Shown here in pieces: positions 1 to 64,000 of a DNA stretch of 64,000 nt (position 1 is its first letter; each line of letters begins with the position of its first letter). The position numbers and the translations under genes were made by a program. Origin of the DNA: Thomasclavelia ramosa DSM 1402 (GTDB lineage: Bacteria; Bacillota_I; Bacilli_A; Erysipelotrichales; Coprobacillaceae); the NCBI RefSeq assembly GCF_014131695.1, contig NZ_CP036346.1, forward strand, positions 992,001 through 1,056,000, read 5' to 3'. The notes below the pieces were generated by a model, which saw nothing but the letters and a program-made list of their open reading frames with translations, was not told the DNA's origin and made no database searches.

Positions 1-191
1 TGAATAATAAAATTCAGAGAGAAATGGCTCAAAAAATTGAAGATGTTATTAAAAGTGAAGAAAAAAATAAAATTGAGGACTATTTATATGATCTAAAGGT
101 GAGTTTAAAAATGCAGATGACTAAAGGCAGTTACAGTAAAAAAGATATTAGAAAATTGAAAAAAATATATGATTATATTGCAGAACTGTAA
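1..191 (+). CDS. C-terminal end of an unknown protein, cut by window start
   Basis: The frame beginning at base 3 is open from the window edge to a TAA at 189-191 and gives 62 residues. They are highly charged, rich in Lys, Glu and Ile, and look largely helical; they end KKIYDYIAEL. The 5' part lies outside the window, so no family can be named. The following 70 bases carry no clear terminator. The tail precedes a decayed gene and a toxin locus, so it sits in an accessory neighbourhood. I do not recognise it. Confidence 0.5.
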   Translation, partial: NNKIQREMAQKIEDVIKSEEKNKIEDYLYDLKVSLKMQMTKGSYSKKDIRKLKKIYDYIAEL

Positions 192-261
192 ATTATGTAT
201 AATTTCTAATATTATGTGGGAAACTATTTAAAATTCAAAGAGATGTAATATTAAAAGTTAA

Positions 262-626
262 ATTTTGGAAGGAGAAGCTAGAAAGCAATTTAGAAAGTGG
301 GATAATGTGAAGTATATTGCAGAAAGTACGACTAAAAGAATGATATCCAAAGATTCATATAGAAATAAAAATTGGGGAATGGAAATAAATACAAATAATA
401 GATTAAATCCCAAAGATGGTATAGGTATTAGATAATTCTTTAAACAGATTGATGATTACAGATAATAGATCTAGTGAAATGGTAAGTACTGTAGAATTCT
501 TGATTGTGATAATTATATTTTTTCAATTGCTGCAGTAGAATTGTTTTGAATATTGATTTCGCAATATTTAAATTAAACAGGGAACTGATTGCTATGGGAG
601 AAATGAAGGAAATGGGATCAAAATGA
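262..626 (+). pseudogene. Decayed gene of unknown family
   Basis: A frame opens after a stop at 259-261 and runs to a TAA at 433-435 (56 residues including EARKQFRKWDNVKYIAEST). Further coding-like pieces follow in shifted frames: about 480-548 (LDCDNYIFSIAAVELF) and about 553-626 (ending MGEMKEMGSK). No ATG with a good ribosome site starts the series; only a TTG at 265 is possible. Protein-like pieces in different frames within 370 bases, all on the plus strand, suggest one ancestral gene of about 120 residues broken by several frameshifts. The family is not recognised. Confidence 0.4.
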
Positions 627-805
627 AATAGAATAAAATTACATATCTCAATTACTTTGCAAGGATATTATGGAAAGAATTGACGGTAATAAAATATATG
701 ATAAAAAATGGTATAAACAGTAAAAAATAGATATACTTGATATTGAATAGATTAAATGTTATAATCTATCTGTAAATCGGGCATTGTTATATCACAATGC
801 AAACA

Positions 806-835
806 AAAAGGTAAGGAATGCACTCCTTACCTTTT
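806..835 (-). terminator. Hairpin terminator of the small toxin transcript
   Basis: A 12-bp perfect stem (806-817 with 824-835) has a 6-base loop and U-rich tracts on both sides. It lies about 60 bases past the stop of the minus-strand toxin peptide and would close a transcript of about 190 nt. It could also end plus-strand transcription coming from the decayed gene. Confidence 0.75.
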
Positions 836-853
836 CTGGTTTTTACAGTGAAC

Positions 854-881
854 TTAACACTAGGCTAGTTATCGTTATAAA
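854..881 (+). promoter_or_regulatory. Possible antisense (antitoxin) promoter
   Basis: On the plus strand TTAACA (854-859) and TATAAA (876-881) are separated by 16 bp. Transcription would begin near 888 and run across the toxin ORF (893-952) in antisense, as expected for a type I antitoxin RNA. No convincing plus-strand terminator follows, so the RNA end is unknown. Confidence 0.35.
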
Positions 882-892
882 TATTTGTCTAA

Positions 893-952
893 CTATTTGC
901 ATATGTAATAAACTATTACACCTGCCATGACAGAAATAATCAAATCGGACAT
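893..952 (-). CDS. Small hydrophobic peptide, probable type I toxin
   Basis: The frame encodes 19 residues: MSDLI, then a hydrophobic core, ending AGVIVYYICK. One membrane helix with a short basic end is the form of Fst/TxpA-type and holin-like type I toxins that insert in the membrane. I recall similar short Firmicute peptides containing an AGV-YYICK segment, but cannot check this. A strong AGGAGGTG ribosome site sits about 10 bases upstream of the ATG. A near-consensus promoter, a hairpin hiding the ribosome site, and a terminator frame the gene. It was found by its expression signals, since it is too short for normal gene calling. The toxin role is inferred. Confidence 0.55.
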   Translation of the reverse strand: MSDLIISVMAGVIVYYICK

Positions 953-962
953 TATTATACCA

Positions 963-982
963 CCTCCTCTCCAAACAGGAGG
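963..982 (-). promoter_or_regulatory. Hairpin sequestering the toxin ribosome binding site
   Basis: In the leader of the small peptide, CCTCCT (982 to 977) is perfectly complementary to AGGAGG (968 to 963), the Shine-Dalgarno of the toxin, with an 8-base loop between them. Folding would block translation. Shine-Dalgarno masking in the 5' leader is a known device of type I toxin mRNAs; its use here is inferred from the complementarity. Confidence 0.55.
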
Positions 983-997
983 GACGATAACAAACGT

Positions 998-1026
998 ATT
1001 ATATCAAATAAAATTTTGTCTAACAA
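998..1026 (-). promoter_or_regulatory. Promoter of the small toxin gene
   Basis: On the minus strand TTGTTA (1026-1021) and a perfect TATAAT (1003-998) are separated by 17 bp. Transcription would start near 990, giving a leader of about 40 nt that contains the masking hairpin. Confidence 0.65.
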
Positions 1027-1199
1027 TTTATTATTGAGAAATATTTTGATTAAAAATAGAGTTGTACTCTATAAACTGATATATGAGTATTTAAAAAATG
1101 TTTAAATTATCAAGCAGTGGTATAATTAATATCGTTATTTTTTCAATTTTTTATTTATTTTTATGTTTTCAGGTGATATACTTAAACAGTCGAAACAAC

Positions 1200-1239
1200 T
1201 AAATAAAAAATCCTGTTTCACTACCAATGAAACAGGATT
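1200..1239 (-). terminator. Rho-independent terminator
   Basis: A perfect 12-bp stem (1209-1220 with 1228-1239) with a 7-base loop is followed on the minus strand by a U-rich run. It ends leftward transcription coming from tRNA-His or from the candidate small RNA just upstream. Confidence 0.75.
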
Positions 1240-1345
1240 GAGCATAGTCATTTAGCACTTAACTATGACACATATGATAATAAATCATATAATATATAAA
1301 TATGGTTTGTTTATATAGAAATTTACCATATTGGAAAGATAAAAT
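1200..1345 (-). ncRNA. Candidate small RNA
   Basis: A promoter-like pair lies upstream on the minus strand (TTGATT 1380-1375, 17 bp, TATAAC 1357-1352). The strong terminator at 1200-1239 lies about 145 bases downstream. Between them there is no translatable frame longer than nine codons. A second short stem (CATAGT...ACTATG) sits just before the terminator. I see no clear complementarity to the nearby toxin mRNA. The stretch could instead be the trailer of the tRNA-His transcript. Confidence 0.3.
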
Positions 1346-1451
1346 CTAGTAGTTATATGCTTAAATGACTGTGAAATCAAGTATAAAGTATATAACTTTA
1401 TTTTGTATGATTTATCTTCTTATTTTATTTTTTTAGATTATTTAATAAAAA

Positions 1452-1528
1452 TGGGGCGGTCGATGGGAATCGAACCCACGAATGCCAGAGCCACAATCTG
1501 GTGTGTTAACCACTTCACCACGACCGCC
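1452..1528 (-). tRNA. tRNA-His (anticodon GTG)
   Basis: The minus strand folds as a full cloverleaf. The acceptor stem GCGGTCG/CGACCGC carries the extra 5' G(-1), opposite C73, that marks histidine tRNA. The anticodon loop reads ATTGTGGC (GUG), the T arm carries GGTTCGATTCC, and the 3' CCA is encoded (1454-1452). It stands alone; no other tRNA is adjacent. The nearest downstream terminator is about 215 bases away at 1200-1239. Confidence 0.97.
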
Positions 1529-1624
1529 ATATTTACTTTGTTAAGAGGTTATTAACTCTCAACGCAAGAATGATTATATATAAAAATTTGATAAATGTAA
1601 AGAGAAAATGTAAAAAAAAATAAA

Positions 1625-1655
1625 AAAACTCAAAGTTTAAATTCTTTGAGTTTTT
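1625..1655. terminator. Bidirectional terminator
   Basis: AAAACTCAAAG (1625-1635) pairs with CTTTGAGTTTT (1644-1654) around an 8-base loop. It overlaps the stop codon of the leftward gene at 1654, with A/T runs on both sides. Confidence 0.7.
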
Positions 1656-1998
1656 ATTCTAATAATTCTGAGATATCTGTTTCAAAGTTATTGGAATTTT
1701 CACGACTGAAATATGTTGTATAACTCTCGCTTTTTTCATCATTATCAATAATTGTCATAACAAATTCACACTCATAGCACAATTCCATGATTGTTTGCAT
1801 CCCTTGATAAGTTATACTATAAGTCTGATAATTATCATTTTCAGTATTAATTTCTAATTTAGCACGACTTGGATAAATATCCCAGTCGATTAGATTTCCA
1901 TCAACTCCCCAATCTATTAGAATAAAAGAAATAGGATCAATAATTGAATCGTCAAATTTGTCACTTGCCTTAATGGTAATATATAATTTACTAAACAT
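1654..1998 (-). CDS. Hypothetical small acidic protein
   Basis: The product is about 114 residues, acidic, without signal peptide or membrane helix. It starts MFSKLYITIKASDKF and ends in an acidic tail (ETDISELLE). I chose the ATG at 1998 because GGAGGGG lies 5-6 bases before it; the next upstream ATG would place that site inside the gene. Alternating hydrophobic residues suggest a beta-rich fold. No family is recognised. It is monocistronic with its own terminator and lies between tRNA-His and a YdcF-like gene, a place where small strain-specific genes are common. Confidence 0.6.
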   Translation of the reverse strand: MFSKLYITIKASDKFDDSIIDPISFILIDWGVDGNLIDWDIYPSRAKLEINTENDNYQTYSITYQGMQTIMELCYECEFVMTIIDNDEKSESYTTYFSRENSNNFETDISELLE

Positions 1999-2064
1999 AA
2001 TCACCCCTCCATTCAATAGTATACTAAATTAATTATCAATAAATGTGTGAACTATGTGGAATAT

Positions 2065-2832
2065 TTAAGATAATATCATATCTTTCAAACATCCAAAAAA
2101 TTCTCTTAAATAATAGTGTGGAGCAGTATCTAAATTTTCTCTAGCTGCATATGTATGAGCTTCTAAACCGTGTTTATTTGCTAATAGTTTACTTCGGTAG
2201 CAATGAAAACCATTAGTTATTATAACTACTTCATAGTCTTCAGTAGGCGATGTTTCAATAATTTTTTTACTATAGATAATATTTTCATTTGTATTAGTAC
2301 TTTTATTTTCTTCGATAATCAATGATTCATCTATTCCTTTGTTGATTAAATAGTCTTTCATAGCTTTTGCTTCTGTGATGTTCTCGCCGTGGCCTTGTCC
2401 TCCGCTTACAATAATTGGGACATCAGGAAATTTTTGATGATATTCAACAGCTGCATCTAATCGATAACGTAATAGTGGTGCAGGTTTGTCGCCGTATAAA
2501 CGAGCACCAAGAACAATGAGGAAATCACTGCGTTTGTTATACTTATTATTAACCTCATGTATAATTAAACCCTCGATAATTATAAATACAATTACACTAA
2601 TAATAATAATTCCTTTAATTGAATAATTAAGAATTTTAGGTAATGAGGATAGAATACTTTTTCTAAAATGTAACTCATATACAGCATAACACATTAATAA
2701 TGCTGTAAAAATCGGATAAAGTATATAGGCATTGATAAACCGAGAATTAGTGACAACTATAATGAAGTAGAATAATGATAGCAAGGCAAGAAATAGTAGT
2801 ATATAGTCAAATAATTTACAATTCTTTTCCAT
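2065..2832 (-). CDS. YdcF/SanA-type (DUF218) membrane protein
   Basis: The protein has 255 residues. Three hydrophobic segments (about 8-30, 32-52, 70-93) anchor it. A DUF218/YdcF domain follows (about 101-240) with the family signatures LGARL, a PLLRYRLDAAVEYHQKFP stretch, VSGGQG, E at TEAKAM, and NTNENI. E. coli relatives (YdcF, SanA, ElyC) act in envelope and surface-polysaccharide homeostasis; a defined reaction is not known for most members. GGAG lies about 11 bases before the ATG. The gene is transcribed alone, and an AKR gene diverges from it at 2965. The family is firm, the function open. Confidence 0.85.
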   Translation of the reverse strand: MEKNCKLFDYILLFLALLSLFYFIIVVTNSRFINAYILYPIFTALLMCYAVYELHFRKSILSSLPKILNYSIKGIIIISVIVFIIIEGLIIHEVNNKYNKRSDFLIVLGARLYGDKPAPLLRYRLDAAVEYHQKFPDVPIIVSGGQGHGENITEAKAMKDYLINKGIDESLIIEENKSTNTNENIIYSKKIIETSPTEDYEVVIITNGFHCYRSKLLANKHGLEAHTYAARENLDTAPHYYLREFFGCLKDMILS

Positions 2833-2964
2833 TATAAAATAAACTCCTTTTTTATATCATAACATACAAGAAGAAATATTTTTCTTAAAAATATTTAAAT
2901 ATGGTAAAAAAAATGGTGAAATAGTATAATGAAAGTATGTTGTAGGATATTAGGAGGACTTTAA

Positions 2965-4083
2965 ATGAAAACAAAAAAGTTTGACAATTTAGGGATTGAA
3001 CCATCATTATTGGGGTTTGGCTGTATGCGTTTTCCATTAGATGAGGATGGGAAAATTAATGAAAAAGAAGCAGAAAAAATGATTGATAAGGCAATTGGAT
3101 CAGGGGTTACATACATTGATACTGCTTTTCCTTATCATAATGGCGATAGCGAACCGTTTGTTGGTAAAGTGTTAAAAAAGTATAAACGTGAAGATTTCTT
3201 TTTAGCGACAAAATTACCAATTTGGAATGTTTCGAGTAAAGAAGAGGCAAAAAAAGTTTTTGAAGATCAATTAAAAAGATTAGATGTTGAATATGTTGAT
3301 TTTTATTTATTACATGCTTTAGATGCTGATAAATGGAGAAAAGTATTAGAATATGACTTGATTGGAATGTGTGAAGAATTTAGAGAAGAAGGGAAAATCC
3401 GTAATATTGGATTTAGTTTCCATGATGAATATCCGGTTTTTAAAGAAATTCTTGAATATCATGATTGGGATTTTTGTCAATTACAATTAAATTATATGGA
3501 TATGGATATTCAAGCAGGGATGAAGGGCTATTTATTGGCAGAAAAATATAATATACCAATTATAGTTATGGAACCGATCAAAGGTGGTTCGTTAGCAAAG
3601 TTACCAGAAGATATCGAAAATAAATTTAAAGCATATAATCCTGATTTAAGTATTTCATCATGGGCACTTCGCTATGTTGCCAGTTTGCCCAATGTGAAAG
3701 TAGTGCTTAGCGGGATGTCAACTTATGAACAGGTACTAGATAATTTAGCTACTTTTAAAAATTTTGAGTATTTGAAAGCTGAAGAAGTTGCTTTGATTCA
3801 AGATGTTCGTGATACATTAAAAGCAAGAACTCAAAATGGTTGTACAGGATGTGCATATTGCATGCCGTGTCCATTTGGAGTGGATATTCCAAATAATTTT
3901 AAATATTGGAATAATGCTTTTGTATATGATAGTCATGATCAATTTAAAGCAAAGTTAGAAAAAATGGTTTCAGAAGCTAAAGCTGAAAATTGTAAACAAT
4001 GTGGAGCATGTGAAAAGATGTGTCCACAACAACTGCCGATACGAGAAGATTTAAAACGGGTATGTGAATATATGAAAAAATAA
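2965..4083 (+). CDS. Aldo/keto reductase with C-terminal 4Fe-4S domain
   Basis: The protein has 372 residues. The N-terminal two thirds form an aldo/keto reductase barrel with the catalytic tetrad visible as D52, Y57, K83 and H118. The C-terminus carries eight clustered cysteines: CTGCAYCMPCP at 293-303 and CKQCGACEKMCP at 343-354, the pattern of two [4Fe-4S] clusters. Proteins of this layout are NAD(P)H- or ferredoxin-linked oxidoreductases of anaerobes; the substrate cannot be read from sequence. AGGAGG precedes the ATG by 8 bases. It is a single gene closed by a bidirectional terminator shared with the converging MFS gene. Confidence 0.9.
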   Translation: MKTKKFDNLGIEPSLLGFGCMRFPLDEDGKINEKEAEKMIDKAIGSGVTYIDTAFPYHNGDSEPFVGKVLKKYKREDFFLATKLPIWNVSSKEEAKKVFEDQLKRLDVEYVDFYLLHALDADKWRKVLEYDLIGMCEEFREEGKIRNIGFSFHDEYPVFKEILEYHDWDFCQLQLNYMDMDIQAGMKGYLLAEKYNIPIIVMEPIKGGSLAKLPEDIENKFKAYNPDLSISSWALRYVASLPNVKVVLSGMSTYEQVLDNLATFKNFEYLKAEEVALIQDVRDTLKARTQNGCTGCAYCMPCPFGVDIPNNFKYWNNAFVYDSHDQFKAKLEKMVSEAKAENCKQCGACEKMCPQQLPIREDLKRVCEYMKK

Positions 4084-4168
4084 TTATGGTATTAAGTGAA
4101 CCTGATTATTTAGACTAAAAGTAAATATAAATACTACTTAGATGTTAATTATTTTAATTTGTAGGTTG

Positions 4169-4223
4169 AACAATAAAAAAGGAGATTTTAACTTAATTAG
4201 AGTAAAATCTCTTTTTTATTGTT
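4169..4223. terminator. Bidirectional terminator between converging genes
   Basis: A long A/T-flanked hairpin has AGATTTTA (4183-4190) pairing with TAAAATCT (4203-4210), extended by the A6/T6 runs and by AACAAT/ATTGTT. It overlaps the end of the leftward transporter gene and serves both strands. Confidence 0.8.
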
Positions 4224-5397
4224 TAGTGGGTGTATTCAATTGTTTCTTTTGAAAGTAACCAGTTGAAAAAATAATTATTACTCCAATTATTGTAATTAAA
4301 CATGCAAATATAAACATCATATTTAAACCATATTGATCTTGTAAAATACCGCCAAAAAGATTTCCTATAGTAGATCCTACCCCAGAAGTCATAATCCCTA
4401 TCATTGTTTGACCCATCATTTGATCATGACTTTTGAGGTTATATGTTACATAGTAAGTTATCACTGCTGTTAGTAATCCATACGATAAACTTTGCATCAT
4501 CATTCCAATGAATAAAACAGGGAGACTAGGTGCTAGACAAATAGTAAAATTTCGAATAATATAGAAAAAAGCTGCAACCATAATTAAAGTGATACTGTCA
4601 TATCTTCTAATTAACCTTGGAGTAATTGCCATAACAGGCATTTCGCTAGCTGCCATGAAGAAGATTGCAACACCGTACAATGAAGTATTACCGCCAAGAT
4701 TTTTAACGACATTGATTAAATAAGTTGATAGCGAAGTTGCAGCAGCAAACATAAAGGAGAAGCCTAAGAGAATGAAAAAGAAGACTTTATAATTTTTAAT
4801 AATTGTAAAAATATTCCCTTCTTTTTTATGGGTCGCCTGTTTAACATTGGTATTTGGCAAAGAATATAAAATTACTAAATCTAAAATTGCAGAAATGACG
4901 AAGACATATGCTAAAATAGTCGGGTTAAAAAATTCAATGAACTGACCCAAGAGCACAGCACTAACAGCATAAGATATAGAACCCATTCCTCTTGCTAAGC
5001 CAAAATTTATTTCTTTTCCGTCTTGAATATAGTTCATTGCAATCATTGATAAAAAAGGAACTGTTGAAACAATTAATGACATCATTGAAACATATAAAAG
5101 CATGATTAGAATAACTGATAAATCAACTAAAGCTAAAGTTAAAAAAGCTCCAGCAATAATCAAATAAATAATAGATAATAGCTGCTTAATTGTTAGGCCT
5201 TTTATTTTTGAAATTAAAGATGTGACAAACGGAGATAAAAAAATCGTTAAAATACACCCGCTTCCAGAAACAATGCCGATTTCAGTGTTGCTCATTCCTT
5301 TATATTGAAGAAATACGGCAACATATCCGTAAATGCAACAAGTTGCCATCCAATATAAAATATGCAATAAATTATATTTCATTTGTAGTTTTTTCAT
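4216..5397 (-). CDS. MFS transporter (12 TM)
   Basis: From the start chosen here the product is 393 residues with about twelve hydrophobic segments. The opening MKYNLLHILYWMATCCIYGY and the following GMSNTEIGIVSGSG resemble the MFS_1-like (LacY/NupG-like) branch. The substrate is unknown. An ATG 57 bases further upstream is possible, but AGGA lies 8 bases before the ATG at 5397 and conserved sequence begins right after it. The gene stands alone between two terminators. Nearby sugar-phosphatase and acetyltransferase functions hint at a sugar, but nothing specific supports it. Confidence 0.85.
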   Translation of the reverse strand: MKKLQMKYNLLHILYWMATCCIYGYVAVFLQYKGMSNTEIGIVSGSGCILTIFLSPFVTSLISKIKGLTIKQLLSIIYLIIAGAFLTLALVDLSVILIMLLYVSMMSLIVSTVPFLSMIAMNYIQDGKEINFGLARGMGSISYAVSAVLLGQFIEFFNPTILAYVFVISAILDLVILYSLPNTNVKQATHKKEGNIFTIIKNYKVFFFILLGFSFMFAAATSLSTYLINVVKNLGGNTSLYGVAIFFMAASEMPVMAITPRLIRRYDSITLIMVAAFFYIIRNFTICLAPSLPVLFIGMMMQSLSYGLLTAVITYYVTYNLKSHDQMMGQTMIGIMTSGVGSTIGNLFGGILQDQYGLNMMFIFACLITIIGVIIIFSTGYFQKKQLNTPTKQ

Positions 5398-5560
5398 TTT
5401 TCTTGTCCTCATACTCTCCATGAAAAACAAAATAGCTCTCGAGATGATACTCAAAGCTATTCGTTATTTAGTTGTAAATCCATCATATTTTAAGATTAAT
5501 ATAGCAATTTTTATTTCTTCGAGCAAGAAAAATAGAGGTTTTTCAAAGATTGAAAAAATA

Positions 5561-5599
5561 AATAAAGATATTGATTTTTTAAGAACCAATATCTTTATT
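5561..5599 (-). terminator. Terminator of the HAD/acetyltransferase gene
   Basis: AATAAAGATATTG (5561-5573) and CAATATCTTTATT (5587-5599) pair perfectly over 13 bp, with a U-rich run on the minus strand, about 35 bases past the stop codon at 5636. Confidence 0.85.
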
Positions 5600-5635
5600 A
5601 TAAAATTAGCAATACTTATATTTTAATAGTGTGAA

Positions 5636-6994
5636 TTATGATTGATCAATGGCTTTAACAACACGACAGGGATTACCAAAAGCTAATACATTTGGTGGTA
5701 TATCTTTGGTAACGACACTACCAGCGCCAATTACTGAACCATGCCCTATTTTTACCCCTGGTAAAACAACGACATTACCTCCAAGCCATGTGTTATCACC
5801 AATTTCAATTGGCATTGCTTTTTCTAAACCTTGGTTTCGACGTTTATAATCAAGCGGGTGAATAGCTGTATACAGGCCAACAGAAGGTCCGATATATACG
5901 TTACTACCAATATTGATCTTGGCTCCATCCATAAAATAAGCATTGGAATTAATAAATACATTATGACCAAAGGTGATTAAATTACCACAATCACAAAAGA
6001 AAGGTGAGATGATTTCAAGATTGCTATTCTCATTTTGGAATAGTTCATTTAAAATTTTTTGTCGAATATCCTGGTCTAGTGGGTCGGTATGATTATATTT
6101 AAAACAAAGGTGATGGGTATTCAGACGATCTGTTAAAACTTTTTGATCGTTATTAGCATCATACCACATCCCTAATAAAGCTTTTTCTCTTTCGGTAATG
6201 TTAGAAACATTAAAAAGGTCTAATAATGTTTTTAAAACGCCATAATGATTATTTGAAGGGATAATCTTATAGGCAATATTTTTAATACTTTGATTGGCAT
6301 TTTCCATTACAAAACTATATTTTGCTTTTTTTAGCATTTCTAGGTCATTTGGACTATCCCCAAATACAGCACATTCCTCTAATGATAGGTTATAGCGCTT
6401 ACATAATAGCTCAAGTGCAGTACCTTTATTATATCGTGGATCAATTAAGTCAATACTTTGATGACCACTGGAAACTGGTTTAATGATATTTCCGATATCA
6501 TCAGTTAGCCTATTTAAAATATTTTTAGAATCTTCAGCTGGAACAAATAAAGCAAATTTTACAATCGTGTCATTAATTTCATCTAACGATTCAATCATTT
6601 CAAGTCGGTGATAGTATTTAGAATATACATTATAAAATTCATTTGACGCATTCAATAAATAAGCTGATTTAATTCCGCATAAACATATTTGAATACGAGA
6701 ATCCTCTTGTAATTTTTTAGTTATTGTATAAATATCTTGTTTATTGATTTCACAGTGAAAAATTTCTTTTTTATTTTCAATGATATATGCACCATTTTCA
6801 CTAATGTAAGTAATTTCATCTTGATAATCATCAAAAAAAGATTTTAATTGATAATATTGATTGCCACTGGCAACTACAAAATAAATATCATTTTCTTTAA
6901 AATAATTATAAATTTTTCTAAAAATTGTGCGGTTATAATGCATTTGGTCATCTAAAAAAGTACCATCCATATCAACTGCAACCAGTTTAATCAT
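5636..6994 (-). CDS. Fusion: Cof-type HAD phosphatase + maltose O-acetyltransferase
   Basis: The protein has 452 residues in one uninterrupted frame. Residues 1-265 are a HAD-IIB (Cof) hydrolase: DMDGT at 8-12, Ser43, Lys190 and GDSPND at 212-217, a complete catalytic set. Residues 268-325 match the Mac linker of maltose/galactoside acetyltransferases (EREKALLGMWYDAN). Residues 330-447 are a hexapeptide left-handed beta helix with the catalytic His379 (TAIHPLD) and the closing GNPCRVVK. The two activities would be sugar-phosphate dephosphorylation and acetyl-CoA-dependent O-acetylation of the sugar, both cytosolic. It is monocistronic with a strong terminator. That both act on one sugar is inference. 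Confidence 0.9.
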   Translation of the reverse strand: MIKLVAVDMDGTFLDDQMHYNRTIFRKIYNYFKENDIYFVVASGNQYYQLKSFFDDYQDEITYISENGAYIIENKKEIFHCEINKQDIYTITKKLQEDSRIQICLCGIKSAYLLNASNEFYNVYSKYYHRLEMIESLDEINDTIVKFALFVPAEDSKNILNRLTDDIGNIIKPVSSGHQSIDLIDPRYNKGTALELLCKRYNLSLEECAVFGDSPNDLEMLKKAKYSFVMENANQSIKNIAYKIIPSNNHYGVLKTLLDLFNVSNITEREKALLGMWYDANNDQKVLTDRLNTHHLCFKYNHTDPLDQDIRQKILNELFQNENSNLEIISPFFCDCGNLITFGHNVFINSNAYFMDGAKINIGSNVYIGPSVGLYTAIHPLDYKRRNQGLEKAMPIEIGDNTWLGGNVVVLPGVKIGHGSVIGAGSVVTKDIPPNVLAFGNPCRVVKAIDQS

Positions 6995-7108
6995 AATTTC
7001 ACACTCCTTGAAAATAGTCTAACATAAATCAGTAAATGATGAATTCTATTTTTAATACGTGAAAAAATTAATGTGAGTTCAAATAAAATGTTTTTAGATG
7101 CAATAACA

Positions 7109-8734
7109 CTAGAACGATAAATTTATAATTTGATCACACTGTTGGTATTCGCTTGGTTTATGGGAAATCATTAAAATTGTGTGTGTCTTCTTTAATTTAA
7201 TTAATGTTTGAAAAATTTCATATGAAGTCTTTTCATCAAGAGCACTAGTTATTTCATCAAATAATAAAATTTTAGAATTTTTTAGAAGTGCTCGAGCAAT
7301 TGCTAGCCTTTGTTGTTGTCCTCCAGAAAAATTTAAAGCACCGTCACTTAAAATAGTATCGTATTGTTTTGGTAGTGACATAATATATTCGTCGATTTCT
7401 GCCTGTTGACAAGCTTTTTTGATATTATTGATATCAGGATCAATAAGTGCAAGGTTTTCATAAATTGACATATTGAACAAATACGGATGTTGGGCAACAC
7501 AAGTTAAAATCTGTGAATATTTTATCCTAGAATACTTGTCTATTGGATGTGTACCAATCAATATCTTACCACTAGTTGGTTTTTCAAAGCGCAAAAGTAA
7601 ATTGAATAAAGTACTTTTTCCACAACCACTGGGACCGATTATTGCAATTAATGAATTTGACTTTAGGTTTAAATTGAAGTTTTGAAAGACTGTTTTTTCA
7701 CGATAAGAAAAAGTAACATTTTTAAATGTAATACAAAATTCATTTGGTTTGATCATATCATCATTAAGAAAATATTCATTACACGATGAATTAATAAAAT
7801 TATCATAACGATCAATTGATACATTTTTTATTCTGAGTTCACCTAAGGTAGAAATAAAGTCACTTAAAGAGCTGAATAAAGTTCCAAAATAAGACTGGAT
7901 AATGAGTACTGTGTCAATTTCAAACTTGCCATTTAGACAATTATAGCAGGCATAGAACATTAGAATAATTTCTGTACACATTGTGATACTAGGACTAATT
8001 ATGTTACTGATTATTTTATTGTTAATTTGTTTATCGTGAATGTTTAGATAAGCTTTGTTCAACAATTGATATTTGGCATGTAACTGATCAAGAATACTGA
8101 AAATTTTGATATCTCGTAAACCGTTAAGCAGTTGACTGTAAAATTGCATTTCATCATCAGCTTTCAATTTTCCTTCTTTGGTTAGAATTTCAAATTTATC
8201 ATTATATATGTTTAAAATATAGATAACGATACTATTGATGATACATCCTAAGATCATTAAGCTGATACTAATTTGACTAAGAATAATAATTGAAATAATA
8301 AAAGATAGAAATAGCAAGATAGCTTGAGATAGCCAAGTACCAAACTCTGCGAGTAATTTAATATCACCATTAATGATATTAAGAATTTCTCCTTTGCTGT
8401 GATTAGTAAAGTATTTCATATTAATAATATCTAATTTTTTAATCATATCATTTTGTAATTTTAGGTAGACATCATTATATAGCTTTTTTTCAATATTATA
8501 GCTGATAATTTTAAATAACTTTGATGCTATTTTAAGAACAAAATACAAGATCATGGTAATTATGACCATTTTACTATTTTGTTTAGTTAAATAATTAATC
8601 GTTAAGCTAAACAATAAACTTGTAAACATATAAGGACCATTTGCTAATAAAGAAGCTAAGACCAGTATAAAGGTTATTTTTTTATTAGCTTTAGTAACTT
8701 GAAAATATTTTTTAATAATTCTTAGATTTTTCAT
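7109..8734 (-). CDS. ABC exporter, fused permease and ATPase
   Basis: The product has 541 residues. A six-helix exporter permease domain spans about 1-310. The nucleotide-binding domain (about 330-541) has Walker A GPSGCGKS (367-374), Q-loop Q415, signature SGGQQ (470-474), Walker B ILLFDE (489-494) and H-loop His525. It would work as a homodimer exporting drugs, peptides or lipids; the substrate is not visible. Its start overlaps the TetR gene by 4 bases (ATGA), so the two are translationally coupled and very likely repressed by that TetR protein. Confidence 0.92.
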   Translation of the reverse strand: MKNLRIIKKYFQVTKANKKITFILVLASLLANGPYMFTSLLFSLTINYLTKQNSKMVIITMILYFVLKIASKLFKIISYNIEKKLYNDVYLKLQNDMIKKLDIINMKYFTNHSKGEILNIINGDIKLLAEFGTWLSQAILLFLSFIISIIILSQISISLMILGCIINSIVIYILNIYNDKFEILTKEGKLKADDEMQFYSQLLNGLRDIKIFSILDQLHAKYQLLNKAYLNIHDKQINNKIISNIISPSITMCTEIILMFYACYNCLNGKFEIDTVLIIQSYFGTLFSSLSDFISTLGELRIKNVSIDRYDNFINSSCNEYFLNDDMIKPNEFCITFKNVTFSYREKTVFQNFNLNLKSNSLIAIIGPSGCGKSTLFNLLLRFEKPTSGKILIGTHPIDKYSRIKYSQILTCVAQHPYLFNMSIYENLALIDPDINNIKKACQQAEIDEYIMSLPKQYDTILSDGALNFSGGQQQRLAIARALLKNSKILLFDEITSALDEKTSYEIFQTLIKLKKTHTILMISHKPSEYQQCDQIINLSF

Positions 8735-9279
8735 TTTAGAAATTTATTTATAGCATTTTTTAAAAGAGTTTGGATTTCTTCCTCTTTTAAAGCCATGTTA
8801 CCACCATATATTTGAGTTGCAATTCCATGGGTATAAAAACGAATATCACGATAAAGTATCTCACTTTCTTTAATTGTAATACCAAATTGTTGTGCTGAAT
8901 ATTCAATCGTTTCACGATTCCAAGCGGAATGGACGACTTCTTCAATGGAACGAGTTTTGATAAATTCATTGACAAACAATGCTCCAAATAGATTCTTTTC
9001 TTTGATGGCAAAATCAATATAAGCAAAAGACATCGTGTAAAGATAATTATTTTTATCAAGATGTGCTAAGATGAAATCGTTGTAATATGCATCAATTTTT
9101 TTCTTTAATTCAAATTTTAATTCATTCATATCATTAAAAACCTTAAAGATGGGCATTGTTGAACAGTTTAGTTGTTTAGCGAGATAGCGTGCATTTAGAT
9201 TTTCAATCCCCTCGGATTTAGTAATTTCAAATGACTTTTCAATAATTAACTCTTTTGTTATTCTTGTTTTTGGTGGCAT
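8731..9279 (-). CDS. TetR-family repressor
   Basis: The protein has 182 residues. The N-terminal 50 form the TetR helix-turn-helix (ITKELIIEKSFEITKSEG, then NARYLAKQLNCSTMPIFKVF). The remainder is a helical ligand-binding domain of no recognised subclass. AGGAGT lies 6 bases before the ATG. The gene is the first in an operon with the ABC exporter and overlaps it by 4 bases. Two adjacent perfect palindromes cover its promoter, so it very likely represses itself and the exporter until a ligand binds. The ligand is unknown. Confidence 0.93.
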   Translation of the reverse strand: MPPKTRITKELIIEKSFEITKSEGIENLNARYLAKQLNCSTMPIFKVFNDMNELKFELKKKIDAYYNDFILAHLDKNNYLYTMSFAYIDFAIKEKNLFGALFVNEFIKTRSIEEVVHSAWNRETIEYSAQQFGITIKESEILYRDIRFYTHGIATQIYGGNMALKEEEIQTLLKNAINKFLK

Positions 9280-9300
9280 AATTGACTCCTTTCATATAAA

Positions 9301-9328
9301 ATAACATATGTTATATAACAATTGTTAT
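9301..9328. promoter_or_regulatory. Twin palindromic operator for the TetR repressor
   Basis: Two perfect 14-bp palindromes abut: ATAACATATGTTAT (9301-9314) and ATAACAATTGTTAT (9315-9328). They share the arms ATAACA/TGTTAT and differ only in the central two bases. They lie 22-49 bases upstream of the tetR start and touch its -10 box. Confidence 0.85.
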
Positions 9329-9355
9329 TTTATATAAGAACATGTACTTTGTCAA
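9327..9355 (-). promoter_or_regulatory. Promoter of the tetR-ABC operon
   Basis: On the minus strand a consensus TTGACA (9355-9350) and TAAAAT (9332-9327) are separated by 17 bp. The -10 box meets the twin operator, so bound repressor would block transcription. Confidence 0.85.
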
Positions 9356-9692
9356 TATACAAGGGATAAATGTTTAATAAACATATTTTACATATACTGC
9401 TCTTTTTTATCTAATCATACTATAATTTATTTGAGTTACTTTAGGTCAAGTGTTTTTATTAATTATTTTTTTAATTGTTTTAAAATAATACAAGCAGCCT
9501 TATTAATAAAATTATATATTATATAATAGTTGTATATATTTAAAAAAAGGCATGATAAGTGGTGAATATGGTTACAATAGATACGCTAATAATATAGATA
9601 GAATGTTAGATTGTAAATTACTTGAGAAAAAGGTGATATTTTTATAAACAAATGGTTTGTGATATAATATGTGCAAGAATTGGAGAGTGATA
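9356..9692. other. AT-rich intergenic region with a possible 31-codon leader ORF
   Basis: Apart from promoter-like TATAAT boxes (for example just before 9670), the only coding hint is a 31-codon frame at 9552-9647 on the plus strand, starting MISGEYGYNRYANNI. It has a weak ribosome site and no recognisable family. It could be a leader peptide of the sirtuin gene or chance. Confidence 0.3.
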
Positions 9693-10247
9693 ATGATGAA
9701 AATAGTAGCATTTACTGGTGCAGGGATAAGTAAACAAAGTAATATTCCAACCTTTATGGAAAGACCAGATGTTAGAGAAAAGTTATTTAGAAATTATGCT
9801 AATAACCATCATGAAGAATATAATGAAGTAATCAAACAATTAAAAGCTAACATGAATGGGGCTGAGCCTAACGATGCCCATATTGCATTAGCTGAATATG
9901 ATATTCCTATTATTACAATGAATATCGATGGTCTACATAAACAGGCTGGGAGTGATGCCTTAGAATTGCATGGCGGATTGCCGGAAGAAGATGAATTGAG
10001 TATAGCCTGGTCATTATTTAATAAACCAGTATTATATGGTGATCCGGCACCTAATTATCAAAAGGCCTATGAGATGGTAGGGGCATTAAAAAAGAATGAT
10101 ATATTTATTGTTATTGGCTGTTCGTATCATACGGCGATAGCTTGTGATTTAAGAGAAGTGGCGAAATCAAGAGGGGCTAAGATTATTGAAATTCAAGAAG
10201 ATGCTGCTCATAATGTTAGAAAAGTGTTAAAAGGACTATTAAAATAA
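9693..10247 (+). CDS. Minimal Sir2-family protein lacking the zinc module
   Basis: From the chosen ATG (GGAG 7 bases upstream) the product is 184 residues, shorter than the usual 230-250. It has the sirtuin NAD site GAGIS (9-13), NIDGLH (77-82), the catalytic His93 in ELHG, and the VIGCS strand (140-144). The cysteine-rich zinc-binding insert that normally follows the catalytic His is absent; the chain goes straight to KPVLYGDPAP. The protein may be an NAD-dependent deacylase, ADP-ribosyltransferase or NAD hydrolase. It stands alone upstream of the aroF T-box. Confidence 0.8.
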   Translation: MMKIVAFTGAGISKQSNIPTFMERPDVREKLFRNYANNHHEEYNEVIKQLKANMNGAEPNDAHIALAEYDIPIITMNIDGLHKQAGSDALELHGGLPEEDELSIAWSLFNKPVLYGDPAPNYQKAYEMVGALKKNDIFIVIGCSYHTAIACDLREVAKSRGAKIIEIQEDAAHNVRKVLKGLLK

Positions 10248-10304
10248 TTATATTAATTGACATTTTGATTATTTATCGGTATTATAAGTTCATATAATAA
10301 ATAC

Positions 10305-10558
10305 GATGAATTGAAAGAGTAAACTAGGCGTTTAGGCAAAGAGAGTATCGGGTTGGTGTGACGATATCCAAATAAATAGTTGAATACATCAAGGAGTAGA
10401 ATGTTGAAGTAAGTAGGCATCTCCGGTGACACCCGTTAATGTGTAAGAGTATGAACTATAGTTGTATAGCGTACTTGATGAGGCTGATAGAGTGATCTAT
10501 TAGTGAATAAAGGTGGTACCACGAAGATATCTCGTCCTTTGATTAGGATGAGTTTTTT
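10305..10558 (+). promoter_or_regulatory. T-box riboswitch, tyrosine-type, upstream of DAHP synthase
   Basis: The leader shows the apical stem-loop with a GGTTGGTGTGA loop (10345-10367), a specifier region TTGAA-TAC-A with the Tyr codon TAC at 10385-10387, the T-box core AAGGTGGTACCACG (10509-10523) and a terminator. The same TTGAA-codon-A layout in the pheS leader of this window reads the Phe codon TTC, which supports the placement. Uncharged tRNA-Tyr would favour the antiterminator and switch on DAHP synthase. The exact 5' limit is approximate. Confidence 0.88.
10531..10558 (+). terminator. T-box-controlled terminator of aroF
   Basis: CTCGTCCT (10531-10538) pairs with AGGATGAG (10545-10552) and is followed by T6. 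The 5' arm lies just after the T-box core, so the antiterminator competes with this stem. Confidence 0.85.
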
Positions 10559-10578
10559 ATTTATAGGAGGAAATTAAA

Positions 10579-11595
10579 ATGATTATTGTCTTGAAACCAC
10601 ATACTAGTGATGAAAGTATTAAAAAAATTGAAGATGTGATTAGAGCTAGGGGGGCTGAACCACATGTTTCTAAAGGAGAAATCCAAACAATTATTGGAAT
10701 GGTTGGAGATACAACTCAAATTGATCCTAAAGCAATCGAAGTAGAACCATGTGTTGAGAAGGTCATGAAAGTATCTGAGCCATATAAACTTGCTAACCGG
10801 GCTTTTCATCCTGATGATACGATCGTTGATGTTGCTGGTGTTAAAGTTGGGGGTGACAACCTTGCTTTGATTGCTGGTCCATGTTCTGTTGAAAGTGAAG
10901 AACAAGTAATCGAGATTGCTAAAGCTGCCAAAGCTGCCGGTGCTAATATTTTAAGAGGAGGCGCTTTCAAACCAAGAACTTCACCGTATGCATTCCAGGG
11001 AATGGGGTCTTCTGGTCTGGATATTCTTGTTGCAGCTAAAGAAGCAACTGGATTGCCAATCTGTTCGGAACTGATGGATGCCCAGTATTTAGAAGAATTC
11101 AATGAGAAAGTAGATCTAATTCAGATCGGGGCAAGAAATATGCAAAACTTCGACCTGTTAAAGAAAGTGGGGGCAGGAACAAAGAAACCAATCTTATTAA
11201 AGAGAGGATTAAGTGCGACATTTGAAGAATGGATCATGTCAGCGGAATATATCATGGCAAACGGGAATCCGAATGTAATTTTATGTGAACGAGGGGTAAG
11301 AACATTTGAGACATATACAAGAAACACGTTGGATTTACAGGCTATACCGGTAGTAAAGAAATTAACACATTTACCAATCATAATTGATCCAAGCCATGCA
11401 GGAGGGAAATGGTGGTTAGTGGAACCAATGGCAAAAGCAGCAGTAGCAGCAGGAGCAGATGGGTTAATGATCGAAGTGCACAACAATCCGGAGAAGGCAC
11501 TGTGTGATGGACCACAGTCATTAAGACCGGAAAGATATGAAGAATTATTAAAACAAATTTCTAAAATAGCTGAAGTTGTTGGAAAGAAAATGTAA
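10579..11595 (+). CDS. aroF: 3-deoxy-7-phosphoheptulonate synthase (DAHP synthase)
   Basis: The product has 338 residues. It catalyses the first shikimate-pathway step, joining phosphoenolpyruvate and erythrose 4-phosphate. Residues 1-70 form the ferredoxin-like/ACT-like regulatory domain found in Thermotoga-type enzymes. The barrel follows, with AGPCSVES, RGGAFKPRTSPYAFQG, the metal Cys/His elements and IIDPSHAGG. The N-terminal domain commonly confers Tyr or Phe feedback inhibition in this class, which agrees with the tyrosine T-box ahead of it. GGAGG precedes the ATG. No other shikimate gene is adjacent. Confidence 0.95.
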   Translation: MIIVLKPHTSDESIKKIEDVIRARGAEPHVSKGEIQTIIGMVGDTTQIDPKAIEVEPCVEKVMKVSEPYKLANRAFHPDDTIVDVAGVKVGGDNLALIAGPCSVESEEQVIEIAKAAKAAGANILRGGAFKPRTSPYAFQGMGSSGLDILVAAKEATGLPICSELMDAQYLEEFNEKVDLIQIGARNMQNFDLLKKVGAGTKKPILLKRGLSATFEEWIMSAEYIMANGNPNVILCERGVRTFETYTRNTLDLQAIPVVKKLTHLPIIIDPSHAGGKWWLVEPMAKAAVAAGADGLMIEVHNNPEKALCDGPQSLRPERYEELLKQISKIAEVVGKKM

Positions 11596-11697
11596 ATTAT
11601 TTTAAATAATGGATATTTTTCCTTATTTTTCTTGCAATTACCAAGAATTATATATATAATAGGAACGTAATTTAGAGTTAAAGGGGGGAATAGTTCG

Positions 11698-11880
11698 ATG
11701 GCAAAAACTGTAGTAAGAGAAAATGAATCTTTAGATGACGCTTTACGTCGTTTTAAAAGACAAGTTTCTAGAACAGGAACCCTTGCAGAAGCTCGTAAGA
11801 GAGAGTTCTACGTAAAACCAGGTTTAAAAAGAAAATTAAAATCTGAAGCAGCAAGAAAGAACAACAAAGGTAAAAGATAA
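11698..11880 (+). CDS. rpsU: Ribosomal protein S21
   Basis: This 60-residue basic protein begins [20 protein letters not shown], typical of bS21 of the 30S subunit. Its length is normal for Firmicutes and the C-terminal third is Lys/Arg rich. AAGGGGGG lies about 6 bases before the ATG. In many Firmicutes rpsU precedes yqeY or lies near phoH; here a terminator follows at once, so it is monocistronic. The yqfC-yqfD-phoH cluster lies 1.1 kb downstream beyond gene remnants. Confidence 0.97.
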
Positions 11881-11885
11881 AAAAT

Positions 11886-11908
11886 GGGGCTAATGCCCTT
11901 TTTTATTT
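11886..11908 (+). terminator. Terminator of rpsU
   Basis: GGGC (11887-11890), loop TAAT, GCCC (11895-11898) and then T6. The A-run before the stem extends the pairing. Confidence 0.8.
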
Positions 11909-12061
11909 TAATTCATGAAAGTTATTAAATTATAAAAAAGTTAATATTGTGTCTTTTACTAAGAAAAGATAAAAACAGACTTTAAATAAATCTGTCTTTA
12001 AGAATCAATCAGTATCATAGTATGTATAAATTACTTTTTTATTAGAAAGGTTAATCATATT

Positions 12062-12096
12062 AAAAAATAAACAAGCCATCATCTTGTTTATTTTTT
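12062..12096 (-). terminator. Terminator behind the phosphoesterase pseudogene
   Basis: A 14-bp stem (12062-12075 with 12083-12096) with a 7-base loop overlaps the stop codon of the dead leftward gene. The signal outlived the gene it served. Confidence 0.7.
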
Positions 12097-12696
12097 TTCA
12101 CAATGAAAATGTCCGAAATACCAATGCTTATGGCTTACTTGATTTTCAATCAACTGTAAAAATTCTGTCAAATCAAGCTCACCGCGTATAGGGAGCAGGT
12201 TCATATAATAGACAGTGCTTTTAGGACACGTATGAGTTAAAATATAATCGATTTTAAAATTATGTGCCTTAAGATTTAATAATACTTCTTGATTGTTTGG
12301 TAATTCGGTTTCCCATCAATTATATCCTTTGACTCCCATCTGCCAAGTTGGTGAAAATGCTTTTCCGAAAGCAAAAAATGTATGTTTTTTATTGTAAGGA
12401 TTTGTCTATGCATCAAATGAATAATATTTGATCTTAAAAAATGGACTTTTCCGCCATTCTATATTGTAATGGGTAATTGATTTAGATAGTCGAAGTTTTT
12501 GTGATTTCCATCAATAAAACAGATTTGATAGGGGAGTGCTGCTAATTTATTTAAAAAATCCAGCTCTTTTTGATTGTTGTGAAACACAAAGCCGAAATCT
12601 CCAATAATAAAATATCACGTTTAGTTAAATAGTGATTAAACACATTAAAACTACCTTGATGGTCGAGGATATCTCCGGTAATATAAATCGTTTTTT
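12088..12696 (-). pseudogene. Metallophosphoesterase pseudogene
   Basis: Reading leftward, the pieces give KTIYITGDI, then after a frameshift GDFGFVF, FIDGNHKNFDYLNQLP, later HNFKIDYILTHTCP and finally HKHWYFGHFHCEKK with a TAA at 12088. These are the GD-x-GF, GNH and GHFH motifs of a calcineurin-like metallophosphoesterase of about 200 residues. Several frameshifts and stops break it. The start codon is missing: AAGGAG at the 5' end is followed by A6CG where an ATG is expected. The gene is plainly inactive. Confidence 0.8.
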
Positions 12697-12766
12697 CTCC
12701 TTAAAAAATCTATTGCTTTGATTAAAAATTGCATAATAAACATATTGATAATTTTATTAAGCAAGA

Positions 12767-12922
12767 TTAAATCATGAGTATTTGACGATTAACTAATAAT
12801 GTAAAAAATGCAAAATTAATTTCTTCAAAATCTATACTAGTATCACTATCATTTTTTATCATTACATATAAGTTTAAGCTACTTTTGTTAATAGGTATGT
12901 CATATGCATCTCTAAAATGATT
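12767..12922 (-). pseudogene. Gene fragment of unknown family
   Basis: A minus-strand frame of about 51 codons (after a stop at 12923-12925, ending TAA at 12767) reads RDAYDIPINKSSLNLYVMIK and ends FFTLLVNRQILMI. It has no start codon with a ribosome site at its head and sits in the gap beside the phosphoesterase pseudogene. It looks like the remnant of a longer protein, family unknown. The rest of 12697-13013 is AT-rich and shows nothing else that I can support. Confidence 0.3.
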
Positions 12923-13013
12923 TTAGTATAAAAATTATTATAGTGAAACTATTTTATTACACAATTAAACGCATTTACTAAAAAAATATTCATATAATTA
13001 GTTAGGTGATTCG

Positions 13014-13205
13014 ATGATCTATATGGAAAATAAGTGTTTAAGTGTCAAATATTATGAATGTGTGATGCTTTTAGAAAATAATGTTATTGAGATAAAGATG
13101 GCTAATAATACTCTTAAAGTAACTGGCGCAGATTTAGAAATAAGATATTATAGTGATCAAGAAGTAATAATTTATGGAAAGATTGATTGCTTAAGATTTC
13201 TATGA
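13014..13205 (+). CDS. yqfC: Sporulation protein YqfC
   Basis: The product has 63 residues and belongs to the YabP/YqfC family: a small beta-rich protein with the typical NKCLSVKYYECVMLLENNVI opening and a terminal IDCLRFL segment. In Bacillus, yqfC and yqfD are sigma-E dependent mother-cell genes needed for efficient sporulation. AGGTGA lies 5-6 bases before the ATG. The stop overlaps the start of yqfD (ATGA), so both are translated together. It is shorter than the B. subtilis protein but keeps the conserved core. Confidence 0.85.
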   Translation: MIYMENKCLSVKYYECVMLLENNVIEIKMANNTLKVTGADLEIRYYSDQEVIIYGKIDCLRFL

Positions 13206-14122
13206 GATTAGGATATGATTTATGTGAAGTCGTCAGTGAGGATATAGTAGGGTTATTGAAATCATTTAAAGAGGACCATATTACAGTATTTCAATTAACA
13301 AAAGTCGATGATTGTACATATCGATTCTATTTGCCTATTTATCAACGGATAATGGTTCGTAAATATCATTTAACAATTATCAAAAGTGTTGGAATACTGT
13401 ATTATTTAATTTTAATATTTTATCGTAAATTGAGCATCGTTGGAGTTGTCAGTTTTGCAGTCACTGTGATTTTATGTAATCAATTTATTTTTAGAGTTGA
13501 GATTATCGGTAATAATCCTAGTACAACTAAATTAGTTAATCAGGTTTTAGCTGAAAATCATATTGATGTTGGTGATAAAAAAAGAACTTATCAACAATTA
13601 AATGATATTTATGATGATTTAAAAGATAGTTTTAAAGGGAAGATAGATTATTTAAATATTTATCAAGAAGGTGGCGTATTATTTGTAAAATATACAAATA
13701 GTGTTGGAGCTAAAAAAGTAGAAAAGAATTTTGAGAATATTTATGCAAGTAAAGACGGAGTAATTCAAAAAATTGATGTTAGCAGTGGAAATATTTTGGT
13801 TAAGTTGAACCAGTATGTAAAAAAAGGTGATCTGCTAGTTTCTAATACGATTACTTCGACTAGTGAAGTAGATAAAATTATTGAAACCGAAGGAACGATC
13901 AAAGCATATACGTATACTACCTATGAGGCGAAGATCGATAAGAAAAAAATGGATGATGGTGAAGCATTTAGCTATCTTCTCCATACAATTCGTAGTAAAC
14001 TAGGTTCAATCGATAAAATAGATAGAGAAAAAGTTTTATCTTATGGTATAATTGATAACAAAAGAGTATTAAAGGTACAATATATTTTGATAGAAGATAT
14101 TGCATCCAAAGAGGAGAATTAA
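13202..14122 (+). CDS. yqfD: Sporulation protein YqfD
   Basis: The product has about 306 residues. A soluble N-terminal part (about 1-85) is followed by hydrophobic segments (about 87-120) and an extracytoplasmic region with IIGNNPSTTKLVNQVLAENH, matching the YqfD family of sporulation membrane proteins. The ATG at 13202 overlaps the yqfC stop as ATGA and is preferred to a TTG 15 bases earlier that has no ribosome site. It is co-transcribed with yqfC and phoH, the standard Firmicute order. Its molecular role in the mother cell is unknown. Confidence 0.88.
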   Translation: MRLGYDLCEVVSEDIVGLLKSFKEDHITVFQLTKVDDCTYRFYLPIYQRIMVRKYHLTIIKSVGILYYLILIFYRKLSIVGVVSFAVTVILCNQFIFRVEIIGNNPSTTKLVNQVLAENHIDVGDKKRTYQQLNDIYDDLKDSFKGKIDYLNIYQEGGVLFVKYTNSVGAKKVEKNFENIYASKDGVIQKIDVSSGNILVKLNQYVKKGDLLVSNTITSTSEVDKIIETEGTIKAYTYTTYEAKIDKKKMDDGEAFSYLLHTIRSKLGSIDKIDREKVLSYGIIDNKRVLKVQYILIEDIASKEEN

Positions 14123-15079
14123 ATGACAGAACAAGTTAAATTAGAAGAATATAGTATTGCGCAATTAAATAATATTTGTGGAAATCATGACGAGAATTTT
14201 AAAATGATTGAAGAAGCCTTAAATGTGAGTATTTCTCTTAGAGGTGATGAACTCAGCATTACAGGTGATGATCCAGAACATTTTAAAGAAGCAAAAAAAG
14301 TAGTTGCTGCACTTTTAGGATTAGTCGCAAAAGGAATTACGATTACACGCCGTGATGTTGTTTATGCATTGAAATTAACAAAAGAAGATAATTTAGGAAA
14401 AATTAGTGAATTATACAATATTAGGATTACTAAAACAGCGAGTGGTAAGATGATTTATCCTAAAACAATGGGACAAAAAGATTATTACTTTGCTCTTAAA
14501 AATAATGATGTTGTTTTTGGAGTTGGACCGGCAGGAACAGGTAAAACTTATTTAGCAGTAGTATTTGCGGTTGACGCACTGAAAAATAATATTGTTAAAA
14601 AGATAGTTTTAACAAGACCAGCAGTTGAAGCGGGAGAAAATTTAGGTTTCTTGCCTGGCGATTTAAAAGAAAAAGTTGATCCATATCTTCGTCCTCTATA
14701 CGATGCTCTGCATGATATGCTGGGTGTTGAACAAACTGAACGTTTGATTGAAAAAGGGGTTATTGAAATTGCTCCTCTAGCATATATGCGTGGAAGGACT
14801 CTAGAAGATGCATACGTGATTCTAGACGAAGCACAAAACACTACTGATAACCAAATGAAGATGTTTTTAACACGTTTAGGTTTTAATTCAAAGATGATTA
14901 TTACAGGTGATATTACACAAATTGATTTACCTCGTGGAGTTGAATCCGGATTAATAAAAGCACTAAAAATCCTAAAGGGAGTTAAAGGCATTTCATTTAT
15001 TCATTTAACTGCTATGGATGTTGTTCGTCATCCAGTTGTTCAAAGAATTATAGAAAGGTATGAAGGGAAAGATGAATAA
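14123..15079 (+). CDS. phoH: PhoH-like ATPase
   Basis: The product has 318 residues. A KH-like N-terminal region precedes the PhoH nucleotide-binding domain, with Walker A GPAGTGKT (135-142) and Walker B YVILDEAQN. PhoH proteins are cytosolic helicase-like ATPases linked to RNA metabolism and usually lie before ybeY. Here the ATG follows the yqfD stop directly with GAGGAG upstream. The gene runs into a response regulator by an 8-base overlap. The ybeY, yqfF and dgkA genes that commonly follow are not present. Confidence 0.95.
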   Translation: MTEQVKLEEYSIAQLNNICGNHDENFKMIEEALNVSISLRGDELSITGDDPEHFKEAKKVVAALLGLVAKGITITRRDVVYALKLTKEDNLGKISELYNIRITKTASGKMIYPKTMGQKDYYFALKNNDVVFGVGPAGTGKTYLAVVFAVDALKNNIVKKIVLTRPAVEAGENLGFLPGDLKEKVDPYLRPLYDALHDMLGVEQTERLIEKGVIEIAPLAYMRGRTLEDAYVILDEAQNTTDNQMKMFLTRLGFNSKMIITGDITQIDLPRGVESGLIKALKILKGVKGISFIHLTAMDVVRHPVVQRIIERYEGKDE

Positions 15080-15746
15080 GTTATTAATTATCGAGGACGA
15101 TGTTTCGATAAACAAGATCCTTTGCCATGAATTAACTAATAAAGACTATCAGGTAGATAGTCTTTATGATGGAAAAGATGCTTGTAAGCAGATTTTATCA
15201 AATGAGTATGATTTAGTACTTGTTGATTGGATGCTGCCATATAAAGATGGAGTTCAAATAATTCAAGAATGTCGTAATAACGGATATATTAAGCCGATGA
15301 TTTTATTAACTGCTCGCAGTGAACAAGAAGATATTATAAAGGGCTTAGAATCAGGGGCTGATGATTATTTAATGAAACCTTTTCAAGCTAATATTTTGAT
15401 TGCTCGAATTGAAGCTCATTTAAGACGGTATCATAAACATTTTAAAGGAATTATTAAATATTTAGATATAAAAATGGATTTAAGTAAGCATGAAGTATTT
15501 GTTGGTGATGAACTGATTAATCTTACTAAAGTAGAATATGACTTGTTACAAATGTTTATTGATAATAAAGAAGAGGTTTTATCACGTCAAGAGCTCTTGA
15601 TGAAGATTTGGAATTTTAATTATGATGGTGATACTCGTTTAGTGGATATTCATGTATTTAAATTAAAAACAAAATTAAAAGATAGTCAGGCTTGTTTCCA
15701 GTCAGTGCGTGGCGTTGGATACAAGTTGGTGAGCAAAGATGAATAA
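15072..15746 (+). CDS. OmpR-family response regulator
   Basis: The product has 224 residues from the ATG at 15072, which has GAAGGGAA just before it. The receiver domain has the acidic pair E8/D9, phospho-acceptor D52 (LVDWMLP), a T in LLTAR and a K in LMKPFQ. A winged-helix DNA-binding domain follows (LTKVEYDLLQMF to RGVGYKL). It is coupled to phoH upstream by overlap and to the kinase gene downstream by an 8-base overlap. Likely targets include the htrA gene that follows, but this is inference. It cannot be assigned safely to PhoP or WalR. Confidence 0.93.
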   Translation: MNKLLIIEDDVSINKILCHELTNKDYQVDSLYDGKDACKQILSNEYDLVLVDWMLPYKDGVQIIQECRNNGYIKPMILLTARSEQEDIIKGLESGADDYLMKPFQANILIARIEAHLRRYHKHFKGIIKYLDIKMDLSKHEVFVGDELINLTKVEYDLLQMFIDNKEEVLSRQELLMKIWNFNYDGDTRLVDIHVFKLKTKLKDSQACFQSVRGVGYKLVSKDE

Positions 15747-16956
15747 GAATTATCAAAAGGTTATTTTTTCAGCAATCATTGTAATTATTTTAATGATTTG
15801 GAATTTTAATTATAGTTATATTTATTTGATTGGATTTATGATTGCGATGTTATTTATCGTTTATGATACAAATCGTTATTATCAACAGCAAATTAATTTT
15901 TATAAACGTGAAAAAGAAAATGAAATTCGTGAAGTTGAAGGAGAAAAAGATTTTAATCATAAAATCTTAAATTCTCTAATCAAAACAATGAATTTACCGA
16001 TGATTTTTGTTAATAAAGAAGGAACGATTATCTTCACTAATCAGAGTTTCCGTGATGCTTTTAAAATCAAACATTTGCGAGGTAAATATTATAAAGATAT
16101 TTTTACAGATCAGTTATTAAATATTGTTGATCAAAGTTATATTTTTGAAAGAAAGTTTTCAACTGCAGTTTGTATTGATGAACGTTATTATCAAATTGAA
16201 ACAACACCTGTATTTCGTGATGATGTAGCATTCGATGGAAGTATTATTCTTTTTACTGATGTTACACAGGTAAAAGAGATCGAAAAGATGCAAAAACAGT
16301 TTTTTTCAGATATTTCTCATGAATTAAAAACACCAATGAGTGCAATTATTGGTAGCGTAGAAATTCTTCAAAAAGAAGGAATAAAAAATAAAGATACTTT
16401 TAACGAATTTATGGGTATACTACTAAAGGAAAGTTATCGGATGCAGAATATTATTGGAGATATTTTAGAATTATCTCGATTAGAACAGCCTCAAGCGACT
16501 CTAAGTCCTGCACTGGTAGATATTGATTCACTGATCAAAGATACAGTGGAATTATTTGAGCCTTTAGCAAAAGATAAACAATTGTCATTAGTATATCAAA
16601 CAAAAATCAAAGAAGAATTGATGTTAGATTATACGACCGTTAAAACGATTTTAAATAACCTGGTTTCTAATGCTATTAAATATTCTAATGCTGGGGTTAT
16701 TTCAATTAAATGTAATTATAAAGATGATAATTTAATAATTGTTGTTCAGGATGAAGGGGTAGGCATTTCTAAAGATAATATCCCGTTTATCTTTGATCGC
16801 TTTTTTCAAGTGGACCGTTCTAGAAGTAAGAAACTTGGGACCGGTTTAGGATTGAGTATTGTTAAAAAAATGGTGGAATTAAATAATGGGACCATTGATG
16901 TAGAAAGCACTCCTGGAATTGGGACTACTTTCACGGTAACTTTGCCAATTTTGTAG
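15739..16956 (+). CDS. PAS-containing sensor histidine kinase
   Basis: The product has 405 residues. Two N-terminal membrane helices (about 8-24 and 26-42) are joined by almost no external loop, so sensing is probably intramembrane or cytosolic. A PAS domain (about 80-178) has NLPMIFVNKEGTIIFTN. The H-box SHELKTP has His194. The N-box (LNNLVSNAIKYS), G1 (DEGVGI), F and G2 (GTGLGLSIVKKM) boxes are intact. There is no HAMP domain. It is the partner of the adjacent response regulator. The layout is PhoR-like, but the signal is unknown. Confidence 0.93.
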   Translation: MNKNYQKVIFSAIIVIILMIWNFNYSYIYLIGFMIAMLFIVYDTNRYYQQQINFYKREKENEIREVEGEKDFNHKILNSLIKTMNLPMIFVNKEGTIIFTNQSFRDAFKIKHLRGKYYKDIFTDQLLNIVDQSYIFERKFSTAVCIDERYYQIETTPVFRDDVAFDGSIILFTDVTQVKEIEKMQKQFFSDISHELKTPMSAIIGSVEILQKEGIKNKDTFNEFMGILLKESYRMQNIIGDILELSRLEQPQATLSPALVDIDSLIKDTVELFEPLAKDKQLSLVYQTKIKEELMLDYTTVKTILNNLVSNAIKYSNAGVISIKCNYKDDNLIIVVQDEGVGISKDNIPFIFDRFFQVDRSRSKKLGTGLGLSIVKKMVELNNGTIDVESTPGIGTTFTVTLPIL

Positions 16957-17063
16957 AAAATATAATTTCTTTTACAAGTAACACAATTTTTCACACAATA
17001 TAAAAATAATTTGAACAAATTATTTATTTAAGATATGTGTGTAAAGTAAAAGGAGTGGTATAA

Positions 17064-18263
17064 ATGGAAGAGAGAAATCCAATGGAAGAACAAGTAGAAA
17101 AAGAAGAAAATAGTAACCAACCTGAATCAAGAATGGGAAAACATAATAAAAGAAAAGTGACTGTAAATACAAATGGTTTATTTAAGATAGTTATTACTCT
17201 TTTAGTGGTTGCCTCTTTAGGAATGAATGTTTTCTTATTTACAAAAGTTAATAAGAGCTCGTCAAGTGGTTCTTCATCGAATAAGAATGCAACTGTGGAA
17301 AATGTAAATTATGATGTGAAGAGCTCTACAACTGATGTGATTGAAAAAGTGAATAGTAGTGTTGTTGGAGTATTAGTCTATGCTAATGGAACTGCTAGTG
17401 GTAGTGGTAGTGGAGTTGTTTATCGTGTTGATGGAAAAACAGCATATATTATTACGAATGCCCATGTAGTAAGTGGAGCTACTGATGTGCAAGTAGTATT
17501 TTCAAATAAAGAATCTGTAAATGCAACGATTGTTGGTAGTGATACTTACAGTGACATTGCAGTACTAAAATTAACTGCTGATTTTGATATGACCGCTATT
17601 AAATGTGGAGATTCTAGTTTATTGGATCAGGGAGAAACTGTATTAGCGATTGGTAGTCCGCTTGGAATTGAATACGCAGGGACAGTTACTCAAGGAATTG
17701 TAAGTGGAATTGATCGTACTGTTTCAGTGGATTTAAATGATGATGGTCAAGAAGATTGGGATATGAATGTTATTCAAACTGATGCAGCAATCAACCCTGG
17801 TAACAGTGGTGGTGCTTTGGTAAATATGGCTGGTGAATTAGTCGGGATTACTTCAATGAAATTATCTAATACTTCAGTAGAAGGAATGGGATTTGCTTTA
17901 CCAATCAATGATGTTATTACTTCAGTTGAACAAATTATTGAAAATGGTAAAGTGACACGTCCACAAATTGGTATCTCAGGAGTATCTTTATCAGGGTATT
18001 CAAGCTATCAATTACGCTATTATCGCATTAATACTGATTTGACAGATGGTATTTATGTATCTCGAGTTACTTCTGGAGGAGCAGCTAGTAAGGCGGGTAT
18101 TCAAGAAGGAGATATTATTGTTAAGTTTGACGGTAAAGAAGTAACTACTTATAAGAGTTTCTTAACTGAATTATATTCAAAAGAACCTGGGGATAAAGTT
18201 TCTGTTGTGGTTAACCGTAATGGTACTGAAAAAACAATAGAAGTGACATTGGGTGAACAGTAA
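17064..18263 (+). CDS. HtrA/DegP-type membrane serine protease with PDZ domain
   Basis: The product has 399 residues. A cytosolic acidic N-terminus is followed by one membrane helix (about 38-60) and a Ser/Asn-rich linker. The trypsin-like domain has the triad His134 (TNAHVV), Asp164 (YSDIAVL) and Ser248 (GNSGGA). The C-terminal PDZ domain (about 310-397) includes ASKAGIQEGDIIVKFDGK. It degrades or refolds damaged envelope proteins on the outer face of the membrane. AAAGGAG precedes the ATG. A 107-base gap and its own terminator suggest it is a separate transcription unit, plausibly controlled by the upstream two-component pair. Confidence 0.95.
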   Translation: MEERNPMEEQVEKEENSNQPESRMGKHNKRKVTVNTNGLFKIVITLLVVASLGMNVFLFTKVNKSSSSGSSSNKNATVENVNYDVKSSTTDVIEKVNSSVVGVLVYANGTASGSGSGVVYRVDGKTAYIITNAHVVSGATDVQVVFSNKESVNATIVGSDTYSDIAVLKLTADFDMTAIKCGDSSLLDQGETVLAIGSPLGIEYAGTVTQGIVSGIDRTVSVDLNDDGQEDWDMNVIQTDAAINPGNSGGALVNMAGELVGITSMKLSNTSVEGMGFALPINDVITSVEQIIENGKVTRPQIGISGVSLSGYSSYQLRYYRINTDLTDGIYVSRVTSGGAASKAGIQEGDIIVKFDGKEVTTYKSFLTELYSKEPGDKVSVVVNRNGTEKTIEVTLGEQ

Positions 18264-18272
18264 GAATAACTG

Positions 18273-18302
18273 ACACCAGCTAATAAAGAGCTGGTGTTTT
18301 TT
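18273..18302 (+). terminator. Terminator of the htrA-like gene
   Basis: A perfect 9-bp stem, ACACCAGCT (18273-18281) with AGCTGGTGT (18289-18297), has a 7-base loop and is followed by T-run. Confidence 0.9.
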
Positions 18303-18389
18303 ATTTGTGGAAAATGGAGATTTATAATATAATGTAATTATAAGTTATAATTAGGGAAAGGTAACTTAAAAATGAAATGAGGGAAAATT

Positions 18390-18947
18390 ATGAAATGTAA
18401 AAAATGTGGTCAGGAATTAGAAATAGGGGTGAAATTTTGTCCTAATTGCGGTGAGGATTGTGTAAGTCAAGATACTGGAATACCGGTAAAAGAGTCTGTT
18501 GATAAAACAAAAAGTGCAATTAATGATTTTGGGGAAAATATGCAGAAAAAAGAAGTTGAAATTTCAGGGAAAAAATTCAACATGCTCGAGGTACTTACGT
18601 TTGGGTCGGGTATCTTGGCAATAATTTCATGCTTTTTACCATTTGCTTCAGTATCGATTTTTGGATATAGTCAAAGTGTTAGTTTAATGGATGGTGGAGA
18701 TGGTATTATTTGCATTGCTTTAGTTGTTGTTGCATTGATTTTATCCTATCTTCATAAAGACATTGTAGCGTTAGGCTTAGCTGGTGCAACTGCAGTTTTG
18801 GCGGTATATGAAATTTTTAATGCTAAATCAGTACTGGGTGGTTATGGGAATATTTCTATCGGAGCATATTTATTGCTCTTGGCTGCTATTGGATTGGTTG
18901 CAGGAATCTTTTTAGTTTATAATAATACAAAAAAACAACAAAACTGA
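18390..18947 (+). CDS. Zinc-ribbon membrane protein
   Basis: The product has 185 residues. An N-terminal zinc ribbon (CKKCGQEL then CPNCGED, cysteines at 3, 6, 18 and 21) is followed by a polar linker and four hydrophobic segments (about 68-90, 104-122, 126-143 and 151-173). Such zinc-ribbon plus four-helix proteins are common in gut Firmicutes and have no assigned function. GAGGGAAA precedes the ATG. The gene is monocistronic, with a terminator overlapping its stop codon. Regulation is not visible. Confidence 0.7.
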   Translation: MKCKKCGQELEIGVKFCPNCGEDCVSQDTGIPVKESVDKTKSAINDFGENMQKKEVEISGKKFNMLEVLTFGSGILAIISCFLPFASVSIFGYSQSVSLMDGGDGIICIALVVVALILSYLHKDIVALGLAGATAVLAVYEIFNAKSVLGGYGNISIGAYLLLLAAIGLVAGIFLVYNNTKKQQN

Positions 18948-18972
18948 CAGAATAACTAACTGTTAGTTTTTT
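18942..18972 (+). terminator. Terminator of the zinc-ribbon gene
   Basis: AACTGACAG (18942-18950) pairs with CTGTTAGTT (18960-18968), including one G-U pair, and is followed by T-run. The stem includes the stop codon. Confidence 0.8.
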
Positions 18973-19018
18973 CTTATTGAAATAGTAGGAATACTATGCT
19001 ATATTATATAGGAAAAGA

Positions 19019-19124
19019 AAGTCTTCAGGGCAGGGTGTGATTCCCGACCGGCGGTAAAGTCCGCGAGCATAAGCTGAGTAGGTGAAATTCCTACACCGAC
19101 AGTATAGTCTGGATGGAAGAATGA
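19019..19124 (+). promoter_or_regulatory. FMN riboswitch (RFN element)
   Basis: The conserved blocks of the RFN aptamer are all present in order: GTCTTCAGGGCAGGGTG, TTCCCGACCGGCGGTAAAG, CCGCGAGC, GGTGAAATTCC, CCGACAGTATAGTCTGGATG and the closing GAAGA. It lies 84 bases before ribU. FMN binding is expected to reduce expression of the riboflavin importer. A weak stem (TCATG...CATGA followed by T6) before the ribosome site may be the expression platform. Confidence 0.97.
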
Positions 19125-19207
19125 CATTTTTTAGTTAATAATTAATGCCTTTTTGTCATGGAGATTAGTATTTTCATGATATTTTTTATTATAAAGGAGA
19201 AATTATT

Positions 19208-19852
19208 GTGGAAACTACTAAGACAAGAAAATTAGTATTATCAGCAGCGTTGGCGGCATTAGGGATGATCTTGGGTTTGTTGGAGATACCATATCCCTTA
19301 GCCCCTTGGCTAAATCTTGATTTATCAGAAATTGTTGTAATTATGGCAATTTCAATGCTGGGGTTTAAATCAGCATTATTTGTGTGTGTATGTAAATTCT
19401 TTGTTTCAATTTTATTTAAGGGACCGGTAGGACCAATTGCAATTGGTCAGATTACTGCTTTGATTGCTTCATTGACGATTTGTTGTGTTTATTATTATTT
19501 ATCAAGACATTTAAAATTACAAAAAGAATGGCAGTCTTATGCCGTGAACATGATTATTACAATGTTTGTATTTGCAATGGTAATGTTTATTTTGAATTAC
19601 CTGTTTGTAACTCCAACTTATTTAACTCAAAAACCAACTTGGTATACAGATTTACCATTTGTTTTAGATATTAATTCATTCAATCAACAATATGGTACAA
19701 ATATGTCCGTACCGGGCTTTTTGAATTTCTTATCGCCTTATGGTCAAGCCATTTTTATCATTTATTTCCCATTTAACTTTATCAAAGGGATTATTTCTGC
19801 TATTGTATATTATATAGTAAGACCAATTGAATCAAAGTTTAAGGAGGCATAA
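19208..19852 (+). CDS. ribU: Riboflavin ECF transporter S component RibU
   Basis: The product has 214 residues with about six membrane helices. It is the substrate-binding S component of an ECF importer; the shared EcfA/EcfT energy module is not in this window. The riboflavin-site region [17 protein letters not shown] near the N-terminus and the [10 protein letters not shown] loop match RibU. The start is GTG with GGAG 8 bases upstream. Control by the FMN riboswitch directly ahead supports the substrate. The stop is one base from the mgsA start, so the two genes form one operon. Confidence 0.95.
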
Positions 19853-19853
19853 G

Positions 19854-20213
19854 ATGAATATTGCTTTAATTGCTCATGATCAGAAAAAGGGCGAATTGAT
19901 TGATTTTGTTAAAGATAATGAAGAAATTTTTGCAAGACATAATTTATATGGAACTGGAACGACTGGTAAAAAGGTCATGGAGAATACAAATTTAGAAGTA
20001 ACTAGATTTTTATCAGGACCTTATGGCGGAGATCAACAGGTAGGAAATTTAATTGCGCTAGGACAGATGGATATGGTTATTTTTTTTCGGGATCCTTTGA
20101 CAGCACAGCCGCATGAACCAGATATTAGCGCGTTAATGCGTTTATGTGATGTACACTATATTCCTTTAGCATCTAATAAAGCAACAGCATTAATGTTATT
20201 GAAATCACTGTAG
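19854..20213 (+). CDS. mgsA: Methylglyoxal synthase
   Basis: The product has 119 residues. It converts dihydroxyacetone phosphate to methylglyoxal and phosphate, a bypass that relieves sugar-phosphate stress. Signature elements are [13 protein letters not shown], the phosphate-binding GTGTTG, the [10 protein letters not shown] active site with its Asp, and [21 protein letters not shown] lies 6 bases before the ATG. It is slightly shorter than the E. coli enzyme (152). Its place directly behind ribU under an FMN riboswitch is unusual for a glycolytic bypass enzyme. Confidence 0.95.
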
Positions 20214-20240
20214 ATATAGCTCTTGCTATATCTATTTTTT
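20213..20240 (+). terminator. Terminator of ribU-mgsA
   Basis: A perfect 8-bp stem, GATATAGC (20213-20220) with GCTATATC (20225-20232), has a TCTT loop and is followed by a T-rich run. The -35 box of the next promoter lies inside it. Confidence 0.85.
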
Positions 20241-20251
20241 TAGTTTATAAT
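20223..20251 (+). promoter_or_regulatory. Promoter of the XRE regulator operon
   Basis: TTGCTA (20223-20228), 17 bp and a perfect TATAAT (20246-20251). It partly overlaps the preceding terminator. Confidence 0.6.
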
Positions 20252-20260
20252 ATGAAATGT

Positions 20261-20274
20261 ACTTCACGTGAAGT
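20261..20274. promoter_or_regulatory. Palindromic operator, probably for the XRE regulator
   Basis: ACTTCACGTGAAGT is a perfect 14-bp palindrome placed at the expected transcription start, 10 bases after the -10 box. A further half site, AACTTCA, follows at once. It suggests autorepression by the downstream HTH protein. Confidence 0.55.
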
Positions 20275-20298
20275 TAACTTCATATTATGGTGGTGGAA

Positions 20299-20523
20299 AT
20301 GAAAACAAGAATAAAAGAAATGCGCTTAATAAAAAATATGACACAACAACAGTTAGCCGATCTGGTTCATGTATCATCTAGGACAATCATTTCGATAGAA
20401 AAAGAACAATATAACCCATCACTAATGTTAGCGTATCGAATTGCCGAAGTTTTCGATACTACAATTGAGGAATTATGTTGTTTAAAAGAAAATAAAGAAT
20501 TGGAGGATCAAAAAAATGCATAA
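20299..20523 (+). CDS. XRE-family small transcriptional regulator
   Basis: The product has 74 residues, essentially one Cro/CI helix-turn-helix: [38 protein letters not shown] and [16 protein letters not shown] chose the ATG at 20299, which has GGTGGTGG just before it. It overlaps the next gene, a membrane protein, by 8 bases. Paired small XRE regulator and DUF2178-like membrane protein genes recur in Firmicutes, with the regulator thought to control the pair. A 14-bp palindrome at its promoter is the likely operator. Confidence 0.9.
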
Positions 20524-20929
20524 GATCAATCCCCGGTATATTATTAATGGGACATTGGGAATTATTTTAGTATTTGCTACAGCCTATGTTATTTGGCAAA
20601 AGGGCTTTGTTTTAAAATATGGATTAGCTTTGCTAGTTGCTTTTGTTTTAGGGGTTTATAATTTATATCATTGTTTTGATAATGATTGGGAAGATGAATT
20701 GAAAAATAATACAGATGAACGAGATTTGTTTATTGCGATGAAGAGTGGTCAAAAAACAGTACAATTAATGAATTTATTACTTTATGCAGGTAGTATTATT
20801 ACAATTGTTTTGTATGGAATCACAAAGAAAATGATGTTTATGATAGCTGGAACCACACTTGTGAGTGTGGTTGTGGTGATGTTTGTAATATTTTTCGTAA
20901 TAAACAATTATTATGAAAAACATGGATAA
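20516..20929 (+). CDS. DUF2178-like membrane protein
   Basis: The product has 137 residues with four hydrophobic segments in two pairs (about 9-25, 31-50, 83-101 and 105-128). Between the pairs lies a polar loop containing [18 protein letters not shown], which resembles the conserved DER-x-x loop of DUF2178 proteins. GGAGG lies 8 bases before the ATG. It overlaps the XRE regulator gene and is certainly co-expressed. Function is unknown. An IS remnant begins 14 bases after its stop codon. Confidence 0.75.
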
Positions 20930-20986
20930 ATGGAAAAACAAGGAGGCTGTGACGCATTAAAATAATGTGTTTGTCTAAAAAATTAA

Positions 20987-21025
20987 ACAGCACTTAGACT
21001 CAAATAGAGTTTAAGTGCTGTTTTT
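20987..21025 (+). terminator. Strong terminator inside the left IS end
   Basis: A 15-bp stem (20987-21001 with 21007-21021, one G-U pair) is followed by T-run. It would end readthrough from the XRE/membrane-protein operon into the element and lies just before the transposase remnant. Confidence 0.85.
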
Positions 21026-21039
21026 GGTATAATTAGATT

Positions 21040-21616
21040 ATGAAAAACATCGAACTGTTAGAATCTAATTACCCTATAGCCAATGGTAATTATGACACAT
21101 TTCAATGCAGACTTCCACTAGACTTTTTTATTGTTATACCTATAGATGATCCGTTGACATCATTCGTAGAGATTATGAAAGGTATTAATACCTCCAAGTA
21201 TTTTGACTGCTCTCACAGAGGCGATAAAGGCTCCAACCCCAATATGATTCTTTAGGTTATAAAGTCTTTCCTCAAGGGTACACATTTAATATTGAATAGG
21301 AAGAAGTATGGAACACCAGAGGTGATTACTTACAGATAAGCAGAGTGTTTGAATATAGACATTGCAATGAATGCTTAAATAAAGAAAAATACAAATTAAT
21401 TACAATCTTAATAAACTTCAGTCAAAAGTAGATGAAAACTTGAGAACAGCTGATGGGATAGAAATGAAAAAGCAAAGAAGCATTCAGGCTGAAGACACAT
21501 TTGGAGTTATTAAATAGGAGATGAATTATACAAGACTGAGAAAAAAAGGAAGTCTAGATGTGAAAACAGAGCTTTTTCTGATCGGAATAGTATATAAATT
21601 TAAGAAAATATCATAA
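21040..21616 (+). pseudogene. IS1182-type transposase remnant
   Basis: An intact 71-codon start (21040-21255, MKNIELLESNYPIANGNYDT and later LPLDFFIVIPIDDPLTSFVE) is followed by a stop. Shifted-frame pieces then match the end of the family: VFPQGYTFNIE, FEYRHCNECLNKEKYK, DENLRTADGIEMKKQRSIQA, EDTFGVIK, and MNYTRLRKKGSLDVKTELFL up to 21616. The central catalytic DDE region is deleted. A promoter-like TATAAT lies before the start. The product cannot be active. Confidence 0.8.
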
Positions 21617-21749
21617 TAAAAAGCATAAGAATAGAAACAGCATAGTTTCTTAAATATCAAAATTTTAAAAACAGAAGAGCGATATTTTTTATAATACTCA
21701 AAAAGTCATACACATACGAATAATTTTATTATTCTAAAAACTCAAAAAA

Positions 21750-21800
21750 TAAAAAAGGCATAACGCTTAAAGGTTTAAAAACCTTTATTCGTTACAGCCT
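21750..21800 (-). terminator. Terminator of the ferredoxin gene, formed at the IS end
   Basis: On the minus strand GGCTGTAACG (21800-21791) and an inner AAAGG arm pair with CCTTT and CGTTATGCC (to 21757), followed by a U-run. The stem reuses the right inverted repeat of the IS remnant. Confidence 0.7.
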
Positions 21801-21811
21801 CTTTCTATCGA

Positions 21812-21988
21812 TTAATCTTCTACTTCGATTGCTTCTACAGGACAAGACTCAGCAGCTTCTTTAGCTGAAGCAACATCATCGCCAACAACAGATGCTAATC
21901 CTTCATCATTCATTTCAAAAACATCTGGTGCAACACCTGTACAAGCACCACATCCGATGCAAGATTCGTTTACTGTAATTTTAGCCAT
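21812..21988 (-). CDS. Single-cluster [4Fe-4S] ferredoxin
   Basis: The product has 58 residues from the ATG at 21988, which has AAAGGAGG about 9 bases upstream. Cysteines occur as CIGCGAC near the N-terminus and as the distal ESCPVEAI cysteine, the four ligands of one [4Fe-4S] cluster. The second cluster motif of clostridial 2[4Fe-4S] ferredoxins is replaced by TGVAPDVFEMN. The protein is acidic and cytosolic, a low-potential electron carrier. It is monocistronic, with the IS remnant directly downstream. Confidence 0.95.
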   Translation of the reverse strand: MAKITVNESCIGCGACTGVAPDVFEMNDEGLASVVGDDVASAKEAAESCPVEAIEVED

Positions 21989-22105
21989 TATAAATTCCTC
22001 CTTTGTTATGTATCTATTATATCCCAAATAAATATATTTTCCAATATTTTATAAAGGAAATAATGAAAAAGTATGTTATAATGTACGACGAAAGGGTGAT
22101 TTCGA

Positions 22106-23056
22106 GTGAATAGTTCACGTGTAAACAAATATCGCGATTTACGAGCTGGTTTAAAAGATGAAGCAGGGATTAATCGTGAAAATATAGAGGATACAATTGA
22201 TATCATTGATGATATTGAAGATGATGATTTTTTAGCGACAATAAATCGTTCTTTTAAACAAGAAGAAAAAGACTTGCCAGATATTAATGACACTTTGACA
22301 GAAGCTAAAACTTTTGAACAAATGCGTCAAGAAAGCAGTGAAGAAATAAACCGAGCTTTGCGAAGTGCTAAGGTCAGTGTTGGTAAAGAAGCGCAGTACA
22401 ATACAAGAATGGATATTTTAAATAAAATTAGAGAACCAGAAAAGCAAGTAGTTCATATCGATAATCTGGATAATATCAATACTTCAGAATTTTCTAAAGG
22501 GTATTTTGTAAATCAGGAGGAATCGGTTGTTACAAAAGCTGAAGAAGAAAAAAAGGCTGCTAAAAAGAAGATGACTTTAATGGAACGACTTGCCAGCATG
22601 TCACCAGAAGAAGATGCTAAAAAAGCTAAGCTGGTAATGGACGAAGTTCAGGAAGAAGCAGAGCAAAAAGAAAATGAACTTGAAGAAGCATTGAAAAAAG
22701 ATACAGGTGTTGTGAGTTCTGGAACAGCTGAGGACACTTTAGAAGATGAAGAATTGGCAAAAATTGAACAAACACGTTCGTTAGAGGAAATGCTTCGACA
22801 GATTAAAGAGAAAGATCAGCGAGAGGTTGAAAAAGTACTTAAACAAAAAGAAGACACAGCAGATTTAAAAGTGATTAAAAATCAAACAAATGATAAAACT
22901 ATAGATAGTAAATCAAAGGCAAAACAATCTCGTAGTGATATTGTTGATGAAAAGAAAAGTGATCGAATCGCTACTATCTTAAACTATGTAATTATATTCC
23001 TAGTAGTTGTATTTATTGGATTGTGTGGTATGATAGGATACCAGTTGTTCTTTTAA
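22106..23056 (+). CDS. Tail-anchored acidic coiled-coil protein of unknown function
   Basis: The product has 316 residues. The first 290 are very rich in Glu, Lys, Asp and Gln with long heptad-like stretches, indicating a largely helical, partly disordered cytosolic part. A single C-terminal helix (about 292-314, ILNYVIIFLVVVFIGLCGMI) anchors it with a two-residue tail. The start is GTG with AAAGGGTGA upstream. It lies before cmk-der and is separated by a terminator. The layout resembles envelope or division scaffolds, but no family motif is seen; function is unassigned. Confidence 0.7.
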   Translation: MNSSRVNKYRDLRAGLKDEAGINRENIEDTIDIIDDIEDDDFLATINRSFKQEEKDLPDINDTLTEAKTFEQMRQESSEEINRALRSAKVSVGKEAQYNTRMDILNKIREPEKQVVHIDNLDNINTSEFSKGYFVNQEESVVTKAEEEKKAAKKKMTLMERLASMSPEEDAKKAKLVMDEVQEEAEQKENELEEALKKDTGVVSSGTAEDTLEDEELAKIEQTRSLEEMLRQIKEKDQREVEKVLKQKEDTADLKVIKNQTNDKTIDSKSKAKQSRSDIVDEKKSDRIATILNYVIIFLVVVFIGLCGMIGYQLFF

Positions 23057-23080
23057 ACTAAGGTTACCCTTAGTTTTTTT
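23056..23080 (+). terminator. Terminator between the unknown gene and cmk
   Basis: AACTAAGG (23056-23063) pairs with CCTTAGTT (23068-23075) and is followed by T-run. It starts at the last base of the stop codon. Confidence 0.85.
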
Positions 23081-23098
23081 CAAGGAGTGGAGGATATT

Positions 23099-23767
23099 AT
23101 GAAAAAAATTTCTATTGCCGTTGACGGGCCAAGTGCGGCTGGTAAAAGCAGTATTGCAAAAATAGTTGCTAAACGATTAGATTATATCTATATTGATACA
23201 GGGGCAATGTATCGTTGTGTAGGATATTATTGTCTTGAAAATAATATTGATTTAAAAGATGAACAAGCGGTATCTCAGGCTTTGAAACAAATCAAAATTG
23301 AAATGGATAGTAATAACCATATCTTTTTAAATGGGCAAGATGTTAGCCAAGTGATCCGTCAAGATCAAGTTTCTATGTCTGCTAGTGTAGTATCAAGTTA
23401 TCAGGCGGTTCGTACGTTTCTTGTAGAACAGCAGCGTCAGATGGCAAATGTTGGTGGTGTGATTTTAGATGGGCGTGATATTGGGACAGTTGTTTTGCCA
23501 AATGCAGAATTGAAAATATATCAAATTGCTAGTGTTGATACCCGTGCTAAACGTCGTTATTTAGAAAATCAAGAGCGAGGATTAACAGCAGATTTAGAGC
23601 TGATCAAAAAAGATATTGAACAACGTGATTATCAAGATATGAATCGCGATATTTCACCGTTAAAACAGGCAGAAGATGCCATCGTATTAGATACATCAGC
23701 GATGACTTTACAAGAAGTTGTTGATGCTGTTTTAAAATTAGTAGAAGAAAAAATAAAGGAGGTATAA
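23099..23767 (+). CDS. cmk: Cytidylate kinase
   Basis: The product has 222 residues. It phosphorylates CMP and dCMP with ATP in pyrimidine nucleotide supply. The P-loop is GPSAAGKSS (10-18). [27 protein letters not shown] and the C-terminal [13 protein letters not shown] fit the family. The ATG at 23099 has GGAGG 5 bases upstream, better than a GTG 12 bases earlier that overlaps the ribosome site. It is followed after one base by der, a common Firmicute pairing. Confidence 0.96.
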
Positions 23768-23768
23768 T

Positions 23769-25073
23769 ATGGCAGGTGTAGTAGCAATAGTTGGACGAGC
23801 GAATGTTGGTAAATCAACTATTTTTAACCGAATTGTTGGAGAGCGTATTTCCATTGTAGAAGATGTTGCGGGTGTTACTCGTGATCGTATTTATGCAACT
23901 GCAACATGGTTGACAAAAGAATTCCGTTTGATTGATACGGGAGGAATTGAATTACAAGATGCATCTTTTACTGCCCAAATCAAGATGCAGGCAGAAATTG
24001 CCATTGAAGAAGCAGATTTAATTGTTTTTGTTGTTAATGGACGTGAAGGAATAACTCGTGAAGATGAGTATGTAGCACGTCTTTTACAAAAAACAAGTAA
24101 GCCGGTTTTATTGGCTGTTAACAAAATTGATGATAATGCTTTTAAAGATGATATTTATGAATTCTATAATTTAGGAATTGGTGACCCAATTGCAGTATCA
24201 GGAAGTCATGGAATTGGAATTGGTGACTTATTAGATGAAATCATTAAGAATCTCGATTTTGTTGAAGAAGAATTTGATGAAGATGAAATTCGTTTCTCAA
24301 TTATTGGACGACCAAATGTCGGAAAATCATCGTTGACGAATGCGATTCTTGGTGAAGAAAGAGTAATTGTTTCGAATATTGAAGGGACAACTCGTGATGC
24401 GATTGATACAGCATTTGTTAAGGATGGACAAAAATATCGTGTTATTGATACTGCCGGAATGCGAAAAAAAGGTAAGGTATATGAAAATATTGAAAAATAT
24501 TCAATTTTGAGAGCCTTATCATCAATTGAAAAAAGTGATGTTATCGTTGTTGTTATTGATGGGAATCAGGGAGTTATTGAACAAGATAAACATGTTGCCG
24601 GTTATGCTCATGAAGCTGGTAAGGGAGTAATTTTAGTTGTTAACAAATGGGATTTAGTTGAAAAAGATGAGAAGACAATGCAAAAGAAAGAAAAAGAATT
24701 GCGTAGTCAGTTTAAATATTTGGATTATGCGCGGATTATTTTCTTATCTGCCAAAACTCATCAACGAGTTCAACAATTATTCCCATTGATTCAAGAGTCA
24801 TTTGAAAATTCACATAAACGTGTTCAAACTAGTGTTTTAAATGATGTTCTTGTTGATGCTCAAGCAATCAATCCAACAACTACGTTCAATGGTGGACGCT
24901 TAAAAATCTTCTATGCTAATCAGGTTAGTATTTGTCCCCCAACTTTTGTTCTATTTGTTAATGATCCTCAATACATGCATTTTAGTTATAAGCGTTATTT
25001 AGAAAATCGTTTAAGAGATTCTTTTGGTTTTGAAGGAACGCCAATTCATATTATTTGTCGTAAACGTGATTAG
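23769..25073 (+). CDS. der: Ribosome assembly GTPase Der (EngA)
   Basis: The product has 434 residues with two tandem GTPase domains and a KH-like C-terminus, the diagnostic Der layout. The first G1 is GRANVGKS (8-15) and the second GRPNVGKS (near 180). Both have DTxG (LIDTGG, VIDTAG) and NKxD (VNKID, VNKWD). It acts in maturation of the 50S subunit and is normally essential. AAAGGAGG precedes the ATG. It is co-transcribed with cmk. Confidence 0.97.
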
Positions 25074-25134
25074 TCGTGCTATTAATTAATTAGTTTGGTA
25101 TAATATTGATACAATAATATAAGGAAGTGTAACA

Positions 25135-26139
25135 ATGAGTAAAATTGCGGTACTAGGAACTGGAAGTTGGGCAACAGCTTTAAGCAGAGTTTTGATCGAT
25201 AATCAAAATGAGATAATGATGTATGGTATTGATCAAGAACAAATTGATGATATTAATTTTAATCATCAAAACGAAGCTTTTTTTCACAATATTTCTTTAG
25301 AAAGTGAAATTAAAGCGACAAATAATTTAGAAGAAGCCTTAATGGATATGGATTATTTATTAATTACTATTCCAACACAATTTGTTAAAGAAACATTAGA
25401 ACAAGTAAAACCATTAATAAAGAAAAAGATTACAGTTATAAATGCAGCTAAGGGTTTTGATTTAGGGACAAATATGCGTATGTCTGATACGATTCGTAGT
25501 GTGCTTGATGAGAACTTGATTAATCCGGTCGTTTCATTGATTGGTCCAAGTCATGCTGAAGAAGTAGTCGTTCGAATGTTAACGACAGTGTGTGCTGTTT
25601 CGTTAGATGATGATACTGCCCGAGATGTTCAGACGTTATTTTCGAATGATTATTTTAGAGTCTATCGATTAAATGATGAAGTTGGGGCTGAGTACGGGGT
25701 TGCTATTAAAAATGTTATTGCAGTGGCGGCTGGAGTTTTAAGTGGTTTAGGCTATGGTGATAATACTAAGGCAGCATTAATTACTCGGGGTCTGGCAGAA
25801 ATGGTTCGTTATGGAACGAAAAAAGGTGGTAAATTAGAAACCTATATGGGACTAACAGGTGTTGGAGATTTAATTGTCACTTGTTCATCGGTCCATTCGC
25901 GGAATTTTCAGGCTGGTCTAGAAATTGGTAAAACCAATGATGCACGTGCTTTCATGAAAAATAATAAAAAAACTTGTGAAGGAATTCGTACTTGTCGAGT
26001 TATTTATGAAGATGCTAAGAAATATACAGATATTGAATTACCTATTATAAATGCGATTTACAATGTTCTATACAATAATCATGAACCAAAACGTGAGATT
26101 CAACAGCTGATGCGTCGAGAATTGAAAATTGAGGGGTAA
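25135..26139 (+). CDS. gpsA: Glycerol-3-phosphate dehydrogenase [NAD(P)+]
   Basis: The product has 334 residues. It reduces dihydroxyacetone phosphate to sn-glycerol 3-phosphate for phospholipid synthesis. The Rossmann motif GTGSWATAL lies at 8-16. The catalytic Lys lies in AIKNVIAVAAGV, and GPSHAEEV and GLTGVGDLIVTCSS are conserved. AAGGAAGTG precedes the ATG. The der-gpsA order is common in Firmicutes, and spoVIF follows 39 bases later. Confidence 0.97.
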   Translation: MSKIAVLGTGSWATALSRVLIDNQNEIMMYGIDQEQIDDINFNHQNEAFFHNISLESEIKATNNLEEALMDMDYLLITIPTQFVKETLEQVKPLIKKKITVINAAKGFDLGTNMRMSDTIRSVLDENLINPVVSLIGPSHAEEVVVRMLTTVCAVSLDDDTARDVQTLFSNDYFRVYRLNDEVGAEYGVAIKNVIAVAAGVLSGLGYGDNTKAALITRGLAEMVRYGTKKGGKLETYMGLTGVGDLIVTCSSVHSRNFQAGLEIGKTNDARAFMKNNKKTCEGIRTCRVIYEDAKKYTDIELPIINAIYNVLYNNHEPKREIQQLMRRELKIEG

Positions 26140-26178
26140 CGTTATTTAAATATTATCATAGTATATAGTGGTGATAAT

Positions 26179-26421
26179 ATGAAAGATGAAGATGTTTTAT
26201 TAGATAAGGTTGTAAAGAAAACTAATGTTAATAAAGGAGAAATATTAAAATTAGCTAATGATTTACAGTCTAAAGATTTAAATAATGAAAATGATATTAA
26301 GGATTTTATTATGAGTGTGGCTAAGGTGACTAATAAACCAATCACTCCTAGCAAGGTTGATAAATTAGTTTCGATGATTAAATCAAATAAAATTCCTAAA
26401 GATATCGACAAGATGGTCTAA
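26179..26421 (+). CDS. spoVIF: Stage VI sporulation protein F
   Basis: The product has 80 residues and matches the SpoVIF family: DKVVKKTNVNKGEILKLAND, KDFIMSVAKVTNKP and a C-terminal NKIPKDIDKM. In Bacillus this protein is made in the mother cell late in sporulation, associates with GerE-dependent coat formation and is needed for full spore resistance. GGTGA lies 6 bases before the ATG. It stands behind gpsA, close enough for readthrough, and before yceD. Confidence 0.85.
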   Translation: MKDEDVLLDKVVKKTNVNKGEILKLANDLQSKDLNNENDIKDFIMSVAKVTNKPITPSKVDKLVSMIKSNKIPKDIDKMV

Positions 26422-26523
26422 GACAATATAGTAAAATAAACGATAAAAACAAGTATTTTTTAGGTTGACTTATGGTATTATTTTATATATAATTGTCATT
26501 GCGGTTATAGAAGGGTGATTATT

Positions 26524-27027
26524 TTGAAATACAATTTACAATGGATTGTTAAGCATCGTGGAAAATTTGATTTTGAAGAGGGACTAACTTTTCCTTCGGA
26601 GTTATTTGACCAGTATGCTCAAATTAATGACTTGAAGGACATTATTGTCTCAGGAACCGGAGATCTTGATTTGAAAGATAAACGTTTATATGTTGATCTT
26701 AATATTAAAGGAACTATGATTCTTCCTTGTGCTATTACACTTGAAGATGTTGAGTATCCTTTTGAAATTAATTCAACTGAAGTGTTTGCTTTTGAAAAAC
26801 CTGATCCACTTGAAGATGTTCATGAAGTAAAAAAAGATATTGTTGATCTTACCCCAGTGGTATTTGAAAACATTATGCTGGAAGTACCGATGAGGGTCGT
26901 CAAAGATGATGCTAATATTAAATCTAAAGGAAAAGGTTGGAGAATATTAGATAACAGTACTAGTGATAAAGATGATGATTATATCGATCCTAGGTTAGCT
27001 AAATTAAAAGATTATTTTAAAGATTAA
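26524..27027 (+). CDS. yceD: DUF177 (YceD) protein
   Basis: The product has 167 residues of the YceD/DUF177 family, with GTGDLDLKDKRLYVDLNIKG, LPCAITLEDVEYPFEI and a C-terminal DPRLAKLKDYF. The family is linked to 23S rRNA accumulation and nearly always precedes rpmF, as here (16 bases apart). I chose the TTG at 26524: AGAAGGGTGA lies about 5 bases before it, whereas the GTG 9 bases earlier lies inside that ribosome site. Confidence 0.88.
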   Translation: MKYNLQWIVKHRGKFDFEEGLTFPSELFDQYAQINDLKDIIVSGTGDLDLKDKRLYVDLNIKGTMILPCAITLEDVEYPFEINSTEVFAFEKPDPLEDVHEVKKDIVDLTPVVFENIMLEVPMRVVKDDANIKSKGKGWRILDNSTSDKDDDYIDPRLAKLKDYFKD

Positions 27028-27043
27028 ATAGGAGGTTATACTG

Positions 27044-27211
27044 ATGGCAGTACCATTTAGAAGAGTTTCAAGTACAAGAAGAAATAAGAGAAGAACTCAT
27101 GATAAGCTTACAGCACCAGCTGTAGTTGTATGTCCAGAGTGCGGTGAATACAAAATGTCTCATAAAGTTTGTAAACATTGCGGTACTTACAAAGGACAAA
27201 AAGTTTTATAA
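27044..27211 (+). CDS. rpmF: Ribosomal protein L32
   Basis: The product has 55 residues. The N-terminus [20 protein letters not shown] and four zinc-ligand cysteines (CPECGEYK and CKHCGTYK) identify the C+ form of bL32 of the 50S subunit. ATAGGAGG lies 7 bases before the ATG. It is the second gene of the yceD-rpmF operon. Two successive hairpins downstream close the transcript. Confidence 0.97.
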
Positions 27212-27246
27212 GAAACGGCGTCTTAAGGGCGCTTTTTTTGTTGTTT

Positions 27247-27289
27247 AAGGGTTGATTAACGAAATTTTACGTTAATTGACCCTTTTTTT
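27247..27289 (+). terminator. Terminator of yceD-rpmF
   Basis: A 15-bp stem (27247-27261 with 27270-27284, two G-U pairs) is followed by T7. A weaker GC-richer hairpin lies just upstream at about 27217-27238. Confidence 0.9.
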
Positions 27290-27326
27290 GTTTAATTGTC
27301 GAAATCTTCTTATTTAAAGAAAATGC

Positions 27327-27355
27327 TATACAAAGTATCGACCAGGGTATATAAT
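27327..27355 (+). promoter_or_regulatory. Promoter of the mraZ division operon
   Basis: TATACA (27327-27332), 17 bp and TATAAT (27350-27355). Transcription would start just before the MraZ box array. Confidence 0.6.
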
Positions 27356-27366
27356 GGTGGTAAGAA

Positions 27367-27402
27367 GTGTTAATTTGTGTTACTAAGTGTTAAAGAGTGG
27401 GT
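27367..27402 (+). promoter_or_regulatory. MraZ box array (four repeats, 10-bp period)
   Basis: GTGTTA starts at 27367, 27377 and 27387, and GTGGGT at 27397, all spaced exactly 10 bp. The array lies between the -10 box and the mraZ start. MraZ binds short GTG-containing direct repeats at the mra promoter in several bacteria, including the AAAGTG type in Mollicutes. The last box also provides the mraZ ribosome site. Confidence 0.8.
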
Positions 27403-27409
27403 GATATAG

Positions 27410-27841
27410 ATGTTCATGGGTGAATTTAGGCATAATATTGACGCCAAGGGGCGTCTTATTATTCCTTCAAAATTAAGGGAGCAATGTGGCGAGAGTGTTG
27501 TAATCACTCGCGGTTTTGATGGTTGTCTAGCTTTATACACCCAAGAAGGCTGGAATGACTATTATCAAAAACTCCAAACACTGCCAAAAACTAAAAGAGA
27601 GGCACGTAACTTTGTTAGAATTATTACTTCAAGAGCAAGTGAATGTGAATTTGATAAATTAGGGAGAGTAAATATTCCTAATGTTTTAAGAATAGAAGGT
27701 AAATTAGAAAAGGAATGTATCATCGTTGGCGTTGGTGATCATGTAGAAATCTGGAATCAGAATATTTGGGATGATTATTATGATGCCAATAAAGATAACT
27801 TTGATGAAATTTCTGAATCGTTAGAAGGTTTTGAATTATAG
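27410..27841 (+). CDS. mraZ: Transcriptional regulator MraZ
   Basis: The product has 143 residues with two SpoVT/AbrB-like repeats, each with a DAKGRLIIP or DKLGRVNIP motif. It is the DNA-binding repressor/regulator of its own division and cell-wall operon and forms ring-shaped oligomers. The box array directly upstream is its likely operator. GGGTGA precedes the ATG. It starts the cluster mraZ-rsmH-ftsL-pbp-pbp. Confidence 0.97.
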   Translation: MFMGEFRHNIDAKGRLIIPSKLREQCGESVVITRGFDGCLALYTQEGWNDYYQKLQTLPKTKREARNFVRIITSRASECEFDKLGRVNIPNVLRIEGKLEKECIIVGVGDHVEIWNQNIWDDYYDANKDNFDEISESLEGFEL

Positions 27842-27850
27842 GAGAGAGCG

Positions 27851-28795
27851 ATGTTTGATCATGTAACAGTATTATTGAAGGAAGCCGTTGAGGGCTTGAA
27901 TATTAAAGCAGATGGAATTTATGTTGATTGCACCTTAGGCGGAGCAGGACATAGTTGTGCTATTTTAAAGCAGCTTACGACCGGTCATTTGTATTGTTTT
28001 GATCAAGATCAAACGGCAATTGAAGCAGCTCGTCTACGCCTTGATGCAGTTGGTAACAACTATACAATCATTTATTCTAATTTTGTAAATATTAAAGAAA
28101 AATTAAATGAATTAGGTGTAACAAGAGTCGACGGAATATTGTTTGATTTAGGTGTATCATCTCCTCAGTTCGATACAGGTTCTAGAGGCTTTAGCTATAA
28201 TTATGATGCTCGCCTTGATATGCGAATGGATACATCAAATCCACTTGATGCTTATGCAATCGTTAATACGTGGCCGTATGAAAGGATTGTTGAAATTTTA
28301 TATAAATATGCTGATGAAAAGTTTGCTAAACAGATTGCACGTAAAATTGAACAAAAACGACAAATACGACCAATTGAAACAACTTTTGAATTAGTTGATA
28401 TTATTAAAGATGCAATTCCTGCTTTTGCCCGACGTAAAGGAGGTCATCCTGCTAAGCGGACTTTTCAGGCCCTTAGAATAGCAGTTAATGATGAATTAAA
28501 TGTCTTTGATCGAGCCTTAAAGGATTCACTAGATTTATTGAACGTTGGGGGTAGAATTTCAGTTATTACTTTCCATAGTTTGGAAGATAAAATATGTAAA
28601 TATACATTTAATGATGTAACTAAGTTAAAGGATGTGCCACCGGGATTACCAGTAATTCCTGATTACTTACAGCCGAGATTTAAATTAATTAATAAAAAAG
28701 CAATGGTTGCTTCAAAAGAAGAGCTTGAAGTTAATCATCGCGCGCATTCTGCAAAACTAAGAATAATCGAGAGGGAGTTTGAAAATGAGACATAA
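27851..28795 (+). CDS. rsmH: 16S rRNA m4C1402 methyltransferase
   Basis: The product has 314 residues. It uses S-adenosylmethionine to methylate N4 of C1402 in 16S rRNA. The SAM motif [22 protein letters not shown], the [16 protein letters not shown] segment and the C-terminal [14 protein letters not shown] are typical. GGAGAG precedes the ATG 9 bases after mraZ. Its 3' end overlaps the small ftsL-like gene by 11 bases. Confidence 0.97.
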
Positions 28796-29084
28796 GACTA
28801 AAAAAACTAAATTTGAAGCTTTTTCACAAAGATTTCTAGTAATTTCAATGGTAATTTTTGTTTTTGGAATTATTGGCGTTAAGTCGATGGAATCATCATA
28901 TAATCGAACAGCTCAAGTTCTAGAAAAGGAAATTAAAACGATAAAGAGTGATATTGATAGTTTAGAAATGCAAAAACAAGAATTAGCATCTTTTTCACGC
29001 CTTAGTTCAGTAGCTAATGCTAAAGGATATACATATAGCAATGATTCAGTAGCTGCCTCTACTCAAGCACAACAAAATCAATAA
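28785..29084 (+). CDS. ftsL: FtsL-like division protein
   Basis: The product has 99 residues: a basic cytosolic N-terminus ([13 protein letters not shown]), one membrane helix (about 19-36) and an external coiled coil ([21 protein letters not shown]). Size, topology and position between rsmH and a class B PBP are those of FtsL, which joins the FtsB/DivIC-FtsQ complex and the septal PBP. Sequence itself is poorly conserved in this family, so the name rests mainly on context. GGGAG lies 7 bases before the ATG. Confidence 0.75.
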
Positions 29085-31222
29085 TGAATCAATTTAAAAG
29101 TGCAAAGATAGCTTATGTTGTCTTTGCATTAGTTATTTTTTCCCTTGTTGCTAATATTGTTTATTTAGGAGTGACAGGTAAGCATTTAATCAGTGGGGCT
29201 GATATCGCCACATTTGCTAAAAGTAGAGGTAAGGCAAAAACGATTGATTATGCAACCCGAGGGGAAATTTATACTAGTGATAATGAAGTTGTAGCTTCAA
29301 ATGTAAAAAAATATAAATTAATCGCTATTGTATCAAGTAGTAGAATTAATCATGGCAAAGATGATGCATATGTTAAAGATATTACGGCTACAGCAAATGC
29401 AATAGCACCAATTATTGGGATGGACCCAACTGTAATGGCTCAAAAACTCCAAGAAAAGGTAGATGCAGGAGCATATCAGGTTGAATTTGGAACCAATGGT
29501 AATGATCTAAGTGCGGGTGTCAAAAAACAAATTGAGGATACTGGATTACCAGGTTTAGAATTTATTGAAAGTAATTCTCGTAATTACCCATATGGAGATT
29601 TTTGCAGCTATATTATCGGTTATGCTAAAGGAACTGAAACGGATGGAGTCAAAGGACTTGTCGGTGAAATGGGTCTTGAAGCAATTTATGACAAAACTTT
29701 ATCCGGTGAAAACGGTTATAAAGTCTATCAAAAAGATTCAAAAGGATATGTTTTACCGGACGGAATCTTGGAACAAAAAGACGCTGTTGATGGAGATGAC
29801 ATTTATTTAACGATCGACAGTTCATTACAACGAGATCTTGATTACCAGCTGGCAACTGAAGCAGCGGCGGCACAAGCTCTTAAAGCATCATGTGTAATCA
29901 TGGAGGCTAAGACTGGAAAAATTTTAGCTTTATCAAGTTATCCTTCATTTAATCCAAATGAGCGAAATATAGAGGACTATAAAAATTTCTTTTTTGATAC
30001 TGCTTATGAATGTGGTTCGGTTTTTAAATCATTTGTTTATGCTAGTTCGATTGAAAGCGGCTTATATAATGGTGCAGCTACATATGAATCTGGTAAATAT
30101 GATTATGGTGGTTCAAGACCGATTCGCGACCATAATAATGGTGCTGGATGGGGGAGTATTAGTTATGATGAAGGTTTTTATCGTTCAAGTAACGTTGCAA
30201 TTTGTAATCTGCTTGAACGCGGGTATACTAATCGTGATGAATTACTAGATGTATATGAAAAATTAGGTTTTTTCCAATCAAGCAATATTGATGGCTTTGA
30301 TTCAGTTGCAGGGACAGCGTTATACAAAACCGATAAAAGTAGAGCGGCCTATTTAACTACAGGATTTGGGCAGGGCTCTACCGTTACAGCTTTACAACTA
30401 TTGCGCGCATATAGTGTCTTTGCAAATGATGGAAAAACTGTTGAACCTTATTTAATTGAAAAAATCGTTAATAAAGAAACAAACGAAGTTACATATAAAG
30501 GTAAAACAGAATATTCAGAGCAAATATTTTCTTCACAAACAGTTCAACATGTTCGAGATCTACTAAAAGGAGTAGTAACTGAAAGTATGGGAACAGCAAA
30601 GAAATTTAATCTTGATAATGGTGTTCAAATTATCGGTAAGACCGGAACGGGACAAGTAGTTGTTGATGGTGGTTATTCAAGTACTATTTATACCAAATCC
30701 TTTTCGGGAATGGCACCATATGAAGATCCGCAAATAATTGTTAATATTGTTTTCCAAGGTGCTGATAATGATACAACTCAACATCAGGCAAATGTTATTA
30801 AAAGTGTAATGCCGGCAGCATTATCAATCGTAAATAAATATAATGCTCCTGAAACTACGACAGTATCTAGTGATTATAAACTAGATTCATATGTTAATCA
30901 GAGTGTTAGTTTTGTTAAGTCAAAATTAGAATCAAAAGCTGTAAATGTTCAAGTAATCGGAAACGGTAATACAGTTCTTGAACAATATCCAGAAGCTGGT
31001 TCTAAAGTAGCAAAAAATGATCGTGTTTTTATTAAGACGGAATCTAATGATATTGTATTACCTAATTTTACTGGCTGGTCACGTAAAGATGTTTTAACTT
31101 TTGGCTCGTTATCAGGGGTTAATATTACTATTGATGGCGGTAACGGTCTCGTCGGAGCTCAAAGTGCGCCAGAGGGAACTGTTGTTCACAACGGTGATGC
31201 TCTAACAATTACACTTCAGTAA
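29084..31222 (+). CDS. Class B penicillin-binding protein with PASTA domains
   Basis: The product has 712 residues: an N-terminal anchor (about 8-29), a PBP dimerisation domain (to about 230), a transpeptidase domain with S312-V-F-K, SSN and KTGTGQ motifs, and two C-terminal PASTA repeats (about 600-712). It cross-links peptidoglycan at the septum (FtsI/PBP2B-like). The start overlaps the ftsL stop by one base. The first catalytic motif context is CGSVFK rather than the usual PGSTFK. A short hairpin follows. Confidence 0.92.
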   Translation: MNQFKSAKIAYVVFALVIFSLVANIVYLGVTGKHLISGADIATFAKSRGKAKTIDYATRGEIYTSDNEVVASNVKKYKLIAIVSSSRINHGKDDAYVKDITATANAIAPIIGMDPTVMAQKLQEKVDAGAYQVEFGTNGNDLSAGVKKQIEDTGLPGLEFIESNSRNYPYGDFCSYIIGYAKGTETDGVKGLVGEMGLEAIYDKTLSGENGYKVYQKDSKGYVLPDGILEQKDAVDGDDIYLTIDSSLQRDLDYQLATEAAAAQALKASCVIMEAKTGKILALSSYPSFNPNERNIEDYKNFFFDTAYECGSVFKSFVYASSIESGLYNGAATYESGKYDYGGSRPIRDHNNGAGWGSISYDEGFYRSSNVAICNLLERGYTNRDELLDVYEKLGFFQSSNIDGFDSVAGTALYKTDKSRAAYLTTGFGQGSTVTALQLLRAYSVFANDGKTVEPYLIEKIVNKETNEVTYKGKTEYSEQIFSSQTVQHVRDLLKGVVTESMGTAKKFNLDNGVQIIGKTGTGQVVVDGGYSSTIYTKSFSGMAPYEDPQIIVNIVFQGADNDTTQHQANVIKSVMPAALSIVNKYNAPETTTVSSDYKLDSYVNQSVSFVKSKLESKAVNVQVIGNGNTVLEQYPEAGSKVAKNDRVFIKTESNDIVLPNFTGWSRKDVLTFGSLSGVNITIDGGNGLVGAQSAPEGTVVHNGDALTITLQ

Positions 31223-31245
31223 GGTCTAATGACCTTACTTTTTTC
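31221..31245 (+). terminator. Hairpin between the two PBP genes
   Basis: AAGGTC (31221-31226), loop TAAT, GACCTT (31231-31236), then ACT6. The stem is short, so it probably attenuates rather than ends transcription before the second PBP gene. Confidence 0.6.
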
Positions 31246-31267
31246 ATATAGTGTAGAGGGTGATTAG

Positions 31268-33169
31268 ATGATCTATGAGATAACAAAAAAGAAAATCAAA
31301 TGGGTAAAAGTAGTAACAGTTTTGATTGTAATTGCAATAATTTTAAAAGTTGGCTATATTCAAATTATTGATCGAGTCAATATTTATAATAAAGCAGTGG
31401 ATTTATGGCAGCGTAGTTTTCCAGTTGAAGCTAATCGTGGATTGATCGTTGATAGTGATAATAACGTTCTAGCAACAAATCTAACAACTGCTTCACTAGT
31501 TGTTGTTCCTAGTCAAATTAAAGATGTGGCGGCTACTGCTGATAAAATTGCAAATATTTTAAATGTTGATGTTAAAGTAATGCAAGAAAAATTAAGTAAA
31601 AAAGTTTCAATCCAAAGAATTCAGCCAGAAGGACGACAATTAGATGATGAAGTAGCAGCACAAATCGATCGTTTAAAATTACCTGGGGTATATTTAATTA
31701 AAGATACTAAACGATATTATCCCAATGATAATTATTTAGGACAGACTCTTGGCTTCGTAGGAATTGATAATCAAGGATTATTAGGTTTAGAATTAAAATA
31801 CGATAATTATTTAAACGGAAATAACGGGAGTATTGATTATTATATGGATGCCAAAAGTAACCCGTTGTCACTGTATCCAAGTGTTTATAGTGCTCCAACG
31901 AGTGGTTTTAATTTACAATTAACGATTGATGGTGATATTCAGGATATTGTTGAAAGAGAACTGAACAATGCATATGACACTTATAATCCTGATGGAATCT
32001 GGGCTTTAGCGATGGAACCAAGTACTGGAAAAGTTTTAGCGATGGCAAGTAAACCTGATTATAATCCCAATGATTATCAAAATGCCGATAAGGATGTTTA
32101 TAATCATAATATCCCAATTTGGAAATCTTACGAACCAGGATCAACTTTCAAGATCATTACTTTTTCATCGGCTTTAAATGAAAATCTATTTGATATGGAT
32201 AAAGATACTTATTTTGATAAAGGGTATGAAATTGTTGGTGGTGCCCGAATTAAGTCATGGAAAAAAGGTGGACATGGACTTCAAACCTTTAGAGAGGTTC
32301 TTCAGAATTCTTCCAACCCCGGATTTGTTGAAATCGGTCGCCGTCTAGGGAAAGATAAATTATATGAATACGTCAAAAAATTTGGTTTGACAGAAAAAAC
32401 CGGTATAGACCTACCAGGTGAATCTAAAGGAATTATGTTTGATTATGATGCCTTCAATGAGTTGGAACAAGCAACAGTTGCTTTTGGTCAAGGTATTTCA
32501 ATTACACCTATGCAGCTGGTGAGAGCAGTTTGTGCTTGTGTTAACGGTGGAACTTTATATAAACCATATTTGGTTGATAAAATTATTGATAGTTATTCTA
32601 ATGATATTGTTTATGAACATAAACCAGAGGCACTACGTAAAGTTATTAGTGAGGATGCTTCCAAAAAAATGCGAGATGCTTTAGAATCAGTTGTTACAGA
32701 TGGAGGGGGTAAAAATGCCTATATAGATGGTTACCGGATCGGTGGTAAAACAGGTACTGCCCAAAAAGCAGTAAATGGTAGTTATGTTGATGGGGGTTAT
32801 ATCTTATCTTTCATTGGTATTGCGCCAATTGATGATCCTAAAATTGTTTTATATGTTGCAATGGATAACCCTAAAAATTGTGTGCAGTATGGAGGAACGA
32901 CAGTAGCTCCAATTGCTCGCAAAATGCTTGTTGATATTTTGCCAAGCATGAATGTAAAAAAAGTTTCTTCACAGCGGCAAAAAGCTTATACATTTATGGA
33001 TACTAAAACGTTAAAGGTTGAAAACTATATTGGGAAAAGTAAAAAGGAAGTTAGTAATCCGGAATTAAAATTTGAATTTATTGGCGAAGGTGATAAAGTA
33101 ATAGACCAATTACCACGAGTTGGTGAGTCAGTTGAAGCCGGATCAACAATCGTTATTATGCTTGGTTAA
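31268..33169 (+). CDS. Class B penicillin-binding protein (SpoVD/PBP2B-like)
   Basis: The product has 633 residues: an N-terminal anchor (about 12-30), a dimerisation domain, a transpeptidase domain with S292-T-F-K (EPGSTFK), SSNPGF and KTGTAQ, and one C-terminal PASTA repeat (about 575-633). In Bacillus the same place after pbpB is taken by spoVD, which makes spore cortex. As this genome sporulates, SpoVD is a fair guess, but paralogy makes the exact role uncertain. The rest of the usual cluster (mraY, murD, ftsW, murG) does not follow. Confidence 0.9.
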   Translation: MIYEITKKKIKWVKVVTVLIVIAIILKVGYIQIIDRVNIYNKAVDLWQRSFPVEANRGLIVDSDNNVLATNLTTASLVVVPSQIKDVAATADKIANILNVDVKVMQEKLSKKVSIQRIQPEGRQLDDEVAAQIDRLKLPGVYLIKDTKRYYPNDNYLGQTLGFVGIDNQGLLGLELKYDNYLNGNNGSIDYYMDAKSNPLSLYPSVYSAPTSGFNLQLTIDGDIQDIVERELNNAYDTYNPDGIWALAMEPSTGKVLAMASKPDYNPNDYQNADKDVYNHNIPIWKSYEPGSTFKIITFSSALNENLFDMDKDTYFDKGYEIVGGARIKSWKKGGHGLQTFREVLQNSSNPGFVEIGRRLGKDKLYEYVKKFGLTEKTGIDLPGESKGIMFDYDAFNELEQATVAFGQGISITPMQLVRAVCACVNGGTLYKPYLVDKIIDSYSNDIVYEHKPEALRKVISEDASKKMRDALESVVTDGGGKNAYIDGYRIGGKTGTAQKAVNGSYVDGGYILSFIGIAPIDDPKIVLYVAMDNPKNCVQYGGTTVAPIARKMLVDILPSMNVKKVSSQRQKAYTFMDTKTLKVENYIGKSKKEVSNPELKFEFIGEGDKVIDQLPRVGESVEAGSTIVIMLG

Positions 33170-33181
33170 TTAAAGCTTAAT

Positions 33182-33210
33182 TTGACTTTTTATAATGTTT
33201 ATAATATGAT
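33182..33210 (+). promoter_or_regulatory. Promoter of the CNNM/CBS protein gene
   Basis: TTGACT (33182-33187), 17 bp and TATGAT (33205-33210). Its presence argues against translation starting upstream of 33210 and for the GTG at 33248. Confidence 0.65.
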
Positions 33211-33247
33211 AATGAAAAACATTAATAATAAGGAGAATAGATTTATT

Positions 33248-34534
33248 GTGGACCCGACCCAGATAACCAACGTTATAATATTTGTCATTTTAATTATTTT
33301 CTCAGGTATTTTTTCTTGTACTGAAACAGCATTTTTATCTGTTAATAAAATCAGGATGCGAAACTTAGCTGAAGAAGGAAATAAAAGAGCACTAACAGTA
33401 GAGAAGCTGTTATCTAATTCGGATCGTTTATTTAGTTCAATCTTAGTAGGAAATAACTTAGTTAATATCGGTGCTTCATCGTTATCTACATCATTTGTGA
33501 TTTCAATTTTTGGAGATTCAGCAACTCTAGTAGCTGCAGCTACTGGAGTAGTTACATTCTTGATTTTGGTTTTTGGTGAAATTACACCAAAATCTTTTGC
33601 AACTAAGAATGCAGATACAATTGCTTTATTTTTGGCACGATTTGTTGCTTTAGTTTGTACTCTTTTTACCCCAGTGGTATTTTTCTTAAATATCATTACA
33701 AGCTTTTTCATTAAAATATTGGGTGGTGCTCGTGACAGTGGACCAACCATGACAGAAGAAGATTTAAAGACGATCGTTACAGTAGGTCATGAAGAGGGGG
33801 TATTAGAAGAACAGGAAAAGGAAATGATTCATAATGTATTTGAGTTTGGTGAAACTGAGATCAAAGAAATTATGACGCCAAGAATTCATGTTGAGAGTAT
33901 TCCCGATGATTGTTCTTACCAAGAATTGATGGAAATTTATCAACGTAGTCAATTTTCACGTTACCCAGTGCATAGTGAATCATTTGACGAAATTGTGGGA
34001 GTTTTAAATGTTAAGGATTTACTTTTCTTTAATATCGATCCTGATGAATTTGTTGTAAAAGATTTTATGCGCGATACTTTTGTTGTTTATGAATTTAATG
34101 AAGTTGCGGATGTGTTTGCTTCGATGCGTAAAGAACATGCAACATTAGCGATTGTACTAGATGAATATGGGGTTATGAGTGGAATTGTTACTTTTGAAGA
34201 TATTGTTGAAGAAATTGTAGGCGAAATCGATGATGAATATGATGCTGAAGAAGACGAAATGATCATTTCTCTAGGAGAAAATGAATATTTAATAGATGGA
34301 AGCTTGAATTTAAATGAAGTTAATGATAGAGTAGGAACTGATTTCGATTCTGAAGATTTTGAATCAATTGGTGGATTAGTTCTTGGAGAGGTATCTGGTG
34401 TTCCTGAAATTGATGATGAAGTTCAGATTGAAAACGTAATTTTTAAGATTGTAAAAATGCATAAAAACAGAATTGCTCAATTAAAAGTGACGATTCTAGA
34501 AGAAAAGAAAGATGAAGAGGAAGAGCATCACTAG
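33248..34534 (+). CDS. CNNM/CBS-domain (HlyC/CorC family) membrane protein
   Basis: From the GTG at 33248 the product is about 428 residues. A CNNM transmembrane domain of three to four helices contains FSCTETAFLSVNKIR. It is followed by a CBS pair (MTPRIHVESIP to VLDEYGVMSGIVTFEDIVEEIVGEI) and a CorC_HlyC domain. Members are proposed Mg2+ or divalent cation exporters. AAGGAG lies 12 bases before the GTG, a long spacing. A promoter lies in the 78-base gap after the PBP gene. Confidence 0.9.
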   Translation: MDPTQITNVIIFVILIIFSGIFSCTETAFLSVNKIRMRNLAEEGNKRALTVEKLLSNSDRLFSSILVGNNLVNIGASSLSTSFVISIFGDSATLVAAATGVVTFLILVFGEITPKSFATKNADTIALFLARFVALVCTLFTPVVFFLNIITSFFIKILGGARDSGPTMTEEDLKTIVTVGHEEGVLEEQEKEMIHNVFEFGETEIKEIMTPRIHVESIPDDCSYQELMEIYQRSQFSRYPVHSESFDEIVGVLNVKDLLFFNIDPDEFVVKDFMRDTFVVYEFNEVADVFASMRKEHATLAIVLDEYGVMSGIVTFEDIVEEIVGEIDDEYDAEEDEMIISLGENEYLIDGSLNLNEVNDRVGTDFDSEDFESIGGLVLGEVSGVPEIDDEVQIENVIFKIVKMHKNRIAQLKVTILEEKKDEEEEHH

Positions 34535-34566
34535 ATGACTTCCTCTTTTAAAAAGGAGATTGTAGG

Positions 34567-35874
34567 ATGAAGAAAAATGTAGAAATTAAAAAATTAGGGA
34601 TTAATGGTGAAGGTATCGGGTATATTGATCGAAAGATCGTTTTTGTTCCTGGAGCGTTGCCACAAGAAGAAGTTATTGTTGAAATTATTAAACAGACTAG
34701 AACTTATAGCGAAGGGAAATTACTACAAGTAGTAAAACCATCAAAAGATCGTGTTACGCCTAAGTGTCGTTCGTATGATAATTGTCAAGGGTGTACGATG
34801 TTGCATTTAAGTTATTTCAAGCAGTTGAATGCAAAAAAAGAAGCTGTACGCGAATCAATTAGAAAATATACAGAGTATGATTTATCAAGAACAATTTTTA
34901 AAGATGTAATTGCGGCGCCTAGTCAAGAGGGCTTTATTACTGCTGTTAATTTGCCTATTGTTGATTTTAAAGGGAAAATTAGTTTTGGAATCTATCAACG
35001 TGATAGTAAATATTTAACATTAATGACAAGATGTTTTAAACAACATCCAATAATTAATGAGTGTTTATTAAAATTAGAAGAGATTTTAACTACAAATAAA
35101 TGTAAAACATATAGTGATAAATTTAGAACAGGATTAAGGTTTTTAAAGGTTAAATTAATTGATAATAAATTACAATTAGTTTTTATTACAGGTCGTGATG
35201 GGTTGAAGGAAGAAATTGTTAAAGAAATTAGTCAATTGCCACATGTTGCTAGTATCTTCATGTCTGTTAATACTTCAAAGCATCAAGAGTTTGATGAGTT
35301 AGGATATTCAAAATTATATGGGGCAACGAGACTAGAGTTGCACGATGATAAAAATCAATATCTAGTATCGGTTAAAAGTAAATTACCAGAAAATATTGAG
35401 ATGATGTGGAAACAAAATCAAACAATTAAATCATTAGTACAGGACAGTCAAAAAATAATTTCGTTGAATTGTGGAATTGGGTTATTAGAACTTAATCTTG
35501 ATCAAGAAATTGTAGCGATTGATGAAAAAAGATATCAAATTGATGATGCTAAATTAAATGCTAAGTATTTAAAGAAGGAAAATGTTACTTTTATTGCTGG
35601 TGACCTAGATAGTAAAATTGTTACATACGCTAAAAAGAAAGTCTATGATACTTTAATTATTCAAAATGAACGTTATGGATTAAGTGATACAATCAAAGAT
35701 ACAATTAAAATTGCTAAATTTAAAACAATTATCTATGCTTGTCAGTCACATTCAACTTTAGCAAAGGATTTAGCTGATTTAGAAAAAAATTACAAATTGG
35801 AAAGAATTATTGGCTTAGATACATCTTGTCATAATTCATACCTAACAACGATTGTAAAATTGGTTCGAAAATAA
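34567..35874 (+). CDS. RlmD/TrmA-like RNA methyltransferase homologue, degenerate active site
   Basis: The product has 435 residues. A TRAM domain (1-58) and iron-sulfur cysteines C67, C73, C76 (CRSYDNCQGC) are as in RlmD, the 23S rRNA m5U methyltransferase. The catalytic half is altered. The SAM loop reads NCGIG, the DPPR motif is replaced near QNERYGL, and the C-terminal HVET-type motif with its catalytic Glu reads YLTTIV. Only the nucleophile-like Cys (YACQSHSTLAKD) remains. It may be a pseudoenzyme or have changed function. AAAGGAG precedes the ATG. Confidence 0.8.
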   Translation: MKKNVEIKKLGINGEGIGYIDRKIVFVPGALPQEEVIVEIIKQTRTYSEGKLLQVVKPSKDRVTPKCRSYDNCQGCTMLHLSYFKQLNAKKEAVRESIRKYTEYDLSRTIFKDVIAAPSQEGFITAVNLPIVDFKGKISFGIYQRDSKYLTLMTRCFKQHPIINECLLKLEEILTTNKCKTYSDKFRTGLRFLKVKLIDNKLQLVFITGRDGLKEEIVKEISQLPHVASIFMSVNTSKHQEFDELGYSKLYGATRLELHDDKNQYLVSVKSKLPENIEMMWKQNQTIKSLVQDSQKIISLNCGIGLLELNLDQEIVAIDEKRYQIDDAKLNAKYLKKENVTFIAGDLDSKIVTYAKKKVYDTLIIQNERYGLSDTIKDTIKIAKFKTIIYACQSHSTLAKDLADLEKNYKLERIIGLDTSCHNSYLTTIVKLVRK

Positions 35875-35899
35875 AGCAAATTATTTGCTTTATTTTCAT
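35870..35899 (+). terminator. Terminator of the RlmD-like gene
   Basis: AATAAAGCAAA (35870-35880) pairs perfectly with TTTGCTTTATT (35884-35894), loop TTA, followed by T-run; the stem includes the stop codon. Confidence 0.85.
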
Positions 35900-35935
35900 T
35901 TGTAACTATAATATTTAAAAATAGGAGGAATGGTT

Positions 35936-36181
35936 ATGGAAATTAAATTTCAACCTCAAGGGGTATGCTCAAAACAAATAGTTATTGACGTTGAGGATGG
36001 CATTGTTAATAACGTAAAATTTATTGGTGGATGTTCTGGTAATACACAAGGTGTTGGAGCATTAGCAAAAGGGATGCAAGTAAATGAGGTAATCGAACGA
36101 TTACAAGGTATTCGTTGTGGGGCAAGACCAACTAGTTGTCCTGATCAATTAGCTAAAGCATTAGTTAAACATGCGATGTAG
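35936..36181 (+). CDS. TSCPD-domain protein
   Basis: The product has 81 residues and is a stand-alone TSCPD domain (TIGR03905 type): QPQGVCSKQI, GGCSGNTQGVGALAKGM, and CGARPTSCPDQLAKAL, with four conserved cysteines. Such domains occur at the end of some ribonucleotide reductases and alone in anaerobes; the free form has no proven role but probably binds metal. I chose the second ATG (35936), which lies 6 bases after GGAGGA. It is monocistronic. Confidence 0.88.
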   Translation: MEIKFQPQGVCSKQIVIDVEDGIVNNVKFIGGCSGNTQGVGALAKGMQVNEVIERLQGIRCGARPTSCPDQLAKALVKHAM

Positions 36182-36216
36182 TGGAATAATCATTTGATTA
36201 TCCACTTCTTTTCATT
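36180..36216 (+). terminator. Terminator of the TSCPD gene
   Basis: AGTGGAATAATCA pairs with TGATTATCCACT (one bulged A), followed by a T-rich run; it begins in the stop codon. Confidence 0.8.
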
Positions 36217-36255
36217 TTATTAGAGTAAATAACATATAATATTAGTGGTGATTAT

Positions 36256-36561
36256 ATGTTAATACGGATTAAAAAGTTACAATTTTTATGTGGGGCAATT
36301 TTATTGATGCAGGTACTGTGTCCAATGTGGATCGTCCCGTTTCATTTAATTGCAACATTGTTATCGATAGTGATCATTGGCTGGCAAAGACGCTTTTGTG
36401 TCTTGCAAGTACAATATCATTATTATGTTACAATTTTATATTGTTATCGTATTTGGCTCTTAAGTTGTACTTCATGGGCAATCTTTGATACCGTTTATAT
36501 GTGTTTATGTTTATATTTTTCTATTATGATTATTCTTTTTTCGTTCCGTGCAATCCTCTAA
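36256..36561 (+). CDS. Small hydrophobic protein, hypothetical
   Basis: The product has 101 residues and is almost wholly hydrophobic with a few Arg, with roughly three helix-length segments (about 10-40, 54-74, 80-97). GTGGTGATT lies 4-5 bases before the ATG. A codon track rich in TGT and TGG is atypical for the genome, so it may be spurious or fast-evolving. It fills the gap between the TSCPD gene and dnaE. No family is recognised. Confidence 0.45.
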   Translation: MLIRIKKLQFLCGAILLMQVLCPMWIVPFHLIATLLSIVIIGWQRRFCVLQVQYHYYVTILYCYRIWLLSCTSWAIFDTVYMCLCLYFSIMIILFSFRAIL

Positions 36562-36620
36562 TATCTTTTTAAATAGCTTATTTAGTGGTATAATACACAA
36601 TAGAAAGGATGTGGGGATAG

Positions 36621-39600
36621 ATGCTAGGACATTTACAAGTTTATAGTTCATATAGTTTTCAAAATAGTACTATCTTAATTGAGGACTTGGTAAAAAAAGC
36701 TAGTGATCTCCACTATGAGGCGCTAGCTTTAACTGATAAAGATAACATGTATGGGGCAATGGAACTAGCTAAATATGCTAAAAAATACGGTATTAAAGCA
36801 GTCTTTGGGTTAGAAGCAAGTGTTGAAATCAATCATGAGATATATCCGTTATTACTATTGGCAAGGGACGTGACGGGTTATTTTGATTTGGTTAAAATAA
36901 CTAGTGAAATTTGTTTGAGTGAAAGAGGTGCGATTAGTTTAGAGGCACTGTCATTATATCGTGAACATCTATTTGTAATTTCAGCATGTAAAGAAGGAAT
37001 TATTGAACGACTTATCCTAAAAGAACTGGATTCGGAGGCGTTAAAGTATTTAGAACTGTTTAAAAACACTTTTAATAATTTTTATGTAGGATTACAAAAC
37101 CATGGTATTGCAATGCAACAAAAATTAAATGAACGTTTAGTCGCTTTAGCAACTCTCCAAAATATTCCCATTTGTGTAACCAATGAGGTCCGTTATTTAA
37201 ATAAAGATGAGGCTTTTACTTTAGATCTTTTACAAGCTTCCGCTAAAGGAATGATGTTAGATTTAGAACACCAAGTTCAAACTGATCAATTATATTTAAA
37301 ATCTAGTTTTGAAATGGAGAGTCTTTTTGATAAAAAATATATTGAAAATACTAACGATATAATACGACTGTGTAATGTAACCATTCCAACAGATCAAATG
37401 CATTTACCTAAATACCCAGTTCCTAAAGATGGCGATGCTGGTGATTACTTAAGGCAATTATGTTTAGTTGGTTTGAAAAAACGATTTAAAGGAAAAAACA
37501 TTCCTAATGAATATATTGAACGCTTAAAAAAAGAATTAACAGTAATCAATAAGATGGGATTTAATGACTATTTTTTAATTGTTTTTGATTATGTTCGATA
37601 TGCTAAAATGCATAAGATCTTAGTTGGCCCAGGACGTGGTTCAGCGGCTGGCAGCCTAGTGGCTTATGTATTGGGAATTACTGGAGTAGATCCATTGCGA
37701 TATGACTTACTATTTGAACGTTTTTTAAATGAAGAAAGAATTAGTATGCCTGATATTGATATTGATTTTCAAGATGACCGTCGTGATGAAGTTGTAAATT
37801 ACGTTACTGAAAAATATGGTCATGAGCATGTAGCGCAAATCGTTACTTTTTCTACTTATGGTCCTAAAGTAGCAATTAAAGATCTTGGAAAAGTACTAGG
37901 GGTACCCTTGCCACGATTAGAATTGTTAACTAAAAATATTCCTACTAATTATAAGAATCGTAAGAGTGCTCGAGAAGTTTTTGAAACATCATATAGTTTT
38001 CAATCAATGGTGAATAAAGATCCTGCATTAAGAAAGATCATGCCTGCTGTTTTTATTGTTGAAAAATTGCCACGTAATATTTCAACGCATGCAGCGGGAG
38101 TGGTTTTATCAAATGACGTATTGGACCAAGTTGTCCCGCTTGTCAGAGGTCCTAACAATGGAGTTGTAACTCAATATTCAAAAGATTATATCGAAGAAGT
38201 CGGCTTGCTCAAAATGGACTTTTTAGGTTTAAAGAATTTAACGATCATTGATTATATTATTAAAGATATTGCTAAGAATCATCAAGTTGAAATTAATATT
38301 AACGACATTGATCTTCAGGATAAAAAAACTTATGAAATGATCAGTCGTGGTGATACTTTTGGAATCTTTCAATTAGAGTCCTCAGGAATGAAAAATTTAT
38401 TAGTTAAGATGCAATGTGATTGTCTTGATGATGTTATTGCTGCAATCGCATTATTTAGACCAGGACCGATGGCTAATATTCCTTCATATATCGCTCGAAA
38501 AAAAGGCAAAGAACCAATAACTTATCCATTAGAATGTTTAAAGCCAATTTTAAAATCTACATATGGAATTCTTTTATACCAAGAACAAATTATGCAGGCG
38601 GCACAATTAGTTGCTGGATTTTCATTAGCTAAAGCGGATATTTTGAGAAAAGCAATGTCAAAAAAGACAGCGAGTTTAATGAAAGCGATGAAGAGTGAAT
38701 TTATTCAAGGGGGAATTGCTAATGGGTTTAGTGAGCTCGAAGCAGTTAAAGTGTTTGAATTGATTGAAAGGTTTGCTAACTATGGTTTTAATAAATCACA
38801 TTCGGTTGTCTATGGATATATTGCCTATTGGTTAGCATATTTAAAGGCGAACTTTCCATTAGAATTTTTTAGTGCTTTATTATCAAATGAACAAAGTAGT
38901 GATGCAAGTAAACTTAGTTGTATCCAAGAGGGAAAAAAATATGGTGTTAAACTATTGGCACCATCAATCAATTATTCAACTGATCGCTTTAAAGTTGAAG
39001 ATGGCAATATTCGTTATTCTTTATTAGCGATTAAAAATGTTGGTTATGCAGGATATAAAGCAATTGAAGCAGAGCGTCAAAATGGTACTTTTAAAGATAT
39101 ATTTGATTTTGTTTCTAGAATGGAATCAAGCAAATTAAATAGTAAAATGCTTGATAGTTTAATTATGGCAGGAGCTTTTGATGAGTTTAAATTAAATCGC
39201 ACGACAATTAAACAAAATTTACATAAGATTATGGAATATGCAGAATTGAAAAATTCAATTGGAATCGAAGAACCACCGATCCTAACGATCGTTCGTGATA
39301 ATCGGATCAAAGTATTGGAAGAAGAAAAGATGGTCCTTGGAGTATATTTGACAATGCATCCGATTGCTTTGATCAAGAATAACTTAAAGGAGCAAATAGT
39401 TAATTTAAATGAATTATCCAATTATATTGATCAGCCGGTTAGAGTTATTATGGCATTATCGAGAGTAAAAGTGATTGTTGATAAAAAAGGACAAGAGATG
39501 TGCTTTGTTGATGGTTACGATGAAACTGGTGAAGTAGATGCTGTTGTCTTTGCTTCAAGTTTTCAAGTTTTAAAGAAAATATTAGTACGTGGTGAGATTT

Positions 39601-39674
39601 GTTTAATTGAAGGTAGAGTTAATTATCGTGATAAACTATCACTAATAATAAATCAAGCAAAAAATGTACGTTAA
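36621..39674 (+). CDS. dnaE: DNA polymerase III alpha subunit (DnaE type)
   Basis: The product has 1017 residues. A PHP domain (1-210) is followed by the C-family polymerase core, with catalytic Asp378 and Asp380 in PDIDIDFQD, GRGSAAGSLVAYVLGI and FGIFQLESSGM. Helix-hairpin-helix and OB-fold regions follow. The PHP metal motif HLHxHS has become HLQVYS, so its nuclease site is dead. It lacks a proofreading domain and is shorter than E. coli DnaE (1160). Firmicutes use DnaE to extend primers beside PolC. GGATGTGGGG precedes the ATG, and polA follows after 11 bases. Confidence 0.96.
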   Translation: MLGHLQVYSSYSFQNSTILIEDLVKKASDLHYEALALTDKDNMYGAMELAKYAKKYGIKAVFGLEASVEINHEIYPLLLLARDVTGYFDLVKITSEICLSERGAISLEALSLYREHLFVISACKEGIIERLILKELDSEALKYLELFKNTFNNFYVGLQNHGIAMQQKLNERLVALATLQNIPICVTNEVRYLNKDEAFTLDLLQASAKGMMLDLEHQVQTDQLYLKSSFEMESLFDKKYIENTNDIIRLCNVTIPTDQMHLPKYPVPKDGDAGDYLRQLCLVGLKKRFKGKNIPNEYIERLKKELTVINKMGFNDYFLIVFDYVRYAKMHKILVGPGRGSAAGSLVAYVLGITGVDPLRYDLLFERFLNEERISMPDIDIDFQDDRRDEVVNYVTEKYGHEHVAQIVTFSTYGPKVAIKDLGKVLGVPLPRLELLTKNIPTNYKNRKSAREVFETSYSFQSMVNKDPALRKIMPAVFIVEKLPRNISTHAAGVVLSNDVLDQVVPLVRGPNNGVVTQYSKDYIEEVGLLKMDFLGLKNLTIIDYIIKDIAKNHQVEININDIDLQDKKTYEMISRGDTFGIFQLESSGMKNLLVKMQCDCLDDVIAAIALFRPGPMANIPSYIARKKGKEPITYPLECLKPILKSTYGILLYQEQIMQAAQLVAGFSLAKADILRKAMSKKTASLMKAMKSEFIQGGIANGFSELEAVKVFELIERFANYGFNKSHSVVYGYIAYWLAYLKANFPLEFFSALLSNEQSSDASKLSCIQEGKKYGVKLLAPSINYSTDRFKVEDGNIRYSLLAIKNVGYAGYKAIEAERQNGTFKDIFDFVSRMESSKLNSKMLDSLIMAGAFDEFKLNRTTIKQNLHKIMEYAELKNSIGIEEPPILTIVRDNRIKVLEEEKMVLGVYLTMHPIALIKNNLKEQIVNLNELSNYIDQPVRVIMALSRVKVIVDKKGQEMCFVDGYDETGEVDAVVFASSFQVLKKILVRGEICLIEGRVNYRDKLSLIINQAKNVR

Positions 39675-39685
39675 GGAAGGTAGAA

Positions 39686-42298
39686 ATGAAAGAATTAGTA
39701 ATGATTGATGGAAACTCGTTGTTGTACCGTGCTTATTATGCAACGGCAGCAATGGGAAATTTAATGGTAAATAAAGATGGTGTTCCTACTAATGCAGTGT
39801 ATGGATTTGCCAATATGTTAGAAAGTATTTTAAAGGGTAATCCTGAGTATTTAGTTGTTGCCTTTGATTACGGTAAAAAAACTTTTAGAAATGATTTATT
39901 TGAAGTTTATAAAGGAACTCGTAGCGCCACTCCTGATGAATTAGCTTGTCAGTTTTCAATGATTCGTGAATATTTAACAGCTCATGGAATTCGTTATCAG
40001 GAAATCGAAGGGTATGAAGGCGATGATATTATTGGAACTGTTGCTGTTAAAGCAAGCAAACAACGTTTTAAAGTAAGTATTGTTACAAGTGATAAAGACA
40101 TGCTCCAATTAGTTGATGATAATATTAGTGTTTATCTTACTAAGAAGGGGGTAGGAGAATTAGAAAAAATCACCCCTGCTAAATTTAAAGAAATATATGG
40201 TTTGATTCCTGATCAAATGCGCGATTTAAAAGGATTGATGGGTGATAAATCTGATAATATTCCAGGGATTCCCGGAGTTGGAGAAAAAACAGCTTTAAAA
40301 TTACTAAAGGAATATCATACAGTTGAGAATTTAAGCGAACATCTTGATGATTTAAAAGGAAAGATGGGTGAAAAAATTCGTGATAATATTGATCAGGGAT
40401 TGTTATCAAAGCGAATTGCAACAATTATTAAAGATGTGCCGATGGAAATCGATTTAGAAGAATATCGTTATCAAGGACATGATTATAATGAGTTAGCTGA
40501 ATTCTACCGACGTTACAGCATGAATTCATTATTAAAAAGAATGTCTTTGAATAATGAGGAGGTTCAGGCTGAAAAAGCAGTCGATGTTAAAATCGTAACT
40601 CAATTACCAATTATTAAGCGTGATAGTTCATTGGTTGTAGGTGTGTATGATACAAATTATCATCGGTCAATGATCGTTGGATTTGCAGTTTATAACGATA
40701 GTGAAGCTTATTTCATTGGAACTGAGGATGCCTTAAATTGTACTAATTTTAAAAATTTTATTAGTGATAAGAAAATTGAAAAATATGGTTATGATATTAA
40801 AAAGAGTATTAATGCAGCAAAATGGCATGGCCTTGAAATAGAAAATTATGTTTTTGATCTTCAATTAGCTTCTTATATATTGAATCCAAGTTTAAAAGAT
40901 GAGATTCGCAGTGTTTGTGAGTATTATGAGTATTACGATGTTTTTTATGATGAAGAAGTATATGGAAAGGGTGCAAAGAAGAAGGTTCCTGAAACATCAA
41001 GAGTAGCAGAGCATTTAATTAAACAGGCAAAAGCTATTTATATTTTAAAGGATCAGGCAATTGAAAAATTGAATAATGAAAATCAATTTGAATTATATAA
41101 AGATGTTGAAATGCCAGTTGCAAAAATTTTAGCACGTATGGAGTTTCAAGGGGCAAAAGTTGATTCTGTTGTTTTAAAACAACTAGAGGAACAATTCGGT
41201 CGTGAAATTAATATTTTAGAAAAAGAGATTCATACGCTTGCTAATAGAGAGTTTAATATCGCATCACCTAAACAGTTGGGAGAAGTTTTATTCGAGGATT
41301 TAGGTTTGCCTAATGGTAAGAAAACGAAAACAGGATATTCTACATCAGTAGATATTTTGAATAAACTAAAAGATATACATCCGATTATTGATAAAGTCTT
41401 AAAGTATCGAACGCTTTCTAAATTATATTCTACATATATTATAGGATTACAAGATCAAGTTTTTATAGATGGGAAGATTCATACAATCTATAATCAGGCG
41501 TTGACGCAAACAGGAAGGTTATCATCAACCGATCCTAACCTGCAAAATATACCTGTTAAAACACCAGAAGGAAAACTCATTCGTAAAGCTTTTGTTCCGG
41601 AATATGATTATTTAGTATCTTTTGATTATTCACAAATTGAACTTAGAGTCTTGGCTCATTTAGCGGGTGTTAAATCATTGATCAAAGCTTTTAACGAAGA
41701 TAAAGATATTCATCGCCATACTGCTAGTGAAATATTTAGAGTACCTGAAGAACAAGTTGATAGTACGATGCGACGTAATGCTAAGGCTGTAAACTTTGGA
41801 ATTATTTATGGAATGTCTGATTTTGGTTTGGCAGAACAAGTTGGAGTAAGCGTAGGGGAAGCGCGTGAATTTATCAAGCGTTATTTTGAAAACTATCCTG
41901 AGATAAAATTATATATGGATAGTAATATTGATTTTTGTAAGAAAAATGGTTATGTTACAACGATGCTGAATCGGAAACGTTTTATTCGTGAAATTAATGA
42001 AAAAAATTATATGCGTCAAGAGTTTGGAAAACGATTAGCAATGAATTCACCAATACAAGGATCGGCAGCTGATATTATTAAGGTTGCAATGATCAAAGTT
42101 GATGAGCTATTGAAGAAACACCAATTAAAATCTAAGATGATCTTACAAGTACACGATGAATTGATCTTTGATGTTTATCAAGAAGAATTACAAGAAGTTA
42201 TGGAAATTGTTGCTAAAGGAATGACGACTGCAATTAAGATGGATGTTGAATTAAAAGCAGAAGGAAGTTATGCCGTTAATTGGTATGAACTTAAATAG
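39686..42298 (+). CDS. polA: DNA polymerase I
   Basis: The product has 870 residues. A 5'-3' exonuclease domain (1-290) has FDYGKKTFR, EGDDIIGT and GDKSDNIPGIPG. A 3'-5' exonuclease-like domain (about 300-470) lacks the DxE catalytic acids, as in Bacillus Pol I. The A-family polymerase domain has FDYSQIELRVLAH, RRNAKAVNFGIIYGMS and QVHDELIF. It removes RNA primers and fills repair gaps. AGGAAGG precedes the ATG. It is coupled to mutM 10 bases downstream. Confidence 0.97.
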   Translation: MKELVMIDGNSLLYRAYYATAAMGNLMVNKDGVPTNAVYGFANMLESILKGNPEYLVVAFDYGKKTFRNDLFEVYKGTRSATPDELACQFSMIREYLTAHGIRYQEIEGYEGDDIIGTVAVKASKQRFKVSIVTSDKDMLQLVDDNISVYLTKKGVGELEKITPAKFKEIYGLIPDQMRDLKGLMGDKSDNIPGIPGVGEKTALKLLKEYHTVENLSEHLDDLKGKMGEKIRDNIDQGLLSKRIATIIKDVPMEIDLEEYRYQGHDYNELAEFYRRYSMNSLLKRMSLNNEEVQAEKAVDVKIVTQLPIIKRDSSLVVGVYDTNYHRSMIVGFAVYNDSEAYFIGTEDALNCTNFKNFISDKKIEKYGYDIKKSINAAKWHGLEIENYVFDLQLASYILNPSLKDEIRSVCEYYEYYDVFYDEEVYGKGAKKKVPETSRVAEHLIKQAKAIYILKDQAIEKLNNENQFELYKDVEMPVAKILARMEFQGAKVDSVVLKQLEEQFGREINILEKEIHTLANREFNIASPKQLGEVLFEDLGLPNGKKTKTGYSTSVDILNKLKDIHPIIDKVLKYRTLSKLYSTYIIGLQDQVFIDGKIHTIYNQALTQTGRLSSTDPNLQNIPVKTPEGKLIRKAFVPEYDYLVSFDYSQIELRVLAHLAGVKSLIKAFNEDKDIHRHTASEIFRVPEEQVDSTMRRNAKAVNFGIIYGMSDFGLAEQVGVSVGEAREFIKRYFENYPEIKLYMDSNIDFCKKNGYVTTMLNRKRFIREINEKNYMRQEFGKRLAMNSPIQGSAADIIKVAMIKVDELLKKHQLKSKMILQVHDELIFDVYQEELQEVMEIVAKGMTTAIKMDVELKAEGSYAVNWYELK

Positions 42299-42307
42299 GA
42301 GATAATT

Positions 42308-43120
42308 ATGCCAGAACTACCAGAAGTTGAAACTGTTCGTAGAACGTTAAAAAATTTTGTTTTGAATAAAAAAATTATTTCAATCGATGTATTATATCCT
42401 AATATTATTGAAGATGATGTTGAGGAATTTATTGAAGCCTGTACAAATCAGACTATTAATGATATTGATCGGGCTGGAAAATTTTTAATCTTTAAATTAG
42501 ATGATATTGCATTTGTCTCACATCTTCGTATGGAAGGAAAGTATCATTATGTTGAACATGATGAGCCGTTAAATAAACATGATCATATCATTTTCAATCT
42601 TGACGATAATAAGCAGTTACGCTATAACGATACTCGTAAATTTGGTCGTATGAAATTAGTTAGTCTGGATAATTATATGAATGAAATCCCCCTTTGCAAA
42701 TTGGGTCCAGAGCCTTTTAATGCCAAGTTGGAAGATATTTATCCAAAATTACATAAAAGTAATTTACCAATTAAACATGCTATTTTGGATCAAAGTATTA
42801 TTGCGGGGATTGGGAATATTTACGCAAATGAAATATGTTTTGCAATGGGTTTAAATCCAAATACACCGGCATGTAAATTAACGAAAAAGAGTGTTCAGGA
42901 ACTTATTGAGGTGTCATCAGCAATTTTAAATGAAGCGATTGCTCAAGGAGGAACGACGATTCATTCATTTTCAGCGAATGGGATCGATGGTTTATTTCAA
43001 GTTAAATTAAAAGCCCACTTACAAAAAGTTTGTCCAATTTGTGGTGGTGAGATTACCAAAGTAGCAATAAAAGGTCGTGGGACTTATTACTGTAAGCATT
43101 GTCAAAAAAGGAGAAGGTAA
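42308..43120 (+). CDS. mutM: Formamidopyrimidine-DNA glycosylase
   Basis: The product has 270 residues. It excises oxidised purines (8-oxoguanine, Fapy) and nicks the abasic site. Catalytic Pro2-Glu3 are visible (PELPEVET). Lys57-type and helix-two-turn-helix segments (HAILDQSIIAGIGNIYANEI) and the C-terminal zinc finger (CPICGG...YYCKHCQK) are intact. It sits in the polA-mutM-coaE order common in Firmicutes, interrupted here by an oxidoreductase gene. Confidence 0.97.
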   Translation: MPELPEVETVRRTLKNFVLNKKIISIDVLYPNIIEDDVEEFIEACTNQTINDIDRAGKFLIFKLDDIAFVSHLRMEGKYHYVEHDEPLNKHDHIIFNLDDNKQLRYNDTRKFGRMKLVSLDNYMNEIPLCKLGPEPFNAKLEDIYPKLHKSNLPIKHAILDQSIIAGIGNIYANEICFAMGLNPNTPACKLTKKSVQELIEVSSAILNEAIAQGGTTIHSFSANGIDGLFQVKLKAHLQKVCPICGGEITKVAIKGRGTYYCKHCQKRRR

Positions 43121-43121
43121 A

Positions 43122-44069
43122 ATGATTAATTGGGGAATAGTTGGAGCTGGTCGGATCGCTCATCGTTTCTGTGAAGCTCTGGCTCAAGATTCACGTGCTA
43201 ATTTAGAAGCCGTTAGTTGTCGAACGCTAGAGAAGGCAAAAGCTTTTCAAGAAAAACATCCATGTAATAAAGCTTATGATAGTTTTCAAGCTGTTTTGGA
43301 TGATCCTGAAATTGAAGCGGTTTATATTGCCTTACCGCATTTATATCATTTTGAATGGGTCAAAAAAGCTATTCTTGCTAATAAGAAAATTTTAGTTGAG
43401 AAGCCAGCTACAATGAATACTGCAGAAATGGAAGAAATAAAAGATTTAGTTAAAAAGCATCATATTTTATTTATGGAAGCGATGAAAACTCGTTTTGTAC
43501 CTGGTTATCAAGAAGCAAAAAGTTTGGTTAGTGAAGGAATTATTGGTGAACTTGAATGTCTTGAAACTAGTTTTTGCGGTAAAGTTGATTATAATCAGAA
43601 TTCTTATCTGTTTGATATAAAGCAGGGTGGTTGTTTATTAGATTTGGGTATTTATAATATTGCTTATCTAGATGATTATTTTAAAGTACCTTTGGATACT
43701 GTCGATGTTACTTGTAAATATCATGATTGTGGTGTTGATACATATGTAAAAGCTATTTTAAATTTTGGGAAACAAACTGGTATTGTTGAATGTGCGATGG
43801 ATCGAAATAAAGAAAACCAGGCAGTATTGACAGGAACGCTTGGTAAAATGATAATTCGACCAATTCATCGGCCGCTTGATTTAGAAGTTATTTTAAATAG
43901 TGGTGAAATATTCAAATATCACATTGAATATGATCATGATGATTTTTATAGTGAAATCGTACATTTTAATGATCTAATAGAAAATGGTCAGGTTGAAAGT
44001 ACAATAATGAGTCTTGACCATAGCATCAATTGTGCTAAGATACTAGAGGCAGTACGGGAGATGATGTAA
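43122..44069 (+). CDS. Gfo/Idh/MocA-family oxidoreductase
   Basis: The product has 315 residues. A Rossmann N-terminus (GIVGAGRIAHRF), the conserved EKPAT motif with its catalytic Lys (LVEKPATMN) and the C-terminal beta-sheet domain with GGCLLDLGIYNI are typical. The family oxidises or reduces sugars and related diols with NAD(P); the substrate is not readable. The ATG at 43122 has GGAGAAGG upstream and is one base past the mutM stop. It lies between mutM and coaE, where it has no obvious link to DNA repair. Confidence 0.88.
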   Translation: MINWGIVGAGRIAHRFCEALAQDSRANLEAVSCRTLEKAKAFQEKHPCNKAYDSFQAVLDDPEIEAVYIALPHLYHFEWVKKAILANKKILVEKPATMNTAEMEEIKDLVKKHHILFMEAMKTRFVPGYQEAKSLVSEGIIGELECLETSFCGKVDYNQNSYLFDIKQGGCLLDLGIYNIAYLDDYFKVPLDTVDVTCKYHDCGVDTYVKAILNFGKQTGIVECAMDRNKENQAVLTGTLGKMIIRPIHRPLDLEVILNSGEIFKYHIEYDHDDFYSEIVHFNDLIENGQVESTIMSLDHSINCAKILEAVREMM

Positions 44070-44639
44070 GTGAAGGTTTTAGGAATAACTGGCAGTATTG
44101 CAACTGGTAAAAGTACGGTGACGAATTATCTAAAACAGCGAGGCTATCTAGTGGTTGATAGTGATAAATTAGCTTACGATGCACTAACTATTGATGAGGT
44201 GTGTATTAAACAAACAAAAAATCGCTTTGATTTACCAGCTGGACCAATTGATCGTAAAGCTTTAGGTCGGATTATTTTTAATGATAAACAAGCAAAAAAG
44301 GATTTGGAAGCAATAATTCATCCTTATGTAATCAAGAAAATGCAAGAAATAATTGTGCTTAATCAGCATCTTGATTTAATTTTTTTAGATATACCGCTAT
44401 TATTTGAAAGTAATTTGGAATATTTATGTGATGCAGTAATTGTTGTATATTTAAAAGAGGACGAAGAAATAAAAAGATTGATGAAGCGTGATAATATTGA
44501 TGAAGATTATGCAAGGTTGATCATTGGTAACCAAATGAGTATTGAAGAAAAGAAAATGAGAGCGGATATTGTTTTAGATAATAATCAGGGTCTTGATGAA
44601 TTATATCAACAAATTGAAACATTATTGAAAGGAAGATAA
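44070..44639 (+). CDS. coaE: Dephospho-CoA kinase
   Basis: The product has 189 residues. It performs the last CoA step, phosphorylating the 3'-OH of dephospho-CoA. The P-loop is GSIATGKST (8-16); VDSDKLAYDAL, HPYVIKKM, FLDIPLLFES and the lid Arg region KRDNIDEDYA are conserved. The start is GTG right after the preceding stop, with GGGAGATG upstream. The order mutM-(oxidoreductase)-coaE-dnaB-dnaI is close to Bacillus (polA-mutM-ytaF-coaE-nrdR-dnaB-dnaI). Confidence 0.96.
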   Translation: MKVLGITGSIATGKSTVTNYLKQRGYLVVDSDKLAYDALTIDEVCIKQTKNRFDLPAGPIDRKALGRIIFNDKQAKKDLEAIIHPYVIKKMQEIIVLNQHLDLIFLDIPLLFESNLEYLCDAVIVVYLKEDEEIKRLMKRDNIDEDYARLIIGNQMSIEEKKMRADIVLDNNQGLDELYQQIETLLKGR

Positions 44640-44640
44640 G

Positions 44641-45885
44641 ATGAGCGAGTTAATGATGTCTGATTTATATACGGTTAATGCAAGTTATCCTCTTGATAGT
44701 ATTCATATGCGTAGTATTCAACTACTATATCAACCTTTGATTGGTAATAATGCTTGTGGATTATATTTAAGTCTTTATGCTGAATTAGATCAGTTATCAT
44801 TGACTAAAGCCCTTAGCCTTCATAGCCGTTTAACTAAAATAACCGGTTTAAGTTTAACCGAGCTTAATGAAGCGAGTTTAAAACTTGAAGCGATAGGATT
44901 AGTTTCTAAATATATTAAAGATAGTGATAATAAAAGAGTATACTTATATGCTTTAAAAACACCCCTAACACCAACTAAATTTTTTAATCATGCTATTCTA
45001 GGACCACTCCTATTACAACGTCTAGGGCAAGAGGAGCTATATCGAACAAAATTATGTTTTAAATCATCAGCGTTTAGTATTGAGGGATTTAATAATGTAA
45101 CTGCTAAGTTCACTGATGTATTCGATATTAATTTACTAAATGGGTGTGATGATGTCCTGGTTGAAAAAGATTACTTTAATACTAATTATGGGAGTATTGA
45201 AAGTGATTATGATTTAACATTGTTCTATCAAGGGCTTGCTGATTATCAAATAAAAAGATCATGTATTACTCCCGATGATGAAGCCGTAATCAAACAGTTA
45301 GGAACTTTGTATCGTATTAATGCAATTGATATGCAAGGATTAGTTAAAGATTGTCTTCAAAATGATAAATTAATTCACAGTGCTTTGATTAGCAAATGCC
45401 GTGATTATTATGATTTGAATATGCCAGAAACATTTAAAGAAATTTATCATAAGCAGGCAATTGTTCATAAAAGTGTTACAGGTGATGATGCTTTAAGTAA
45501 GCATATTAGTTATTTAGAAAGTATTAACCCTTATCAACTGTTAAAGGATAAACAGGGGGGGCGAGAGCCTTTAAAGCACGATTTACAAATCGTTGAATCG
45601 ATAATGACTTCATTGTATCTAGAACCTGGTGTGATGAATGTGTTAATTGAGTTAACACTATCCCAATGTGATAATGCTTTATCAAGAGCGTTTATGCAAG
45701 CACGAGCTTCACAGTGGAAACGAAAAAAAATCAAGACAGTTAAAGATGCGATGGATGAAGCTAATGTATACTTAAAATATCGTCGTAATAATAACGATGA
45801 TAATGAAGAAACTGAAATCAATATGGTTGATAATGATAATGTAGACATGGATGAGTTAGATGAATTTTTAAGTCAGTTCGAATAG
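44641..45885 (+). CDS. dnaB: Primosomal replication initiation protein DnaB (DnaD-like)
   Basis: The product has 414 residues. It is the Firmicute DnaB with DnaD-type domains: an N-terminal winged helix (about 10-120) and a C-terminal DnaB_2 region (about 300-385) with a WKRKKIKTVKDAMD segment. The acidic tail ends in DELDEFLSQFE. It helps load the replicative helicase at oriC and at restart forks, together with DnaD and DnaI. It is not the E. coli DnaB helicase. The next gene is dnaI, its functional partner. Confidence 0.9.
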   Translation: MSELMMSDLYTVNASYPLDSIHMRSIQLLYQPLIGNNACGLYLSLYAELDQLSLTKALSLHSRLTKITGLSLTELNEASLKLEAIGLVSKYIKDSDNKRVYLYALKTPLTPTKFFNHAILGPLLLQRLGQEELYRTKLCFKSSAFSIEGFNNVTAKFTDVFDINLLNGCDDVLVEKDYFNTNYGSIESDYDLTLFYQGLADYQIKRSCITPDDEAVIKQLGTLYRINAIDMQGLVKDCLQNDKLIHSALISKCRDYYDLNMPETFKEIYHKQAIVHKSVTGDDALSKHISYLESINPYQLLKDKQGGREPLKHDLQIVESIMTSLYLEPGVMNVLIELTLSQCDNALSRAFMQARASQWKRKKIKTVKDAMDEANVYLKYRRNNNDDNEETEINMVDNDNVDMDELDEFLSQFE

Positions 45886-45894
45886 GAGGGCAAG

Positions 45895-46803
45895 ATGAAG
45901 AGTATTCAAGATATTAATTTGTTTAATAATGATGATAGTTTTAATAAAAATAAAGAAAATAGTATTAATACTTTAATGAATGACCATAATATTATTAAGG
46001 TATTGCAGGAGTTTAATTTAAGTCGTCGTGATATTGAAGAAAATTGGATTGAATTTCTTGATTATAAAGAAGATTTGGATGTTTGTATTGGCTGTAAATC
46101 ATTAAAATCTTGCCCTAAGATTTCTAAAGGAATGGTTCGTCTATTTAATTATCAGGATGGCGAAGTAAAGCTTTCATTACAGCCTTGCCGTTATGGTCAG
46201 GCACATTTTGATGATCAAAAGATTTTGAATGATATTTTATTAAAAAATGTTAACAATAAAATATTATTAACGAAGCCGAGTGACTTGACAATCATTGATG
46301 ATCCTAATGGCAATGGACGAGTAGTTATTAAAATGATGATGGATTATATTAAAAATCCTACTAATAAAGGCTTTTATTTATATGGTGAAGGCGGAAATGG
46401 TAAAAGTACAGTAATGGGCTTCTTGATTCGGTGTCTTGTAACCAAGGGATATAAATGTGGTTATATACATTTTCCAACTTTTCTAATGGATTTAAAAAGT
46501 TCTTTTGGTAATGAGGGAGTCAATAGTTCAATTGAGCTGATGAAAAATTTAGATTATTTGGTTATTGATGATGTTGGTGGTGAGTCAGTTACGTCATGGT
46601 CACGTGATGAGATATTATCAGCAATAATTGCTTATCGGCTACAAAATCAAAGAGCTACTTTTTTTACTAGTGAATACTCTTTGGAAAAACTAAAAAAGCT
46701 TTATACTTTAAAAGCTGGAGACAAAGAAAGAGTCGAACGACTAATTTCAAGAATGAAAGCGGTTAGTATTCCAGTAGAATTAAAAGGTAAGGATTTACGC
46801 TAA
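45895..46803 (+). CDS. dnaI: Helicase loader DnaI
   Basis: The product has 302 residues. The N-terminal zinc-binding domain has Cys64, Cys67, Cys73 and a fourth at 98, and binds the replicative helicase. The AAA+ domain has Walker A GEGGNGKS (164-171), Walker B LVIDDVGGE and the sensor ERLISRM. It loads helicase onto DNA with dnaB and dnaD products. AGGAGGG lies 5 bases before the ATG, directly behind dnaB. Confidence 0.96.
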   Translation: MKSIQDINLFNNDDSFNKNKENSINTLMNDHNIIKVLQEFNLSRRDIEENWIEFLDYKEDLDVCIGCKSLKSCPKISKGMVRLFNYQDGEVKLSLQPCRYGQAHFDDQKILNDILLKNVNNKILLTKPSDLTIIDDPNGNGRVVIKMMMDYIKNPTNKGFYLYGEGGNGKSTVMGFLIRCLVTKGYKCGYIHFPTFLMDLKSSFGNEGVNSSIELMKNLDYLVIDDVGGESVTSWSRDEILSAIIAYRLQNQRATFFTSEYSLEKLKKLYTLKAGDKERVERLISRMKAVSIPVELKGKDLR

Positions 46804-46832
46804 AAAAAGTTTGAGTTTTAGTGTAAAATATT

Positions 46833-46861
46833 AAAGATTTGATGGAAACATCAATCTTTTT
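46833..46861 (+). terminator. Terminator of the dnaB-dnaI operon
   Basis: AAAGATTTGATG (46833-46844) pairs with CATCAATCTTT (46849-46859) around GAAA, with one bulge, then T-run. Confidence 0.8.
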
Positions 46862-46910
46862 GTGTTAAAATGTCTTGGAAATAAAAATGTGGTTATTAGG
46901 AGGAAAAACA

Positions 46911-47870
46911 ATGGTTAAATGTATTGGTGTATTAACATCTGGTGGAGATGCTCCTGGAATGAATGCAGCTGTTCGTGCAGTGGCAAGAACATGTTTAAAT
47001 AAAGGTATTGAAGTATACGGAGTACGCCTAGGATACAAAGGGTTATATGAAGGAGATTTCATTAAATTTGATCGTCATAGTACTCGTAATATTATTAACT
47101 TAGGGGGAACGATTTTGAAATCAGCACGTTTCCCGGAATTTAAAGATCCTGAAATTAGAAAAGTTGCAATTGAACAAATGAAAAAAGTAGGGATGGAAGC
47201 TTTGGTCGTTATTGGTGGAGACGGAAGTTATAATGGAGCTTTAAAACTTACTGAAATGGGTGTTAACTGTATTGGTATCCCAGGAACAATTGATAATGAT
47301 ATTCCAGATACTGATTTTACTGTTGGTTTTGATACAGCTTTAAATACAATTGTTGACGCATTAGATCGTTTAAGAGATACTTCAAGTTCTCATCAACGTT
47401 GTACTATCTTAGAAGTAATGGGACGTCGTTGTGGTGATTTAGCTATTAATGCTGGAATTGCTGATGGGGCTGAAATGATTATTACTAGTGAGATTGGTTT
47501 TGATGAATCAAAAGTAATTGAAAGATTAAAGGCATCAAAAGAATCTGATAAAAAACATGCAATCGTAGTTATTACTGAACATATTACTGATGTTCACGAA
47601 TTAGCTAAAAAAGTAGAAGCTGCAACAGGTTTTGAAACTCGTGCGAACGTTTTAGGGCATATGCAAAGAGGGGGACGTCCTTCAGCTCGCGATCGTGTTT
47701 TAGCTTCTCGCATGGGTGTATATGCAGTGGAATTATTAGAAGCTGGTAAAGGTGGTTTATGTGTAAGCCAAGTCAATGGAGAAATCAAAGGATTAGATAT
47801 TGAAGAAACATTATCACATAAACGTAAAACTGATTTTGGTATTTACGAAGATGCAATGAAGCTTCGTTAA
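46911..47870 (+). CDS. pfkA: 6-phosphofructokinase
   Basis: The product has 319 residues. It is the ATP-dependent enzyme of glycolysis that makes fructose 1,6-bisphosphate. VLTSGGDAPGMN, GGDGSYNGA, the catalytic PGTIDNDIPDTD, MGRRCGDLA and HMQRGGRPSARDR are all conserved. AGGAGG lies 7 bases before the ATG at 46911. It is paired with pyk 35 bases downstream, the classic glycolytic pair of Firmicutes. The intact effector-site residues suggest allosteric control by ADP and PEP. Confidence 0.98.
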   Translation: MVKCIGVLTSGGDAPGMNAAVRAVARTCLNKGIEVYGVRLGYKGLYEGDFIKFDRHSTRNIINLGGTILKSARFPEFKDPEIRKVAIEQMKKVGMEALVVIGGDGSYNGALKLTEMGVNCIGIPGTIDNDIPDTDFTVGFDTALNTIVDALDRLRDTSSSHQRCTILEVMGRRCGDLAINAGIADGAEMIITSEIGFDESKVIERLKASKESDKKHAIVVITEHITDVHELAKKVEAATGFETRANVLGHMQRGGRPSARDRVLASRMGVYAVELLEAGKGGLCVSQVNGEIKGLDIEETLSHKRKTDFGIYEDAMKLR

Positions 47871-47905
47871 TATAAATAAAAATGTAAGGTGAGGAAAATT
47901 AGGAT

Positions 47906-49342
47906 ATGGTATTTGAACTAAAAGAAAGAAAAAAGAAAACTCGTGTCGTTTGTACAATTGGGCCTGCAAGTGAAAACGAAAAAATGTTAAGAAAGTTAAT
48001 TCTTGCTGGTATGAACGTTATGAGATTAAACTTCTCTCATGGTGATTTCGAAGAACATGGTGGAAGAATTGTTACTGTACGTAAGTTAAGCAAAGAGTTA
48101 AATAAAAACATTGCTATCTTATTAGATACAAAAGGACCAGAAATTAGAACTGGTGATTTCGTAGGTGGAAAAACAGAATTCAAAAAAGGACAAACTACTG
48201 TTATTACTACTGAAGATATTGAAGGTACAAGTGATCGTTTTACAATCACTTATAAAGAATTATATAAAGATGTTAAACCTGGTGGTTTCATTTTAGTAAA
48301 TGATGGTCAAGTTGAATTATTAGTTGATCATGTTGAAGGAGAAGATATTGTTTGTGTATGTGCTAACGATGGTGTAGTTAAAAACAAACGTGGAATCAAT
48401 GTTCCAGGAATTAAATTAGGATTTGATTATTTATCTCCTAAAGATACAGCTGATATTACTTTTGGATGCGAACAAGGAGTAAACTTTATTGCTGCATCTT
48501 TCGTAAGACGGGCGCAAGATGTTTTAGATGTTAAAAAATTATTAATTGAAAATGGTCATCCTGAAATTCAAATTATCGCTAAAATCGAAAACAGCGAAGG
48601 TGTTGAAAACATGGACGAAATCTTAAAAGTAGCTGATGGTATCATGGTTGCTCGTGGAGATTTAGGAGTTGAAGTACCTGCTGAAGATGTACCTTTAATT
48701 CAAAAACAATTAATTAAAAAATGTCGTGCTGCTGGTAAAGTTGTTATTACTGCTACTCAAATGTTAGATAGTATGCAAGAAAATCCAAGACCAACTCGTG
48801 CTGAAGTAAGTGACGTTGCTAATGCTATTTATGATGGTACTGATGCAATCATGTTATCTGGTGAGTCTGCTCAAGGTAAATATCCTGAAGAAGCAGTTAT
48901 GACAATGACAAAAATTGCATTAAAGACAGAAGAAACTTTAGATTATGCTTCATTATTAAGAAAAGCAATCAGAACTGCTCCAGAAGACCCTTCAGAAGCA
49001 ATTTGTATGTCAGTAGCTGAGATTGCTTCTAAATTTAAGGTATCTGCTATTGTTGTTTATACTGAAAGTGGATCAACTGCTAAACGTGTATCTCGTTATC
49101 GTCCAGAATCTATGGTAATTGCAGCTACACCTTATGAACCAGTTACTCGTTCATTAGCCTTAAACTGGGGTGTAAAAGGTGTTGTATGTCAACCTATGCA
49201 TGATCGTGCAGCTCAATTAGAATATGCTCAAGTTCTTGCTAAAGAAAATGGTGTTGAACCAGGGGAACAAATTTTAATTACTGCTGGAACACCAGGTGTT
49301 GGTGGAACTACTAGCTATTTAGAATTAGTTACTGTAAAATAA
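47906..49342 (+). CDS. pyk: Pyruvate kinase
   Basis: The product has 478 residues. It transfers phosphate from PEP to ADP, the final glycolytic step. TRVVCTIGPASEN, MNVMRLNFSHGD, LLDTKGPEIRTG, IIAKIENSEG, MVARGDLGVEVP and ITATQMLDSM are conserved. The allosteric C-domain is present, but the extra PEP-utiliser C-terminal domain of Bacillus enzymes is absent. Its codons are strongly biased, as expected of a highly expressed gene. It is co-transcribed with pfkA. Confidence 0.98.
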   Translation: MVFELKERKKKTRVVCTIGPASENEKMLRKLILAGMNVMRLNFSHGDFEEHGGRIVTVRKLSKELNKNIAILLDTKGPEIRTGDFVGGKTEFKKGQTTVITTEDIEGTSDRFTITYKELYKDVKPGGFILVNDGQVELLVDHVEGEDIVCVCANDGVVKNKRGINVPGIKLGFDYLSPKDTADITFGCEQGVNFIAASFVRRAQDVLDVKKLLIENGHPEIQIIAKIENSEGVENMDEILKVADGIMVARGDLGVEVPAEDVPLIQKQLIKKCRAAGKVVITATQMLDSMQENPRPTRAEVSDVANAIYDGTDAIMLSGESAQGKYPEEAVMTMTKIALKTEETLDYASLLRKAIRTAPEDPSEAICMSVAEIASKFKVSAIVVYTESGSTAKRVSRYRPESMVIAATPYEPVTRSLALNWGVKGVVCQPMHDRAAQLEYAQVLAKENGVEPGEQILITAGTPGVGGTTSYLELVTVK

Positions 49343-49408
49343 TTTTAAATACATATAGATTTTAAGTATATTGTGAAATAGGTATTTATAATTTAAATAT
49401 TTGATTTT

Positions 49409-49453
49409 AAAAGGGATTGATTTTGTGAAAAGCAGAGTCGATCCCTTTTAATT
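49409..49453 (+). terminator. Terminator of pfkA-pyk
   Basis: AAAAGGGATTGA (49409-49420) pairs with TCGATCCCTTTT (49438-49449), 12 bp with one G-U pair, and a 17-base loop. Confidence 0.8.
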
Positions 49454-49608
49454 TAGTAACTGTTTTGAGCTTATCTGGTTTTTAAAAGTAATAGCAAGTT
49501 GTAAATTCATAAAAAAATGATGAATAAGGAATTAATATGTAAATTTGGCTTGGGTTGTTTTTCTTTCTATCTCATAAAAAATAGGTTATAATAAGACCGG
49601 TGATAAAA

Positions 49609-50454
49609 ATGGACAAAAAACATAAACAGCATTTACTAGTTACATTGATCTTTACCCTTATTGTTACAGCAACATTATTTTTTATGTATGATGATTTTGT
49701 ATTTCAAACATATGGTGAAGTAGTTTATTATGATTACATATTAAAAGGTGAAAATAATCAATTAAAAGTAGAAAATATTGAAGCGTATTTGGATCGTCAA
49801 AGTTTTCATTTAGGAGAAGGACGAATTATTTTTAAAGATGTGAATTTAACTAACGGAGCTGTTCCTACAGTTAAACTATCATTATATGGAGAGAATCAAC
49901 AAAAATTTGACTATGAATTTGTTGTAGAAGAATATCATAGTGATAATTTGATTTATTCAATTCAAAGTATCTCAAAAAAATATAAAGAAATTGATTTGGA
50001 CGATGTTAAATCAGCATCACTAACAATAGAAGCAAATGATCAAAAGTTAAGTGAAGTTGATTTAAAAATTACTCCAGTTGAACAATTGGAAGGTTCAAAT
50101 AAAGAATATCGAATTGAAAATGCAAGTATTTCTAATTCGATGATGCGTTTAGGGACACTAAAAGCGGCAAGTGATGATGTGATTAAAGAATACCCTACAG
50201 TATCTTTAGAATACCGTTATTTAAAAGATAAAAATGGTGATAAAGAAGATAATGATAATTATGTGGTATTTAAAAAGATTACTGGTAAAAGTAAAGAACT
50301 CGTCAATGGTAATGATTATGGGACATACAATCTTGAAGATGATAGTTTTAAAGATAAGGACTTAAGTGTAGTGATTATTTTTAGCAATGGAAAAGAGAAG
50401 TTTGCTTTTGCGATTGATTTAAAAACTAGAGAAGTAGGTGACTATTATGGATAA
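49609..50454 (+). CDS. Membrane-anchored extracytoplasmic protein, unknown
   Basis: The product has 281 residues. A basic N-terminus is followed by one hydrophobic helix (about 10-27) without a signal-peptidase site, then a polar, beta-rich exterior of about 250 residues rich in Lys, Asp and Tyr. The ATG at 49609 has GGTGATAA before it and is preferred to a GTG 9 bases earlier. It overlaps the next membrane-protein gene by 8 bases. No domain is recognised; it could be a surface or envelope-stress component. Confidence 0.65.
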   Translation: MDKKHKQHLLVTLIFTLIVTATLFFMYDDFVFQTYGEVVYYDYILKGENNQLKVENIEAYLDRQSFHLGEGRIIFKDVNLTNGAVPTVKLSLYGENQQKFDYEFVVEEYHSDNLIYSIQSISKKYKEIDLDDVKSASLTIEANDQKLSEVDLKITPVEQLEGSNKEYRIENASISNSMMRLGTLKAASDDVIKEYPTVSLEYRYLKDKNGDKEDNDNYVVFKKITGKSKELVNGNDYGTYNLEDDSFKDKDLSVVIIFSNGKEKFAFAIDLKTREVGDYYG

Positions 50455-50890
50455 GATAAAGAAGGATTTTATTGTTATTTATCTAGCTCGTAATTTATTA
50501 GCTACTTTTGCAATCACAGTATTTAGTTTTGTTTATGATATAACAAATTATTATAACATGCTGCCGTTAAGAGCATTTATCAAGATATTTGCTGATAATT
50601 TTTATACTACTGCATATTTTTTATTACTATGGATCTTGAATTATCTGTTATTTGAAATATATAAAATTGTAATGGATGCACTAAAAGATCGTAATAAAAA
50701 TCATGGTAAACTTGTTATTAAAGGGAAAGAAATGATTGCTTATGGGAGTATCATTCCAATTGTAATTCTGGTAATTTTATTGATAATTGATTTTAATCAA
50801 TTATTTAAGTTAAACTTTATTTTATTGGTTATTTTTATGTTATTAAGATCAATTAAAGAAGAATTTAAACAAAGAAAAAATAGACTCTAA
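50447..50890 (+). CDS. Membrane protein, unknown
   Basis: The product has 147 residues with four hydrophobic segments (about 10-30, 42-65, 95-115 and 117-133) and a basic cytosolic C-terminus (KEEFKQRKNRL). AGGTGA lies 7 bases before the ATG. It overlaps the preceding anchored protein gene, so the two are coupled and may form a complex. The stop codon forms the loop of a bidirectional terminator shared with sspI. No family is recognised. Confidence 0.65.
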   Translation: MDKIKKDFIVIYLARNLLATFAITVFSFVYDITNYYNMLPLRAFIKIFADNFYTTAYFLLLWILNYLLFEIYKIVMDALKDRNKNHGKLVIKGKEMIAYGSIIPIVILVILLIIDFNQLFKLNFILLVIFMLLRSIKEEFKQRKNRL

Positions 50891-50900
50891 GAGTCTATTT
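50878..50900. terminator. Bidirectional terminator between membrane gene and sspI
   Basis: AAATAGACTC (50878-50887) pairs perfectly with GAGTCTATTT (50891-50900). The three loop bases are the stop codon of the rightward gene, and the sspI stop lies inside the stem. Confidence 0.85.
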
Positions 50901-51095
50901 TAATAAACTGCTAATAGCATGAATCATTGCATCCTGTTGCATACTATTTAAAGAATTATAATATTCTTCAAATAATACACCAAGACCTGGGAGAATTGTT
51001 TCTTCTTTCGAAGCAATTCCGCCATTGATGATTTCTTTCAGTTCATCAGGTGAACTATTATGCAGTTTAGTTAATAAAGCTTTACGAATATCCAT
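50895..51095 (-). CDS. sspI: Small acid-soluble spore protein SspI
   Basis: The product has 66 residues and matches the SspI family: MDIRKALLTKLHNSSPDELK, the signature EETILPGLGVLFEEYY and a C-terminal amphipathic helix. It is a forespore protein. I chose the ATG at 51095, with GAGGAG 7 bases before it. In Bacillus sspI lies beside ysgA/spoU-type RNA methyltransferase and pheS-pheT. The same neighbourhood occurs here (TrmH-type gene, pheST), which supports the call. Confidence 0.9.
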   Translation of the reverse strand: MDIRKALLTKLHNSSPDELKEIINGGIASKEETILPGLGVLFEEYYNSLNSMQQDAMIHAISSLLK

Positions 51096-51155
51096 ATAAT
51101 CACTCCTCATCTTTATTAGTATAGGAAGATTAATGGATTTTATACTGAGGAAATT

Positions 51156-51821
51156 ATGGAAATTAGACAAATTGAATTAGACGGTCAAATTATTGAGTAT
51201 CAATTAAATTTTAAACCAATCAAACGTTGTTATTTGAAGATTGTTTCTGGTAAAGTAGTAGTAAATAGTTCTTCGGCTTTTTCAATTACTGCTATAGAAA
51301 AATTGATTCGTGATAATCAACAAGTCGTTTTAAAACAAATTAAGAATTATCTTCCTAAATATCAATATATTAATAATGGCTATGTGTATATCTTTAATCA
51401 GCGTTATCAAATTGTTGTACGCGATTTAAATCAACGCAAAGTAGCTTTTCATGAAAATAAATTATTTGTGTATCATCATCAAGTTCAAGAGACAATAGAA
51501 CGAGAGTTAAAACAAATTTTAAATAAATATTTAGAATTTAAAATTAAAGAATATTTAAAAAGTAATTTTAGTTTAAATATGCCGGTAATTCAGATTAAGA
51601 AGTTAAAAGCTCGTTGGGGAGCGTGTTTTTCAAATCAAAATAAGGTTTGTTTTAATTTGGTTCTAGTACATCTAGAAAAAGAATTGATTGATTATGTAAT
51701 TGTTCATGAACTATGTCATTTTATTCAGCCTAATCACTCAAAGCTATTTTATCAAGAAGTACAAAAGAGGCTCCCGGATTACAAAGAGCGCGAGAAAAAG
51801 TTAAAGGAGATTGGAATATGA
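51156..51821 (+). CDS. YgjP-type zinc metallopeptidase (DUF45/M48-like)
   Basis: The product has 221 residues. The C-terminal half has the zinc motif VIVHELCHFIQPNHSKLFY (HExxH with a third His), preceded by LKARWGACFSNQNKVCFNL, the fingerprint of YgjP/DUF45 proteins. The enzyme is probably cytosolic; its natural substrate is not established. The region upstream of the ATG has TGAGGAAAT. Its stop overlaps the start of the TrmH-type gene by 4 bases. Confidence 0.88.
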   Translation: MEIRQIELDGQIIEYQLNFKPIKRCYLKIVSGKVVVNSSSAFSITAIEKLIRDNQQVVLKQIKNYLPKYQYINNGYVYIFNQRYQIVVRDLNQRKVAFHENKLFVYHHQVQETIERELKQILNKYLEFKIKEYLKSNFSLNMPVIQIKKLKARWGACFSNQNKVCFNLVLVHLEKELIDYVIVHELCHFIQPNHSKLFYQEVQKRLPDYKEREKKLKEIGI

Positions 51822-52534
51822 TAACTTCTACCACTAATAGTACAATTAAAACATTGATGAAATTAAAACAAAAAAAGTATCGTGATGAAATGAAGGCATA
51901 TTTAGTTGAAGGCGATCATCTTGTTACAGAGGCATTAAAAGCAAATCAAGTGGAACTGCTAATTAGTACCAAACATATTGACAGTGAATTAGAAGTACTT
52001 GAAGTAAGTGAGGAAGTAATGGCTAAACTGGCATTTACCAAGTCTCCTCAGTCAATTATGGCTAAGTGCCGGATGCAAAAAGAAATACAATTAAAAGAAG
52101 GAAGACGTTATTTGCTTTTAGATGACTTACAAGATCCTGGAAATATTGGTACTTTGATTCGTACTGCTTTAGCTTTTTCAATTGATCAAGTTATTTTATC
52201 TAATAACTGTGTTGATTTATATAATGATAAATTACTTCGCTCAATGCAAGGCGCCAATTTTCACCTTAGTTGTATTTATGGGAATCTAACACAATTAATT
52301 TCGCAATTACAAGAAAAAGGTGTTGTGGTAATTGGCAGTGCACTTGAAAATGGAAAGAATATTGCACAGATAAATCGCTATAGTAAGATGGCTTTTGTTG
52401 TTGGTAATGAAGGTAATGGGATGAATCCAGAAGTTCTTGCTAAATGTGATGATATTGGATACATACCGATTAATACGATTGAATCATTAAATGTTGCTAT
52501 TGCGGGAGGTATTATGATGTATCATTTTAAGTAA
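51818..52534 (+). CDS. TrmH/SpoU-family RNA 2'-O-methyltransferase
   Basis: The product has 238 residues. An N-terminal substrate-binding domain (STTNSTIKTLMKLKQKKYRD) precedes a knotted SPOUT domain with LDDLQDPGNIGTLIRTALAF, VVGNEGNGMNP and IPINTIESLNVAIAGGIMMY, motifs 1-3 of the family. It uses SAM to methylate ribose 2'-OH of rRNA or tRNA; the site cannot be read from sequence. It is the YsgA-like gene that stands near pheST in Bacillus. It is coupled to the metallopeptidase gene. Confidence 0.92.
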   Translation: MITSTTNSTIKTLMKLKQKKYRDEMKAYLVEGDHLVTEALKANQVELLISTKHIDSELEVLEVSEEVMAKLAFTKSPQSIMAKCRMQKEIQLKEGRRYLLLDDLQDPGNIGTLIRTALAFSIDQVILSNNCVDLYNDKLLRSMQGANFHLSCIYGNLTQLISQLQEKGVVVIGSALENGKNIAQINRYSKMAFVVGNEGNGMNPEVLAKCDDIGYIPINTIESLNVAIAGGIMMYHFK

Positions 52535-52557
52535 CAGTCACGGTGTGACTGTTTTTT
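52533..52557 (+). terminator. Terminator of the TrmH-type gene
   Basis: AACAGTCAC (52533-52541), loop GGT, GTGACTGTT (52545-52553), then T-run. The stem begins in the stop codon. Confidence 0.9.
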
Positions 52558-52583
52558 ATAATATATATTAGTTGCAGTATTAT

Positions 52584-52613
52584 ATTATCTAAGTTATAAT
52601 TAATTTAGATAAT
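52584..52613. repeat. Inverted repeat in an AT-rich gap
   Basis: ATTATCTAA (52584-52592) and TTAGATAAT (52605-52613) are perfect 9-bp arms with a 12-base spacer, without a T-run on either strand. They lie about 165 bases upstream of the membrane-protein gene at 52777 and could be an operator. Nothing else is clear in 52558-52776. Confidence 0.35.
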
Positions 52614-52776
52614 ATTAACACATAAAAATAATAAATATAATTAATTGTGTTTATATTATATTGTTATTGATTGGGTTAATTTTACGAAGATAGATAAATA
52701 TTTAAAATAACACAGTGTAAAATTAAACAATTAAAGAGTTGATCAGGGCAATTAAATGAATAGGGAGGGGATTTAT

Positions 52777-53544
52777 ATGCCAGTGTATTCAATCAAAACA
52801 ATAAAAGAATATGCTAATAATTATATTAGTAATAACGGTCGAGAGATAACGAAGACAGTTCTTCTGATTACATCAGCTGTCATTTTTGTTCAGGCCGTTA
52901 ATTTTTTTAGTCAAGTGCTAGGGCTTATTTTAGGATTAATTACATTAACAATGCCACAAGGGTTAGTTTACGCATCATTAAAAATTGTTGATCAGCAAGA
53001 ATTATCTGCAATTGATGATACACTTTACGGAATAAAGAAGATCAGTAAGTATTTTACGACTTATTTTATTTATTCACTGATTGCTGTTTTTGTTTTAGCT
53101 CTAGTTATAGTTGCATTTATATTACTTGTATCATATTGTGATATTGGAATTATTGGCGGCAGGGACATTGTTTCAATCTTAGCACAGTATTGGATAATAG
53201 TAATTACTTTATTAGTAATTGTCATCGGAACATATGTTTTTCTTGATTGCAATTATGGAATGTTTCCATATTTAATGGAAACAAGTGATGTAAAAAATCT
53301 AAGGGCACTAAAACGTTCACGACAATTTATGAAGCATAAAAAGAAGGCCTATCTAAAATTATATTTAAGTTTTTGGAAAGAGTATTTAGGATTGATTATA
53401 ATTACATTACTAGTTTCGTTTGTATTACCTACAATGCTGGATATTAGTGCAATTATTTTTATTGTTGGGGAAGCGGTTTTAATTAAACGTAAGTTGATTA
53501 TTTATAAAGCTTTATTTTTTGAAAATAGTGGTTTGGATGAATAA
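52777..53544 (+). CDS. DUF975-like integral membrane protein
   Basis: The product has 255 residues with about six hydrophobic segments. The loop SDVKNLRALKRSRQFMKHKKKAYLKLYLSF preceding the last two helices resembles the conserved region of DUF975 proteins (S/K-rich then LxLSF-W). Function is unknown. GGGAGGGG lies 6 bases before the ATG at 52777. It is a single gene upstream of the pheST leader; its own promoter should lie in the AT-rich gap before it. Confidence 0.6.
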   Translation: MPVYSIKTIKEYANNYISNNGREITKTVLLITSAVIFVQAVNFFSQVLGLILGLITLTMPQGLVYASLKIVDQQELSAIDDTLYGIKKISKYFTTYFIYSLIAVFVLALVIVAFILLVSYCDIGIIGGRDIVSILAQYWIIVITLLVIVIGTYVFLDCNYGMFPYLMETSDVKNLRALKRSRQFMKHKKKAYLKLYLSFWKEYLGLIIITLLVSFVLPTMLDISAIIFIVGEAVLIKRKLIIYKALFFENSGLDE

Positions 53545-53679
53545 AAACTTAATATTTAAAATATAACTATCGAATAACTTTGCTTATCGATTAAAGCAGT
53601 CAAGAGCTCTATTTTTATGATTATGCTCATAAAATGATTGTCAAAATAAGCTAAACACGTTATAATATCTAGGTATAAT

Positions 53680-53892
53680 AACACGTTGATAAGGACTAGT
53701 AGGTAAGAAAGTTGTTATAGAGAGGAAGATATTTGCTGGAAATCTTCTAACAGCAGCATTATTGAATTCACCTTGGAGTGCGACTAATCATCGCCGTTTA
53801 AGCTACGTTACAGTTAATTAAGTGCATGATTATAGATCATGAATTAGGATGGTACCGCGAGATAAATCGTTCCTATATGGAACGATTTTTTA
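53680..53892 (+). promoter_or_regulatory. T-box riboswitch, phenylalanine-type, upstream of pheST
   Basis: The leader has the apical stem GGAAGAT/ATCTTC (53723-53747), the specifier TTGAA-TTC-A with the Phe codon TTC at 53767-53769, the T-box core AGGATGGTACCGCGAG (53846-53861) and a terminator. Uncharged tRNA-Phe should raise pheS-pheT expression. The 5' limit is approximate. Confidence 0.93.
53864..53892 (+). terminator. T-box-controlled terminator of pheST
   Basis: AAATCGTTCC (53864-53873) pairs perfectly with GGAACGATTT (53879-53888), loop TATAT, followed by T-run. Confidence 0.9.
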
Positions 53893-53910
53893 TATTATAG
53901 GAGGGAAAAC

Positions 53911-54948
53911 ATGGAAAATGAATTATTAAAAATCAAAGAAGAAGCATTAGCTAAATTAGCAGACTGTTCTTCTTTAAAAGAATTAAATGAAATTCGCGTT
54001 TTATATCTAGGTAAAAAAGGTCCGATTCAAGAAGCAATGAAATCGATGAAAGATATGGCACCTGAAGAAAGAAAAACTTTTGGTCAAACTTCAAACCTAG
54101 TTAAGCAAGAATTATCAAAAGCAGTTGAAGATAAAAAAGAAGCTTTGGAAAATCAAGCTATTTTAGATAAAATCAACGAAGAAAGAATAGATATTACTTT
54201 ACCAAGCTTTAAATTAGACCAAGGGTCTTTGCATCCTTTATCAACAATTGTAGCAGAATTAGAAGATTTGTTTTTGGGAATGGGATATCAAATTGCTGAA
54301 GGTCCTGAGGTAGAAAGCGATTATTTCAACTTTGAATTAATGAATTTACCAAAAGGTCATCCAGCTCGTGATATGCAAGATACATTCTATATTGATGAAA
54401 ATACTTTAATGCGGACTCATACGTCACCAGTTCAAGCACATACAATGTTAGCTGCAAATGGTGAAGGACCAATCAAAGTAATTTGTCCAGGTAAAACATA
54501 TCGCCGTGATGATGATGATGCAACGCATTCACATCAATTCATGCAGTGTGAAGGATTAGTAGTTGATAAAAATATTACCATGGCTGATTTGAAAGGAACT
54601 TTAGAAGTATTTGCACGCAAGTTCTTTGGTGAAAAGCGTGAGGTTCGCTTACGTCCATCGTATTTTCCATTTACTGAGCCTTCAGTAGAAGTTGATATTT
54701 CATGTCATAACTGTGGTGGTAAAGGTTGTCCAATGTGTAAACATACAGGATGGATAGAAATCTTAGGAGCTGGAATGGTTAACCCACGTGTTTTAGAAAT
54801 GTGCGGATTTGACTCTGAAGTATACCAGGGATTTGCATTTGGAATTGGAATTGAACGGGTTGCAATGCTTAAATACGGCATTGATAATATCCGCAATTTC
54901 TATAATGATGATATTAGATTTTTAAGTCAGTTTGGTAGAAAGGAGTAA
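53911..54948 (+). CDS. pheS: Phenylalanyl-tRNA synthetase alpha subunit
   Basis: The product has 345 residues. A coiled-coil tRNA-binding N-terminus (1-100) precedes the class II catalytic core, with motif 2 [29 protein letters not shown] and motif 3 [18 protein letters not shown]. It forms an alpha2beta2 enzyme with PheT that charges tRNA-Phe. A CxxC pair ([12 protein letters not shown]) in the catalytic part is a small metal-like loop often seen in Firmicute PheS. GGAGGG precedes the ATG. Confidence 0.98.
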
Positions 54949-54952
54949 AAAG

Positions 54953-57343
54953 ATGGATATTAGTTTAAAGGTATTAAATAGATATGTAAAGGTTGATGAT
55001 CAAGATCCTAAAGAATTAGCAGATAAAATTACTTCAATTGGATTGGAAGTTGAAGGAATGCACGATTTGACTAGAGGAAATAACATGACAATTGGTTATG
55101 TTAAAGAGTGTATGCCACATCCAGACAGTGATCATTTAAATGTATGCCAAGTTGAAGTTAGACCTGGTGAAATTAGACAGATTGTTTGTGGGGCACCAAA
55201 TGTGGCAACTGGACAAAAAGTAATTGTAGCCAATCCAGGATGTGATTTAGGTGATGGTTTTGTTATTAAAGAGAGTAAGATCAGGGGAGTTGAGTCGAAT
55301 GGAATGATTTGTTCAATTGCTGAACTCGGTTTAGATCAAAGACTTTTAAAACCAGAAGATAAAGATGGAATTCATGTTTTAGACACTGATGCTCCAGTTG
55401 GAGCCGAGCCATTAGAATATATGGGATTAAAAGATACGATTTTGGAAATTGGTTTGACTCCAAATCGTGCTGATTGTATGGCAATGACTTCTTTAGCTTA
55501 TGAAGTAGCAGCAATTTTAGGTCGTGAAGTTAATTTACCAGAAGTTTCATTTATCGGAGCAGAGGGAAGTGGAATCAGCGTTAAAGTTGAAACTGATTTA
55601 TGTCCATTTTTTGGTGCTAAATTAGTTAAGGGAGTAACAACTAAAGAATCTCCTGAATGGCTAAGAAATGCACTTATTGCTAGTGGAATCAAACCAATTA
55701 ATAATATTGTTGATATTTCTAATTTTGTAATGTTAGAAACAGGACAACCAATTCATATGTATGATTATGATAAATTAAATAAAAAGGAATTTATTATTAA
55801 AACAGGATTTGATTGTAAAGAAGTAATGTTAGATGGTGAGGAATATAAAATTGAACCAGCTGACCTTATTGTATCCACTGATGCTGGAATTGGTTGTATT
55901 GCTGGAGTTATGGGTGCTAATAGTACTAAAATTGATGAGAATACAACCAATATTGTTATTGAAGCAGCAACGTTTGATGGGGCAACATTAAGAGAAACTG
56001 CTCGACGTTTAAACTTATTGACTGATGCCTCACAACATTATATTAAAGGTGCTTTAAATACTGCAAATTCTTTAATGATTTTAGAAAGATGTGCTAATTT
56101 ATTAGTTGAATTAGCAGAAGCAAAAGAAGTATATCAAAGTGTAACAACTGATCTAAAAATCAAAGACTGTTTTGTTCGAGTAACAACATCAAAAGTAAAT
56201 GGGGTACTTGGAACTAAAATTACAACTGATGAAATCAAAGATATTTTCAGTGCACTAAAATTTGAGTATACTATTGATGGTGAAGAATTTAATGTGAAAG
56301 TACCAACTTATCGTAATGATATTACTTTAGCTGCAGATTTAATTGAAGAAGTAGCACGGATGTATGGGTACGATAAGATTCCTTCAACATTACCAGAGAT
56401 GTCGATGACTGTTGGAAAGAGGACAGATGTTCAAGCAAAGAAACATTTAATTAGAAACTTATTAAAAGATCAAGGGTTACATGAAACGTTGACGTATTCA
56501 TTAACTTCACCAGTAATGGTTGATGACTTTAATATTTTTCACACAAATGAGTCTGTTAAGTTAGCAATGCCATTAGGTGAAGAAAGAAGTGTAACAAGAA
56601 AATCTATAATTGGATCGTTATTACAAGTAATCAATTATAATCAATCACATAATATTAAGGATGTTAATATTTTTGAATTATCAACTACTTATTCTAAAGG
56701 TGTAGAATTACAAAATCTTGCAATTGCCTGCTGTGGTGAATACAATGGTTTACCGTTTAAACAAATTTCATATAAAGCTGATTATTATTTAGTAAAAGGG
56801 TTTGTTGAAACAATCTTTAAAAATTTGGGAATTGAAGAATCTCGTTATAAATTAGTTCGGGCTAGTCAAGATGATAAGTATTATCATCCAGGTAGAACAG
56901 CGTATATTATGATTGGTAAAGAAGTTGTTGGGGTCGTAGGAAATATTCATCCATTGATGGAAAAGAAATATAATGTTAAAGATGTTTACATTGTTGAGTT
57001 GAATCTAACAACATTATTAAATTTAAAAACAAGCAAAGTGAAATTTACTGAAATCCCAATGTACCCTTCTGTAAGTAGAGATATTGCTTTGGTGATGGAT
57101 CAGGATATTCCTACTTTTGATATTTGTCGTAAGATTGTTCAAGCGAGCAAACAGCTAGTTAAAGAAACAAAAATTTTTGATGTTTATGCAGGTGAGCATA
57201 TTGAAGCTGGGAAGAAATCAGTTGCAATTAACTTGCTTTTCCAAGATCCAAAAGGAACTCTAGAAGAAGCAACAGTTAATGCTGCAATGGAGAAAATTTT
57301 AGCAGCTGTGGAAAAAGATTTTGGAGCAGTGCTTAGAGCATAA
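54953..57343 (+). CDS. pheT: Phenylalanyl-tRNA synthetase beta subunit
   Basis: The product has 796 residues. An N-terminal tRNA-binding OB fold (about 40-150) is followed by the B1/B5 domains, the B3/B4 editing region (about 205-375), the inactive class II-like core and a C-terminal ferredoxin-fold anticodon-binding domain (about 700-796, YPSVSRDIALVMD). It edits misacylated Tyr-tRNA-Phe. The ATG at 54953 has AGGAG 7 bases upstream and lies 4 bases past the pheS stop. Confidence 0.97.
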   Translation: MDISLKVLNRYVKVDDQDPKELADKITSIGLEVEGMHDLTRGNNMTIGYVKECMPHPDSDHLNVCQVEVRPGEIRQIVCGAPNVATGQKVIVANPGCDLGDGFVIKESKIRGVESNGMICSIAELGLDQRLLKPEDKDGIHVLDTDAPVGAEPLEYMGLKDTILEIGLTPNRADCMAMTSLAYEVAAILGREVNLPEVSFIGAEGSGISVKVETDLCPFFGAKLVKGVTTKESPEWLRNALIASGIKPINNIVDISNFVMLETGQPIHMYDYDKLNKKEFIIKTGFDCKEVMLDGEEYKIEPADLIVSTDAGIGCIAGVMGANSTKIDENTTNIVIEAATFDGATLRETARRLNLLTDASQHYIKGALNTANSLMILERCANLLVELAEAKEVYQSVTTDLKIKDCFVRVTTSKVNGVLGTKITTDEIKDIFSALKFEYTIDGEEFNVKVPTYRNDITLAADLIEEVARMYGYDKIPSTLPEMSMTVGKRTDVQAKKHLIRNLLKDQGLHETLTYSLTSPVMVDDFNIFHTNESVKLAMPLGEERSVTRKSIIGSLLQVINYNQSHNIKDVNIFELSTTYSKGVELQNLAIACCGEYNGLPFKQISYKADYYLVKGFVETIFKNLGIEESRYKLVRASQDDKYYHPGRTAYIMIGKEVVGVVGNIHPLMEKKYNVKDVYIVELNLTTLLNLKTSKVKFTEIPMYPSVSRDIALVMDQDIPTFDICRKIVQASKQLVKETKIFDVYAGEHIEAGKKSVAINLLFQDPKGTLEEATVNAAMEKILAAVEKDFGAVLRA

Positions 57344-57360
57344 TAAAAATAAATTAGCGA

Positions 57361-57393
57361 AGAAATAGACGTATTTGTTTATTTCTTTTTTTT
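57361..57393 (+). terminator. Terminator of pheST
   Basis: AGAAATA (57361-57367) pairs with TATTTCT near 57380-57386 and is followed by a long T-run. The stem is AT-rich and modest in strength. Confidence 0.65.
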
Positions 57394-57463
57394 AAATATG
57401 TAATTCATATTATTTGACAAGGATTGGAACCATGATTAGAATAGAGCTAAAGAGGTGGTTATA

Positions 57464-57721
57464 GTGCAAAAAATTACATTAGAAATTGATGGAATGATGT
57501 GTGGAATGTGTGAAAGCCATATTAACGATGCTATTAGAAAGGCATTTTCAGTGAAGAAAGTCAGTTCCTCTCATAGTAAAGATAGAACAGAGATCATTAC
57601 TGCTGATGAACTTGATGAGGATAAATTAAAAGCGGTTATCGATGCTACTGGCTATAAAGTTACATCGATTACAAAAGCTCCATATGTAAAAAAAGGTTTT
57701 TTTGCATCATTCCGTAAATAA
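57464..57721 (+). CDS. Heavy-metal-associated (HMA) domain protein
   Basis: The product has 85 residues from the GTG at 57464, which has GAGGTGG 5-6 bases upstream. The ferredoxin-like HMA fold has the metal motif MMCGMCES (M-x-C-x-x-C), and the C-terminal half ends in a basic tail (YVKKGFFASFRK). Such proteins carry copper or another soft metal to P-type ATPases; no ATPase or copper regulator is nearby. It is monocistronic. Confidence 0.85.
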   Translation: MQKITLEIDGMMCGMCESHINDAIRKAFSVKKVSSSHSKDRTEIITADELDEDKLKAVIDATGYKVTSITKAPYVKKGFFASFRK

Positions 57722-57722
57722 T

Positions 57723-57753
57723 AAAGAAATCAGGATAAACCTGATTTCTTTTC
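57723..57753. terminator. Bidirectional terminator between HMA and GH2 genes
   Basis: AAAGAAATCAGG (57723-57734) pairs perfectly with CCTGATTTCTTT (57740-57751). The GH2 stop codon lies within it. Confidence 0.88.
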
Positions 57754-59349
57754 ATAGTAGGAGTATAGTTTTCTTGCTAGTTCGCTCATTCTTTGCTGAT
57801 TGACTTTACAGATCTTCCGATCATAAGTATATAGGCCATTGATTTCGTTTTCAATATCAGATATTTGAGTATAAATACAACCGCAAAGTCCATTATTAAT
57901 TGAGGGTATAACCATTTCTTGGTACATTTTTTCGATTTTATCGGTTAGTTCTTTTTCGCTATTTGTTTTACCATAGCCATATTGTTTTTTATTGCTGTTA
58001 AGATGATTATTGATTGGCCGAGTATAGCCACCACATTCACTTAATAATAGAGGACGTTCAAGGTTTGTTGACAAGATTTTATTTCGAAAATAAATATGAC
58101 GACTGACAACATCGCTATTTTTTTGACTAAACCACCCTGAGGTTGTATCATAAAATCTTGTTGGATCCAACTCTTTACAAATTTGATACATTTCATCACT
58201 ATTAAATTGACCCCAGCCTTCATTAAAAATTGTATAACTAATGATACTAGGGTGATTATATAGATGGCTGATTGTGTCGATCATATGTTGCTTAAAAATA
58301 TTTTGTTGTAGGGTATTTTTGTAACGTGTGTCTTTAAAATTTATAAACCCTAAAGTTGGAAGGACGGTATCATGGATAAAACGGTATTCACCATTATTAA
58401 CCATATCCTGCATCACAAGAATGCCTAATTTATCACAATTATAATAAAATAGCTCTGGCTCGATCTTAATATGTTTACGAATAAGATTGAATCCCAGTTT
58501 TTTTATATTCATAATCTCAGTTTTGTAAAAATCAGGATGTTCCGGTAAAAATAAACCATCATGATAATATCCTTGATCTAAGATACCATGCAAAAAAATG
58601 GGAGTATCATTTAATAGTATTTGATGTTTTTTTATTTCAACTGTTCTTAAGGCAAAGTAACTTTCAATATAATCATCATCAGTGGTTATAGAAAAAGTAT
58701 ATAAATAAGGATCATCGGGAGTCCAATAATGAGGGTTATCAATGGTGATATCAGTATCTTTTGCAGTGTAAGTCTTTTTAAAATCATTATTTTCAATAGT
58801 AACAGTATATCGACTGGCCTCAGTATTTACTTTTAAATTAATGCCGGTTAATGAGGGGGTAATTAACAGATCTTTAATACAATTTTTTGAAACGGCTTCT
58901 ACCCAGACTGTCTGCCAAATTCCAGATACTTGAGTATACCACATTCCATGGCTTTCACGACTTTGTTTACCGTAGGGGTAATCATGCGATAAGGAGTCTG
59001 TAACTTTCACCACTAATTTATTTACGCCATCATTAAGTGATGAAGATATATCAAAATAAAAAGGTAAATATCCTCCTGAGTGAGAACCAATATATCGATT
59101 ATTTACATATACTTTAGTAAGTTGATCTACAGCACCAAAATGGAGGAGAACCTGGTTATTTGCATGATAGAAGTCTATAGGTAAAATGAAATCCTTTTGG
59201 TATACTAATGTATCATTTATTATTCCATGATAATTAGATAGTGGTGCTTGAGGAGGATAGGGAATATTAATACTGAGATCATTTAATTGCCAAACTCCAT
59301 TTAAACTGAAAAAACTATTTCTTTTTAATTGAGGTCGTGGATATTCCAT
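57730..59349 (-). CDS. Glycoside hydrolase family 2 protein
   Basis: The product has 539 residues from the ATG at 59349 (GCAGGTG upstream). A sugar-binding jelly roll (about 1-155), an immunoglobulin-like domain (about 156-240) and a barrel are present. The acid/base Glu377 (FNEGWGQF) and nucleophile Glu438 (LSECGGY) are intact. There is no signal peptide, so the enzyme is cytosolic. It is much shorter than LacZ and closer to beta-glucuronidase-size GH2 enzymes, but lacks features that would define the sugar. It is monocistronic, with a palindrome at its promoter. Confidence 0.88.
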   Translation of the reverse strand: MEYPRPQLKRNSFFSLNGVWQLNDLSINIPYPPQAPLSNYHGIINDTLVYQKDFILPIDFYHANNQVLLHFGAVDQLTKVYVNNRYIGSHSGGYLPFYFDISSSLNDGVNKLVVKVTDSLSHDYPYGKQSRESHGMWYTQVSGIWQTVWVEAVSKNCIKDLLITPSLTGINLKVNTEASRYTVTIENNDFKKTYTAKDTDITIDNPHYWTPDDPYLYTFSITTDDDYIESYFALRTVEIKKHQILLNDTPIFLHGILDQGYYHDGLFLPEHPDFYKTEIMNIKKLGFNLIRKHIKIEPELFYYNCDKLGILVMQDMVNNGEYRFIHDTVLPTLGFINFKDTRYKNTLQQNIFKQHMIDTISHLYNHPSIISYTIFNEGWGQFNSDEMYQICKELDPTRFYDTTSGWFSQKNSDVVSRHIYFRNKILSTNLERPLLLSECGGYTRPINNHLNSNKKQYGYGKTNSEKELTDKIEKMYQEMVIPSINNGLCGCIYTQISDIENEINGLYTYDRKICKVNQQRMSELARKLYSYYEKKSGLS

Positions 59350-59375
59350 AGTTAACACCTGCTTTCTTTACTTTA

Positions 59376-59404
59376 ATGATACAGGGATACTGGCTTCATT
59401 GCAA
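59376..59404 (-). promoter_or_regulatory. Promoter of the GH2 gene
   Basis: On the minus strand TTGCAA (59404-59399) and TATCAT (59381-59376) are separated by 17 bp. The -35 overlaps the palindrome at 59403-59418 by two bases. Confidence 0.55.
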
Positions 59405-59418
59405 TTCTAGTTAGAATT
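59403..59418. promoter_or_regulatory. Palindrome at the GH2 promoter
   Basis: AATTCTA and TAGAATT are perfect 7-bp arms around a GT centre, abutting the GH2 -35 box. It could bind a sugar-responsive regulator; no such regulator gene is adjacent. Confidence 0.45.
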
Positions 59419-59443
59419 TATTAAATTATTATTGTTATTCCAA

Positions 59444-59474
59444 TTGACTATTCCCCTAGGTATAGGTTTATACT
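59444..59474 (+). promoter_or_regulatory. MerR-type promoter with 19-bp spacer
   Basis: TTGACT (59444-59449) and TATACT (59469-59474) are separated by 19 bp, the overlong spacing typical of MerR-activated promoters. Between them lies the dyad CCTA-GGTA-TAGG (59455-59466), the expected regulator site. It drives merR and the MutS-like gene. Confidence 0.8.
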
Positions 59475-59495
59475 AGTGATAGTAGGGGGAATAAT

Positions 59496-59738
59496 ATGAA
59501 TATTGGTGAAGTTTCAGATTATTTAAAAATTACTAAAAAAGCAATTAATTTATATGAAGAGAAAGGTTTACTTAGACCCAATAAAAATAGCAATGGATAT
59601 CGTCTTTATGGAGAGGAAGAAATTAAAACTCTAAAACAAATTAAAATTTTACGTTCTCTTGATTTCTCTTTGAGTGAGATAAAGGATATCATTATTAATA
59701 ATGAATATTGTTTTTTGATAATAAGCTTAGTGAATTAA
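59496..59738 (+). CDS. MerR-family regulator, DNA-binding part (upstream of a frame break)
   Basis: The zero frame gives 80 residues: a MerR helix-turn-helix (MNIGEVSDYLKITKKAINLY, YEEKGLLRPNKNSNGYRLYG) and the start of the dimer helix, then ISLVN and a stop. The natural continuation lies in the -1 frame. At 59711-59717 the sequence T TTT TTG is read in the phase of a classic -1 slippery heptamer, and slipping there joins it seamlessly to the frame at 59708-60100 to give 201 residues. A lost T in a run of seven would look the same. GGGGGA lies 5 bases before the ATG. Confidence 0.8.
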   Translation: MNIGEVSDYLKITKKAINLYEEKGLLRPNKNSNGYRLYGEEEIKTLKQIKILRSLDFSLSEIKDIIINNEYCFLIISLVN

Positions 59739-60100
59739 AAATTAGAGATTATGATTTACAAAAAAAGATTCAATATCTTGATCTAGTTAAAAATGATTTT
59801 ATTCAAAATGAAATTATTGAGAATATAGAAGAATATCGAGAATTATTAATTCGTGAATCAAAAGAAGAAATCAAAGATAAAAATATATATGTTGATTTTG
59901 AAAAAATACTAATTGTTGTCTTTACATTTTTTACAACTATAAGCATATGTGGAAGAGGTAGGATATCTGGGGAAATAATAATTATTATTTATCTACTTAT
60001 TTTAATTTGTAGTACGGCTTTATTGCATTATCCGCAATCGCGTAAATTTTTTTATCAATTGTATCAAAAGTTGCAAGAATATAAGAGGAAAGATAAATGA
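59708..60100 (+). CDS. MerR regulator, C-terminal membrane part (downstream of the frame break)
   Basis: The frame contributes about 127 residues after the slip site: the rest of the MerR coiled coil (DNKLSELKIRDYDLQKKIQY), a charged helix and two hydrophobic helices (about VVFTFFTTISICG and IIIIIYLLILICSTALL). No ribosome site precedes its first possible start (TTG at 59708), so it is unlikely to be made alone. The joined protein would be a membrane-bound MerR regulator. It overlaps the start of the MutS-like gene by 4 bases. Confidence 0.7.
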   Translation: MFFDNKLSELKIRDYDLQKKIQYLDLVKNDFIQNEIIENIEEYRELLIRESKEEIKDKNIYVDFEKILIVVFTFFTTISICGRGRISGEIIIIIYLLILICSTALLHYPQSRKFFYQLYQKLQEYKRKDK

Positions 60101-61665
60101 TTTGGTTAATTATTATAAGTATCGTGTTGATTGCAGGAGTATTAGGTTTCTTAAAAATATTAGTTACGAAGAAATATTTGATCCATCAATATAATTTAGG
60201 AGTTGGTGTGCAGTATCGGGATTTTACTAAAGAGTATTATCATTATAATAAAGAACGAAGTATTGACGAAGAAACTTTTATAGATTTTGAAATGCCGCAA
60301 ATTTTAAAGAAAATTAATTTTACTTATAGTGAGATAGGAAATGAGTACTTGTATAATTTATTTTTTAGAGAAAATAATAATTTAGATACTCAAGAAAGTA
60401 TTATTGATAAATTGAATTGTCAAAAAAAATTAGCAGAGAGTATTTATCAGCTGAATAAACTTAATAAAGCATATGTACCGATCTTATCTATTAAAAGAAG
60501 CTTGCTAAATATTTCAGCTAAATCGTGTTTATTAGCAGGGCTGTTTTTGATACTTGATGTGGTTAGTATAATAGCAGCAATAATTGATATAGAGAATGTT
60601 TATTCTGTTGTTATAATGTTATTATTGAGCATTTTAATGAATACCCAATTATCTCAAAAAACAGGAAAAATTAGTCTTCAGATATCATTAATTAATGATA
60701 TGCTTCAAATTACCAATAAATTATTAAAAATAAATATTTATCCTGATTCAAATCAGACTTTAGTAATGAACTCATTTATCCATTTGAAGAAAATGACAAA
60801 AACAACATATTATTTTAATAAAATAAAACAGTTTGATATTTTCAATATTTTGGAGTTAATGAAATCATTATTCTTTATTGATATATTTCAAGCAGTTAAA
60901 CTTAGTAGGAAAGTAGATCAAGTACAAAATGATATCATGGTTCTTTATGAGAATATCGGTTTGTTGGATGTATGTATTATGATTAAGGTTATTCGTAGTC
61001 TTTATGATACTTGTATACCAATCATATTAAAAGATGAAAGAGTTGAGATAGTAGAGGGGTATCATTTATTGATAGAAAAACCGATTAAAAATACTGTTGT
61101 AATATCAAATGATACGATTGTTACTGGTAGCAATGCCTCTGGGAAATCTACGTTTTTGAAAATGTTAGGTGCCAATTTGTTGTTAGCAAAAACCTTAAAT
61201 ATTAGTTTTGCAAAGGAATTTAAATATTATCCGTTTGCTTTGATCTCATCAATTCATATGAAGGATGATATTATGAATGGAGATAGTTTTTATGTTAAAG
61301 AAATCAAACGTTTAAAGCAAATTACTGAATTTGCTAATAAGCAAAAATCATTAATCTTAATTGATGAGATTTTAAAGGGGACAAATGAAAAAGAGCGAAT
61401 TATTATTGCGCTGGCATTAATGAAATATTTATTTAAATGCAATTCTATGACGATTATTACTACTCATGATATTGAATTAACAGAAGTCTTTGATCAAGTA
61501 GATAAATATTGTTTTAATGATATTAAAAAAGATAATAAAATCATTTTTGATTACCTTATTAAGAAGGGAGTTTGTACTGTTGGAAATGCAATCGCGATAG
61601 TTAAGACATTAGATTTTGATCAAGAAATTTTAAAGGAAATTAATGATAAAATAGAAGTTTTTTGA
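60097..61665 (+). CDS. Membrane-anchored MutS-family ATPase
   Basis: The product has 522 residues. It has an N-terminal helix (2-22), two further helices (about 143-165 and 167-183), a helical region that may match the MutS core, and a MutS-type ATPase domain: Walker A GSNASGKS (344-351), Walker B LILIDE (419-424) with the KGTNEKER signature and TTHD (455-458). DNA-mismatch domains I and II are absent. Membrane MutS-like proteins are known in Firmicutes and Bacteroidetes without a defined role. It overlaps the MerR gene by ATGA and shares its promoter. Confidence 0.85.
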   Translation: MIWLIIISIVLIAGVLGFLKILVTKKYLIHQYNLGVGVQYRDFTKEYYHYNKERSIDEETFIDFEMPQILKKINFTYSEIGNEYLYNLFFRENNNLDTQESIIDKLNCQKKLAESIYQLNKLNKAYVPILSIKRSLLNISAKSCLLAGLFLILDVVSIIAAIIDIENVYSVVIMLLLSILMNTQLSQKTGKISLQISLINDMLQITNKLLKINIYPDSNQTLVMNSFIHLKKMTKTTYYFNKIKQFDIFNILELMKSLFFIDIFQAVKLSRKVDQVQNDIMVLYENIGLLDVCIMIKVIRSLYDTCIPIILKDERVEIVEGYHLLIEKPIKNTVVISNDTIVTGSNASGKSTFLKMLGANLLLAKTLNISFAKEFKYYPFALISSIHMKDDIMNGDSFYVKEIKRLKQITEFANKQKSLILIDEILKGTNEKERIIIALALMKYLFKCNSMTIITTHDIELTEVFDQVDKYCFNDIKKDNKIIFDYLIKKGVCTVGNAIAIVKTLDFDQEILKEINDKIEVF

Positions 61666-61666
61666 A

Positions 61667-61725
61667 GTGAACCTCGTTGCTTGGACACACATCACATTCT
61701 AAATAATAGAGGTTCATTTCATTTT
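61667..61725 (+). terminator. Weak terminator of the merR-mutS-like operon
   Basis: TGAACCTC (61668-61675) and GAGGTTCA (61709-61716) pair perfectly over 8 bp around a long loop, followed by a T-rich run. It lies between converging genes. Confidence 0.45.
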
Positions 61726-61731
61726 AGGCTT

Positions 61732-62868
61732 CTATTTTGGGATACTTTTATATTCTAATGATATAAGCTGATTTGGATTTTTTGATAAACAGGATAATAA
61801 TTTTGTTGCTCTAAATTCTAATTCAAGTGCGGGATGATGATAACTGGAAAAATTAGTGACTAATTTATATTCACAGCTTTTTTTTATTTTGTTTAAATAA
61901 GCCTGCCCAACATTATTCATCTTTAATACTCGAATATAGTCGATTTGCATTGCTTCAGCAATATCTTCTTTACTATTATTCATCAAGATATGAATTAACA
62001 TGCGCTGAATTCGTGAGCGTGTATAACGTTTCGAAGTAAGGCTTGTTATTAATTCATCCATATGATTAGTGATAACTACTTTTTCTTTAAGTAAATTTTC
62101 AATTCCTTCGTCGACTAAATGCAAATGTTTTAATGTTGGCGCATCAGTAGTTAAAATTTTATAACGAAGGAAGGGATAAAAGTCATCAAAAAAGTAAAAT
62201 TCTTGATAGTCTTCATAGTTACAAAACTGATTTGATATATCAATTTTATTTTTTAAAGCATGACGGATAGCACTTGCTGAACTAATTGATTCGATGTCCA
62301 AACTATGGAAATCATTTGTTCTTTTAATACAGTGTAATTCAATAGGATAATTATGATTAATTACTTCTTTAACATAGGCAAGCCCTAATAAGTCATTAGG
62401 GGTAGTAACAGTTTTATTCATTAAAATAGATAGTGCCTGATTACAGGCATCTGGATAACGCAAACCCTGATTCATCTGTTTTTTTACTAAGTTATCATAA
62501 TTCTTTTGATTATTTTTAATCGTGAAGGCAATATCTTTGAAAATATTGATATTTCCACATTCGCTTCCAAAAACAATATCAGTGACTTTTAGCTTTGCTA
62601 ATAATTCAATTGCTCCTTGGGCAAAATAATCAGCACTTTGAACACTATAAACAAATGGCAGCTCAATTACTAAGTCAATGCCATTTTTAATTGCAACTCC
62701 TGCTCTTGTCCACTTGTTACTAATTGCTGGCTCACCGCGTTGAACAAAATGTCCAGACATTATTACGATCGTAACATCTGGTTTAATTAGTTGTTTTGCT
62801 TTATTGATATGATATAAATGTCCTTGATGAAAAGGATTGTATTCGACAATTAGACCTAGTACTTTCAT
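61732..62868 (-). CDS. tmcAL: tRNA(Met) cytidine acetate ligase
   Basis: The product has 378 residues (YlbM family). It activates acetate with ATP and acetylates C34 of elongator tRNA-Met. The nucleotidyltransferase motif VEYNPFHQGHLYHI (HxGH) lies at the N-terminus. SGHFVQRGEPA, KWTRAGVAIKNGIDLVIELP and FGSECGN follow, and the helical C-terminus has SKRYTRSRIQRML. The start overlaps the ThrE-like gene upstream by 4 bases, so it ends a three-gene operon. Confidence 0.95.
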   Translation of the reverse strand: MKVLGLIVEYNPFHQGHLYHINKAKQLIKPDVTIVIMSGHFVQRGEPAISNKWTRAGVAIKNGIDLVIELPFVYSVQSADYFAQGAIELLAKLKVTDIVFGSECGNINIFKDIAFTIKNNQKNYDNLVKKQMNQGLRYPDACNQALSILMNKTVTTPNDLLGLAYVKEVINHNYPIELHCIKRTNDFHSLDIESISSASAIRHALKNKIDISNQFCNYEDYQEFYFFDDFYPFLRYKILTTDAPTLKHLHLVDEGIENLLKEKVVITNHMDELITSLTSKRYTRSRIQRMLIHILMNNSKEDIAEAMQIDYIRVLKMNNVGQAYLNKIKKSCEYKLVTNFSSYHHPALELEFRATKLLSCLSKNPNQLISLEYKSIPK

Positions 62869-63320
62869 GAGTTCACCTTTATTTTACGACATGATAATTT
62901 TTTGATTACTTTGAAAATAGTTGAAATAATCAAGATTGCTAAAGCAAGACTAGCAGAAATCGCTAGTGTATTTAAAAAGCTATCTAAAAATAATTCACTG
63001 TTACCTTGCGTACAGTATAGCATTGTTTGATAGATTCCACGTCCAGGAACCAGGGGGAAACAGCCGATAATTAAAAAAATTGTGGCAGGAGCTTTATAGA
63101 TTCGGGCGGATATCTCAGAAAATAAAGCAACAAATGCCATTGCTAAAAAATAACAGCTGATTTCACTTTTAAAATTTGAAGCAAGCAAATAGACTAACCA
63201 GCCTAATGCCCCGCCGATTGACCCGATTATAGCAAAGCGTGGATGCTGATGAATACGAAAAATAAAAGCAAACCCGAGACATGCAATGAAAGCACTAAAA
63301 CATTCAATTATACTTTGCAT
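62865..63320 (-). CDS. ThrE-type threonine/serine exporter, small subunit
   Basis: The product has 151 residues with five hydrophobic helices and matches the ThrE_2 (DUF3815) half: FAFIFRIHQHPRFAIIGSIGG, a conserved IYKAPATIFLIIGCFPLVPG and GIYQTMLY. With the upstream protein it reproduces the ten-helix ThrE exporter as two chains. GGAGGG lies upstream of the ATG. It lies one base after its partner gene and overlaps tmcAL. The substrate (Thr/Ser or a small carboxylate) is inferred from family. Confidence 0.88.
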   Translation of the reverse strand: MQSIIECFSAFIACLGFAFIFRIHQHPRFAIIGSIGGALGWLVYLLASNFKSEISCYFLAMAFVALFSEISARIYKAPATIFLIIGCFPLVPGRGIYQTMLYCTQGNSELFLDSFLNTLAISASLALAILIISTIFKVIKKLSCRKIKVNS

Positions 63321-63321
63321 A

Positions 63322-64000
63322 TTACCCTCCTAAGACCATCATCATTGTTCCAACCCCAATTGCAATAAAAGTGGCTGTTAATAAAGCCTCTAACATTCGT
63401 GCCATTCCTGAAATATGATCACTACCCATAATATCTCTTAAACTATTGGTAATAGCAACCCCAGGAGTTAAAATCATTAAACAGCCAATGATAGTAGACT
63501 GTAAATTGGTTATTAAACCTAATTTTAAAGAAATTATTGCTATGGCAGTTAAAACCATGCTTGATAACAATGTACTGACAAGATTATTTATTTCTAATAT
63601 TTCCATTAACCAAATAAAGAAATATAAGATAAATCCAATTCCTACAGCAATAATTGTTTCGTGGATTCCACCACCAAAAAAAGTTGTAAAAAACCCAGTT
63701 CCTAACCCATAACCTAGAAATACTAAGGGCATGTTGATTGGTGTGTTTTTTATTTTTTCAAGTTTACTTTTTAAATGAAAATAGTCGGGACATTCTTGAC
63801 AAGTATAGCGGACTAGATTATTTAATTCATAGACCATATCTAAATTAACACGATTTTGTTGAGTCCGTTTTGATAAAGTATATGTATGATTATCATGCAT
63901 TTCAATCGTTAGAGTAAAGTATGAAGGTAAAGCAAATACTTCAACATTTAAATAACCATAACTTTTACACATTCTCAATAATGATTCTTCAACCCGGTAA
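63322..64000 (-). CDS. ThrE-type exporter, large subunit (5' end outside window)
   Basis: The frame is open to the window edge; the first visible residues are YRVEESLLRMCKSYG, which fit the ThrE_1 (DUF1212) N-terminus just after its usual GAETYR region. So the true start lies beyond 64000 and about 226 codons are visible. After a cytosolic domain of about 115 residues come five helices, including GCLMILTPGVAITNSLRDIMGSD, the family fingerprint. It pairs with the next gene as a split exporter. Confidence 0.9.
   Translation of the reverse strand, partial: YRVEESLLRMCKSYGYLNVEVFALPSYFTLTIEMHDNHTYTLSKRTQQNRVNLDMVYELNNLVRYTCQECPDYFHLKSKLEKIKNTPINMPLVFLGYGLGTGFFTTFFGGGIHETIIAVGIGFILYFFIWLMEILEINNLVSTLLSSMVLTAIAIISLKLGLITNLQSTIIGCLMILTPGVAITNSLRDIMGSDHISGMARMLEALLTATFIAIGVGTMMMVLGG

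Follow-up and report, generated by a model that had tools for sequence, protein, structure and literature searches.

The MutS-type ATPase MutS2 rescues stalled and collided ribosomes (PMC12292046), and promoters activated by MerR-family proteins are typified by spacers of 19 to 20 bp with an internal palindrome (PMC1526738). The wider family of membrane MutS proteins is known only as annotation. In the literature searched, we found no description of a membrane MutS or of a pair formed by merR and a gene for a membrane MutS-type ATPase (here, mMutS), and the string 'MerR' occurs only as an author name in an article devoted to transmembrane transcription regulators. The original prediction had proposed such a pair as a candidate undescribed system within the window, by which we mean the whole 64-kb stretch of DNA analyzed (G000:C1:992001-1056000), which holds about 60 open reading frames (ORFs) in a 3.25-Mb single-contig genome. 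The locus comprises the following features:

59444-59474, forward strand: promoter-like TTGACT-N19-TATACT upstream of merR (sequence)
59449-59456 and 59486-59493, no strand: perfect 8-bp inverted repeat TATTCCCC / GGGGAATA, 29 bp between arms, which could be due to chance
59496-59738, forward strand: 5' part of merR, an 80-aa ORF with a MerR winged helix-turn-helix (HTH) (Pfam MerR_1, E 7e-19)
59711-59716, forward strand: T6 tract at which the merR reading frame breaks (sequence; orthologue alignment)
59711-60100, forward strand: 3' part of merR in the other frame, with coiled-coil, two C-terminal transmembrane (TM) helices and a tail (hydropathy; orthologue alignment)
60097-61665, forward strand: mMutS, a membrane MutS-type ATPase of 522 aa (Pfam MutS_V, AlphaFold, VIA-align)
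60097-60162, forward strand: N-terminal TM helix of mMutS, residues 1-22 (hydropathy; model helix 2-33)
60517-60660, forward strand: TM hairpin of mMutS, residues 141-188 (hydropathy; model helices 141-163 and 165-212)
61117-61653, forward strand: MutS domain V of mMutS (Walker A TGSNASGKSTF, Walker B LILIDEI, THD motif, signature-loop serine S397)

Architecture of the membrane MutS-type ATPase

The gene for mMutS is a single intact ORF (60097-61665) whose 522-residue product has the three membrane helices originally predicted, one at the N terminus and two in a hairpin, and matches Pfam MutS_V at E 2.3e-25 (90.1 bits against a cut-off of 30.2). Domain V carries the Walker A and B motifs, the THD/THY motif and the signature serine that place the protein in the MutS superfamily. 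Residues G344, N346, K350, S397, D423, E424 and H457 are invariant in the family alignment, and with its catalytic residues thus preserved mMutS would be expected to be an active ATPase. That the signature serine and the C-terminal segment are conserved suggests that it may operate as a dimeric ATP switch of the MutS type. An AlphaFold model of the monomer, built with an alignment of 58 family members (A3), is confident, with a pLDDT of 88.4. Over residues 41-522, Foldseek and VIA-align both find its matches among MutS, MSH and MutS2 proteins; with VIA-align, superposition on Taq MutS (1ewr) gives Z 27.3 and an rmsd of 3.0 over 313 residues, and on the MutS2 model 9a5o Z 27.0 and an rmsd of 4.6 over 388 residues.

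The claim that mismatch-recognition domains are missing was borne out. When the mMutS profile is aligned with nine MutS1 sequences, the alignment opens in domain III and leaves the MutS1 clamp segment largely unaligned, so that mMutS matches MutS domains III-V while domains I and II (mismatch and connector) are absent. In nearly all family members checked, the TM hairpin falls within this unaligned clamp stretch. We infer that the hairpin occupies the position of the MutS clamp, on the basis of helix order and profile alignment rather than residue-level superposition. The architecture of mMutS is supported by sequence and model alike; its function is inferred.

Beyond the short mMutS of the window, a wider family of membrane MutS proteins (~550 aa) is present in many Bacillota, where the neighboring genes include those for PNP, RNase HI, cytidine deaminase and NrdD, with MutS1 in eight loci. 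In Lachnospiraceae (L083, L085, L086, L088, L126 and others), rnhA often comes after the membrane MutS gene and, in eight loci, mutS follows as well, so that a block of nucleic-acid genes recurs. The window's genome itself encodes a second membrane MutS of ~600 aa (G000:C1:2336357-2337190, L002; L049 7355-9163), which adjoins a gene for a GntR-like regulator and a PTS gene. A membrane MutS relative is also present on thirteen Staphylococcus plasmids (NZ_CP118844.1, NZ_CP103050.1, NZ_CP129376.1 and others), where its annotation reads DNA mismatch repair protein. A further match lies in a record named Staphylococcus phage PhiSepi-HH3 (MT880872.1 131082-142500, L157), together with tsaB/D/E, rimI, ilvD and ilvB in a host-chromosome-like arrangement; phage origin was rejected, as the match sits in a tsaD-rimI-tsaB-ilvD stretch resembling the staphylococcal chromosome. 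In PHROGs, mMutS found only ATPase-level matches of unknown function.

A membrane MerR gene in two frames

Upstream of mMutS, the original prediction had placed a MerR regulator with membrane helices. Both the HTH (PF13411, 68.2 bits against a cut-off of 21.6) and the TM helices are there, but they lie in two frames, a break that the prediction had missed. The frame is lost in the TTTTTT tract at 59711-59716, and the 3' ORF (59708-60100, 130 aa) runs in the -1 frame relative to the HTH half. Judged by alignment with continuous orthologues, for which the two frames were joined solely for comparison, both halves are parts of one ancestral gene. Most orthologues are single ORFs of ~191-211 residues, and merR is continuous in G010, G012, G024, G026, G028 and G032; in G012 it is the ATPase gene, not merR, that is split. 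The 3' half remains open over 129 codons, which at local base composition would occur by chance with a probability of ~6e-7, and the break is therefore either recent, or programmed, or due to an error in the assembly. The two genes do overlap by the predicted ATGA (4 bp, 60097-60100), where their orthologues are separated by short gaps instead.

No NCBIfam equivalog model for metal, redox or drug sensing reached its cut-off for this MerR, and on that ground a metal-sensing role was rejected. Two genera of the family also have longer MerR proteins (~290-320 aa; L151-L155), for which three to five TM helices are predicted and which lack a MutS neighbor.

Distribution and genomic setting of the pair

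Within the family of the window we surveyed 43 genomes, of which 12 carry the short mMutS and 31 do not. The MerR occurs in eight carriers (G000 and G036, where it is broken, and G010, G012, G024, G026, G028 and G032), and a ninth (G039) has a C-terminal MerR remnant in an assembly that shows several split genes. None of the 31 genomes without mMutS has the MerR (Fisher p 3e-6, with no correction for shared ancestry). The proposed MerR-MutS pair, of which the papers searched gave no description, is borne out within one family for eight or nine of 12 carriers, with the reservation that the regulator is frame-broken in the window. No MerR was found in the two closest relatives (G002 and G005), though mMutS is intact in both, nor in G038, where the ATPase gene lies near a contig end and its upstream neighbor is unreadable. 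In the tree, the window mMutS is sister to those of G002 and G005 inside a fully supported clade, and the gene order is merR-mMutS-Nudix in Beduini massiliensis (L053, G010), which falls outside this clade. The simplest history is that merR and mMutS were paired long ago and that several lineages have since lost merR or let it decay, and the best reading for the genus of the window is that merR is degraded or being lost.

A search for the pair across Firmicutes had been suggested originally, and its outcome was mixed, bearing out the stated grounds for refutation only in part: the pair is conserved in other genomes of one family, but most often the ATPase gene has no merR beside it. A recognizable MerR neighbor was not found at 77 of the 79 loci of the wider membrane-MutS search. 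The two exceptions are Beduini, which belongs to the window's family, and Butyrivibrio. In Butyrivibrio sp. INlla16 (L099:1708-4020), the gene for a distant MerR, whose C-terminal part has two hydrophobic stretches, begins 9 bp downstream of mMutS, a gene order opposite to that of the window; as a single case among so many loci, it could be chance. The phylum-wide MerR search spanned 392 genomes and appears to have lacked Clostridia, where pairs may be missed. With one Butyrivibrio locus as the only instance that these searches found outside the family, a broad MerR-MutS pairing was rejected; the association is real, though narrow.

In the window, genes for an HMA-domain protein and a GH2 glycosidase lie between pheT and merR (window:57455-59358), the GH2 gene being divergent from merR and sharing with it a 137-bp intergenic region. 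About 4 kb, containing the GH2 gene, merR and mMutS, separates the HMA-domain gene from tmcAL. In three genomes of the same genus without the ATPase (G003, G004, G007), the HMA-domain gene lies at most ~50 bp from tmcAL, and in G002 and G005 mMutS sits alone between pheT and tmcAL. In other genera, the pair is found between ispH and yqfQ, adjoining a DEAD helicase gene and an AP-endonuclease-like gene. The chromosomal sites that hold the pair thus differ (pheT-tmcAL, ispH-yqfQ or beside a Nudix gene), and its neighbors across loci are pheST, tmcAL, thrE, ispH, yqfQ and the DEAD helicase and AP-endonuclease-like genes. The pair behaves as accessory genes in housekeeping surroundings, without defence genes. 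The suggested role in defence or stress found no backing here: instead of defence or stress islands, the loci have pheST, tmcAL, thrE, ispH and yqfQ as neighbors, and PADLOC gave only weak, partial P-loop and HTH similarity (mad3, 2.7e-5, best stretch 23 residues; mad1, 2.5e-9, HTH only). A defence-island reading was rejected on both grounds.

Promoter-like pair and possible causes of the frame break

The promoter-like pair with a 19-bp spacer is present as predicted. Over its two strands, the 64-kb window holds ~21 such 5/6+5/6 pairs, from which ~0.02 would be expected on one strand of the merR intergenic stretch. The best-match spacer upstream of most merR orthologues is 17-18 bp, and the 19-bp spacer is therefore not conserved. 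The dyad assigned to this promoter also exists, as the 8-bp repeat, but it is centered near the -10 hexamer rather than within the spacer, and its downstream arm overlaps the G-rich ribosome-binding site. Autoregulation of the operon by MerR is putative but plausible.

The T6 tract might act as a programmed switch, by -1 ribosomal frameshifting or phase variation, so that full-length MerR would be made part of the time. A zero-frame T TTT TTG heptamer lies exactly at the break and the frame beyond it stays open for 129 codons, but we found no stable RNA structure downstream of the break (z 0.86), most orthologues are uninterrupted and MerR is also decayed or lost in G036, G002 and G005. We consider such a switch very improbable, the more so as one sequence cannot separate it from a recent mutation or assembly error; programmed frameshifting in particular was rejected, the supporting RNA structure not having been found. 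A sequencing error, with merR intact in the living strain, is somewhat unlikely. It would fit a single-base difference in a homopolymer and the undecayed 3' frame, but no other clearly split gene was noticed among the window's ~60 ORFs, a point in favor of an accurate assembly, and merR is broken or absent in relatives too. With merR frame-broken at the T tract, mMutS is probably expressed without MerR control in this genome, and would in this respect parallel its two nearest relatives, both of which lack merR.

Possible functions of mMutS

We tentatively propose that mMutS is an accessory, membrane-tethered ATP switch of the MutS type, ancestrally under the control of its own membrane MerR. 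The two genes would form an accessory unit of one Firmicutes family (near Erysipelatoclostridium). In this unit, mMutS keeps the core/lever and ATPase domains and carries a transmembrane hairpin at the putative site of the MutS DNA clamp. It would act as a dimer, whose ATP-driven lever movement may be transmitted to this hairpin or to a partner bound to the membrane, instead of to a DNA-sliding clamp. MerR, with its N-terminal HTH and C-terminal TM hairpin, would be a membrane-tethered one-component regulator controlling its own operon and hence mMutS. The more specific proposition that the MutS fold has exchanged its DNA clamp for the TM hairpin, so that the lever works in or at the membrane under a membrane-tethered MerR sensor and the fold gains a membrane function, is rather unlikely. 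Against MerR regulation count the differing promoter architecture (19 bp in the window, 17-18 bp in most orthologues) and the condition of the regulator itself, of which G000 and G036 have a broken copy and G002 and G005 none.

The placing of the Lachnospiraceae membrane MutS beside rnhA, and sometimes mutS, counts against a membrane switch and hints at a role with nucleic acids, which we keep open because of this synteny. Under this alternative, mMutS would be a membrane-docked factor acting on DNA or RNA:DNA structures with RNase HI and MutS-MutL. RNase HI is encoded directly downstream in ~18-20 of the 79 loci and MutS1 at most two genes downstream in eight of them, and most of the genomes in the window's family that bear the pair have an AP-endonuclease-like gene a few genes off. 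All rnhA and mutS cases, however, appear to come from Lachnospiraceae or their near kin and may represent one inherited block, and mMutS lacks the clamp and mismatch domains. We consider this explanation doubtful. It is quite unlikely that mMutS serves a partner protein as its conformational chaperone or reactivase, a role that KamC has by annotation and that MutS2 is reported to have on ribosomes. The top NCBIfam match is indeed KamC, the lysine 5,6-aminomutase reactivase ATPase (E 4e-28), and ribosome rescue by MutS2 (PMC12292046) offers a precedent, but the match reaches 98.5 bits against the KamC cut-off of 300, spans residues 216-471 only, and was not accompanied by any aminomutase genes that we noticed near mMutS.

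The membrane-tethered switch, which we prefer, would have consequences beyond this locus. Membrane MutS-like ATPases occur in many Firmicutes and on staphylococcal plasmids, annotated as mismatch-repair proteins though the parts needed to read and hold DNA are missing. Should the fold act at the membrane, this annotation would be misleading, and a widespread family of ATPases would have a function not yet put to the test. Species with an intact membrane MerR pair could reveal the inducing signal.

Comparison with known systems

Like MutS1/MSH proteins, mMutS has the start motif of domain III and a domain V with all catalytic motifs; unlike them, it lacks domains I, II and the clamp and has three TM helices, and it scores 79.7 bits against the MutS1 mismatch-repair cut-off of 641.7 (TIGR01070). 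Its core resembles that of MutS2, which likewise joins a core to a MutS-type ATPase without a mismatch/connector domain (fold Z ~24-27). It differs in lacking the Smr and clamp domains and in having transmembrane helices, and in hhalign only the ATPase part matches the genome's own MutS2; the TIGR01069 score is 68.1 against 400, and no Smr match was found in Pfam. KamC (NF052383), the best NCBIfam match (E 4e-28), is of similar length, and mMutS falls far below its curated cut-off (98.5 bits against 300). The closest protein to mMutS in the genome is the ~600-aa membrane MutS (ORF of 602-610 aa), which is 37% identical over the ATPase half and likewise has a TM hairpin inside the core, but it has two TM hairpins where mMutS has one helix and one hairpin, belongs to a separate clade and is not accompanied by MerR. 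The window MerR shares the standard MerR_1 HTH with its family and, with transmembrane transcription regulators, a one-component layout with membrane helices; it departs from MerR-family regulators in that a C-terminal TM hairpin replaces the effector domain.
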